Shown here: in pieces, positions 1-39,493 of the stretch | Layout of the letters: the number at the start of each line of letters is the position of its first letter | Numbering within the stretch: position 1 is the stretch's first letter | Made by a program: the position numbers and the translations under genes | Notes under the pieces: generated by a model | What the model was told of the DNA's origin: nothing | Databases searched by the model: none | The model's input: the letters and a program-made list of their open reading frames with translations, nothing else | Origin: Ruminococcus sp. | Lineage (GTDB): Bacteria; Bacillota; Clostridia; Oscillospirales; Ruminococcaceae | Reading direction: 5' to 3' | Length of the DNA stretch: 39,493 nucleotides | Assembly (NCBI GenBank): GCA_017460665.1 | Contig: JAFUAO010000077.1 | Location: 1-39,493, forward strand

Positions 1-149
1 GTCAAGGTTGCCGGTCGGTTCAAACTGCATTTCATTTTTTCAGACTGCTTCGGCGGTCTTATTGTCGTGCCTGTTTTTTCTTCTGTGAAAGTTGTGTGAA
101 ACTTTCATTTTACTTCTTGACTTTTATTTGCAGGTCTCAGTGTATAGCT

Positions 150-1109
150 TTATTTGCTGTCAGAGCCGCTATCCGGACCGTTTTCCTTTTTTATCACGGA
201 CCGTATAACGTACTGCGGGGCGTTGTTTATGCAGATATATATCCGCCCGATGTATTCACCGATCAGTCCAAGAACTATCAAAACGATCCCGAACATGAAC
301 AGTATAACAGCCATCATAGAGCTGTATCCGATCGGGATATTAGGGTGGATCAAGCGCCTTATGACGATGACCAGGCCGAAAATAAATCCCGCAAGCGAGC
401 TTATGATGCCCAATATAGATGCGATACGCAGCGGCTTTTCTGAAAATGCAGTAAAGCCGTTCATCCAAAGAGCTATCAGCTTAGCAAGGGTATAGCCTGA
501 CTTGCCCTCGAGCCTTTCGTGGTGCTCGATCTCAACATTAGTGATATTTCTTGTAGCCCTAAGCTCAAGGCCCTGTACGTTGGGATAGGCGTTGGTGTAC
601 TTTATGGTCTCGTCGATGACGAATCGTTTTGCGGCGTAATAGCTGTTCAGGTCCACTCCCCGGGGCTTGCCGACCATGAGCTCGCCCATTTTAGCGGCCG
701 TCCACGATCCCAAGAGCCGAAAGGCAGATTCCTTCTTCTTAGGGTATTTGGCGGAGACCATATCATAGCCCTCGCTGAGCTTGTCGATCAGCTTGAACAT
801 CTCCTCCGGAGGCGTCTGTCCGTCATCATCAAGGCATACGATGATGTCTCCGGAAACATAGTTGAACCCTGCCATGATAGCCGAATGCTGGCCGAAATTC
901 CGTGCAAGGTCAATGACTGTGATCTTATCGTTGCCGTCTGAGAGCTGGCAGAGCACGTCCAAGGTGCCGTCCGGAGAGGCATCGTTGACGCATATGATCT
1001 CGTAGTCATATCTTCCGTCCTTTTCAACAGTGCCGATGATCTGTCCAACGACACCTGCTATGGTCTTTTCTGAGCGGTAGCAGGGTATAACGAATGATAA
1101 AAGTTCCAC
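150..1109 (-). CDS. GT2 polyprenyl-phosphate glycosyltransferase (GtrB/CsbB/ArnC type)
   Basis: Family 2 glycosyltransferase predicted to load a nucleotide-activated sugar onto undecaprenyl phosphate at the cytoplasmic face of the membrane. The N-terminal GT-A domain shows FVIPCYRSE at the start, VNDASPDGT (D43) and the metal-binding aspartates in CLDDDGQ (D94-D96). Two hydrophobic segments lie at about residues 228-250 and 262-285, followed by a basic tail containing NAPQYVIR, as in DPM1/GtrB/ArnC proteins. At 319 aa it has the usual length. The start is GTG, chosen because AAGGAGG lies 7 bases upstream. It is transcribed alone and divergently from the dockerin genes. Its natural partners, a flippase pair and YfhO, lie 7-12 kb away. 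The sugar it transfers cannot be read from sequence. Confidence 0.9.
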   Translation of the reverse strand: MELLSFVIPCYRSEKTIAGVVGQIIGTVEKDGRYDYEIICVNDASPDGTLDVLCQLSDGNDKITVIDLARNFGQHSAIMAGFNYVSGDIIVCLDDDGQTPPEEMFKLIDKLSEGYDMVSAKYPKKKESAFRLLGSWTAAKMGELMVGKPRGVDLNSYYAAKRFVIDETIKYTNAYPNVQGLELRATRNITNVEIEHHERLEGKSGYTLAKLIALWMNGFTAFSEKPLRIASILGIISSLAGFIFGLVIVIRRLIHPNIPIGYSSMMAVILFMFGIVLIVLGLIGEYIGRIYICINNAPQYVIRSVIKKENGPDSGSDSK

Positions 1110-1152
1110 CGGCTCACCTCCTTGCTAAGTTTTGTATCCTCTTATCAATAAC

Positions 1153-1181
1153 ATTATAGCACATGATCCCGGATAAATCAA
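1153..1181 (-). promoter_or_regulatory. Sigma-A promoter of the GT2 gene
   Basis: On the minus strand, TTGATT (-35, 1176-1181) and TATAAT (-10, 1153-1158) are separated by 17 bases. A TG lies just upstream of the -10 region. The promoter is about 45 bases upstream of the GTG start of the glycosyltransferase. Confidence 0.75.
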
Positions 1182-1233
1182 CAGTCATACATAAGTTCGC
1201 CTGTCAGATCCGAGCCACAGTGCTAAGGCTTTG

Positions 1234-1262
1234 TTGACATCCTTCCGGTTTTGTGATATGAT
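1234..1262 (+). promoter_or_regulatory. Sigma-A promoter of first dockerin gene
   Basis: TTGACA (1234-1239) and TATGAT (1257-1262) are separated by exactly 17 bases, giving a near-consensus housekeeping promoter. The coding start at 1295 is about 32 bases downstream of the -10 box. It is divergent from the glycosyltransferase promoter, and the two -35 boxes are about 52 bases apart. Confidence 0.8.
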
Positions 1263-1294
1263 CGAGGTATAAGATATTGGGAGGGAGCTTTTCC

Positions 1295-2989
1295 ATGATA
1301 AAAAAACTACTATCCGTATCCACGGCAGTCCTGCTCTTTGCCTTGGCAGCTCTGCCCTTCCCGGCGGCAGCCGAGGACTCAGGGGACCGGCTCCGGAAGG
1401 TGGCCAGCAGCTTCGGGGCGGACACAGACTACCTAGCCTTGCAGAATTTCGCCTACGACCTGCCCTACGGGGATGACCTCTCACGGTACCGGCACTTCGT
1501 TCCCCTTGTGCCTCAGAGCACCGTCCGTGAGTGGAGCTCAGAGCTGCCTTGGTACAGCGACATAAGCCTGGGAGTATCCCGGCTGGAGATCACCTCCCAC
1601 AACGGCAGCCTCTACGACTTCGACCAGGAGGTGAGCTGCCTAAAAGACGTGGCGATCGAGGACTATGTGATCAGTATCGCCGAGATACGGCAGGAGCTTT
1701 TTGATCAGAGCAAATTCCGTCTTGCGGCAGGCTATCGCATCCACACGCAGAGCCCTCAGGAGAAGATCGCCGCCCTGCTGGAAACTGCACAGGTCTGCGG
1801 CGACCTGGGCAAGTACTTCCTCATAATGTACGGCAGCTATCCCGACCAGCCCCTTGGCGAGGACGAGAAAAATTCCGGCGTGAACAGGCCCCTTTCGACC
1901 CACTGTGCCGTCGGTATGGGAGTTTGCCATGGGAGCTGGCAGTTCGGAGACCGCACCTTCGACTGCTGCATAATGACCCTTGACAACGAGAACATCGAGG
2001 AGCTGGGCGAGGCCTTCAACGAGCGCACCTGCATCTATGTGGACTCCGAAACGCTGGACTACTACGTCCCGTACTATTCTGACAGCGTGGAGGGCGAGCT
2101 CCACATCATCGGCCTTGATCTGGACGAGCTGGAAGAGGAGGCGAAGAACGTCACCGACGTGTGCCTGTTCAACAAGGACTACTACATGGGCTATACGGTG
2201 CTGACCATTGATGATGACGGCGTGATGTACTCTCTGGACGAGTATAACGACTTTGAGGACGAGTTCCATAGTCCTCTGAATAACGAGATCTTTCTGGAGA
2301 CAAGGCCCTTTACGGTGCTCTGCCGGGCAAAGGACTCTACCCACCATTTCTCCAGGATCTATGCGGAGAACTACTACCGCAAGTCTGAGGCTTCCCTTAC
2401 CGGAAGAGACTCAGATCTGACTGTCACGCCGAACAGCTATAAGGTCAAGTGCTGTCCCTTGACCGAGGACGGCATCAACCAGTCCAAGAAGACCACCTAT
2501 CAGATCTATTCCAAGGACAACGACGGCACCAAGACCCGTCTTGACTGGCTGTTTTCCGGGAAGACCTCCGGCTCGGCCTACTATGAGCTTAAGGACAAGA
2601 CCGTCCTCTTCGACCCCGGAGATGTGGACGAGCCGGCTGCTGTTTGGATGACCTGCGATGACGGGGCCAGCGGCTTCAACTACTGGCTGAAGCTGTATAC
2701 CTCAAACCCCGTGCTGGTGGCTCTGAACAAGGACTTCGAGGTGGATCTCTTCATCGATCCGGACGGCGACGGGGAGTTCGACAAGGCGGTCGAGAGCGGC
2801 GATGTGAACTGCGACGGCTATGTGGACGCCTCTGACGCCTCGCTGGTGCTGGTGGAGTATGCCACGGCGCTTACCGGCGGAGAGGGCGTGCTGAACTTCA
2901 AGCGTGCCGACGTGAACGGCGACAATACCGTTGATGCCTCCGACGCCTCGGAGATACTGGTGATCTACTCCGGGCGCATGACCTCCTGA
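1295..2989 (+). CDS. Secreted dockerin protein, possible papain-like-fold domain
   Basis: Secreted 564-aa protein that should dock into a cellulosome. The start is ATG at 1295, about 10 bases after GGGAGG; a TTG at 1277 would place the ribosome binding site inside the gene. Residues 1-27 form a signal peptide (MIKKLL, hydrophobic core, AAA-E). The C-terminus, about 503-564, is a type I dockerin with two Ca-binding repeats (GDVNCDGYVDASDAS and ADVNGDNTVDASDAS). The middle is not firmly assigned. A segment with STHCAVGMGV, then a WQFG strand and a C-MTLDNEN strand, resembles the His-containing half of C39/papain-like domains, but no N-terminal catalytic Cys motif is visible. It may be a degenerate peptidase or an unrelated beta-rich domain. 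It has its own promoter. Confidence 0.75.
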   Translation: MIKKLLSVSTAVLLFALAALPFPAAAEDSGDRLRKVASSFGADTDYLALQNFAYDLPYGDDLSRYRHFVPLVPQSTVREWSSELPWYSDISLGVSRLEITSHNGSLYDFDQEVSCLKDVAIEDYVISIAEIRQELFDQSKFRLAAGYRIHTQSPQEKIAALLETAQVCGDLGKYFLIMYGSYPDQPLGEDEKNSGVNRPLSTHCAVGMGVCHGSWQFGDRTFDCCIMTLDNENIEELGEAFNERTCIYVDSETLDYYVPYYSDSVEGELHIIGLDLDELEEEAKNVTDVCLFNKDYYMGYTVLTIDDDGVMYSLDEYNDFEDEFHSPLNNEIFLETRPFTVLCRAKDSTHHFSRIYAENYYRKSEASLTGRDSDLTVTPNSYKVKCCPLTEDGINQSKKTTYQIYSKDNDGTKTRLDWLFSGKTSGSAYYELKDKTVLFDPGDVDEPAAVWMTCDDGASGFNYWLKLYTSNPVLVALNKDFEVDLFIDPDGDGEFDKAVESGDVNCDGYVDASDASLVLVEYATALTGGEGVLNFKRADVNGDNTVDASDASEILVIYSGRMTS

Positions 2990-3130
2990 CATTTTCACTA
3001 AACGGCAGAGCCCGCTGTTGTGCATTGCTACAAAGAAGCTAGTGAGCGCAAGAGTTTTCCCCTCCTAAAACGACTAACTATATGAAAGGCCAAGACCTGG
3101 CCGAACGGACCGTTAACAGGAGGTGTTACT

Positions 3131-3895
3131 ATGAAAAAACTCATATCTTTCATTCTTGCTGCTGTTGTTATGACAGCCGCCATGCCTTTGGGGATCGAAG
3201 GGACGAGCCGGATCCCGGCTGCCGCCTTAGCCGCCGATGCTGCAAAGACCGGCAGGAGCTACTCTGACAGTGAGGAGCTGAAGGCCCTGCTGGTATCTCC
3301 CGACGGCAGCTTCTCCGGCGGCGAGGGCATCGACGGGACCAAGTACAAGACCGACGTCAAGCTGGGAGCCGGCTATAACGGGAGCAGCGATATGCTGATC
3401 GTTTACGGCCTTGAGAGCACCGACCAGATCGGAGAGGTGCTCACGGAGCTGGGCGGCCACGGCTACATGATGGCCGGCGACCCGGAGGACTACTGCGGCT
3501 GCGTGAAGACGATCGGCTATTTCGACCAGGAGCTCAAGATCCAGACCGATCGGCTCCTACATATACAGTTCTTCGTGAAGGACCGGATGCCCGGCTTCAT
3601 GACGGCCTTCGACCTGTTCGATGAGTACGATCTGGTGGAGGCAACGAAGGCCTTCGGCTTCGACCCGGCGCCCTATGTCTTCGGAACGATCGCTCCCGGA
3701 GACGCCGATAACGACGGGAAGGTCACTGCTGCGGACGCCTCGCTGACCTTGGCGGCCTACGCTGAGCTCATGACGGGAGCTGCCATGGACCTGAACATGA
3801 CGATCTTCGACTACAACGATGACGGAGCTATCGACGCTGCCGACAGCTCTGAGATGCTGGAGACCTACGCTGACAACATGACATCGGTCAAATGA
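3131..3895 (+). CDS. Small secreted dockerin protein of unknown function
   Basis: 254-aa predicted secreted protein. MKKLISFILAAVVMTAAM is a clear signal peptide start, with likely cleavage after an Ala-rich stretch near residue 37. AGGAGG lies 7 bases upstream of the ATG. The C-terminus, about 190-252, is a type I dockerin (GDADNDGKVTAADAS, then FDYNDDGAIDAADSS). The intervening 150 residues match no family I recognise, and no glycoside hydrolase signature is visible. The dockerin is closely related to that of the preceding gene (ADAS/SDAS recognition residues, YA followed by MTS at the end) and unlike those of the following gene and the GH5 enzyme. It is flanked on the right by a terminator, so it is probably monocistronic. 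Confidence 0.75.
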   Translation: MKKLISFILAAVVMTAAMPLGIEGTSRIPAAALAADAAKTGRSYSDSEELKALLVSPDGSFSGGEGIDGTKYKTDVKLGAGYNGSSDMLIVYGLESTDQIGEVLTELGGHGYMMAGDPEDYCGCVKTIGYFDQELKIQTDRLLHIQFFVKDRMPGFMTAFDLFDEYDLVEATKAFGFDPAPYVFGTIAPGDADNDGKVTAADASLTLAAYAELMTGAAMDLNMTIFDYNDDGAIDAADSSEMLETYADNMTSVK

Positions 3896-3901
3896 AAGGG
3901 A

Positions 3902-3943
3902 GCCCGGATCTGGCGAAATACACGGATCCGGGCGCTTTGTTTT
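3902..3943 (+). terminator. Rho-independent terminator after the 254-aa dockerin gene
   Basis: A 9-bp perfect stem (GCCCGGATC at 3902-3910 pairing with 3925-3933) has a 14-base loop and is followed by GCTTTGTTTT. Confidence 0.75.
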
Positions 3944-4000
3944 GTGCAGGGCTACAAAGTTTCCCGGTGACTGCGCCGCCGGGCCTTGTTTTCCGTTAAA

Positions 4001-4040
4001 CCTTACAGAAGGGAGCTTTTCCCAAAAAATGTAAGGGAGG
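4001..4040 (+). promoter_or_regulatory. Leader hairpin abutting the ribosome binding site
   Basis: CCTTACA (4001-4007) pairs perfectly with TGTAAGG (4030-4036). An inner GGGA/TCCC stem is also possible. The 3' arm overlaps the first two bases of the GGGAGG ribosome binding site (4035-4040) of the dockerin gene starting at 4048. It could modulate translation; this is inferred from the fold only. Confidence 0.4.
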
Positions 4041-4047
4041 TATCACT

Positions 4048-6210
4048 ATGATGATAAGAAAGTTCTTAGCGGCAGTCTCTTCTGCCGCAGTTTTAGCAGG
4101 ATCTGTCCCGGCTGTGAGGGCCTCTGCCGAGCCGCTGCCGCCCTATCCGCTGTGGGTCCCAAGCACCTACGCCGACGCTCTGCACTTCGTCAACGACTAC
4201 GGTGCGGTCAGGACCGAGAACAGTGCCGAATGGCAGGGGATAGTCTGCGTGGTGATGAAGTACGAGCCTGCTTACAGCCTTGTGCTCCAGGATATAGTTG
4301 CTCAGGGCGATGCGGAGCTCCTCAGCAGCAGCACCTTCGTCTTTGAGTGGCCCGACGACAGTATGCTGGACGACCCAAAATACCCCTACGCCCATATCAC
4401 CTACGAGGAGCAGCTCCGGGATCTGGGACTGACCGAGGATATGCGTGAAAACGGCGGCTATCGGGACGACATCTTTTTCATGGTAAATGTCTACAAGGTG
4501 TCGCCGGGAGGCTCCGCACAGTTCATCGCTATGAACGGCGAGACTTTCGTGGAGTATACCTTTGAGTGCGACGGGGAGGGCAACGTTGCTGAGACCGACA
4601 TCTATAGCTGGCTCCCGGACTGCGTCACCGAGTATGAGGCCTTCAGGCTGAAATACCCGACGGTCTCCGCAGCTCACGGATATATCGCACTCTGCACAGA
4701 CTACTGCGGCGACGGCGGATACCAGATATTCTCCGAGGAGGAGGGCCCTGTGGAGCTCTTCCGGTCGATCAATTACCATGAAGTCGGTCTTGTTCCCATG
4801 TGCGGAGGAAATGACAGGCTGATCAAGCTCTATGAGCCCACCGGTGAGGGGAAGGTCCATATGGACTTCACCCAGGCTCAGGAGTGGATGATCGGCAAGG
4901 AGGACCCGATCAGCGAGTATCCCGGGAACTTCGAGATAGCCGAAAGTGACGGAGGCTTCCAGATCGCCGATCTTGACTGGTGGAAGGATCACGACCACAA
5001 CACCTTCTACAAGGACGGCTCCGAAAACGGCGGAGACTTCTATAGCCTCACGGTCCCGGAGACCTTCTATGACGAGCCTGTGGAGAGGGCCGTGATCACC
5101 AATATGCGCTATGTCGGAGGGATCACGCTGCCTGACTGCGTGAGGGACATAGAGGTCAGGGGCTGCCCTCAGCTCAGCAGCTTTGCTGTCTCCGGATCCT
5201 CGCCCTACTTTGACACCTATAAGCTGAGCACGTTCGCAGGGAGCGCTCTTTTCAGCAAGGGCCTGGGCGAGCTGGTATGCTTCCCGCCTAATTATAACGC
5301 AGAGAAGATAAGCCTCCCGAAGGAGACCACGGTGATCGGCAGGGGAGCCTTCCGTGACGCCTCCGGACTTAAAGAGGTGACGGCTGAGAACGTCACAGAG
5401 ATCGGTGAGGATGCCTTTGAGGGCTGCACCGGGCTGGCCCTCTACGTCAGCGAAGAGAGCCTGCCGGCTCTGAAGGAGCAGCTGGGGGAGAGGTTCTTCT
5501 CCGACGGCAATATGCTCCTTTCCATCAGCTCCTACGGCCGGAAGGACTGGAACTACTACTGCGCTCTGACCGACGAGCAGGTGCTGGAGGAGTACAAGAC
5601 CTACCGCACCGAGACCGGAATGCCTCTGGCAGAGAGCTATATAAAGAACGGCATGATCTACAATGATATAGTTAAGGATACAAATTTTGAACTGGCATAC
5701 GGCACTATCGATCCACATTTCCTGTTGTTCACCTTGGAGAACTACACCGATCAGGAGCTGACGACGGCTGACTTCGGCTTCCCGGAGGAGGCACAGGTGG
5801 AGATCAGCAGCTATTCCAGCGGCCGCTGCGTGCTGAGGATCACTGACGACCGCTATGAGAGCAAGAGCGCCTACGACCTCATGCGCCGGGAGCTGACACT
5901 GTATAACTCCGGCTCCTATCAGGCCTACAGCAAGGAAAACAGCCAGATCTCATGGGAGTATCTGGACTTTATACCTCAGCTCCTCCCCGGCGACGCCAAC
6001 GGTGACGCAAAGGTGGACCTGAGCGATGCTGTTGCGATACTACAGCAGCAGGCTCTGCCGGAGAAATACCCGATCTGCTCAAGCTGTGCCTATATGGCGG
6101 ACTGCGACGGTATCGGCGGTATCAGCGGCAAGGACGCCTTGGCGATCCAGCTCGCCGACGCAGGGCTCTTCGTCCTTGAGGGCGAATTCCCGATGACTGA
6201 GCCTCAATAA
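4048..6210 (+). CDS. Secreted BspA-type leucine-rich repeat protein with dockerin
   Basis: 720-aa secreted protein. The signal peptide (MMIRKFLAAVSSAAVLAGS, then VPAVRASA) is followed by about 300 residues without a recognised fold. A short run of BspA/Treponema-type leucine-rich repeats follows at about 350-480 (GGITLPDCVRDIEVRGC, TVIGRGAFRDASGLKEV, VTEIGEDAFEGCTGL), then a second unassigned domain. The C-terminal type I dockerin spans about 647-712 (GDANGDAKVDLSDAVAIL, then DCDGIGGISGKDALAI). This dockerin matches that of the GH5 enzyme more than those of the two preceding genes, suggesting a different cohesin partner. The start is ATG at 4048, 7 bases after GGGAGG; ATG at 4051 is equally possible. 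A strong terminator follows. LRRs of this class usually mediate binding, so a substrate- or partner-binding role is likely. Confidence 0.75.
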   Translation: MMIRKFLAAVSSAAVLAGSVPAVRASAEPLPPYPLWVPSTYADALHFVNDYGAVRTENSAEWQGIVCVVMKYEPAYSLVLQDIVAQGDAELLSSSTFVFEWPDDSMLDDPKYPYAHITYEEQLRDLGLTEDMRENGGYRDDIFFMVNVYKVSPGGSAQFIAMNGETFVEYTFECDGEGNVAETDIYSWLPDCVTEYEAFRLKYPTVSAAHGYIALCTDYCGDGGYQIFSEEEGPVELFRSINYHEVGLVPMCGGNDRLIKLYEPTGEGKVHMDFTQAQEWMIGKEDPISEYPGNFEIAESDGGFQIADLDWWKDHDHNTFYKDGSENGGDFYSLTVPETFYDEPVERAVITNMRYVGGITLPDCVRDIEVRGCPQLSSFAVSGSSPYFDTYKLSTFAGSALFSKGLGELVCFPPNYNAEKISLPKETTVIGRGAFRDASGLKEVTAENVTEIGEDAFEGCTGLALYVSEESLPALKEQLGERFFSDGNMLLSISSYGRKDWNYYCALTDEQVLEEYKTYRTETGMPLAESYIKNGMIYNDIVKDTNFELAYGTIDPHFLLFTLENYTDQELTTADFGFPEEAQVEISSYSSGRCVLRITDDRYESKSAYDLMRRELTLYNSGSYQAYSKENSQISWEYLDFIPQLLPGDANGDAKVDLSDAVAILQQQALPEKYPICSSCAYMADCDGIGGISGKDALAIQLADAGLFVLEGEFPMTEPQ

Positions 6211-6226
6211 CAGAACAAAAGAAGTA

Positions 6227-6257
6227 AGCGCCTGCCGAACGGTGGGCGCTTTTTTTG
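6227..6257 (+). terminator. Rho-independent terminator after the LRR-dockerin gene
   Basis: A 10-bp stem (AGCGCCTGCC with GGTGGGCGCT, two G-U pairs) and a GAAC loop are followed by a run of seven T. Confidence 0.9.
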
Positions 6258-6270
6258 TGTTCAGTTGGTG

Positions 6271-6299
6271 TTGACAAGTCTATGTGCGTATGGTAAAAT
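6271..6299 (+). promoter_or_regulatory. Sigma-A promoter of the surface-sugar operon
   Basis: TTGACA (6271-6276) and TAAAAT (6294-6299) are separated by 17 bases. They lie just after the preceding terminator and 57 bases upstream of the first gene of the 6356-13313 operon. Confidence 0.85.
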
Positions 6300-6355
6300 T
6301 AGTATGTGAAAGTATGCGGAAATGAAGGCTCCGGTATCAGGGGGATGAGTGGACT

Positions 6356-6973
6356 GTGAAAATAGAAAGGGTAGTTTCTGAGCTGCTCATGTCGAATATG
6401 TATATTTTAGAGGAAAGCGGCCATGGGATCATTATCGATCCGTGCAGGGATACTTCGGCGTTCTCACCGGATATCTGCTATGACCGGATCATTTTGACCC
6501 ACGAGCATTTTGATCATATCAGCGGAGTCCTGCTTTGGCAGGACCTGACAGGGGCTCAAGTGATCTGCAGCAGAAAATGCGCCGATAATATCAAAAGCCC
6601 TGCGAAGAATATGTCAAGGTATTTCAGCGCCTTTTGCGAGCTCCAGACCTTTATGGAGGTCAAAGGCCCCGTTCCGTCTGAGGAGTATGCCTGTACTGCG
6701 GACGAGGTCTTTACCGGCAGTATGGGATATGAATGGAACGGACACCGTTTCGAGCTTATCGAGTGCTCCGGACATTCTCCGGGCAGCATACTCATATTGG
6801 TCGATGAGAAGATTCTTTTTTCGGGAGATACGATACTAAAGGAGTTCCCTCCCGACCATAGGATGAGCGGCAAGACCGGAAAGGTGAGAGCTGTAAGAGA
6901 GGTCCCCAGGATCTCGGAGCTAAGGGGTGGACTTACTGTTTATCCGGGGCATTTGGAGAGCTTCCGGATCTGA
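6356..6973 (+). CDS. Metallo-beta-lactamase-fold hydrolase
   Basis: 205-aa cytoplasmic hydrolase of the glyoxalase II-like metallo-beta-lactamase superfamily. The di-metal motif THEHFDH (H49, H51, D53, H54) is intact. Further ligands appear in ECSGHSPGS, FSGDTIL and the C-terminal YPGHLES. The length is that of a minimal single-domain member. The start is GTG (6356), with GGGGATGAG about 6 bases upstream. It is the first gene after a strong promoter and begins the operon with the ThDP enzyme, YfhO, the aminotransferase and the small transporter. The substrate is unknown; context suggests a housekeeping or thioester-hydrolysing step in surface-sugar synthesis, but that is inference. Confidence 0.8.
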   Translation: MKIERVVSELLMSNMYILEESGHGIIIDPCRDTSAFSPDICYDRIILTHEHFDHISGVLLWQDLTGAQVICSRKCADNIKSPAKNMSRYFSAFCELQTFMEVKGPVPSEEYACTADEVFTGSMGYEWNGHRFELIECSGHSPGSILILVDEKILFSGDTILKEFPPDHRMSGKTGKVRAVREVPRISELRGGLTVYPGHLESFRI

Positions 6974-7019
6974 AATAAAAGGTCACAGCTATCGGTAATG
7001 GCTGAGAAAAGGGTGGAAA

Positions 7020-8792
7020 ATGGAAAGGATCGCAGATATGATCATCAGGAAGGTCCGTGAGACGGGGGCGGATCATGTATTCATGATCTCCGGACGAGGG
7101 ATCTTATATCTGACTGATGCGGTGGCAAGGAACGGATCAGTAGAGGCTGTCTGTACTTATCATGAGCAGGGAGCTTCTTATGCTGCTATGGCATATTCAT
7201 TATGGAGGCGCAGTACGGCTGTGTGCCTTGTTTCTACAGGCTGTGCGGCTGCTAATGCCGTGACGGCTGCACTTTGTGCGTATCAGGACGGCCTTCCTGT
7301 GATATTCATCTCCGGTAATAACCAGCTCGGTGAAAACAAGAGATATACCGGAGCTCCCATAAGGACTTACGGCTCTCAGGAGGCCGATATCATCTCGGTG
7401 GTCAGCCCGATAACTAAGTATGCAGTCATGATCGATGATCCGAAGAAGGCTGCATATGAGGTGGAAAAGGCGATATTTATCGCTCAGGACGGAAGACAGG
7501 GCCCGGTCTGGATCGACGTGCCATTAGACGTTCAGAATATGCGTGTCGATGAGCCGGAGCTCGAGCATTTTACTGCCCCGGAGGAAGAGGCTCGCTCCTA
7601 TCCCATAGAGAAGCTGGTCCGTCTGCTCAATGAAGCGTCAAGGCCCGTGATCTTGGCCGGAGGAGGCGCCTTTGTAGCAGAGAAGGAAATAAAAGAGCTT
7701 GCAGAAAAATATATGATACCGGTAGTGTTTTCGCCGGCAGGCGCTGATGTGTATGGTTCCGGCAATAGATCATCTATCGGTGCTGTTGGCAGCATAGGCG
7801 GTTCAAGAGCAGGTAACTTTACTGTGCAGAACAGCGATCTTCTCCTTGTACTGGGATCGAAGCTCTGCTCTCAGCTCACCGGCGTCAAAAAGAATTTCGC
7901 CCGTGAAGCAAAGATCATTGTGATAGATATCGATGAGGATGAGCACAAAAAAGACGGTGTCCGGATAGATGAGCTGATCATTGGGGATGCGTCACAGGTG
8001 ATGCGTCAGCTCCTTTTGCAGGACGAGCTGGCCAGACATGAGGGCTGGGCTGAAAAATGCTGCGGATGGAAGGAGCTGTTCTCCCTTGAGAACGAGACGT
8101 TTATAAAGGAGCTCAGCTCAGAAGACAGACTGGACATCTATTCGGTCGCAGAGCTCATAAGCTCGAGCCTGCCAAGTGATGCTACGGTGATAACAGATGC
8201 CGGCTTCGAGGAGCTCATAGTGCCGTCCTCTATCAGATACCGGGACGGCCAGAGATGCCTTTTCCCTGCTGCTCAGGGCGCAATGGGCTATGCTCTGCCT
8301 GCTGTCATCGGCGCATATAAGGCGGGAGCTAAAAACATAGTATGTGTCGTTGGCGACGGGTCGTTTATGATGAATATGCAGGAGCTCCAGATCATATTTG
8401 ATATGAAGATACCTGTTAAGCTCGTTGTGATCAATAATAATATGTACGCCGTTATCCGTAAGCGCCAGAAGGATCTGTTCCGCAAAAGGACCATAGGCAA
8501 TGATCCGAGCGACGGTGTCCCGGCGCCGGATCTTAGAAGGATCGCAGAGGCATTCGGGATAGGATATTCGCTGGTGAAAAACAGAGACGGAGCAGTCAAG
8601 GCTCTGGATATGAAGGCGAGCTCAGACGGTCCGGAGATGATCGAGGTGATCTCAGTGGAGGACCAGAAGTATTTCCATGAATCTTATGCGGTCAATGATA
8701 AGGGCAGACTTGAGCATCGGCCGATTGAGGATATGTCCCCGTTCCTTGACAGGGAGATTCTGCAAAGAGAGATGCTCATAAAAAACATATAG
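7020..8792 (+). CDS. Acetolactate synthase-like thiamin diphosphate enzyme
   Basis: 590-aa ThDP-dependent enzyme of the acetohydroxyacid synthase/pyruvate oxidase family. The PYR domain carries the cofactor-activating glutamate in TYHEQGASYAA (E49). A central domain follows at about 195-330, and the PP domain has the diphosphate/Mg motif GDGS (445-448) followed by VINNNMYAVI. The size matches catalytic subunits, but there is no neighbouring ilvN or ilvC. Placement between an MBL hydrolase and sugar genes argues against branched-chain amino acid synthesis. Related ThDP enzymes in polysaccharide clusters act on keto-sugars (YerE) or on 2-oxo acids; which applies here cannot be told. It starts with ATG 46 bases after the preceding gene. 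Confidence 0.8.
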   Translation: MERIADMIIRKVRETGADHVFMISGRGILYLTDAVARNGSVEAVCTYHEQGASYAAMAYSLWRRSTAVCLVSTGCAAANAVTAALCAYQDGLPVIFISGNNQLGENKRYTGAPIRTYGSQEADIISVVSPITKYAVMIDDPKKAAYEVEKAIFIAQDGRQGPVWIDVPLDVQNMRVDEPELEHFTAPEEEARSYPIEKLVRLLNEASRPVILAGGGAFVAEKEIKELAEKYMIPVVFSPAGADVYGSGNRSSIGAVGSIGGSRAGNFTVQNSDLLLVLGSKLCSQLTGVKKNFAREAKIIVIDIDEDEHKKDGVRIDELIIGDASQVMRQLLLQDELARHEGWAEKCCGWKELFSLENETFIKELSSEDRLDIYSVAELISSSLPSDATVITDAGFEELIVPSSIRYRDGQRCLFPAAQGAMGYALPAVIGAYKAGAKNIVCVVGDGSFMMNMQELQIIFDMKIPVKLVVINNNMYAVIRKRQKDLFRKRTIGNDPSDGVPAPDLRRIAEAFGIGYSLVKNRDGAVKALDMKASSDGPEMIEVISVEDQKYFHESYAVNDKGRLEHRPIEDMSPFLDREILQREMLIKNI

Positions 8793-8810
8793 CTTTTGAG
8801 GTGATAGGAA

Positions 8811-11444
8811 TTGGAAAACAACTTATATAAGATAAAGCATCCGCATATCAAGGTCTTTTTCACGGCATTCATTTTGTTCCTGATATCTATGCTGCCGATA
8901 CTTATAATGACAAAAGGCGTATATCTGTATTCAGGAGATTATAATTTTCAGACGATCCCGTTCATCGAGCATGGCTCTCGGCTTTTGCACAGCGGAGAGC
9001 CCCTGCCGATCTATGACTGGCAGTCGTCTCTTGGAATGAATACGCTCAATGCCTACGGAAGCTATATTCTTACACCATTTTCACTGCTCATGTTTATCGT
9101 GCCGGTGAATATGCTCAAATACTTTCACGGGATAGTTGTTGCACTGAAAATGGGCGTTACCGCTTTGGGTGCATATATCTACTGCCGCCAGTATGTGAAA
9201 TATGACCGCTCTGCGTTCATATGCAGCATACTTTATGCGTTTTCCGGCTATCAGCTATTCAACCTGGTCTATCCCTTCATGGACTCGGTCGCACTTTTTC
9301 CGATAACTCTTTATGCCTTTGATCAGCTCATGACAAAGCGCAGGTCGGTGTGGTTCGCTCTCATGCTCTTCCTGCACGGTATATTCAATTCTTACTTCCT
9401 TTGGCAGGAGTGCGTTTTCATCCTGGTCTATTTCCTTGTCAGGGTATTGATGAAGAGCTACCCAGGCTTTGATCTTAAGCTGTTCTTCAAGCTGGCCTTC
9501 GAGACTCTTGTGGGAGTCGGACTTGCAGCGGTGACGATGTTCCCCGGACTTATCGGGGTGTCCGGAAATGCACGGGCCGGAGATCTGATCTTCTCTACAA
9601 ATCTCATCTCCTATGAGACGCCAGGTGTTATCGCAAATATCTTCACGTCCATGTTCTTCCCGCCTAATGAGTGTGGCCTTCCATGGTACTTCCTTGACCC
9701 AAAGATGAACCTGGATCCGCCGCTGCTGTTCATACCGTTCTTCTTCGTTATCGGAGTTTGGGCCGTTATGAAACGGGACAAAAAGTCCTGGTATACAAGA
9801 CTGGTCCTTGTGTGCTTGGGGATCCTTGCTATACCGATCCTCAACAGCGTTTTTTCCGCATTCAACGCCAGCTTCTATGCAAGGTGGGTATATATGCCTG
9901 TCCTTATAATGGTCATGATGACGGGTAAATTCATCGACGATATAGACGAGTTTTCAGTTTCTAAGGAGCTCAGGATCCTTGGAGCGATCGTCGGCTTCCT
10001 TGTTCTTTGGGGGCTTTACTGCCTGTATGTTATGCAGCTGAAGGACAAGATGAAAGGCGCACGCTTCCTTTGGCGTTTATATGTTGCTGTCCTGATACTC
10101 AGCTACATCATCTTGCTTCTGGTGATCGAACCTATACCCCAAAAGCCAAAGATCTTTTCTACAAAGAACCTTACGCCGATAGTGTGTGCGTTCTGCACAC
10201 TGTTCTTCATGGCATCGTCCATTCAGGTCACTCTGGGCGAGTATTTTGAGTTCCTGCCAAATGAGTACCATCGTCTTTGGAATGATGGTGTGGATATCGT
10301 GCTTGATGATGATCAGTTTTTCCGTGTTACGACTGAGACTCAAAATGATGCTTTGACTTTAGGATACCCCGATATAGATTTCTTTAACTCCATGTGTACC
10401 GGCGAAGAGACTGATTTCTATTCCAGGGTGGGGTCATTTAGGCAGCAAAACACTAATCTTACAGAAAAGGACTATGCACTTTATACCTTCCTCTCTGCGA
10501 AATATCTGCTGTATTATGATTCGCTGTTCATGGGTGAGTTCAAGGTTGCTCCGGAGAACGTTCAGTACCACCTGAAGGGCTATGACGACTATGAGGAGTT
10601 CAACTGGTATATCGCATTTAGGAACTCGGTCTTTATCCCTATGGGCTTTACCTATGACTATTATCTGAATGTGTATGACTTCAAGCCGGCAATGGGTGAG
10701 ACTAAGCCTGTTGACGATGAGATTGACGTTGACGACATCGCCGACCAGCTCATGAAGGCCGTGTCCAAGTCCAGCGGCGAGGACGAAGAGGACGATGAGA
10801 CAGAGGACGGATCGTATAAATACACCAACCTCCATGACAACGAAAAGCTCCTGCTGAAGGCCATATGGCTCACTGACGACCAAATCGAGAAGTACGGCGA
10901 CATCCTCACTGAGCTTCCGGAGGAGCTGGCTGAGGATACCTCCTATAAGACCTACCTTGAGGACTGCAAGGCCCGTGCCGCCAGCTCATGCTATGAGTTC
11001 GAGCCGGACGGAAAGGGATTCTCGGCCAAGACAAGGCTGGAAAAGGACAACCTGGTGTTCTTCTCGATCCCCTACGACAAGGGCTTTACGGCCTATGTTG
11101 ACGGACAGGAGACTGAGATCGAGAAGGTATTTGACGGACTTTCCGCAGTTTTCGTGCCGGCCGGCGACCATTCGATCCGCTTCGATTACCGAGTGATCGG
11201 CCTGAAGGAGGGCGCTGCGGTGAGCGTGGTATGCCTGTCTCTGCTGCTGATCTATAGCTGCGGCTGCTTCGTGCTCTGGCTCAGGCGGAGGAAGTCCCCT
11301 GCGGAGGCAGCTGCACAAGACGCTGCTCCGGAGATGGGGTTAGAGGCTGAAAAGCCCGCTGAGGACGCTCCCGAGGAGGCCTCTGCAAAGGAAGAGGAGC
11401 CCCAGGTCAGCGAGGCTGACCGGAGCTCTAAGGACGATGAGTGA
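8811..11444 (+). CDS. YfhO-family multi-pass membrane glycosyltransferase
   Basis: 877-aa polytopic membrane protein of the YfhO family (GT-C-like lipid-dependent glycosyltransferases that move sugars from polyprenyl-phosphate carriers to surface polymers such as teichoic acid). Numerous hydrophobic helices occupy roughly residues 10-480. The family-typical DYNFQTIPF segment follows the first helix. A large extracytoplasmic C-terminal part, a last membrane helix (about 805-830) and an acidic, Ala/Glu-rich cytoplasmic tail complete it. An unusual acidic insert (DEIDVDDIAD, then GEDEEDDETEDG) lies near residues 635-665. The start is TTG, preceded by GAGGTGAT. It sits between the ThDP enzyme and the sugar aminotransferase in one operon, which fits transfer of the sugar made there. 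Confidence 0.85.
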   Translation: MENNLYKIKHPHIKVFFTAFILFLISMLPILIMTKGVYLYSGDYNFQTIPFIEHGSRLLHSGEPLPIYDWQSSLGMNTLNAYGSYILTPFSLLMFIVPVNMLKYFHGIVVALKMGVTALGAYIYCRQYVKYDRSAFICSILYAFSGYQLFNLVYPFMDSVALFPITLYAFDQLMTKRRSVWFALMLFLHGIFNSYFLWQECVFILVYFLVRVLMKSYPGFDLKLFFKLAFETLVGVGLAAVTMFPGLIGVSGNARAGDLIFSTNLISYETPGVIANIFTSMFFPPNECGLPWYFLDPKMNLDPPLLFIPFFFVIGVWAVMKRDKKSWYTRLVLVCLGILAIPILNSVFSAFNASFYARWVYMPVLIMVMMTGKFIDDIDEFSVSKELRILGAIVGFLVLWGLYCLYVMQLKDKMKGARFLWRLYVAVLILSYIILLLVIEPIPQKPKIFSTKNLTPIVCAFCTLFFMASSIQVTLGEYFEFLPNEYHRLWNDGVDIVLDDDQFFRVTTETQNDALTLGYPDIDFFNSMCTGEETDFYSRVGSFRQQNTNLTEKDYALYTFLSAKYLLYYDSLFMGEFKVAPENVQYHLKGYDDYEEFNWYIAFRNSVFIPMGFTYDYYLNVYDFKPAMGETKPVDDEIDVDDIADQLMKAVSKSSGEDEEDDETEDGSYKYTNLHDNEKLLLKAIWLTDDQIEKYGDILTELPEELAEDTSYKTYLEDCKARAASSCYEFEPDGKGFSAKTRLEKDNLVFFSIPYDKGFTAYVDGQETEIEKVFDGLSAVFVPAGDHSIRFDYRVIGLKEGAAVSVVCLSLLLIYSCGCFVLWLRRRKSPAEAAAQDAAPEMGLEAEKPAEDAPEEASAKEEEPQVSEADRSSKDDE

Positions 11445-11465
11445 TCTTACTGTAAAGGAAATGAT

Positions 11466-12605
11466 ATGATGCTGTTTTCTCAGCCTTCTATAACTGAGCT
11501 GGAGGATAGATACGTCATCGACGCTATGCATACCTCCCGGCTGTCCGGCGACGGAAAGTACACCAAACGGGTCTATGAGATCTTCCGTCAGCGCTTTGGC
11601 GTGGAGGATATGCTGCTGACCACATCAGGGACTGCGGCTCTGGAGCTGGCGGCTCTGCTGATCGGTCTGGAGCCCGGCGATGAGGTCATTGCGCCCTCGT
11701 TCACCTTCTCCTCCACCATAAACGCCTTCCTCCTGCGTGGGGCAAGGCCGGTGTTCTGCGACATCAGACAGGATACCTTCAATATCGACGAGGAGAAGAT
11801 TGAGGCGCTGATAACTCCCAAAACAAAGGCGATATACTGCGTTAACTATGCCGGAGTCTCCTGCGAGATGGACCGGATCAACGAGATCGCTGACCGCCAT
11901 GGCCTCTTCGTGGTGGAGGACGCTGCTCAGTCCGTGGGCTCTACCTATAAGGGGAAGCCCTCAGGCACCCTGTCGGAGCTGGGCTGCTACAGCTTCCACG
12001 AAACGAAGAACTACGTCATGGGCGAGGGCGGTGCGATCGTGCTCAATGAGAAGAAGTACATCGAGCGGGCGGAGATGATCCGTGAAAAGGGCACCGATCG
12101 CTCAAAGCTCCTCAGGGGAATGGTGGACAAGTATACATGGCGTGACATCGGTTCGTCCTACCTGCCGTCTGATATACTTGCGGCAATGCTCACTGCACAG
12201 CTGGAGCGCTTCGACGAGATCATGGAAAAGCGCATGAGGATCTGGGACTTCTATCAGGAGAGCCTAAAGCAGGCCGAGGAGCAGGAGAAGCTCCGCCAGC
12301 CGATCGTTCCCGGACACGTTACCCACAACGGCCATATGTACAATATCCTCCTGCCCTCGGAAAGGGCAAGGATCTGGCTGGGGGACGAGCTGAGAGAGCT
12401 GGGGATCCCGGCGTATATCTGCTATGTGCCCCTCCATTCGTCGCCTATGGGCAGAAAGCTGGGCTATGTGCCGGAGGACTGCCCCATAACGGAGGACCTC
12501 GGCAACCGCATACTCAGGCTGCCCTTGTCGGCGATGCTCACCGAGGCTGAGGCCGCAGAGGTGACTGAGCGGATCTGTGAGCTCCTCCCCAAAATGCCGG
12601 TATGA
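11466..12605 (+). CDS. wecE: dTDP-4-amino-4,6-dideoxygalactose transaminase, WecE/RffA type
   Basis: 379-aa PLP-dependent sugar aminotransferase of the DegT/DnrJ/EryC1 family. It resembles E. coli WecE (RffA) along its whole length: SGDGKYTKR near the N-terminus, SFTFSSTINAFLLRGARPVF, HYAGV-like NYAGVSCEMD, SFHETKNY with the PLP lysine at K181 (the same number as in WecE), IREKGTDRS and DKYTWRDIGSSY. WecE aminates dTDP-4-keto-6-deoxyglucose at C4 to give dTDP-Fuc4N. No rmlA/rmlB is in this window, so the substrate must come from elsewhere. Its stop overlaps the ATG of the next gene (ATGA), indicating translational coupling to the small transporter pair. The symbol rests on recalled similarity. 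Confidence 0.85.
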   Translation: MMLFSQPSITELEDRYVIDAMHTSRLSGDGKYTKRVYEIFRQRFGVEDMLLTTSGTAALELAALLIGLEPGDEVIAPSFTFSSTINAFLLRGARPVFCDIRQDTFNIDEEKIEALITPKTKAIYCVNYAGVSCEMDRINEIADRHGLFVVEDAAQSVGSTYKGKPSGTLSELGCYSFHETKNYVMGEGGAIVLNEKKYIERAEMIREKGTDRSKLLRGMVDKYTWRDIGSSYLPSDILAAMLTAQLERFDEIMEKRMRIWDFYQESLKQAEEQEKLRQPIVPGHVTHNGHMYNILLPSERARIWLGDELRELGIPAYICYVPLHSSPMGRKLGYVPEDCPITEDLGNRILRLPLSAMLTEAEAAEVTERICELLPKMPV

Positions 12606-12955
12606 AAAGATCGGTAAAGCCCTACCTCCTGCTTTTGGCGGTAGTTTTCGGCTATTCCTTTGGCGGAGTTTTCTCAAAGCTGGCCGCACGGGAGCCCTTC
12701 CTCTCGGTGAAGTGGATCCTGCTGTACGGCTGCCTTATCGCTATCCTGGGACTGTATGCAATTTTCTGGCAGCAGATCCTCAGGAGGGTGCCGCTGAACA
12801 TCGCCTATATCTGCAAGTCAGTGGGGATCGTTTTCAGCATGACCTGGGGGATAGTGTTTTTCAGGGAGCGGATAAGCCCTGTTTCCCTTCTTGGCGGAGG
12901 GATCGTGATCCTGGGAGTTATCCTGATACTGACGGGAGGTAAGGAGCATGAGTAG
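12602..12955 (+). CDS. EamA/SMR-like small membrane transporter subunit 1
   Basis: 117-aa integral membrane protein with four predicted helices (about 5-22, 33-53, 66-86 and 94-112), the size and layout of an SMR or half-EamA protein. The family-typical FFRERISP near helix 4 is present. Its ATG overlaps the aminotransferase stop by 4 bases and its own end overlaps the next gene by 8 bases, so the two small subunits are almost certainly made in equal amounts and form a heterodimer. In Gram-negatives the comparable pair ArnE/ArnF flips undecaprenyl-phosphate-aminoarabinose. Context (aminotransferase upstream, YfhO in the operon) supports a lipid-linked sugar flippase rather than drug efflux. 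Confidence 0.75.
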   Translation: MKRSVKPYLLLLAVVFGYSFGGVFSKLAAREPFLSVKWILLYGCLIAILGLYAIFWQQILRRVPLNIAYICKSVGIVFSMTWGIVFFRERISPVSLLGGGIVILGVILILTGGKEHE

Positions 12956-13313
12956 ACTTGCCGCTTATTCTCTGCTGATCGTGCTGAGCACCTTCATCTC
13001 CTCACTTTCGCAGATATTGCTGAAGAAGGCCGCCCAGAAGACCTACCCCTCGAAGCTGAGGGAGTATCTGGATCCTATGGTGATCTTGGCCTACGGGATC
13101 TTTTTCCTGTGTACTCTGATCTCGATGTACGGCCTAAAGGTGGTGCCGCTGTCGTCGGCGCCCATACTGGAATCCACTGGATATATCTTCATTTCAGTGC
13201 TGAGCTACCTGTTTTTCCGGGAGCGCCTTGACCGCAGACAGCTCCTTGGCATGGCACTGGTGCTGATCGGCATAGCGGTCTTCTCCGCCGGTCAGGGAGC
13301 CTTTTCGGGCTAG
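12948..13313 (+). CDS. EamA/SMR-like small membrane transporter subunit 2
   Basis: 121-aa four-helix membrane protein, paralogous to the preceding subunit. FLFFRERLDRRQLLG near helix 4 corresponds to FFRERISPVSLLG in the first subunit. The N-terminal LLIVLSTFISSLSQILLKKAAQK matches the EmrE/ArnE-like opening helix with its polar gate, followed by a basic loop. Overlap with the upstream gene implies coupled translation and hetero-oligomerisation. It is the last gene of the operon and is followed within 15 bases by a strong terminator. Proposed role: flipping an undecaprenyl-phosphate-linked amino sugar across the membrane for use by YfhO. A multidrug transporter is the alternative. Confidence 0.75.
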   Translation: MSRLAAYSLLIVLSTFISSLSQILLKKAAQKTYPSKLREYLDPMVILAYGIFFLCTLISMYGLKVVPLSSAPILESTGYIFISVLSYLFFRERLDRRQLLGMALVLIGIAVFSAGQGAFSG

Positions 13314-13327
13314 TGATAAAAACAGAT

Positions 13328-13357
13328 CACCGGGAGCTGTCTCCCGGTGTTTTTTTT
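13328..13357 (+). terminator. Terminator of the surface-sugar operon
   Basis: Perfect 9-bp stem (CACCGGGAG with CTCCCGGTG) and CTGT loop, followed by eight T, directly after the last small transporter gene. Confidence 0.92.
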
Positions 13358-13361
13358 CCAA

Positions 13362-13389
13362 TAAAAACGGCCCCGCTATTGCGGGACCG
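13362..13389 (-). terminator. Terminator of the GH5 cellulase gene
   Basis: On the minus strand a 9-bp GC-rich stem (13381-13389 with 13368-13376, one G-U pair) with an AATA loop is followed by TTTTTATT. It is convergent with the terminator of the plus-strand operon, 4 bases away. Confidence 0.88.
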
Positions 13390-13442
13390 CTTATTTCATC
13401 TCATTTGTAGTTTTCTATATTTGTTTTCTTTTTAGGGCGTGC

Positions 13443-15578
13443 TTATCGGAGTGCATAGCCTGCGGGCAGCGGGAGCTCTGAAAGCTTGATCAGACCAGCG
13501 TCTACCATCTGGATCACTAGAGCGTCCAGACCGGAGACACCGTCTGTGCCGTCCACATCAGCGTTAGCTGCATTAGCCAGGGGGTACTTTGCAGGAAGGG
13601 CAGCATACTGGAGGATCGCAACAGCGTCGTTCAGGTTGACTGTGCCGTCGTTGTTAGCGTCACCGGGCTTCAGTGCAGGATCAGGACCGTCTGTAGGATC
13701 CTCAGAGTCGACAAAGCTGTAAGTAACGTCAGTTACCTTATCGAAGTTGCCCCAGATCTGGAACTCAGCCTGCTGAACGCTCTCGGGGATCTCGCTCAGT
13801 GCGAACTCCACCTTTAGAGTGCCGTCGTCCTGGAGAGTGCCGCTCCAGTTCTGCTGTGTCCACTCGTCCAGCATATAGCCCAGGCCTCCAGTCAGCTTTG
13901 TGCCGGAAGGACCGCTGACGATAACTGCCAGAGTGCTGTTCCTGTCAGCCTCAGAAAGGTCGATCTTAACGATCTTAGATGTAGGCTCGGGAATGTCGAT
14001 CTCGCCTGTAGGCTCATCAAGGATAGTGATGGACTCGATCGTTGAGGTCGAATCTGTCCTTGTCTGGATATGAGCGATAGAATCGGTGCTGGTGCCCCAA
14101 GCGTCAGGGAGCTGGCTCATGAGGAAGTAAGCGATGCCGTTCTCCTTATCTGTAACGTAGGGCTTGAGCTCTGTCCAGTTGGCGTAGCCTGAGTTAGAGA
14201 AGCAAAGTGAAGGAGTAGCGCCTGTGTACTTTACAGCGACTTCCTTGCCTTCGAGGTCGGCCCAGGTGATGTCCACGCCGGGGGTAGTGTTCTCGTATGT
14301 ATCAGCCTTAGCAGCGTCGATCTCAACAGGCCCCTGGAGGACTGTGTTGCCGTCGCTGATAGCCTGATGTGTGAGCTCAGGGAGGTGACCCTCGCTGCCC
14401 CACTGGATAGTGCTGTCGTTGATAACGCTCATCATAGCATCGACTACCTGCTCAGAGCCGTCATACCACTGGTAGGAGCTCCTGTTGATATAGCCGTGGC
14501 ACTCGCCGGGGTCCTTGGGGTTAGATGTAGTATTGTTGTCCCAGAGAACGCAGGGGATACCGTATTTCTTGGCAGTTGTGATGTAGGTGGTCGCCCATTC
14601 ACATCTTGCCTGAGTATTGCCGAAGTTAGAAGCGCCCATCTCGCCGATAACGACGGGGACGTTGTTGTCGATGAAGGTATTTCTGATGTTTGTGAGGATG
14701 CCCTCCAGCTCGGTGCTGAACTGAGAGGTGAAGGTATCATGCTGGCCGCCTGTGCCGGTGTTCATAGTGAAGTTATAGGGGCTGTAGGCGTGGATAGATA
14801 CCGCAACATAGGGGTCGTCCGGAACGTCGATAGCATCGATGAATACCGACTCATGGCTTGCGCAGTAGCCCGGGAGCATCAGCAGACGGGTCTTAGCGTA
14901 GGGGCTGTCGGAGCTTCTGATCAGGTCAACGAAGTTGTGCTCCAGCTTGTTGATGACATCGGACTCCTGGACAGGTGAGGCAGACCACCACTCATATGTA
15001 GCGCCAACAGCACGGGGCTCGTTCATGCACTCGAAGATGAGGTGCTGATCGTAGTCCTTGAACTCCTCGTTGATCTGGGTCCAGATCTTCATAAGTCTGG
15101 GATTGATCTGATCATAGGCAGTGAGGAGGTCGCTCCTGTTGATCCAGTTCTCATGGTGGACGTTAAGGATCACATACATATCGTTCTTGATACCGTAGTC
15201 GACAACTTCCTTGACTCTGGCCATCCACGCAGGATCGATATTGTCGTCCCCGTCGAGGTGCTGGAACCAAGTGGTAGGTACACGGACCGTGTTGAAGCCC
15301 TTAGCCTTGATAGCGTTGAAGAGCTCCTGAGTAGCCTTAGGGCAGCCCCAAGCGGTCTCGGTATCCAGTCCGGTGTGAGTCGAATCGCCGGTGGCATCAA
15401 GAGTGTTTCCCAAATTCCAGCCGATGGACATTTCCTCGGTGATCTGGAAAGCGGACTTTGTGGCGGCCGCATCAGCCTCAACGGGCGTGATAGGAGCGAC
15501 CGTCAGCGCAGAGAGCATACAAACGGCGGCAGCCGAGATGCTTACGAAGCGCTTTACAGTGTTCTTTTCGTTAAACAT
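13443..15578 (-). CDS. GH5 endo-beta-glucanase with CBM-like modules and dockerin
   Basis: 711-aa secreted cellulosomal enzyme. Signal peptide 1 to about 36. The GH5 catalytic domain, about 40-387, looks like subfamily 4 (GWNLGNTLDA, TVRVPTTW, ILNVHHE). The acid/base glutamate lies in ECMNEPR (E187) and the nucleophile in VVIGEMGAS (E313). Two beta-rich segments follow (about 410-500 and 530-630); the second, with GTKLTGGLGYMLDEW and EFQIWGNF, looks like a Ruminococcus carbohydrate-binding module. A type I dockerin (from 639; GDANNDGTVNLNDAVAIL, DVDGTDGVSGLDALVI) ends the protein. GGGAGG precedes the ATG. GH5_4 enzymes cleave beta-1,4-glucan, mixed-linkage glucan or xyloglucan; the exact substrate is not readable. 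It is transcribed alone from its own promoter. Confidence 0.93.
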   Translation of the reverse strand: MFNEKNTVKRFVSISAAAVCMLSALTVAPITPVEADAAATKSAFQITEEMSIGWNLGNTLDATGDSTHTGLDTETAWGCPKATQELFNAIKAKGFNTVRVPTTWFQHLDGDDNIDPAWMARVKEVVDYGIKNDMYVILNVHHENWINRSDLLTAYDQINPRLMKIWTQINEEFKDYDQHLIFECMNEPRAVGATYEWWSASPVQESDVINKLEHNFVDLIRSSDSPYAKTRLLMLPGYCASHESVFIDAIDVPDDPYVAVSIHAYSPYNFTMNTGTGGQHDTFTSQFSTELEGILTNIRNTFIDNNVPVVIGEMGASNFGNTQARCEWATTYITTAKKYGIPCVLWDNNTTSNPKDPGECHGYINRSSYQWYDGSEQVVDAMMSVINDSTIQWGSEGHLPELTHQAISDGNTVLQGPVEIDAAKADTYENTTPGVDITWADLEGKEVAVKYTGATPSLCFSNSGYANWTELKPYVTDKENGIAYFLMSQLPDAWGTSTDSIAHIQTRTDSTSTIESITILDEPTGEIDIPEPTSKIVKIDLSEADRNSTLAVIVSGPSGTKLTGGLGYMLDEWTQQNWSGTLQDDGTLKVEFALSEIPESVQQAEFQIWGNFDKVTDVTYSFVDSEDPTDGPDPALKPGDANNDGTVNLNDAVAILQYAALPAKYPLANAANADVDGTDGVSGLDALVIQMVDAGLIKLSELPLPAGYALR

Positions 15579-15616
15579 ATTACCCTCCCATGGATATGTT
15601 TTTTAGTGGTTTTTTT

Positions 15617-15648
15617 GGCTTATGTGCTCAGGCCCAGTGCAGTAAGCC
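15617..15648 (-). promoter_or_regulatory. 5' leader hairpin of the cellulase mRNA
   Basis: In the transcribed leader GGCTTA pairs with TAAGCC around a partly paired 20-base interior. It is followed by A-rich sequence, so it is not a terminator on this strand. A role in mRNA stability is possible but unproven. Confidence 0.4.
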
Positions 15649-15676
15649 TTCGCAATAATCTTTTGATCACAACCTA

Positions 15677-15705
15677 ATTTTAGCACGGCCGTAGAAAAAA
15701 GTCAA
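15677..15705 (-). promoter_or_regulatory. Sigma-A promoter of the GH5 cellulase
   Basis: On the minus strand TTGACT (15700-15705) and TAAAAT (15677-15682) are separated by 17 bases. This implies a 5' leader of about 95 bases. Confidence 0.85.
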
Positions 15706-15710
15706 TAGAA

Positions 15711-15728
15711 TTTGTACAGTTTGTACAG
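15711..15728. promoter_or_regulatory. Candidate operator: tandem TTTGTACAG upstream of cellulase -35
   Basis: Two exact head-to-tail copies of TTTGTACAG (15711-15719 and 15720-15728), each containing the palindrome TGTACA, lie 5 bases upstream of the -35 box of the cellulase promoter. The position suits an activator or repressor site; no regulator is identified. Confidence 0.45.
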
Positions 15729-15772
15729 GCTGCGGCTGTAGAATTATCGGCTTTCCCCTTGAGCATTTTGCA

Positions 15773-15805
15773 CAACAAAAAACCCGCAGAATTGTGAGTT
15801 CTGCG
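15773..15805 (-). terminator. Second minus-strand terminator-like hairpin upstream of the cellulase
   Basis: CGCAGAA (minus strand, 15799-15805) pairs with TTCTGCG (15785-15791) around a 7-base loop and is followed by GGTTTTTTGTTG. No gene ends here. It may back up the terminator at 15877-15902 or end a short transcript from between the two hairpins. Confidence 0.6.
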
Positions 15806-15876
15806 AGAAATAATTAACGTATTGTAAACAAGTCAGATCAGTGAAAATTACAGCAATATCCTCCAAAAGTCAAAGA

Positions 15877-15902
15877 CCTCCCGAAGTTCCGCCTTCGGGA
15901 GG
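15877..15902 (-). terminator. Terminator after the small membrane protein gene
   Basis: A 10-bp perfect stem (CCTCCCGAAG with CTTCGGGAGG) and 6-base loop is followed on the minus strand by TCTTTGACTTTT. A T-rich stretch also follows on the plus strand, so it may act both ways. Confidence 0.8.
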
Positions 15903-15910
15903 CCTTTTCT

Positions 15911-16285
15911 CTAACGGTCACGTTTGTCATAGCCGGTCTTGCTCTTCCAGTCGCTGCCGATGAAACGGGCGCAGGTCTTCTCGAACCACTCACAGTCCAT
16001 TTCCAGCCGGCCGATCCGCTCCTCCATGGCCCGGCGGCTCTCGGCGAAGGCCTGAGCGTCCTCCAGGAACTCCTTGGTGAACTGCTCCACCTCGGCTGTA
16101 GTTATGTTCTCTCTCACCGCCAGATCCTTCGGGTCGATAGTGCCCTTTAGGTTCTCGATGGCGATCTTGTCCTTGAAGCTCTGGGGGTACTCCTTTTTCT
16201 TAGGCGGTGAGCTGCTACACATAGCTTTCAGCAGCAGTCCGCCAAAAAACACTGCTCCCAGAATTATGAGGGTATCCTGATCCAT
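15911..16285 (-). CDS. Small single-pass membrane protein of unknown function
   Basis: 124-aa protein not assigned to a named family. One N-terminal membrane helix (about residues 5-22, TLIILGAVFFGGLLLKAM) precedes a cytoplasmic-looking part. That part has a helix-turn-helix-like stretch (DLAVRENITTAEVEQFTKEF) and a charged helix up to about residue 105. The ATG lies 1 base after the metH stop, so it is co-transcribed and probably translationally coupled. It bears no resemblance to the MetH reactivation domain that is often encoded separately in Firmicutes. A terminator follows. The close metH coupling is the only functional clue. Confidence 0.65.
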   Translation of the reverse strand: MDQDTLIILGAVFFGGLLLKAMCSSSPPKKKEYPQSFKDKIAIENLKGTIDPKDLAVRENITTAEVEQFTKEFLEDAQAFAESRRAMEERIGRLEMDCEWFEKTCARFIGSDWKSKTGYDKRDR

Positions 16286-16286
16286 A

Positions 16287-18662
16287 TCATTTCCCGTAGA
16301 CCTTGGCAGCTATGTCAACGGTCTGTTTTGCGTCCTTTGCGTAGAAGTCAGCGTTGATCTGCTCGGCGTAGGAGGCCGTGAGCACAGCTCCTCCTACCAC
16401 AGACTTACATTCGGGGTACTGCTGGTTCAGCAGGGCGATCGTGTCGGCCATTGCCCCGAGAGTGGTGGTCATCAGGGCCGAAAGCCCCACAAGGCTGACC
16501 TTCTCCTTGATAGCGGTGTCGACTATGAGCTGAGGGTCCACGTCCTTGCCCAGGTCGATCACCGTGAAGCCGTAGCTGTCCAGCAGCACCTTGACGATGT
16601 TCTTGCCGATGTCGTGTATGTCGCCCTTGACGGTGGCCAGCACCACTTTTCCCTTGGAGACCGTTTCGGAATTGTTCAGCGACAGCTTCTCCTTGATCAC
16701 CTCGAAGCAGGCCTGTGCAGCGCCGGCGGTGAGGATGAGCTGAGGCAGGAAGATCTTGCCCTTCTCGAATTTTTCTCCGGCGGCGTCCAGTGCCGGGATC
16801 AGGTAGCTGTTGATGATCTCCATAGAGCCGGTAGTCTCCATGAGGGCCTTGGCAGCGCTGACAGCGTCGTTTTTCAGGCCGTTCTCCACGGCGTACATCA
16901 GGTCGGGCGTGCCCTTGTCGGCGGTGACGGGGGCCTTTGCCGGAGCATTTCCGCTGTCGGCATATGCGGCGATGAAGTCAGCGGAGTCCCGGTCGATGCC
17001 TGCAAGGAGCCTGTAGGCCCGGACCGCTCCGATGATCGAGTCGATATTGGGGTTGATGATCGGCAGGTCCAGGCCGCTGTGAAGGGCCATAGTCAGGAAG
17101 GTCCGGGTGATCGTCTCACGGTTGGGGAGGCCGAAGGAAATGTTGGAAACGCCCAGCACTGTCCTCAGGCCCAGCTCCTTCTTCACCCGGCTGAGAGCGC
17201 CGAGGGTCTCCATGACGCCGTCCTGCTCGGCAGATGCGGTCAGGGTCAGGCAGTCGATGAACACGTCCTCCTTGGGGATCCCGTACTCCATGGCACGGTC
17301 CAGGATCTTCTTTGCGATAGCGAAGCGCCCCTCGGCGGTCTTGGGGATACCGCCCTTGTCAAGGGCAAGTCCCACCACTGAGGCGCCGTATTTCTTTACC
17401 AGGGGCAGGATAGCCTCAAGAGACTCGTCCTCGCCGTTCACTGAGTTGACGATAGGCTTTCCGTTGTAGACCCTCAGGCCGGCCTCAAGGACCTCCGGGA
17501 TCGTGGAGTCCAGCTGAAGGGGAGTGTCACAGACGCTCTGGATCGCCTTGACAGCGGTGACCATCATCTCCTTCTCGTCGATACCGGGGAGACCTACGTT
17601 CACGTCAAGGATCTCGGCGCCGGCGTGGATCTGCTCCACGGCCTGACCGAGGATATAGTCCACATCGTGAGCAAGGAGAGCCTCCTTGAAGCGCTTCTTG
17701 CCGGTGGGGTTTATGCGCTCGCCGATAACACGGGGCTGGTCGATCACTATGCAGCTCACGGCGGAGCAGGCAACGCTCCTTCTGGGGGCCTCGGCAGGGG
17801 TATGCTCCATGCCTGAAAGGGCTTCGATCACTGCGCTGATATGGGCAGGAGTGGTGCCGCAGCAGCCGCCGAAGATCTTCACTCCGGCCTCTGCCAGATT
17901 CACGGCGCTGGCGGCGAAATCCTCGGGGCCTACATTATAAGTATTGGTGACAGGGTCGGGGAGGCCTGCGTTGGGCTTGGCGATGACAGGGAGGACCGTC
18001 AGCGAGCACAGCTTCTCCAGCACCGGGTAGAGCTCCTCCGGGCCGAGAGAGCAGTTCACGCCGATAGCGTCGGCACCCAGGCCCTCCAGCACAGCGGCCA
18101 TACATTCCGGAGAAACGCCGGTGAAGGTACGCATATTCTCCTCAAAGGTCATGGTGACCATGACGGGCTTGTCGGAGTTCTCCTTTGCGGCAAGAACGGC
18201 GGCCTTGACCTCATAGAGGTCGGTCATGGTCTCGATAACGATCAGGTCGGCGCTCTCACCGGCCAGCACCAGCTCCTTGAAGGTCTCATAGGCCTCCTCG
18301 AATCTCAGAGCTCCGGCCGGCTCCAGGAGCTGACCGATAGGGCCGATGTCGAGGGCAACGAGGGCCTTTCCGCCAACTGCACGCCGGGCGTTCTCCACGC
18401 CGGCAGAGACTACCTCAGCGACAGTATGTCCGGAGCCTGAGAGCTTATAGCGGTTGGCGCCGAAGGTATTGGCATAGACGATGTCAGCGCCGCTTTCGGC
18501 GTACTGGCGGTGTATATCCATGATAGCCTCGGGGGAGGTCAGGTTCAGCAGCTCCGGGACGTGCTCGGTCTGGATACCGGCCGCTTGGAGCATAGTTCCC
18601 ATACCGCCGTCGAGGAAAACGAAGCTGTTGGTTTCAAGAAGCTGGTCAAATCTGTCTGACAT
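16287..18662 (-). CDS. metH: Cobalamin-dependent methionine synthase lacking reactivation domain
   Basis: 791-aa enzyme that transfers the methyl group of 5-methyltetrahydrofolate to homocysteine through methylcobalamin. The homocysteine domain (about 1-290) has the zinc cysteines C204 (GVNCSLG) and C267/C268 (GGCCGTT). The pterin-binding domain (about 310-570) shows VIGERINPTG and LDVNVGLPG. The cap and cobalamin domains follow, with the His ligand motif DIHDIGKN around residue 678. The protein ends after the B12 domain, so the C-terminal S-adenosylmethionine-binding reactivation module of E. coli MetH is missing, as in many Firmicutes; a separate activase is needed and is not in this window. 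AAGGAG lies 8 bases before the ATG. No riboswitch is visible upstream; a structured repeat lies between it and pheA. Confidence 0.93.
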   Translation of the reverse strand: MSDRFDQLLETNSFVFLDGGMGTMLQAAGIQTEHVPELLNLTSPEAIMDIHRQYAESGADIVYANTFGANRYKLSGSGHTVAEVVSAGVENARRAVGGKALVALDIGPIGQLLEPAGALRFEEAYETFKELVLAGESADLIVIETMTDLYEVKAAVLAAKENSDKPVMVTMTFEENMRTFTGVSPECMAAVLEGLGADAIGVNCSLGPEELYPVLEKLCSLTVLPVIAKPNAGLPDPVTNTYNVGPEDFAASAVNLAEAGVKIFGGCCGTTPAHISAVIEALSGMEHTPAEAPRRSVACSAVSCIVIDQPRVIGERINPTGKKRFKEALLAHDVDYILGQAVEQIHAGAEILDVNVGLPGIDEKEMMVTAVKAIQSVCDTPLQLDSTIPEVLEAGLRVYNGKPIVNSVNGEDESLEAILPLVKKYGASVVGLALDKGGIPKTAEGRFAIAKKILDRAMEYGIPKEDVFIDCLTLTASAEQDGVMETLGALSRVKKELGLRTVLGVSNISFGLPNRETITRTFLTMALHSGLDLPIINPNIDSIIGAVRAYRLLAGIDRDSADFIAAYADSGNAPAKAPVTADKGTPDLMYAVENGLKNDAVSAAKALMETTGSMEIINSYLIPALDAAGEKFEKGKIFLPQLILTAGAAQACFEVIKEKLSLNNSETVSKGKVVLATVKGDIHDIGKNIVKVLLDSYGFTVIDLGKDVDPQLIVDTAIKEKVSLVGLSALMTTTLGAMADTIALLNQQYPECKSVVGGAVLTASYAEQINADFYAKDAKQTVDIAAKVYGK

Positions 18663-18675
18663 AGTATCACTCCTT

Positions 18676-18766
18676 TTAGTTATAAGCTATTAGTTATTAG
18701 TGCTTAGTTGGGGCCGATGTCCACATCGGCCCTCTTAGTTACAAGCTGTTAGTTATCAGCGCTCAG
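18676..18766. repeat. Direct repeat pair around a perfect hairpin (intergenic repeat element)
   Basis: Two 32-base AT-rich copies (18676-18707 and 18735-18766), each with TTAGTTA, AAGCT and TTAGTTAT, differ at only about five positions. Between them lies a perfect 10-bp inverted repeat (GGGCCGATGT at 18711-18720 with ACATCGGCCC at 18723-18732, 2-base loop). A weaker CGGCA/TGCCG hairpin follows the second copy. The pattern resembles short dispersed intergenic repeats; no U-run follows, so it is a poor terminator. Confidence 0.7.
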
Positions 18767-18802
18767 CGGCAACGGGGTATGTGCCGTCGGAGAGAACTAT
18801 CT

Positions 18803-19924
18803 TCACTCGCTCCTAAACGTACCCAAAAACCGGAAGTATTCCAGATTTTCCGCCAAGTCGTTCAGCACGGCCTTGACGCTTGGATCGTCGGGCCTTCCGC
18901 TGAAATCCAGATAGAACATCACGTCGAAGCTGCCGTCCTTGATCGGCCGGCTCTCGATCCTCAGCAGGTTCATGCCGTTGACGTAGAACTTGGTCAGTAG
19001 GCGGTAAAGGCTTCCCTCCGTGTGAGGGATCTTCAGCATTACCGACACCGCATCTGACTCGGGGGCGACCTGGAGCTCTCGTGCTATGCAGACGAAGCGT
19101 GTCCTGTTCACTGAGCAGTCTGCTATATCCTCAGCCAGAATGTTCAGGCCCAGCCTTTTTGCGCACTCCACCGAGCATATGGCCGCTATCCTCTCCTCTG
19201 CCGGGGCCTTGGCCACCATTTCTGCAGCCATGGCAGTGTTGCCGTGCTCGGCAGTCCTCAGGCCGTTGGCTGTCAGGAAGTCGCAGCACTGTGAGATCGC
19301 CTGAGGGTGGGAGTAGACCGTGGTCACCTGGCTGACCGGGAGGGCCTCCCTTGCAGCCAGACAGTGCCTGATCTCGACGCAGACCTCCCGGACGGTGTAA
19401 ACGCTGTACTTGGCCATAAGGTCGTAGGTGCTGTTCACCGATCCGGCGGTGGAATTATGCACCGGCAGCACTCCGTAGTCCAGCTCGCCGGACTGTACCG
19501 CTGCGAAGACGTCCTCGAAGGTCTTGTAGAAGGCGATAGGCTTTTCCCCGAAGATCAGCCTTGCGGCGGTCTCGGAGTTAGCCCCTGTGGTGCCCTGAGC
19601 GCCGATCCGCCGGGCTCCCTTGAGATCGGGGACGGTATAGCTATAGGCCGGGCTGTCGGCAAGGATCTTCCTATTCTGGAGGATCTTGCTGATGTCCATG
19701 ATCGTAGTGAAAAGAGCGGCTGTTCCGGCCTCAAGGTCGGCATCGCCGGTGAGAGCCTTGATCCGGTCGATGACCTGCTGCTCTCTGCCGCCCTGAAAAA
19801 CGGGCATATTATGCTCCTTTTTATAGTCTGCAACGCCCTTGCAGAGCTCCATACGTTTCATGAAAAGGCTGAGGATATCGCTGTCGATCTGGTCGATACC
19901 GCAGCGCAGCTCCTGAAGATCCAT
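18803..19924 (-). CDS. pheA: Bifunctional chorismate mutase/prephenate dehydratase
   Basis: 373-aa P-protein making phenylpyruvate from chorismate for phenylalanine synthesis. An AroQ chorismate mutase domain (about 1-90, LRCGIDQIDSDILSLFMKRM, ending in ILQNRK) is followed by prephenate dehydratase (about 105-285) with the catalytic Thr in NRTRF (T275). A C-terminal ACT domain (about 293-370, RIESRP) is where phenylalanine feedback inhibition would act. The start is ATG at 19924, 8 bases after AAGGAG; the GTG at 19933 directly abuts that site. Two dehydratase motifs are unusual: GAQGTTGANSE for the usual GPxGTFSE, and PVHNSTAGSV for the usual PIENSxxGxV, placing His at residue 156. Confidence 0.9.
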   Translation of the reverse strand: MDLQELRCGIDQIDSDILSLFMKRMELCKGVADYKKEHNMPVFQGGREQQVIDRIKALTGDADLEAGTAALFTTIMDISKILQNRKILADSPAYSYTVPDLKGARRIGAQGTTGANSETAARLIFGEKPIAFYKTFEDVFAAVQSGELDYGVLPVHNSTAGSVNSTYDLMAKYSVYTVREVCVEIRHCLAAREALPVSQVTTVYSHPQAISQCCDFLTANGLRTAEHGNTAMAAEMVAKAPAEERIAAICSVECAKRLGLNILAEDIADCSVNRTRFVCIARELQVAPESDAVSVMLKIPHTEGSLYRLLTKFYVNGMNLLRIESRPIKDGSFDVMFYLDFSGRPDDPSVKAVLNDLAENLEYFRFLGTFRSE

Positions 19925-19982
19925 GCAATGCACTCCTTATTCGTAGGTTTTGTGATTTAACTTGCTAAAATATGTTTTTCCT

Positions 19983-20011
19983 ATTATATCACATCTTTTC
20001 CGGAAATGCAA
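19983..20011 (-). promoter_or_regulatory. Extended -10 promoter of pheA
   Basis: On the minus strand TTGCAT (20006-20011) and TATAAT (19983-19988) are separated by 17 bases. TG three bases upstream of the -10 box gives an extended -10. It lies about 60 bases upstream of the ATG. Confidence 0.8.
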
Positions 20012-20210
20012 GGATCTTCCGCCGGATAGCCGGGGACAGGTCTTTCGGCGAGACAGAGGGAGCTGATGAGCCAAAGTTTTTTCAACGGATCTGTGTATAT
20101 TGCACAATAGACAAGTTTTTCAACAGCCTAAGCTGGGCCGCTGTACAGTTTGCAGACCGGGAAAGGGATCTCCCGAAGATGATAATTAGATCTTTTAGGT
20201 CAAAAAGTGC

Positions 20211-20240
20211 TTGCAATATGAGCCCCGATCGTGGTATAAT
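20211..20240 (+). promoter_or_regulatory. Sigma-A promoter of the ruv operon
   Basis: TTGCAA (20211-20216) and TATAAT (20235-20240) are 18 bases apart, 56 bases upstream of ruvC. Confidence 0.7.
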
Positions 20241-20295
20241 AATTATGTATATTATGAGGAACTATGGCTAAGCGCAGAACGGGAGGCTCCCTTAG

Positions 20296-20781
20296 ATGAA
20301 AAATATCCGGATCCTTGGGATAGATCCAGGCTATGCGATCGTCGGCTTCGGCGTGCTGGAATACGACGGCGTCAGCTTCACGCCGCTGGAATACGGCGCC
20401 GTCCTCACCGACGCAGGCACGCCCTTCCCCGAAAGGCTCAGGGCGATCCACGAGGACATCGAGTTCATCTTCGATAAGTTCAGGCCCGACTGCATGGCGA
20501 TAGAGCGGCTATACTTCACCACCAACCAAAAGACCGCTATCGACGTGGCTCAGGCGAGAGGAGTCACCGTGCTCTCCGCCGCCAAAAGGGGAGTCCCCGT
20601 TTCTGAGTACACCCCCCTCCAGGTCAAGCAGTCCGTGGTGGGCTACGGAAAGGCCGAGAAGCGTCAGGTCATGGAGATGACCAGACAGATCCTGAAGCTG
20701 GCCCAGATCCCTAAGCCCGACGACGCCGCAGACGCCCTTGCCATAGCCATTTGCCACGGCCACTCCATTCGCTGGAGCTGA
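20296..20781 (+). CDS. ruvC: Holliday junction resolvase RuvC
   Basis: 161-aa endonuclease that cuts Holliday junctions after branch migration by RuvAB. The acidic active-site residues are all visible: D10 in GIDPGYAIVGFG, E70 in AIERLYF, and the pair in PDDAADALAIAICH (about D143 and D146). The length is standard. GGGAGG lies upstream of the ATG. It is the first gene of a long plus-strand run with ruvA (21 bases away), an SseB-like gene and ruvB. Confidence 0.96.
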   Translation: MKNIRILGIDPGYAIVGFGVLEYDGVSFTPLEYGAVLTDAGTPFPERLRAIHEDIEFIFDKFRPDCMAIERLYFTTNQKTAIDVAQARGVTVLSAAKRGVPVSEYTPLQVKQSVVGYGKAEKRQVMEMTRQILKLAQIPKPDDAADALAIAICHGHSIRWS

Positions 20782-20802
20782 CCGGAGATAAGGATTGATG
20801 TT

Positions 20803-21420
20803 ATGATCTACAGTTTAAGAGGAAGGCTGACCGTCCGTGAGCTGGGCTTCGTCGTCATAGAATGCGGCGGAGTAGGCTACGGCTGCCGGACCTCCTACAG
20901 CACAGTCTCTCAGCTCGGGAGCATCGGCAGCGAGGAGACTCTCTATACCTACCTTTACGTCCGTGAGGACGCAGTGGAGCTCTTCGGCTTCGCAACTCAG
21001 CAGGAGCTGAGCTGCTTCAAGCTCCTGATCTCAGTGTCAGGGGTCGGGCCAAAGGCGGCTACGTCGATCCTCTCGGATATGACCCCGGAGCGGTTCGCCT
21101 TCTTCGTTGCCTCCGGCGACAGCAAGGCCTTCACCCGGACAAAGGGCATCGGTGCGAAAACAGCTCAGAGGATCGTCCTTGAGCTGAAGGATAAGATCTC
21201 GGCGGAGTCCCTCAGCGGCTCTGTGGCCAGCGATGCGGCGGCTATCTCGGCAGTCTCGTCGGGAGCAGCCTCCACCTCAGTGACCGAGGCTCTTGAGGCC
21301 CTTATGGTGCTTGGCTATTCTCAGGGAGAGGTGGCGCCTATCCTCGGGAAGCTGGACGCCGGCCTCAGCACTCAGGATCTTATCAAGGAGACCCTAAGGA
21401 TCATTACAGCGAAGCGCTGA
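20803..21420 (+). CDS. ruvA: Holliday junction branch-migration subunit RuvA
   Basis: 205-aa DNA-binding tetramer subunit that holds the Holliday junction for RuvB. The N-terminal OB-fold (MIYSLRGRLTVRELGFVVIE, VREDAVELFGFA) is followed by the tandem helix-hairpin-helix domain (LLISVSGVGPKAATSIL; TKGIGAKTAQRIVLELKDK). A flexible Ser/Ala linker leads to the C-terminal RuvB-contact domain (ALMVLGYSQGEVAPIL). The length is standard and the ATG follows AAGGA. Confidence 0.96.
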   Translation: MIYSLRGRLTVRELGFVVIECGGVGYGCRTSYSTVSQLGSIGSEETLYTYLYVREDAVELFGFATQQELSCFKLLISVSGVGPKAATSILSDMTPERFAFFVASGDSKAFTRTKGIGAKTAQRIVLELKDKISAESLSGSVASDAAAISAVSSGAASTSVTEALEALMVLGYSQGEVAPILGKLDAGLSTQDLIKETLRIITAKR

Positions 21421-21448
21421 ATTTATATATGAAAGGAAGAAATGACTT

Positions 21449-22180
21449 ATGAACCTCGATGAACTTTTGAAGGCAGCGATAAAGGACCCCTCGAAGCGGT
21501 CGCTGTTCCTACAGACACTGATCAAGAGCGACGTGTACGTTATCTGCAAAAATCCCGTCCGCCAGGAGCGTGGCCGTGAGGAAGGCGGTATCCAGCTTGA
21601 GTTGATCACGATCCAAAATCCCCACGGGGATATGTTCATCCCCTTCTTTACCAGCTACCGCTCGCTCCAGCAGTTCGCTAAGCGCTATGTGGACTGCTAT
21701 AAGATCAACTGCCTGAGGCTCTTCGACCTTATCCAGTCAGTATCAGCGGTGCTCAACCCCAATTCCTACGGCAAGGAGTTCTCCTCGCAGGAGATCAAGA
21801 GCATCCTCCTCATCGCCCGCAACCTTAAGATCAAGGCGATCTCCTACAACGAGGCCGACATCATCTCCTACCGCCCGGTAGAGCACTCTGTGACACATAT
21901 CACCAAGGCTGCGTCGAAGTTCCTTGCAAAGCAGCCCAACGTTGACCGGGCCTTCATCATGGAGATGATCAAGGGCTGTGAGCGGCCCCAGATACTTATG
22001 GTGCTGGATATGATGGGCAGCACCAGGAAGCTCTTCGTGCCTCTTTCCAAGTACCTCTCGAAGACCGTCAAGGCCAACGAGCACCTGTGCTTCATCAGCT
22101 ATGAGCAGGATATGGGCAAGAAGGCTGCCGAGACAGTGGAGCCCTTCTATGTCCGCAAGAAGAGATATTTTGAGAAATAA
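21449..22180 (+). CDS. SseB-family protein
   Basis: 243-aa soluble protein resembling the SseB family. The N-terminal half has LITIQNPHGDMFIPFFTSYRSLQQF, the typical core in which an importable value is compared with file-like text of the form PFFTS-x-Q-F. The C-terminal half (FIMEMIKGC, QILMVLDMMGS, VPLSKYLS) looks like SseB C-terminal domains. Its biochemical role is not known; E. coli SseB was named for a serine-sensitivity phenotype. AAAGGAAG precedes the ATG. It sits between ruvA and ruvB, 28 bases after ruvA and 30 before ruvB, an uncommon insertion into a usually contiguous pair. Confidence 0.75.
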   Translation: MNLDELLKAAIKDPSKRSLFLQTLIKSDVYVICKNPVRQERGREEGGIQLELITIQNPHGDMFIPFFTSYRSLQQFAKRYVDCYKINCLRLFDLIQSVSAVLNPNSYGKEFSSQEIKSILLIARNLKIKAISYNEADIISYRPVEHSVTHITKAASKFLAKQPNVDRAFIMEMIKGCERPQILMVLDMMGSTRKLFVPLSKYLSKTVKANEHLCFISYEQDMGKKAAETVEPFYVRKKRYFEK

Positions 22181-22210
22181 CAGACCCTATGCAGCACTGG
22201 AGGTGTTGAT

Positions 22211-23266
22211 TTGATCCAGACAGAGGATATGGAGTTCGCTCCGAGAGTCATAACTCCCTCCGAGACTGCGGAGGACGGCGACATCGAGCTCAGCCTCCGC
22301 CCCCAGACCCTGAACGAGTATATCGGCCAGGACAAGGTCAAGGAGAACCTGGCCGTATATATCGAGGCTGCAAGGCGCCGCAGCGAGCCCCTGGACCACG
22401 TCCTGCTCTACGGCCCTCCCGGACTGGGAAAGACCACCCTTTCGTCCATCATCGCCCATGAGCTGGGAGTAAATCTCCGTGTGACCACCGGGCCGGCTAT
22501 CGAAAAGCCCGGGGATCTTGTGTCGCTGCTGACCAGCCTTTCGGACAACGACGTGCTGTTCATCGACGAGATCCACCGGCTCTCCCGTGCTGTGGAGGAG
22601 ATCCTCTACCCGGCGCTGGAGGACAGGGTCATCGACATAATCATCGGCAAGGGCCCCTCTGCACGTTCGATCCGCATGGACCTGAAGCCCTTCACCCTTA
22701 TCGGTGCAACTACCCGTGCAGGCCAGCTCTCTGCGCCCCTCCGTGACCGATTTGGAGTGATCCAGCGCCTTGAGCTCTACACCAAGGACCAGCTCACGGA
22801 CATCGTCCGCAGGAGCGCTATGATCCTCGGGATACCCTGTACCACCGACGGTGCCGCTGAGGTGGCCGGAAGAGCAAGAGGCACGCCCCGTATCGCAAAC
22901 AGGCTGCTCAAGCGTGTCAGGGATTTCGCCGACGTCATGGGCAACGGCCAGATCACTAAGGAGATCGCCTCGATCGCCCTGAGCCGCCTTGAGATAGACT
23001 CCCTTGGCCTTGACAGCCTCGACAGGAGGGTCCTTGAAATGATCATCCGCGGCTACGGCGGAGGTCCCGTGGGCCTTGAGACCCTTGCGGCGGCTATCGG
23101 CGAGGAGTCAGTGACCCTTGAGGACATCTGCGAGCCCTTCCTCATGCAGCTCGGCTTCTTGGGGAGGACCCCAAAGGGCAGGGTCGCCACGAGGCTGGCA
23201 TACGAGCACCTTGGCTTGAAGGCTCCCGACGCTCCGCCCTCGGACGACGGGCAGCTCTCCTTTTGA
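22211..23266 (+). CDS. ruvB: Holliday junction branch-migration ATPase RuvB
   Basis: 351-aa AAA+ motor that drives branch migration with RuvA. Walker [10 protein letters not shown] (68-76), Walker [11 protein letters not shown], sensor 1 LIGATTRAG and the arginine-finger region LRDRFGV are intact. The winged-helix domain includes [19 protein letters not shown]. The start is TTG at 22211 with GGAGGT 6 bases upstream; ATG at 22229 has no site as good. It ends 3 bases before the next possible start. Confidence 0.96.
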
Positions 23267-23269
23267 GCC

Positions 23270-23824
23270 GTGCTCATCAAGGGCTCACGGAGGTACAACC
23301 TCCGGCACAACAGCTCCCTGAGGGACGGTATGCTCCCCCACCGCATGATAAACGGTCAGGCTATGGGCAGGGTCTCAGAGATGAGGTACGGCCTTTGCCA
23401 TATGAGCTTCAACGGCTGTGAGGTGATCTCGGTCTACAATGCGCTGCTTTGGCAGGGCAGGCCCCAGGAGCTCTGGGAGATCGCAGGGACCCTGGAGCGT
23501 TCAAAGGTCTTATTAGGTATCTTCGGCTGCAGTCCGTATAAGCTGGGGCGAGCTCTCGGCAAATACGGCGCAGCTTTTGAGCGTATTAGACGGATCACGC
23601 CCCAACATGATGCCTTCATAGTCTCGTTCTGGACCGGGAGGAGGTTCCTCTCCTCCATACACACGGTCTTCTGCGTGAGGAAGGCCACAGGGATACTGGT
23701 GTACAACAGGTATAATAACTGCCCCAACGTCCAGCTCTGCAAAACGCTGGAGGAGGTCATCGGCAGGAAGAGGCCCATTGCGGCCTATTGGATAAAGTCA
23801 GACAAAAAGGAGAACGATCAATGA
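23270..23824 (+). CDS. Small protein with papain-like-fold Cys-His-Asn pattern
   Basis: 184 aa if started at the GTG (23270), which has no ribosome binding site. ATG at 23330, after GAGGG, is the better-supported start and would give 164 aa. No named family was recognised with confidence. The segment SFNGCEVISVYNALLWQG resembles the nucleophile helix of C39/papain-like proteins. A later SIHTVFC strand and VYNRYNN would provide His and Asn (C50, H131 and N146 or N149 in the longer numbering). It may be a cysteine peptidase-fold protein acting on an unknown substrate. No signal peptide is seen. Its last codons overlap the start of the GlmM-like gene (ATGA). A GGAGGT/ACCTCC hairpin lies at 23288-23304. 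Confidence 0.55.
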   Translation: MLIKGSRRYNLRHNSSLRDGMLPHRMINGQAMGRVSEMRYGLCHMSFNGCEVISVYNALLWQGRPQELWEIAGTLERSKVLLGIFGCSPYKLGRALGKYGAAFERIRRITPQHDAFIVSFWTGRRFLSSIHTVFCVRKATGILVYNRYNNCPNVQLCKTLEEVIGRKRPIAAYWIKSDKKENDQ

Positions 23825-25173
23825 GCAGACTCTTCGGAAAGGAAGGCATCAGGGGCGTTGCGGTCACCGAGCTGACAGCAGAGATGTGTATGCAGATCGG
23901 GCGTGCCGCCGCTGCCGTTATGGAAGGAAACTCCGGCGAAAGGACCAGGATCTTGATCGGCAAGGATACCCGGAGCTCCTCGGATACTCTCGAGGCGGCC
24001 CTCTGTGCAGGGATCTGCTCTGCGGGAGCCGATGCCGAGCTTCTGGGAGTAGTGCCGGCGTCGGCTCTGGCTTACCTTATCGGCGAGCACGAGGCCGACG
24101 GCGGGATCATGATAACGGCTGCTCATGTGGGAGCCGAATTCGGCGGCATGAAGCTGTTCTCCTCCTACGGGTACAGGCTCTCCGACGAGGACGAGGAGGA
24201 GATCGAGCGCCTTGTGACAGTGGATACGGCCGAGCTGAAGCCGATCCCCAGACGGATCTACGGCAGCGTCCGCCGCTGCGATACCGGGATAGAGGAGTAC
24301 CTTGACCACATAAGGAGCCTCAGCGATACGGATCTTTCCGGGCTGAAGATCGCTCTGGACTGTGCAAACGGCTGCGCCTCCGTCACGGCGAAGGAGATCT
24401 TCACCGGGCTTGGTGCGGAGGTGGTCCTCATGGGCAGCGACCCCGACGGCACTAACATAAACCTCGACTGCGGAAGCACCCACATCGACCGGCTCATGGA
24501 CCTGGTGAAGGAGAACGAGTGCGACTGCGGACTGGCCTTCGACGGCGCCGCAGAGAGATGCCTTGCAGTCGATGAGAACGGCAGGCTCGCCGACGGCGAC
24601 GAGCTGATAGCGATCTGTGCAAAGCACATGAAGGAGAAGGGCACCCTCCGCCACAATACCCTTGTGGTGACTGCCGCCAATAACCTTGGACTGCTGCATT
24701 TCGCCCGTGAGAACGGAATCTATACCGTCCAGGCCGGATCTGCCGGGCGGTACCTCCACAGGAAGATGCTGGAGGGCGGCTTCTCGCTGGGCGGAGATCC
24801 CGGCGGACAGATCATATTTCCCGACGACGCCCCCTCCGCCGACGGCCAGCTCACCGGCATAAGGCTGCTGGAGATCCTGAAGGAGTCAGGCGGAAAGATG
24901 AGCCAGCTCACCGGCGTCATCAAGAAGCTGCCTCAGGTCATGATCAATGTCCAGATCTCTCCCAAGGACAGGGAGCTCTGGAAGAACGACAGAGCGATCA
25001 CCGGCCTTATCGACGAGTTCGAGGAGATCCTCGGCGAGGAGGGCAGGATCATCGTCCGGGAGGCCGGACGTACCCCCGTTATCCGCATAATGGTGGAGGG
25101 CGAGGACTTCACTACCATAAATACTATGGCGATACAGGTCGCCGATACTATAAAGGAACGCTGCGGACAGTGA
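23821..25173 (+). CDS. GlmM-like phosphohexomutase homologue, catalytic residues lost
   Basis: 450-aa protein with the full four-domain layout of phosphoglucosamine mutase (GlmM): RLFGKEGIRG at the N-terminus, DVENG-like DCANG, and a normal length. Every catalytic loop is changed. Alanine (A101, ITAAHVG) replaces the phosphoserine of SASHNP. The metal loop DGDGDR reads DGAAER (241-246). The sugar-binding loop GGEQSGH reads GGDPGGQ (324-330). The phosphate loop RPSGTEP reads REAGRTP (413-419). The frame is intact, so this is probably a conserved pseudoenzyme rather than a decaying gene. The start is ATG at 23821 (AAGGAG 8 bases upstream), overlapping the previous stop. A regulatory or scaffolding role in cell-wall precursor metabolism is speculative. 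Confidence 0.8.
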   Translation: MSRLFGKEGIRGVAVTELTAEMCMQIGRAAAAVMEGNSGERTRILIGKDTRSSSDTLEAALCAGICSAGADAELLGVVPASALAYLIGEHEADGGIMITAAHVGAEFGGMKLFSSYGYRLSDEDEEEIERLVTVDTAELKPIPRRIYGSVRRCDTGIEEYLDHIRSLSDTDLSGLKIALDCANGCASVTAKEIFTGLGAEVVLMGSDPDGTNINLDCGSTHIDRLMDLVKENECDCGLAFDGAAERCLAVDENGRLADGDELIAICAKHMKEKGTLRHNTLVVTAANNLGLLHFARENGIYTVQAGSAGRYLHRKMLEGGFSLGGDPGGQIIFPDDAPSADGQLTGIRLLEILKESGGKMSQLTGVIKKLPQVMINVQISPKDRELWKNDRAITGLIDEFEEILGEEGRIIVREAGRTPVIRIMVEGEDFTTINTMAIQVADTIKERCGQ

Positions 25174-25194
25174 CCGCAGCAGAGGAGCAGAAAA

Positions 25195-26058
25195 TTGAGA
25201 ACAGCCAATAACTGGAAGGACTATACCATACTTGACGCATCAGACGGCGAAAAGCTGGAAAAATGGGGAGATGTCAGCCTTGTGAGGCCCGACCCCCAGA
25301 TCATCTGGAAGACCGAGAGGAGGGACCCCCTCTGGACCGGCGCCGACGGCCACTATCACCGCTCAAATCAGGGCGGCGGCCAGTGGGAGTTCCGCAGGAA
25401 GCTGGAGAGCTCGTGGAACATCCGCTATAAGGAGCTGACCTTCAATATCCGTCCCACCGGCTTCAAGCACACCGGGCTCTTCCCGGAGCAGGCCGTGAAC
25501 TGGGACTTCATGGCGGACAAGATCCGCAGCGCCGGCAGGGAGATAAACGTACTGAACCTGTTCGCATACACCGGCGGAGCTACCCTTGCCTGCGCCGCAG
25601 CAGGAGCCTCGGTGTGCCATGTGGACGCCTCAAAGGGCATGGTCCAGTGGGCAAGGGAGAACGCTGCGGCCTCGGGGCTCTCGGAGAAGCCGGTGCGCTG
25701 GATCGTGGACGACTGTGAGAAGTTCATCGCCCGTGAGATCCGCAGAGGAAGGCGCTACGACGCCGTAGTCATGGATCCGCCCAGCTACGGGAGAGGTCCC
25801 GGCGGCGAGGTCTGGAAGCTGGAGAACTGCGTCTACGACCTGGTCAAGCTCTCGGCAGGAGCCCTCTCGGAGGACCCGCTGTTCTTCCTGATAAACAGCT
25901 ATACCACTGGGCTCTCGCCTTCGGTGATGGGCTATATACTGGGAAGCGTGCTGACGGATAGGTTCGGCGGAGAGGTCTCCTTCGATGAGATCGGGCTGCC
26001 GGTGAAGTCTACAGGTATGGCTCTGCCCTGCGGCTCTACCGCTATCTGGCAGAGATAA
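25195..26058 (+). CDS. RlmI-like class I SAM-dependent methyltransferase
   Basis: 287-aa methyltransferase resembling the catalytic part of RlmI-type rRNA methyltransferases but without an N-terminal PUA domain. The SAM-binding motif I region is NLFAYTGGATLACAA (about 121-135), the acidic motif II is CHVDASKGMVQWA, and the catalytic-type motif is DPPSYGRG (about 195). HTGLFPEQ before motif I is typical. The substrate, probably rRNA or another RNA, is not settled by sequence. The start is TTG at 25195, 9 bases after GAGGAG, 21 bases after the GlmM-like gene. Confidence 0.82.
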   Translation: MRTANNWKDYTILDASDGEKLEKWGDVSLVRPDPQIIWKTERRDPLWTGADGHYHRSNQGGGQWEFRRKLESSWNIRYKELTFNIRPTGFKHTGLFPEQAVNWDFMADKIRSAGREINVLNLFAYTGGATLACAAAGASVCHVDASKGMVQWARENAAASGLSEKPVRWIVDDCEKFIAREIRRGRRYDAVVMDPPSYGRGPGGEVWKLENCVYDLVKLSAGALSEDPLFFLINSYTTGLSPSVMGYILGSVLTDRFGGEVSFDEIGLPVKSTGMALPCGSTAIWQR

Positions 26059-26091
26059 GCTCACCCAAGAAGCATTTGGAAAAGGATAGAT

Positions 26092-26940
26092 ATGGGAAAG
26101 ATCATTGAGATAAAGGACCTGCACTTCTCCTATAAGGGGGACGAGGGCTCTCCCGATGTGGAGGTGCTAAAGGGCATCGACCTCACCGTCGAGCAGGGCG
26201 AATTCGTGGCTGTGCTCGGGCATAACGGCTCTGGGAAATCCACCCTTGCCAAGCACATCAATGCGATCCTGCTGCCCACCTCGGGAAAGGTGCTGGTGGA
26301 CGGGATAGATACCTCCGACGAGCAGCGGCTCTTCGACCTGCGCCAGCGTGCGGGCATGGTGTTCCAAAACCCGGATAATCAGATAGTTTCCTCCGTCGTG
26401 GAGGAGGACGTGGCCTTCGCTCTGGAAAACCTCGGCGTCCCCTATGAGGAGATGCGCCGTAGAGTTGACGAGTCGCTGAAGGCTGTTGATATGTATGAGT
26501 ACAGGCTCCATTCTCCCAGCCAGCTCTCAGGCGGCCAGAAGCAGCGGATCGCTATCGCCGGAGTCATCGCTATGGAGCCGAAATGTATCATCCTTGACGA
26601 GCCTACGGCTATGCTGGACCCCCAGGGCCGGCGTGAGGTCATGGCTACGATCAAGCGCATGAACCGTGAGAAGGGCGTTACGATCGTCCTGATCACTCAT
26701 TATATGGACGAGGCCGCTCAGTGCAGGAGAGTGGTGGTCATGGACAAGGGGAGGATCGTCATGGACGACTCTCCCAGAGCAGTTTTCTCACAGGTGGAGC
26801 AGGTCAAGAGCATCGGCCTTGACGTTCCGCAGGTCACTGAGCTGGCGTGGGAGCTGCGAAAGGCAGGCTGCGACATACCCGGTGATATACTCACCGAGGA
26901 GGAGTGCGCCGACGCTATCGAAAAGCTATTCAGCAAATGA
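26092..26940 (+). CDS. ecfA1: Energy-coupling factor transporter ATPase EcfA1
   Basis: 282-aa ABC ATPase that powers ECF-type vitamin and metal uptake, working as a heterodimer with EcfA2 on EcfT. Walker [10 protein letters not shown] (43-51), Q-loop [10 protein letters not shown], signature LSGGQKQR (about 145), Walker [13 protein letters not shown] and a switch His in LITHYMDE are intact. The [12 protein letters not shown] tail is characteristic. No substrate-binding S component is nearby, indicating a shared group II module. In most Firmicutes ecfA2 follows directly; here a TIR-LRR gene intervenes, starting 15 bases after the stop. Confidence 0.95.
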
Positions 26941-26954
26941 CAAGAGGTGATAAG

Positions 26955-28694
26955 ATGAACAGCAAGCCCGTTCCCTACGCAGGAAATGAGCCGTATATCT
27001 TCGTGAGCTACTCCCACAAGGACAACGATCAGGTCTACCCGATGATCGAGAAAATGCAGCAGGAGGGCTATCGGGTGTGGTACGACGACGGGATCGACCC
27101 GGCCAGCGGCTACGCAAAGAATATCGCACAGCACATTTCCGGCTGCGGCTATTTCATGGCCTTTGTCAGCCCGGGGTTCATCACCTCGGAGTTCTGTCTC
27201 AACGAGATCGACAGGGCAAGGCGCAAGGGCAAGCCCCTGCTGATGATCTTCCTCTCCGAGCCGGACCAGCTTGAGGAGCTGGACAACTACGGGGAGTTCG
27301 ACCTGCTCTACAGCCGCATACAGGCTATCATAAAGTGCCGCTTCAAGGACGAGGCGGCCTTCTGGGAGAAGCTGACCACCGCCAAGGGCATAGATACCTG
27401 CCGGGGCGAGGTGCCTTCTCAGCAAAGCGAGTTGGTCCGCAGGGACGGCTTCATCATCGAGCCTGACACAGGGAGGCTGGTGGCCGTTGAGGACCGTGAG
27501 GCCAGGCAGCTCCGCCTTCCCGACTATGTGAGGACCGTTGGTCCCGGCGTGCTCAGCGGACTTCCCTTTACCGAGAGGATCATCGTCCCGGAAACGGTGG
27601 AGCTCATAGAGGCGGAGGGCTTCACGGAGTGTCCGGAGCTCAACGCCGTGATCTTCTTCGGACAGGATACCCGGCTCCAGAACGGGGACTATTTCAGCGG
27701 AACGGCCTGTGAGGTCTGGTGTCTGCCGGGCTCGTCGGTGGACGAGTACATGAGAAGGGCCTACGATCCGGGGCTGGAGCACATCGGCGAGCCCTTTGAG
27801 AAGAACGGCTTCCTGTGCTATTTCTACGACCCGGAGAACGACTGCGTCCCGGTCTTCTACGACCCAAACGGCGACCTTGTTTACTGCGATGAGACTGAGA
27901 AGCTGGCGATGTTTGAAGGCGCTGCGCCTGTGAGCGCTCCGAAAAAGCCTGAGCCTCTTTATTCGACCCCTGAGACCGACCCCGGTGACTTCGAGATCAA
28001 GGGCACGGCCCTGGTGAAGTACAATGGCAGCGCCGAGCGTGTCAGCCTGAAGGGGAGCGGCATCACCGAGATCTGCAGAGCCTTTGTCGGCAAGAGGGGC
28101 CTTAAAGAGATCTGGCTCCCGGAGACCCTGCTGACGATCGAGGACGGGGCCTTTTCCAATACGAGTCTCACTGAGATAGAGCTCCCTGAGACAGTCTCGA
28201 CGATCGGCAGCTTCTCCTTCGACGGCACAAGGATCCGCAAGATCCGCCTTCCGGCAGAGACAAGATATGTAGATAGCTGCGCCTTTGACTTCCAATTCGT
28301 GGAGGAGATCACAGTAGACGAGGACTCGGAGCACTACCGTGCCGAGAACGGCATTCTGATCTCAAAGGAGGACAGCGGGGTGGTGGCCTACGCCGGAGGA
28401 AGGCCTGATGAGACCTGCACCATACCGGAGGGCGTCAGGGAGATCGGTATGTACTGCTTTAGGGAATGTCCGTCGCTCAGGAGCGTGACGCTCCCAAGGT
28501 CCGTGAAAAGTATCGGCGCCCACAGCTTCTGCGGCTGCCCTGAGCTAAAGGAGGTCTTCGTACCCTCCAGCGTGGAGTCCATACATAAGACGTGCTTCAC
28601 CGAAAACGGAGCCGGCTTCACCCTGAGGGTCAAGCGCTTCTCCTACGCAAAGAAGTGGGCAGAGCGCCAACAGATAAGATCAACCTACTATTAA
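26955..28694 (+). CDS. TIR-domain protein with BspA-type leucine-rich repeats
   Basis: 579-aa protein with no signal peptide. Residues 12-140 form a TIR domain: FVSYSHKDN (box 1), GYRVWYDDGI (BB region) and FVSPGFITSEFCLNEIDRA, with the glutamate E84 at the place of the NADase catalytic residue of SARM1-like TIRs. After a partly unassigned middle (about 150-340), BspA-type leucine-rich repeats cover about 350-575 (LKEIWLPETLLTIEDGAFSN, LRSVTLPRSVKSIGAHSF). The start is ATG at 26955 (AGAGGTGA 6 bases upstream). It fits tightly between ecfA1 and ecfA2; the ribosome binding site of ecfA2 begins at the base after its stop. TIR proteins in bacteria often act as NAD-cleaving defence effectors with a sensor domain; the LRRs could sense. 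Enzymatic activity is unproven. Confidence 0.85.
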   Translation: MNSKPVPYAGNEPYIFVSYSHKDNDQVYPMIEKMQQEGYRVWYDDGIDPASGYAKNIAQHISGCGYFMAFVSPGFITSEFCLNEIDRARRKGKPLLMIFLSEPDQLEELDNYGEFDLLYSRIQAIIKCRFKDEAAFWEKLTTAKGIDTCRGEVPSQQSELVRRDGFIIEPDTGRLVAVEDREARQLRLPDYVRTVGPGVLSGLPFTERIIVPETVELIEAEGFTECPELNAVIFFGQDTRLQNGDYFSGTACEVWCLPGSSVDEYMRRAYDPGLEHIGEPFEKNGFLCYFYDPENDCVPVFYDPNGDLVYCDETEKLAMFEGAAPVSAPKKPEPLYSTPETDPGDFEIKGTALVKYNGSAERVSLKGSGITEICRAFVGKRGLKEIWLPETLLTIEDGAFSNTSLTEIELPETVSTIGSFSFDGTRIRKIRLPAETRYVDSCAFDFQFVEEITVDEDSEHYRAENGILISKEDSGVVAYAGGRPDETCTIPEGVREIGMYCFRECPSLRSVTLPRSVKSIGAHSFCGCPELKEVFVPSSVESIHKTCFTENGAGFTLRVKRFSYAKKWAERQQIRSTYY

Positions 28695-28710
28695 AGGAGA
28701 TATATCGAAA

Positions 28711-29574
28711 TTGCCAATACTCGAAACACAGGGCCTGACCTACACCTACAGCGTGGGCTCGCCCTTTGAAAAGACAGCCGTGGACCACGTCGACCTGAGT
28801 ATCGACGAGGGCGAGATGGTGGGAGTCATGGGGCATACCGGCTCCGGGAAATCCACGCTGATACAGCATTTCAACGGCCTTTTGAAGCCTACCTCCGGGA
28901 AGGTCCTCCTTGAAGGGAAGGACATCTGGGAGGACAAGGAGAAGATCCGTGACGTCCGCTTCAAGGTGGGACTGGTGTTCCAGTACCCGGAGTACCAGAT
29001 CTTCGAGGAGACCGTCTACAAGGACATCGCCTTCGGCCCCAGGAACATGGGCCTTGACGAGGCTGAGATCAAGCGGAGGGTCCTTGAGACCGCCAATGAC
29101 ATCGGCCTTAGGGAGGAGCTCCTGGACCGTTCCCCCTTCGAGCTCTCAGGCGGCCAGAAGAGAAGGGTCGCCATTGCAGGAGTCATGGCCATGGAGCCCA
29201 AAGTGCTGATCCTTGACGAGCCCACGGCCGGTCTTGACCCTGCCGGAAGAGACAAGATCCTGGACCACATAAAGGCCTATCATCAGAGGACCAAGAACAC
29301 GATCCTCATAGTTTCTCACAGCATGGAGGACATCGCAGGCTTTGCTGACAAGATACTGGTCATGAACAAGGCAAGGCTCTTTTGCTACGATGAGACCAAA
29401 CAGGTCTTCGGGCGCTCCGAGGAGATCTCACAGATCGGCCTTGACGTCCCCCAGATCACAAGGGTCTTCGACAGGCTGAAGGGCCGGGGCCTGGACTTCG
29501 GCAAGGAGGTCTACACAGTGGGCTACGCCCGGGATCTCCTCCTTAGCCGGCTATCGGAAAGAGAGGGTCAGTGA
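28711..29574 (+). CDS. ecfA2: Energy-coupling factor transporter ATPase EcfA2
   Basis: 287-aa partner ABC ATPase of EcfA1. Walker A GHTGSGKST (41-49), Q-loop VFQYPEYQIF, signature ELSGGQKRR, Walker B VLILDEPTAGLD and LIVSHSMED are present. The form VFQYPEYQ and C-terminal extension favour EcfA2 over EcfA1. The start is TTG with AAGGAG 10 bases upstream. The stop is one base from the ecfT start, so the two are coupled. Confidence 0.95.
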   Translation: MPILETQGLTYTYSVGSPFEKTAVDHVDLSIDEGEMVGVMGHTGSGKSTLIQHFNGLLKPTSGKVLLEGKDIWEDKEKIRDVRFKVGLVFQYPEYQIFEETVYKDIAFGPRNMGLDEAEIKRRVLETANDIGLREELLDRSPFELSGGQKRRVAIAGVMAMEPKVLILDEPTAGLDPAGRDKILDHIKAYHQRTKNTILIVSHSMEDIAGFADKILVMNKARLFCYDETKQVFGRSEEISQIGLDVPQITRVFDRLKGRGLDFGKEVYTVGYARDLLLSRLSEREGQ

Positions 29575-29575
29575 T

Positions 29576-30382
29576 TTGCTCAGAGATATAACTATCGGAC
29601 AGTATTTCCCGGGGGACAGCCTTATCCACCGGCTGGACCCGAGATTTAAGATCGTGATGACCCTTGTGTACATACTCATGCTCTTCACAGGCAGCCATAT
29701 CCTGTGTCTGGCCGTGGGGACGGTCTATACGGTGATGGCGATCGCTCTGTCGGGGATACCGCTGAAAATGTTCATAAGGAGCGTCAAGCCACTGCTGCCA
29801 TTCCTTGTGATAACGGCAGCCATAAACCTGTTTTTGGTGGACAGCGGCGACGTGCTCTTCACCTGGAAATTCGTCAAGATCACCGAGGGCGGAGTAAACA
29901 TCAGCATCTTCATGCTGGTGAGGATCGTGCTGCTGATCATGGGCAGCTCCCTCCTTACCTACACCACATCGCCTATCGCTCTCACCGACGCTATCGAGAG
30001 GCTCCTTTCGCCGCTGAAAAAGCTCCGCTTCCCTGTACATGAGCTGGCGATGATGATGTCGATCGCCCTGAGATTTATCCCCACCCTTATCGAGGAGACC
30101 GACAAGATCATCTCCGCACAGAAGGCAAGGGGAGCCGAGATCGACACCGGCAGCATAGTCACAAGGGCAAAGAACATGGTGTCGATACTCGTGCCGCTGT
30201 TCATCTCCTCGTTCAGGAGAGCGGACGAGCTGGCAACTGCCATGGAGTGCCGCTGCTACAACGGCGGCGAGGGCAGGACCAGGCTCAGGCAGCTCCATGC
30301 AGGATACCGTGACGTGATAGCCCTGACAGTGACGCTGATCTTCTACGCCAGCGCAATCACGGTGAGCATACTCTTAAAATAA
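29576..30382 (+). CDS. ecfT: Energy-coupling factor transmembrane protein EcfT
   Basis: 268-aa membrane scaffold of the ECF transporter (CbiQ family). Five or so hydrophobic helices (about 25-60, 62-80, 105-130 and a last one near 245-265) are separated by the cytoplasmic coupling region. That region contains the two conserved arginine motifs contacting the ATPases, AQKARGAEID and AMECRCYNGGEGR. The opening HRLDPRFKI is typical. The start is TTG at 29576, 1 base after the ecfA2 stop, with GAGAGGG upstream. Confidence 0.93.
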   Translation: MLRDITIGQYFPGDSLIHRLDPRFKIVMTLVYILMLFTGSHILCLAVGTVYTVMAIALSGIPLKMFIRSVKPLLPFLVITAAINLFLVDSGDVLFTWKFVKITEGGVNISIFMLVRIVLLIMGSSLLTYTTSPIALTDAIERLLSPLKKLRFPVHELAMMMSIALRFIPTLIEETDKIISAQKARGAEIDTGSIVTRAKNMVSILVPLFISSFRRADELATAMECRCYNGGEGRTRLRQLHAGYRDVIALTVTLIFYASAITVSILLK

Positions 30383-30412
30383 AAAGAAAGAACATAATGA
30401 AAGGCAATAGCT

Positions 30413-33229
30413 ATGGATAACAAGAAAGGAAAGACAAAAACGTCTGGCTCCGGGAGCTCCGCAGCCTACAGGCGCTTTCGGCAGAGCCGCTTCTGCCGGC
30501 TGATGTACGATAAGGGCGTGCTCTATTTTGCGCTCTCATTCATCATACCGGCGCTGCTCATGCTGATCGGATTCAAAAAACAGCACATCCACCCCTTCGG
30601 CACTGAGCAGATGCTGGTGGTGGACCTTTGGCACCAGTATTACCCGTTTTTCCGGGTAGTCAGGGAGAAGCTCCTGACCGGGGGCTCGTTCCTGTACTCA
30701 TGGCAGAACGGCATGGGGACGAATTTCCTGTCCCTGATCTCATACTACGCAGCAAGTCCTCTGAACTGGATCTCAGTGCTCTTCGACGAGGACCACGTCC
30801 GTGACGCCCTGAGCTATATACTCATCGCAAAGGTGGGCTTCTGCGGAGCCTTCTTTAGCTGCTTCCTGAGATATACCTACAAGAGAAAAGACCTGTCGAT
30901 CGTGGTGTTCTCGTCGATGTTCGCCCTGTGCAGCTATGTGCTGGGGTATTACTGGAACGTCATGTGGTTCGACACGGTGGCGCTTTTCCCACTGGTTATG
31001 ACCGGCGTCACAGCGATCTGCCGTGAGAGGAAGTGGAAGCTGTACACCCTTTCGCTGGCCCTTTCCCTTATCGCCAACTACTATATCGGCTATTTCACCT
31101 GCATCTTCACCATGTTCATGTTCGCCGCCTCGGTGATCATCGAGGGCAAGGGCATCAAGGACTTCTTCGTGAAGCTGTGGATCATCATACGCTCCTCAGT
31201 GATCGGTATCGGCCTGGGAGCCTTCATGCTGCTGCCGGCCTATTACGGCCTCCAGCTCACCTACAGCGCCAACAACACCTTCCCCATGACCAGATCATGG
31301 TACGAGAAGTGGACCGACATCTTTGCAAACCTGCTGTCCTACTCTCCTCCGGCCATGAAGGAGGGCCTTCCCAACTTCGCCTGCGGTATGCTTGCGGTAG
31401 TGCTCTTCGGCGTGTTCCTCTTCTCCGGCGGGATCAAGATCCGTGAGAAGATCGCCGGCGTGCTGATGCTGGCGCTGATCGCAGTAAGCTGCAACATGAA
31501 CCAGCTCAACTTCATCTGGCACGGCTTCCACGTCACCAACCAGATCCCCTACAGGTTCGCCTTCATATTCAGCTTCGTGCTGGTGGCGGCGGCCTTCCGG
31601 GGCTACGACGCCATGACCAAGAAGGGCATAAGCATCTGGCAGCTCATACTTCTGATCCCGGCGCCGGCAGCCGTGTTCTGGCTGAACTGGCGCAAGGCCG
31701 GGGAGGACTTCGCCTTCGAGGGAGCCTTTCGCAGCTCAGTGATCATCACGGCGGCCTACCTTCTGATCTTTGCGGCGGCAAAGCTCTTCCCCTTCAAGGA
31801 GCTGAAGGTCCGCAGGAGCTTCCTCAACGTGTGTATCGCAGTCGCTGTGGTGGCCGAGCTGGCCAGCAACGCCGCTCTCGGAGTCAAGACCGTGGGCAGC
31901 TCCGGCTATACCAGCTATCCTGCCAGCAACGAGCAGGTCCAGGAGCAGCTCGCCCAGATCCGCAGCGAGGACGAGACCTTCGCCCGGACCGAGATGACCG
32001 GCACCTACACCCTCAACGACAGCGCACTTTACGGATATTACGGCGTTTCGCAGTTCTCCTCATCGGCCAACGTGTCGGTGACCAAGCTCTTCCAGAGGCT
32101 GGGGCTCTACGCATCCGAGGCCGGCAACAGGTACTACTACCGCACCGCCGGGCCTGTGGTCAACGGCCTGCTGGGGATAAAGCACCTGATCTCCAAAAAC
32201 GGCATGATGACCAGCACTGAGCTGGCTCTTGACTACAAGGGGAGCGACTCCAGCGGCGGCACCCACCGCTATGACAACAAGTACGCCCTTCCCTTGGGCT
32301 TCATGATGGACAGCACGATCCTAGACCTGCCGGAGGACGGCGGCCTGAACCCCTTCGAGTACCAGAACGACGTGATCCGCCTTGCCGCCGGCACGGAGCA
32401 GCCTGTGTTCACGGCCCAGCCTGTGGCGCTGGCCAGCTATGAGAACGTGGATGTGGTCAAGACCGGCTACGGCAGCTATGACTACACTCGGCCGGACAGC
32501 GGTCTGGAGTCCACTGTGAAGCTGGACTTCGCCGGGATCGACGGATCCTACCTCTACGGCTATGTCAACAACGGCGGCGCCGAGACCATAAACGTCACCC
32601 TTGACGGGGCGACTGTGGACAGCAATATCTCCGTCAGCGACTATCCCATAACCTTCCCCATGGGCGACGGTCAGGCGGGCAATACCGCTCAGGTCACCCT
32701 CAAGCTGAAAAAGGACGGCGGCTCCGGCAGCTATAAGGCCATGATCTACGCCCTGAGCAAGGAGGCCTGGGACGAGGCCTACAGCCGCCTCGCTGACGAG
32801 CCCTTTGAGATCGAGAGCTTCTCCGACACTAAGATCTCGGGAAGGCTCTCTGCCAAGACCGACGGAGTGCTCTACCTGTCGATCCCCTATGAGAAGGGCT
32901 GGAGCATCTATATCGACGGCGAAAAGACCGAGACTGTGCCTGTTCTTGGGGCTATGCTGGGGGCGAGAGTGAGCTCCGGCAGCCACGAGGTAAGGCTTGA
33001 ATACTCTCCTGAGGGCTTTAGGCTGGGCCTCCTCATAAGCGGAGGAGCTCTGGCGCTGTTCCTGCTCCTTGCAGCCGCAGGAGCTCTCAGGCGCAGGAGG
33101 AAGAGCTCTCCTAAGCCGGCGGAGGAAGAGCCTTCGCCTGAGAAAGAGCCTGCAAAAACGGACGAGATCCCTGCACCGGAGGTGGACGATGAGAAATCTG
33201 AAAGTAATGACGGCCTATCGGGGGACTAA
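30413..33229 (+). CDS. Second YfhO-family multi-pass membrane glycosyltransferase
   Basis: 938-aa polytopic membrane protein of the YfhO family, predicted to transfer a sugar from a lipid carrier to a cell-surface polymer. After a basic N-terminus, a helix is followed by the family motif region DLWHQYYPFFR (about residues 80-90). A block of roughly a dozen helices extends to about 480, then come a large extracytoplasmic beta-rich domain, a final helix near 870-890 and a Pro/Glu-rich cytoplasmic tail. It is a distant paralogue of the protein at 8811-11444. The ATG has only a weak site upstream, and a 7-codon reading frame (30397-30420) overlaps it. It separates ecfT from truA and its end overlaps truA by 41 bases. 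Confidence 0.85.
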   Translation: MDNKKGKTKTSGSGSSAAYRRFRQSRFCRLMYDKGVLYFALSFIIPALLMLIGFKKQHIHPFGTEQMLVVDLWHQYYPFFRVVREKLLTGGSFLYSWQNGMGTNFLSLISYYAASPLNWISVLFDEDHVRDALSYILIAKVGFCGAFFSCFLRYTYKRKDLSIVVFSSMFALCSYVLGYYWNVMWFDTVALFPLVMTGVTAICRERKWKLYTLSLALSLIANYYIGYFTCIFTMFMFAASVIIEGKGIKDFFVKLWIIIRSSVIGIGLGAFMLLPAYYGLQLTYSANNTFPMTRSWYEKWTDIFANLLSYSPPAMKEGLPNFACGMLAVVLFGVFLFSGGIKIREKIAGVLMLALIAVSCNMNQLNFIWHGFHVTNQIPYRFAFIFSFVLVAAAFRGYDAMTKKGISIWQLILLIPAPAAVFWLNWRKAGEDFAFEGAFRSSVIITAAYLLIFAAAKLFPFKELKVRRSFLNVCIAVAVVAELASNAALGVKTVGSSGYTSYPASNEQVQEQLAQIRSEDETFARTEMTGTYTLNDSALYGYYGVSQFSSSANVSVTKLFQRLGLYASEAGNRYYYRTAGPVVNGLLGIKHLISKNGMMTSTELALDYKGSDSSGGTHRYDNKYALPLGFMMDSTILDLPEDGGLNPFEYQNDVIRLAAGTEQPVFTAQPVALASYENVDVVKTGYGSYDYTRPDSGLESTVKLDFAGIDGSYLYGYVNNGGAETINVTLDGATVDSNISVSDYPITFPMGDGQAGNTAQVTLKLKKDGGSGSYKAMIYALSKEAWDEAYSRLADEPFEIESFSDTKISGRLSAKTDGVLYLSIPYEKGWSIYIDGEKTETVPVLGAMLGARVSSGSHEVRLEYSPEGFRLGLLISGGALALFLLLAAAGALRRRRKSSPKPAEEEPSPEKEPAKTDEIPAPEVDDEKSESNDGLSGD

Positions 33230-33968
33230 GTACCACGGGTTCCAGCGTCAGGCCAACGCCGTGACCGTGCAGGAGACCCTGGAGAAGCACCTTTCCAAGG
33301 TGCTCAACGAGCCGGTGACGATCACGGGCTGCTCACGGACCGACACGGGGGTCCATGCGAACCAGTTCTGCTTCAATGTAAGGACCGAGAGCAAGATCTC
33401 CACCCTGGGCTTTTGCCGGGGAGTGAACGGCGAGCTGCCGGACGACATCTCCATACTGAGCTGTCAGGAGGTCCCCATGGAGTTCCACGCAAGGTTCGAC
33501 TGCGTGGGGAAGGAGTACATCTACAAGATGCACTGCAGCGAGTCCAAGGACCCCTTCTCACCAGATCTTGCCTTCCACTACAGGAGGCCCTTCAAGATAG
33601 AGCTGGCACGTCAGGCGGCAAGATACTTCGTAGGGACCCACGATTTCGCTTCTTTTTGTGCAGACTGTACAAACGTTTCTACAACCGTCAGAACTATTTA
33701 TTCTTTTGAAATAGAAAATAGTGGAGAAACTGTGATAATGCTTGTAAAAGGCAACGGTTTTCTGTATAATATGATTAGGATAATGGCCGGCACCCTCATA
33801 GATATAAGCGAGGGACGCATCTCGCCGGATGACATACCCCGTATCCTTGCGGCAAAGGACCGGCTGAAGGCCGGAAGGACCGCCATGGCCCACGGGCTCT
33901 ACCTCAACAGGGTGTTCTACTCTCAGGAGGAGCTCTTTGCCGGGGATACCGCTGCGGGAGAGCGCTAG
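33189..33968 (+). CDS. truA: tRNA pseudouridine synthase A
   Basis: 259-aa enzyme making pseudouridine at tRNA positions 38-40. The catalytic aspartate is D52 in CSRTDTGVHA. RGTKYHGFQRQ at the N-terminus and GNGFLYNMIRIMAG in the C-terminal half are family-typical. The start is ATG at 33189, 5 bases after GGAGGT, inside the 3' end of the YfhO gene. ATG at 33207 is a weaker alternative. A stretch coding for about residues 153-198 uses AT-ending codons while the rest of the gene is GC-ending. Confidence 0.93.
   Translation: MRNLKVMTAYRGTKYHGFQRQANAVTVQETLEKHLSKVLNEPVTITGCSRTDTGVHANQFCFNVRTESKISTLGFCRGVNGELPDDISILSCQEVPMEFHARFDCVGKEYIYKMHCSESKDPFSPDLAFHYRRPFKIELARQAARYFVGTHDFASFCADCTNVSTTVRTIYSFEIENSGETVIMLVKGNGFLYNMIRIMAGTLIDISEGRISPDDIPRILAAKDRLKAGRTAMAHGLYLNRVFYSQEELFAGDTAAGER
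33645..33783 (+). other. AT-rich codon-usage patch inside truA
   Basis: Over about 140 bases codons switch to TTT, TCT, GAA, AAT, ATT, ATA and AAA, with runs such as ACTATTTATTCTTTTGAAAT. Flanking truA and neighbouring genes use GC-ending synonyms. The frame and protein motifs are intact. Confidence 0.7.
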
Positions 33969-33995
33969 CTCCCGGAACAAGAGGAGGTGACAGCG

Positions 33996-35162
33996 ATGCC
34001 GATGTACGATGCAGAGGACATCGTTGAACAGAAAAAAAGAACGAAAAGAAAACAGCGGCTCATAAGGCTATTCGTGCTGCTCTTCCTTATAGGAGCAGGA
34101 GTCGGGCTGTACCTGACCCATGAGATGTGGCTGCCTAAGCTCCAGGGCGTAGGCGAGAAGGCTATCACGATCGTCAATGACGGACGGCTGGCTGAGGGGA
34201 ATTTCCCGATCGAGGTCAGCAGCGGCGGAGACTATCAGCTGGAGGTCAGCGACGGCAAGCTGGGGCTGCTCAGCGATTCGTACATCCTCTTCTATAACGA
34301 GGAGGGCGGACTTATCAAAAAGCGCCAGCACGCATATACTAATGCTGTGCTGAGCATGGCGGGCGGAAGGGCCCTGATCTATGAGAGCGGCGGAAATGAG
34401 TTCAGCGTGGAGTCCTCGGACAGCGTGCTGTATAAGCACAAGCTGGAAAAGAACATCATGTTCGCCCGGCTCAGCAGCGAGGGACTTACCGCTGTGGTCA
34501 CTACCTCGGAGAACTACGACTGTGAGATCCTCGTTTATGACAAGAAGGGCGAGGTCATCTACGAGAGGAAGTGCATCGAGCGTGTCAACGATGTGGCCTT
34601 CAAGGACCACAGCCGTGGCTGCGTCATCAGCTATATCTACGCCGAGAACGGCTCTCTGGCGACCTCGGTGCAGGAGGTGTCGTTCACTGAGGACGGCGAA
34701 AAATGGAGCTCGCCTGGGCTCGACACACTGGGACTTGAGGTCTTTAGCTGCGACGACGGCGCCTTCGTCCTGGGGATAGACGCCTGCGGATATGTGGACG
34801 AGAGCGGACAGATCTCCTCCTACTATAAGTACGAGGGCGACTTCGCCGGCGGAGACAGCAGCGGCGGAAGGTCCTCGGTGATCATCAACAACGACGACAG
34901 ACGTAAATATGAGGCTGCGATCTTCGCAGGCGGCGGCATGGAGCCTATCATCATCGGCTTCGACCACCCCCTGCTGGATACGGTGGTCTCGGACGGCCTT
35001 GCATACATAATGAGCAAGGATACCATACTGGCATACGATTTTGACGGCGGACTTCGCTCAACGGTGCAGATCAACGATTCATACACCGGCTTCGTAAGAA
35101 GCGAGGATCATATCTTCCTCAAGGGCTACGGAAGGATAGACCGAATAGACTACGACAGCTGA
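33996..35162 (+). CDS. Membrane-anchored DUF5711-like beta-propeller protein
   Basis: 388-aa protein with a short basic cytoplasmic N-terminus (KKRTKRKQR), one membrane helix (about residues 25-44) and a long extracytoplasmic part. The extracellular part has repeating beta-strand blades, reminiscent of DUF5711/WD40-like proteins (for example LGLLSDSYILFYNEEGGLI and GRALIYESGGNEF). Function is unknown. The start is ATG at 33996, 8 bases after GGAGG; the GTG at 33987 overlaps that site. It is followed by a CvpA-like membrane protein, a gene neighbourhood that suggests an envelope role. Confidence 0.65.
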   Translation: MPMYDAEDIVEQKKRTKRKQRLIRLFVLLFLIGAGVGLYLTHEMWLPKLQGVGEKAITIVNDGRLAEGNFPIEVSSGGDYQLEVSDGKLGLLSDSYILFYNEEGGLIKKRQHAYTNAVLSMAGGRALIYESGGNEFSVESSDSVLYKHKLEKNIMFARLSSEGLTAVVTTSENYDCEILVYDKKGEVIYERKCIERVNDVAFKDHSRGCVISYIYAENGSLATSVQEVSFTEDGEKWSSPGLDTLGLEVFSCDDGAFVLGIDACGYVDESGQISSYYKYEGDFAGGDSSGGRSSVIINNDDRRKYEAAIFAGGGMEPIIIGFDHPLLDTVVSDGLAYIMSKDTILAYDFDGGLRSTVQINDSYTGFVRSEDHIFLKGYGRIDRIDYDS

Positions 35163-35184
35163 TAGGCTGATCTGGAAGGAGGCA

Positions 35185-35202
35185 GCTCCGGTGCTCCGGA
35201 GC
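35185..35202 (+). promoter_or_regulatory. Hairpin between Shine-Dalgarno and start codon of the CvpA-like gene
   Basis: GCTCCGG (35185-35191) pairs perfectly with CCGGAGC (35196-35202) around TGCT. The only good ribosome binding site, AAGGAGG (35176-35182), lies 31 bases from the ATG at 35214. Folding the hairpin would bring the effective spacing to about 13 bases. Confidence 0.5.
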
Positions 35203-35213
35203 GCAAAAAGATC

Positions 35214-36101
35214 ATGGGAACAGAATTTTGGTGGTTTTACGATGTTGTCGCTGCTGCGGCAATACTCATATGCGTGTTCATTGCAGGAAAAAAAGGCGGG
35301 ACCAAGGCGGTCCTCGGCCTAGGAGCTTCCGTGCTGGCGGTGATGATCGGCCTGGCGGTCAGCGGCACGATCGCCGGATCGCTCTACAAGGGCACTATCC
35401 GCAGCAGCAATATCAAGAAGCTGGAAAAATCAATGGAGGAGAGCGCCTTCATCACAGGAATGAAGAGCGAGATGGAGTCCTTCGGCTACGCTATCACCGT
35501 TAAGGAGGAGACCCTTGAGAAGATCTTCTCTGAGGGCGGCGACATCGACAAGGCCCTTTACAAGTACGCCAACAATATCAACGGCAGAGTCGTTGACGAG
35601 GAGGCTTCCTTCAATGACAATATCCACGCCGCTTATGCTGAGGTGGTAGGGGACCTGATCTCTGACGGACTTTCAAAGTACGCAGCAGGCATGGCTAAGG
35701 ATAAGATCATGAAGCACCCCGAGACCATGTCGGAGCTCGGACCTATGATGGTGGCGGATAATCCCCGGAGAGCGGCCTCCTACATCGCCGATAACTACAT
35801 ATCGGAGGCCTATCGGTCAGTCATAAGGCTGCTGGCTCTGGCAGTGCTCATGGGACTGGTGCTTCTGCTGGGATATATCCTGATCAAGTCCTACGCCGGC
35901 GGAGATCACGATTCGGTAGTCTCCCACATAATAGGAGGCATAATGGGCATCGGCATCGGAGGTGTCGTGACCTTCATCATCGCCCTCTTCATACGCCTTT
36001 ACGTCATTCTCGGCAGCAATGAGATGCTGTTCTTCAATTTTGAGGCCATAGACAAGACTTATCTGTTCAAGTACTTCTACAAGCTCGTGCTGAAGCTGTA
36101 A
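35214..36101 (+). CDS. CvpA-like integral membrane protein
   Basis: 295-aa membrane protein resembling the CvpA family (named for colicin V production; biochemical role unclear). Two N-terminal helices (about 8-28 and 34-56, with the family-like AGKKGGTKAVLGLGASVLAVMIGLAVS) are followed by a soluble, helical 130-residue segment (about 62-195). Two C-terminal helices follow (about 202-225 and 236-268, with GGIMGIGIGGVVTFIIALFI). The large central insertion is longer than in E. coli CvpA (about 160 aa total). The start is ATG at 35214; the ribosome binding site is unusually far upstream, behind a hairpin. Confidence 0.65.
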   Translation: MGTEFWWFYDVVAAAAILICVFIAGKKGGTKAVLGLGASVLAVMIGLAVSGTIAGSLYKGTIRSSNIKKLEKSMEESAFITGMKSEMESFGYAITVKEETLEKIFSEGGDIDKALYKYANNINGRVVDEEASFNDNIHAAYAEVVGDLISDGLSKYAAGMAKDKIMKHPETMSELGPMMVADNPRRAASYIADNYISEAYRSVIRLLALAVLMGLVLLLGYILIKSYAGGDHDSVVSHIIGGIMGIGIGGVVTFIIALFIRLYVILGSNEMLFFNFEAIDKTYLFKYFYKLVLKL

Positions 36102-36144
36102 GGAACAGATCTTAGCAATCACACTGACAGGAGGAAACTGCCTG

Positions 36145-38460
36145 ATGATAATGTGCAGCAACTGCAAAAAACGGCCCGCCGTGGTGTTCATCACCTCTGT
36201 GCAGGGCAACGAAAAGAAAAACGAGGGTCTCTGCCTCGCTTGTGCAAGAGACCGGAAGATCCCCCAGGTGGCGGATTATATGGAGAAGCTGGGCATCACC
36301 GATGAGGAGATCGACCAGCTCTCAGACCAGATGATGGGTATGCTTGACGGCGACAGCTTTGAAATGGGCGGCTCAGGCCTTATGCCCGACTTCATCGCCA
36401 ATATGTTCGGCGTCAACGAAAAGGACGAGAGCTCCCCGGAGACAGCCTCCGACAGCGAGCCCTCAGACCAGGAGAAGCCCCAGCGCAAGAGCCCCTTCGG
36501 AAAGAAGAAGGAGAAGAACGACAGCGGCCGCAAGGAGCTGAAATTCCTTGACAGCTACTGCACCGACCTCTCCCAGAGAGCCGCAGACGGCCAGCTGGAC
36601 CGCATCATAGGAAGGGATAAGGAGATCGCAAGAGTGATCCAGATCCTCTCCCGAAGGACCAAGAACAACCCCTGCCTGATCGGTGAGCCCGGCGTCGGAA
36701 AGACCGCTATCGCCGAGGGCATCGCTCAGCGCATAAACGAGGGCAATGTGCCCTTGAACCTTGCCGACAAGAGGCTCTACCTCCTTGACCTTACCGCTCT
36801 GGTGGCCGGGACCCAGTTCCGTGGCCAGTTCGAGAGCCGTGTGAAGGGACTTGTGGACGAGGTGAAGCGTGAGGGGAACATCATCCTCTTCATCGACGAG
36901 GTCCACAACCTTGTGGGCGCAGGAGACTCAGAGGGCTCTATGAACGCCGCTAATATCCTCAAGCCCGCCCTCTCAAGAGGCGAGGTCCAGGTGATCGGAG
37001 CTACCACCTTCGGCGAGTACAGAAAGTATATCGAGAAGGACTCCGCTCTGGAGCGCCGCTTCCAGCCCGTTACAGTTACTGAGCCGACTATCGAGGACAC
37101 GGTCAGCGTCCTCATGGGCATAAAAAAATACTACGAGGAATACCACAAGGTACATATCTCTGACTACCTTGTGAGAGCCTGCGCAGTTCTGTCTGAGAGA
37201 TATATCACCGACCGCTTCCTGCCGGATAAGGCTATCGACCTGCTGGACGAGGGCTGTGCTCATGCCAATATCCGCACGCCCGAGATCGCAAGGTACGCAA
37301 AGCTCTCAAAGGAGATCCAGGTCATGGAGAGCCTTGAGAAGTCTATGTCTGAGCAGCCTGAGCCCGATTATAAGGCCGTGGCCGAGCTCAAAAGCAAGCT
37401 GATCCACAGCCGTGAGGAGCTCGCTCCTCTGAAGGAGAAGGCCGAGAACGTGCAGGTGGAGGAGTCCGACATCACCAAGGTGGTGGAGCTTTGGACTGGT
37501 ATCCCGGCCAGCAAGATCGCCGAGAACGAGTTCCTGAAGATCGCAAGGCTGGAGGAAGCCCTTAAAAAGCGTGTTCTGGGCCAGGACGAGGCCGTTGAGG
37601 TCCTCACAAAGGCCATCAAGAGGACCAGGGTCCAGCTCAGCAAGCGCAGAAGACCTGCTTCGTTCATCTTCGTTGGACCTACCGGCGTGGGCAAGACCGA
37701 GCTGGTGAAGGTGCTGGCGGAGGAGCTCTTCGACTCGCCGGAGCCTCTGATCAGGCTGGATATGACCGAGTATATGGAGAAGCACTCCGTTGCAAGGATG
37801 ATCGGTTCGCCTCCCGGCTATGTTGGCTACGACGAGGCCGGCCAGCTCACCGAAAAGGTCCGCAGGAGGCCCTATTCCGTGATCCTCTTCGACGAGATCG
37901 AGAAGGCTCACCCTGACGTTATGAATATCCTTATGCAGATCCTTGACGAGGGCAAGGTGGACGACGCCCACGGCAGGACCGTGAACTTCGAGAATACGAT
38001 CATCTGTATGACCTCCAACGCCGGCTCTGTGGACAAGAGCGTGGGCGTGGGCTTCAACAGGACCATCGACGAGATCTCAAGGGATAAGGCCATGAAGGGA
38101 CTGAGAGAGTTCCTGAGGCCTGAGTTCATCAGCCGTATCGACGAGATCGTGGTGTTCCGCCAGCTCACCAAGGAGGACTTCGCCAAGATCGCCGCCCTTA
38201 TGCTTGACGAGATGAAGGAGCCCCTTGCCGATAAGAGCATCAGCCTTAGCTATGACCAGCCCGCCCTTGACCTTATTGCGGAGAAGTCCTTCGGCAAGCC
38301 CTACGGCGCAAGAGACATCCGCAGAGTGATCCGTCAGGAGGTAGAGGATAAGGTGGCTGAGATCATCATCGAGAACGCCTCGGGAACTGACGTTATCAGC
38401 GTCACCGCTGAGGACGGCGAGCTCAAAGTCACCGGCAGGAAGGAGAACGATCAGGAATGA
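36145..38460 (+). CDS. Zinc-finger Clp ATPase (ClpE/ClpC type)
   Basis: 771-aa Hsp100 unfoldase with two AAA+ modules. The N-terminus is a four-cysteine zinc finger (C4, C7, C30, C33) like that of ClpE and McsA, replacing the Clp N-domain. Then comes an acidic/basic linker. AAA1 has Walker A GEPGVGKT (about 180-187), a short coiled-coil middle domain covers about 385-455, and AAA2 has Walker A GPTGVGKT (about 511-518). VGVGF, a candidate ClpP-docking VGF loop, lies near residue 635, so it probably feeds ClpP. The start is ATG (36145), 10 bases after AGGAGG. No CtsR box is visible. It is coupled (ATGA) to the cohesin-like lipoprotein. Confidence 0.88.
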
Positions 38461-39125
38461 AGCTGAGACTTACGGCTCTGGCAGCAGCCCTGCTCCTTGG
38501 AGCAGCCTCTGTCACGGCCTGCGGAGATAAAAAGAGCAGCAGCTCCGACGTGGATATGGACACCTACAAAAACGGCGAGAGCTCTGCTTCAAATGACGTT
38601 GCGGAGGACTTCAAGGACGTTGCCCCTGTTTCTGATCAGGACGGCGCTCTGCTGACCATAAGCAACACGACAGCAAAGGCCGGCGAGACGGCTGAGATCA
38701 CGATCAGTGTCTCCAATGCCGATTATAAGTGGAATATGTGCGGCTTCCATGTGACATACCCCAACGTGCTCACGCCCCAGTTCTTCGAGAGGGAGCGCCG
38801 GCTGCTGAAATACGAGCCGGGCCACGCTATCGACTACGCTTCGGGATTCGTTGCCATGTGGTGGGAGGAGAACCTCCCTCAGGAGCTGATCGACCAGAAC
38901 AAGGGAGCCTTCTTCATAACCTCTATCTTCGACGACGACCGTGGACAGGACGGCGACATCGTTACGCTGTACTTCGATGTTCCTGCCGATGCCGAGAGCG
39001 GCACTGTCTACAACTTCGACTTCTACTACCAGACCGATGCGGTGTTCTCCAACGCCGCCAAGGATCCGGGCTACGATAAGTACGTCTTCGAGCACTGGAC
39101 AGGCGGGACTGTTACTGTTGAATAA
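38457..39125 (+). CDS. Lipoprotein with cohesin-like domain
   Basis: 222-aa predicted lipoprotein. Signal peptide [18 protein letters not shown] ends in a lipobox SVTAC (Cys 22), followed by a Ser/Asp-rich linker. Residues about 65-222 look like a cohesin. The opening LLTISNTTAKAGETAEITISVSN, the hydrophobic strand GFHVTYPNVL, the late GDIVTLYFDVPADAESGTVY with a following strand, and a final GTVTV strand match the family. If right, this lipid-anchored single cohesin would hold a dockerin protein at the outer face of the membrane. Its ATG overlaps the clpE-like stop. Sequence alone does not tell which dockerin type it binds. Confidence 0.7.
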   Translation: MKLRLTALAAALLLGAASVTACGDKKSSSSDVDMDTYKNGESSASNDVAEDFKDVAPVSDQDGALLTISNTTAKAGETAEITISVSNADYKWNMCGFHVTYPNVLTPQFFERERRLLKYEPGHAIDYASGFVAMWWEENLPQELIDQNKGAFFITSIFDDDRGQDGDIVTLYFDVPADAESGTVYNFDFYYQTDAVFSNAAKDPGYDKYVFEHWTGGTVTVE

Positions 39126-39169
39126 AATAAAAAAAGCGGCCGATAGTGTGATACCCATATAGAAGTTTT

Positions 39170-39206
39170 GCCCCGAAGCAGTTAATTGCTTCGGGGCATC
39201 GTGTTT
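39170..39206 (+). terminator. Rho-independent terminator after the lipoprotein gene
   Basis: An 11-bp perfect stem (39170-39180 with 39187-39197; GCCCCGAAGCA arm) and a 6-base loop are followed by ATCGTGTTTTG. It lies between convergent genes and may serve both. Confidence 0.8.
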
Positions 39207-39238
39207 TGTACGGTCACTAAGATAGATCAGAATTTATC

Positions 39239-39493
39239 TCAGCGATCGATTTTCGGAAAATATATTTTATTTATCAACTCAGATAAAGAATTTGCAATCG
39301 GTTTATCATCAGCTACTTTATCTCCTCTCCAACTTTGAAGATAGATTTCTCTGGTTGCTATCTTATATAAGACAGCATGGGCAGCATAACCTGTCCAGCC
39401 GATGCTGATATATTCCTTTACTTCACTGCACTCCTCATAATCCTCATATAATTCCGATGTTAGATCATAAACTCCATACTTCTGAAAAAGAAC
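39239..39493 (-). CDS. Partial gene, unknown function (3' end only)
   Basis: A minus-strand frame is open from the window edge to a TGA at 39239-39241, giving the last 84 residues of a protein whose start lies beyond the window. It reads (inner part) TSELYEDYEECSEVKEYIS, GWTGYAAHAVLYKIATREIY and NSLSELINKIYFPKIDR. The C-terminal SLSELIN pattern is faintly SUKH/SMI1-like, but I cannot assign a family. It is AT-rich in third positions, unlike its left neighbours, suggesting a different origin. It is convergent with the lipoprotein gene. Confidence 0.6.
   Translation of the reverse strand, partial: VLFQKYGVYDLTSELYEDYEECSEVKEYISIGWTGYAAHAVLYKIATREIYLQSWRGDKVADDKPIANSLSELINKIYFPKIDR

Follow-up and report, generated by a model that had tools for sequence, protein, structure and literature searches.

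A native GlmM with replaced catalytic loops in Ruminococcus: catalytic loss alongside a second GlmM and a conserved element in domain 4

In this study, we describe the product of a glmM-like gene, P0001, in a window from Ruminococcus sp. (the whole stretch of DNA analysed, 39,493 nucleotides), and we consider it likely that this native GlmM turned into a pseudoenzyme, keeping a function of GlmM other than catalysis, with domain 4 at its centre. Where the native gene coexists with a second GlmM (P2), the native copy appears, from the sequences of its relatives, nearly always to have lost catalytic residues, and to have done so in several lineages separately. The catalytic machinery was lost apparently because the second GlmM assumed the chemistry, and the strict selection that continues to act on the dead protein points to a second job. 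The features on which this account rests are collected in Table 1.

Table 1. Features of the P0001 gene and its surroundings, numbered from the first nucleotide of the window.
Feature	Position	Strand	Remark
ruvC-ruvA-SseB-like-ruvB	20296..23266	+	conserved upstream context
orf184	23270..23824	+	overlaps the glmM-like gene upstream; nearly genus-restricted; matches no known family
AAGGAG ribosome-binding-like sequence	23807..23812	+	8 nt 5' of ATG
glmM-like probable pseudoenzyme CDS, P0001, 450 aa	23821..25173	+	native copy, ancestral family locus; dN/dS 0.058 vs G012
Ex-phosphoserine loop TAAHVG (residues 99-104)	24115..24132	+	Ala101 replaces the catalytic Ser
Ex-metal loop DGAAER (residues 241-246)	24541..24558	+	Asp243 to Ala, Asp245 to Glu
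Ex-sugar loop GGDPGGQ (residues 324-330)	24790..24810	+	
Domain-4 element ELWKNDRAIT (residues 385-394)	24973..25002	+	Trp387
Ex-phosphate loop REAGRTP (residues 413-419)	25057..25077	+	includes Glu414
Second domain-4 segment EDFTTIN (residues 428-434)	25102..25122	+	F430, N434
SAM-dependent methyltransferase	25195..26058	+	conserved downstream context

P0001 has a frame with no internal stop over 450 codons, and its start codon overlaps the stop of the upstream gene as ATGA. Each of the four phosphohexomutase domains of Pfam (PF02878, PF02879, PF02880 and PF00408) scores above its cut-off, and the protein aligns collinearly with GlmM over almost the whole chain. A first-pass annotation of this DNA had held that length, start signal and frame are intact, and the 450 residues, the AAGGAG sequence, the ATGA overlap and the four Pfam domains bear this out. 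Against the NCBIfam glmM model (TIGR01455), P0001 scores 431.4 bits, slightly below the curated cut-off of 447.55, which is passed by P2 (P0002, 528.5 bits) and by a canonical native copy (L026, 565.6 bits). The residues expected of a GlmM are missing from P0001: Ala101 stands where the SASHNP loop carries the phosphoserine, DGAAER stands in place of DGDGDR with its three metal-binding Asp, and REAGRTP has neither the Ser nor the Thr of the phosphate loop RxSGTEP. That all four catalytic loops of the gene are replaced (TAAHVG, DGAAER, GGDPGGQ and REAGRTP) had been claimed in the same annotation, and we find it to be so. With the serine and a metal ligand absent, P0001 presumably cannot work as a phosphoserine mutase. 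The changes are unlikely to be an artefact of sequencing or assembly, because a separate R. flavefaciens MAG holds the nearest named relative (L113, 92% identity), in which three loops carry identical changes and the fourth is one residue apart (REAGRSP), and because the native copy of R. flavefaciens XPD3002 (L124), whose record is not titled a MAG, is degraded in another way.

The position of the gene bears on its descent. Almost every genus member with readable flanks has the order ruvC-ruvA-(sseB)-ruvB-(orf184)-glmM-methyltransferase-ecfA1-ecfA2, and the same ruv-glmM-methyltransferase-ecfA order is found in most readable genomes of the other genera of the family. In the single-GlmM genomes that were read, the canonical copy sits at this ruv-methyltransferase locus, and P2 is located away from it. 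The conserved locus, together with the presence of the canonical copy there in single-GlmM genomes, indicates that the window gene descends vertically and that P2 is the extra one; the window gene thus appears to be the family's original (native) GlmM and P2 an additional copy. In its own genome, P0001 has three relatives at E < 0.001, counting itself. P2, a protein of 463 aa encoded on another contig and 38% identical to P0001, has all of its loops intact (SASHNP, DGDADR, GGEQSGH and RESGTEP), and the third relative is a distant phosphoglucomutase-like protein of ~550 aa. The first-pass annotation had proposed looking for a canonical glmM elsewhere in the genome and regarded the lack of any other GlmM, together with measurable mutase activity, as evidence against a pseudoenzyme; since P2 exists, with a score above the model cut-off and intact loops, the first half of that objection falls away.

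To follow the catalytic loops across the family, 14 marker residues (three in the Ser loop, four in the metal loop, three in the sugar loop and four in the phosphate loop) were chosen from the motifs named in the first-pass annotation and from the family alignment. The markers were scored in 165 native copies. The counts leave out five of these, which come from named contigs (three duplicate genomes already sampled), and use copies in which no more than one marker is unreadable. All 14 markers are kept by 65 of the 69 native copies for which no P2 was found. Three of the four exceptions (G005, G037 and G075) come from assemblies that are 90, 73 and 70% complete, in which P2 is possibly just missing, and the fourth, G206, has a broken native copy without P2. 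Many of the sampled genomes are fragmented assemblies, and the absence of P2 is uncertain in the incomplete ones. With further P2 carriers added, 114 genomes contain both P2 and a native copy, and 109 of them are scorable once the cut copies of G025, G036, G051, G095 and G378 are excluded. Fewer than 14 markers remain in the native copies of 102 of the 109 (64 genus copies with at most 11 markers, 17 genus copies with 12-13 and 21 copies in other genera), and P2 accompanies a fully canonical native copy in seven genomes, namely G017 and G045 in the genus and five from three other genera. The native copies of P2-bearing relatives keep anything from 14 to 0 of the 14 markers, so that the replacement of all four loops holds for P0001 and is no general rule. 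The most degraded copies, those of G039 and G052, have none of the markers; the 17 genus copies with 12-13 have lost merely one or two and may still be active. Among the 87 degraded copies, a Ser at the catalytic place is retained in 50, all three Asp in five and the full SGT in four.

These losses were also set against the relationships among the genomes. On a species-proxy tree (FastTree on linked neighbouring genes, 166 rows, incomplete genomes excluded), the 11 independent pairs that differ in P2 comprise, under the typical pairing, eight in which degradation goes with P2, none in which it goes against and three with no difference; a few alternative pairings give seven, none and four, and p is 0.0078, or up to 0.0156. 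The tree of the native gene, built without the loops from the Trp387 lineages described below and five outgroup rows, requires five or more changes between intact and broken, the exact number being unsure owing to long branches, which affect g90, g96, g106 and G206. A single loss per carrier genus was for this reason dropped. On the same tree, the canonical copies of Ruminococcus genomes without P2 lie outside the degraded clade of the genus.

The altered gene is under strong purifying selection. In a pairwise codon model, P0001 and its nearest relative, G012, give a dN/dS of 0.058 with a likelihood ratio against 1 of 239, in line with the earlier proposal, for which dN/dS had been the suggested check, that the altered copy is kept by selection. 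Over 20 pairs of degraded genus copies, some of which reuse a genome (three genomes repeatedly), dN/dS lies between 0.036 and 0.151 and each pair rejects 1 (likelihood ratio at least 81). Four pairs of copies with 12-13 markers give 0.054-0.109, four canonical pairs give 0.034-0.077, and ruvB, in the same pairs where available, gives 0.006-0.053. By these ranges, constraint on the dead protein comes close to that on a working GlmM and is weaker than that on its neighbours, and the degraded proteins show more divergence than the products of the neighbouring genes. Degraded pairs from other genera are also far below 1, but saturation at synonymous sites (dS 2.3 to 30) leaves them little weight. 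For one degraded clade, IQ-TREE gave an omega of 0.065. P0001 thus has two of the features expected of a pseudoenzyme, namely homology to an enzyme with the catalytic residues lost, as its sequence reads, and maintenance by selection.

The integrity of the gene across the genus is consistent with these values. A native copy is present in 95 of 100 sampled genus genomes, and 89 of these copies have a frame of at least 420 aa. Of the remaining six, four run into a contig end, and the other two are those of G025, which has a stop, and G078, which has an apparent frameshift. The gene has been cleanly deleted solely in the sister genomes G015 and G097 (P2 was not found in G097). The methyltransferase was not found in G040, G093 and G068, and their native loci were left out of the deletion tally. 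Random decay in relatives, named in the first-pass annotation as the pattern that would count against a maintained protein, is therefore mostly absent, being confined among the 100 genomes to the G025 stop, the apparent G078 frameshift and the G015/G097 deletions.

Constraint on the degraded copies is distributed differently from that on the enzyme. With domain boundaries that are approximate and placed near the Pfam matches, domain 4 varies more than any other domain in the 43 canonical copies without Trp387 (mean entropy 1.97, against 1.28-1.77 in the others), whereas in the 67 degraded genus copies its entropy is 1.59, with 1.84, 2.02 and 1.58 in domains 1-3. In the 20 degraded copies from other genera, the value for domain 4 is 1.76, with 1.73, 1.69 and 1.79 in domains 1-3, so that domain 4 is unexceptional there in itself and stands out merely relative to canonical copies. 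Circular shifts of the domain label reach the contrast between degraded genus copies and canonical copies without Trp387 in 9 of 450 cases, that between degraded genus copies and canonical copies with Trp387 in 17 of 450, and that between degraded copies of other genera and canonical copies without Trp387 in 25 of 450; by this measure, the contrast in domain-4 constraint is moderate. The largest conservation gains in the genus include E385, W387, K388, N389, T394, E414, F430 and N434. Trp387 and Glu414 are both present in 87 of 87 degraded copies (67 of 67 in the genus, where G078 is a fragment, and 20 of 20 in other genera), in all 17 genus copies with 12-13 markers, and in the cut copies of G036, G051 and G378; those of G025, G067 and G095 end short of the region. 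Trp387 usually sits within WKND. Of the 67 degraded genus copies, 59 have F430 and 63 have N434, and REIWKND is retained in G039 and G052, which have no marker left. Glu414 occurs in 2 of the 43 canonical copies without Trp387, compared with 21 of the 22 that have it. Canonical P2-free Ruminococcus copies carry KEVWKND in G030, G034 and G070 and keep the Trp in G016, G054 and G084, and outside the genus 16 of the 59 canonical copies without P2 have Trp387. Because the Trp387 element is found in canonical P2-free copies, it is older than the catalytic loss.

The fate of the native gene once P2 is present also follows this element outside the genus. A search of 396 genomes of the family gave 64 P2 carriers outside it; 56 of these allowed a judgement of the native locus, the other eight being G192, G330, G387, G419, G456, G457, G461 and G483. 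A deletion was called where ruvB lies shortly before the methyltransferase and a GlmM-like match is absent between them; the Trp387 state of a deleted gene was taken from its nearest relatives on the tree. In Trp387 lineages with P2, a degraded copy is kept in 22 genomes, the gene is deleted in four (G236 and three g94 genomes) and an intact copy is kept in none. In lineages without Trp387, the corresponding numbers are 0 degraded, 25 deleted and 5 intact, and none of the five intact-keeping genomes carries Trp387. The 22 genomes with a degraded copy span g28, g44, g65, g71, g90, g96 and g106, and Trp387 is present in all 22; G306 and G403 miss one marker each, and G378 has a cut copy. Within the genus, the deletions in G015 and G097 likewise fall in Trp387 lineages. 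Trp387 marks what appears to be essentially one subclade, and the link with retention could in part be due to ancestry.

We propose that, in this subfamily, domain 4 of the native GlmM already carried a non-catalytic role alongside the chemistry, that P2 took over the synthesis of GlcN-1-P, that the catalytic site would then have been free to change, and that the protein may have stayed for that other role. Most likely, it would bind another protein and so serve amino-sugar or envelope metabolism as a scaffold or regulator. With less assurance, we lean towards the broader view that an unrecognised domain-4 function, involving Trp387/WKND, Glu414 and F430/N434, caused the dead enzyme to be kept in several lineages under enzyme-like constraint, and that, where the element is absent, the gene was either dropped or left intact.

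Since the altered loops are under constraint of their own, the leading alternative is that the protein is a ligand sensor and not a scaffold, its altered cleft binding a sugar phosphate or UDP-sugar without turnover and domain 4 relaying the signal. In recent pairs, the new loops evolve at a lower rate than the remaining sequence (dN/dS 0.055 against 0.119, pooled over 17 degraded pairs; canonical loops are tighter yet, at 0.015 against 0.164 in nine pairs with dS near 1), and many copies retain the Ser-His, the first Asp and the Arg. Structural glycines within the loops also lower the rate, and the domain-4 element persists in G039 and G052 where every marker is gone; we judge a sensor unlikely, if worth serious consideration. 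The retained serines might instead suggest that the protein is still a mutase, or a related phosphotransferase, of altered chemistry or specificity, and the copies with 12-13 markers, which retain the Ser and all of the metal Asps, may well be active. This reading sits poorly with P0001, which has Ala at the phosphoserine and, besides a metal Asp, misses the phosphate-loop Ser and Thr, and with the rarity of the full Asp set and of SGT among the degraded copies, and we hold it to be quite improbable. That the gene is simply redundant and decaying slowly after its displacement, with loss pending, agrees with the presence of P2, with the loss of the gene in G015 and G097, the damage in G025 and G078, and the divergence of degraded proteins beyond that of their neighbours. 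Every tested pair is nonetheless far below a dN/dS of 1, long frames persist in nearly all genus genomes, with contig ends behind four of the six exceptions, and domain 4 varies less in the degraded copies of the genus than in canonical copies that lack Trp387. Decay as the main account is rejected by dN/dS, frame integrity and constraint, and we find slow decay hardly credible.

The first-pass annotation had suggested regulation of the cyclic-di-AMP synthase CdaA, and the protein could in principle be a CdaA inhibitor freed from catalysis. GlmM binds and inhibits CdaA/DacA in B. subtilis and S. aureus, according to the accessible portions of two reports (PMC8573169, PMC6368335), and this active enzyme offers a precedent for a second, non-catalytic GlmM role. 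In B. subtilis, the contact is described there as being made through the acidic residues D151, E154 and D195 of domain 2 (PMC8573169). P0001 has R152, T155 and G196 in these places, which vary in canonical and degraded family members alike, and the Arg126 of CdaA that contacts GlmM aligns to Ser in the CdaA of the same genome, the numbering being inferred by counting from the residue names in the available text of the paper. The genome does have cdaA, followed by a second reading frame that we take to be cdaR. The interface, as far as it is described in those portions, is absent on both sides, and the constrained element lies in domain 4 and the described contact in domain 2; regulation of CdaA in the known way is thus weakened as an account, and we consider it very improbable. 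As for the neighbouring gene, orf184 was rejected as a general partner: where at least 700 bases upstream of the native copy allowed a judgement (17 of 39 genomes could not be judged), 21 of 22 genomes outside the genus with a Trp387 native copy lack an orf184-like gene, G206 being the exception.

Catalytically dead bacterial paralogues kept as regulatory or assembly subunits include HisZ and the inactive dihydroorotase subunits, which differ from P0001 in having unrelated folds and known partners. P0001 shares with GlmM (TIGR01455; structures 3pdk, 7ojr and 6gyz) its four-domain architecture, as predicted from sequence, its length and its descent, and differs from it in the lack of the catalytic Ser, one metal Asp and the sugar and phosphate loops, and in the extra constraint on WKND. 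Vertebrate PGM5 (aciculin) is likewise a pseudoenzyme of the phosphoglucomutase superfamily, reported in the accessible part of its source to be inactive and to bind cytoskeletal partners (PMC5570346). PGM5 is a PGM1-related protein of the muscle cytoskeleton, whereas P0001 is a bacterial GlmM whose loss is repeatedly tied to a second GlmM. The literature searched contained no account of a bacterial GlmM pseudoenzyme, a result that does not establish absence from print, as most subscription journals were outside its coverage. Pseudoenzymes as such are known already; this bacterial GlmM case has an unusually clear and repeated evolutionary history. The domain-4 element, the connection to P2 and the recurrence of the losses go beyond what the first-pass annotation contained.

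Moonlighting by an essential enzyme is hard to study, since deletion kills the cell. Evolution appears to have split two jobs of GlmM several times, with the chemistry in P2 and another role in the native copy, and such a split would open the second function of GlmM to simple gene removal. The repeated intermediates, with 14, 12-13, 5-8 and 0 of the 14 markers, trace the path from enzyme to pseudoenzyme. They also point to a trap for annotation, in that proteins like P0001, which score near the cut-off of the glmM model, could be given the label of phosphoglucosamine mutase.

Changes to the catalytic loops characterize the native GlmM of fifteen genus genomes (sequences L030, L033-L035, L037-L040, L042, L044, L047-L049, L051 and L052), which retains the serine and all metal aspartates, with loops reading SGSHN(S/G), GGEP(N/D)GH and RESGKEP. 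Judging from these residues, such copies are perhaps still active, or perhaps at an early stage of loss. A degraded native copy is found in G206 (L193), a 99% complete genome outside the genus, where 5 of the 14 catalytic markers remain and the domain-4 element WKNA is retained. P2, the second, canonical GlmM, was not found in G206, and the one other phosphohexomutase detected in this genome lies within a frame of ~600 aa.

Neither GlmM type was found in five family genomes, G158 (L180), G195 (L182), G170 (L186), G177 (L185) and G128 (L181), of which four have a listed completeness of 98-100%. In four of the five, the methyltransferase gene follows closely behind ruvB, with no native gene in between. 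Our analysis raises the possibility that a PGM may perform the GlmM step in these five genomes, in which the sole phosphohexomutases detected lie in open frames of ~480-650 aa. In B. subtilis, the PGM PgcA is reported to perform this step (PMC6797236).

The upstream neighbour of the GlmM-like gene, orf184, occurs in 88 genus genomes and, as a relative, in one genome outside the genus, G206 (L193). Searches of its protein against Pfam, NCBIfam, PADLOC and PDB gave no match. The motifs MSFNGCEVI, HTVFC and YN.YN are strongly conserved and presumably resemble those of a Cys-His-Asn (C39/papain-like) peptidase, which suggests that orf184 encodes such an enzyme. Further downstream, the TIR protein matches ThsB-like TIR defence proteins weakly.

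Neighbouring and other features of the window
Feature	Position	Description
orf184	23270-23824	184-aa protein; overlaps GlmM-like gene
TIR domain fused to BspA-type leucine-rich repeats	26904-28694	between two ecfA-like ATPase genes
Cellulosome-type genes	1277-3895, 13443-15578, 38457-39125	dockerins, GH5 cellulase with dockerin, cohesin-domain protein
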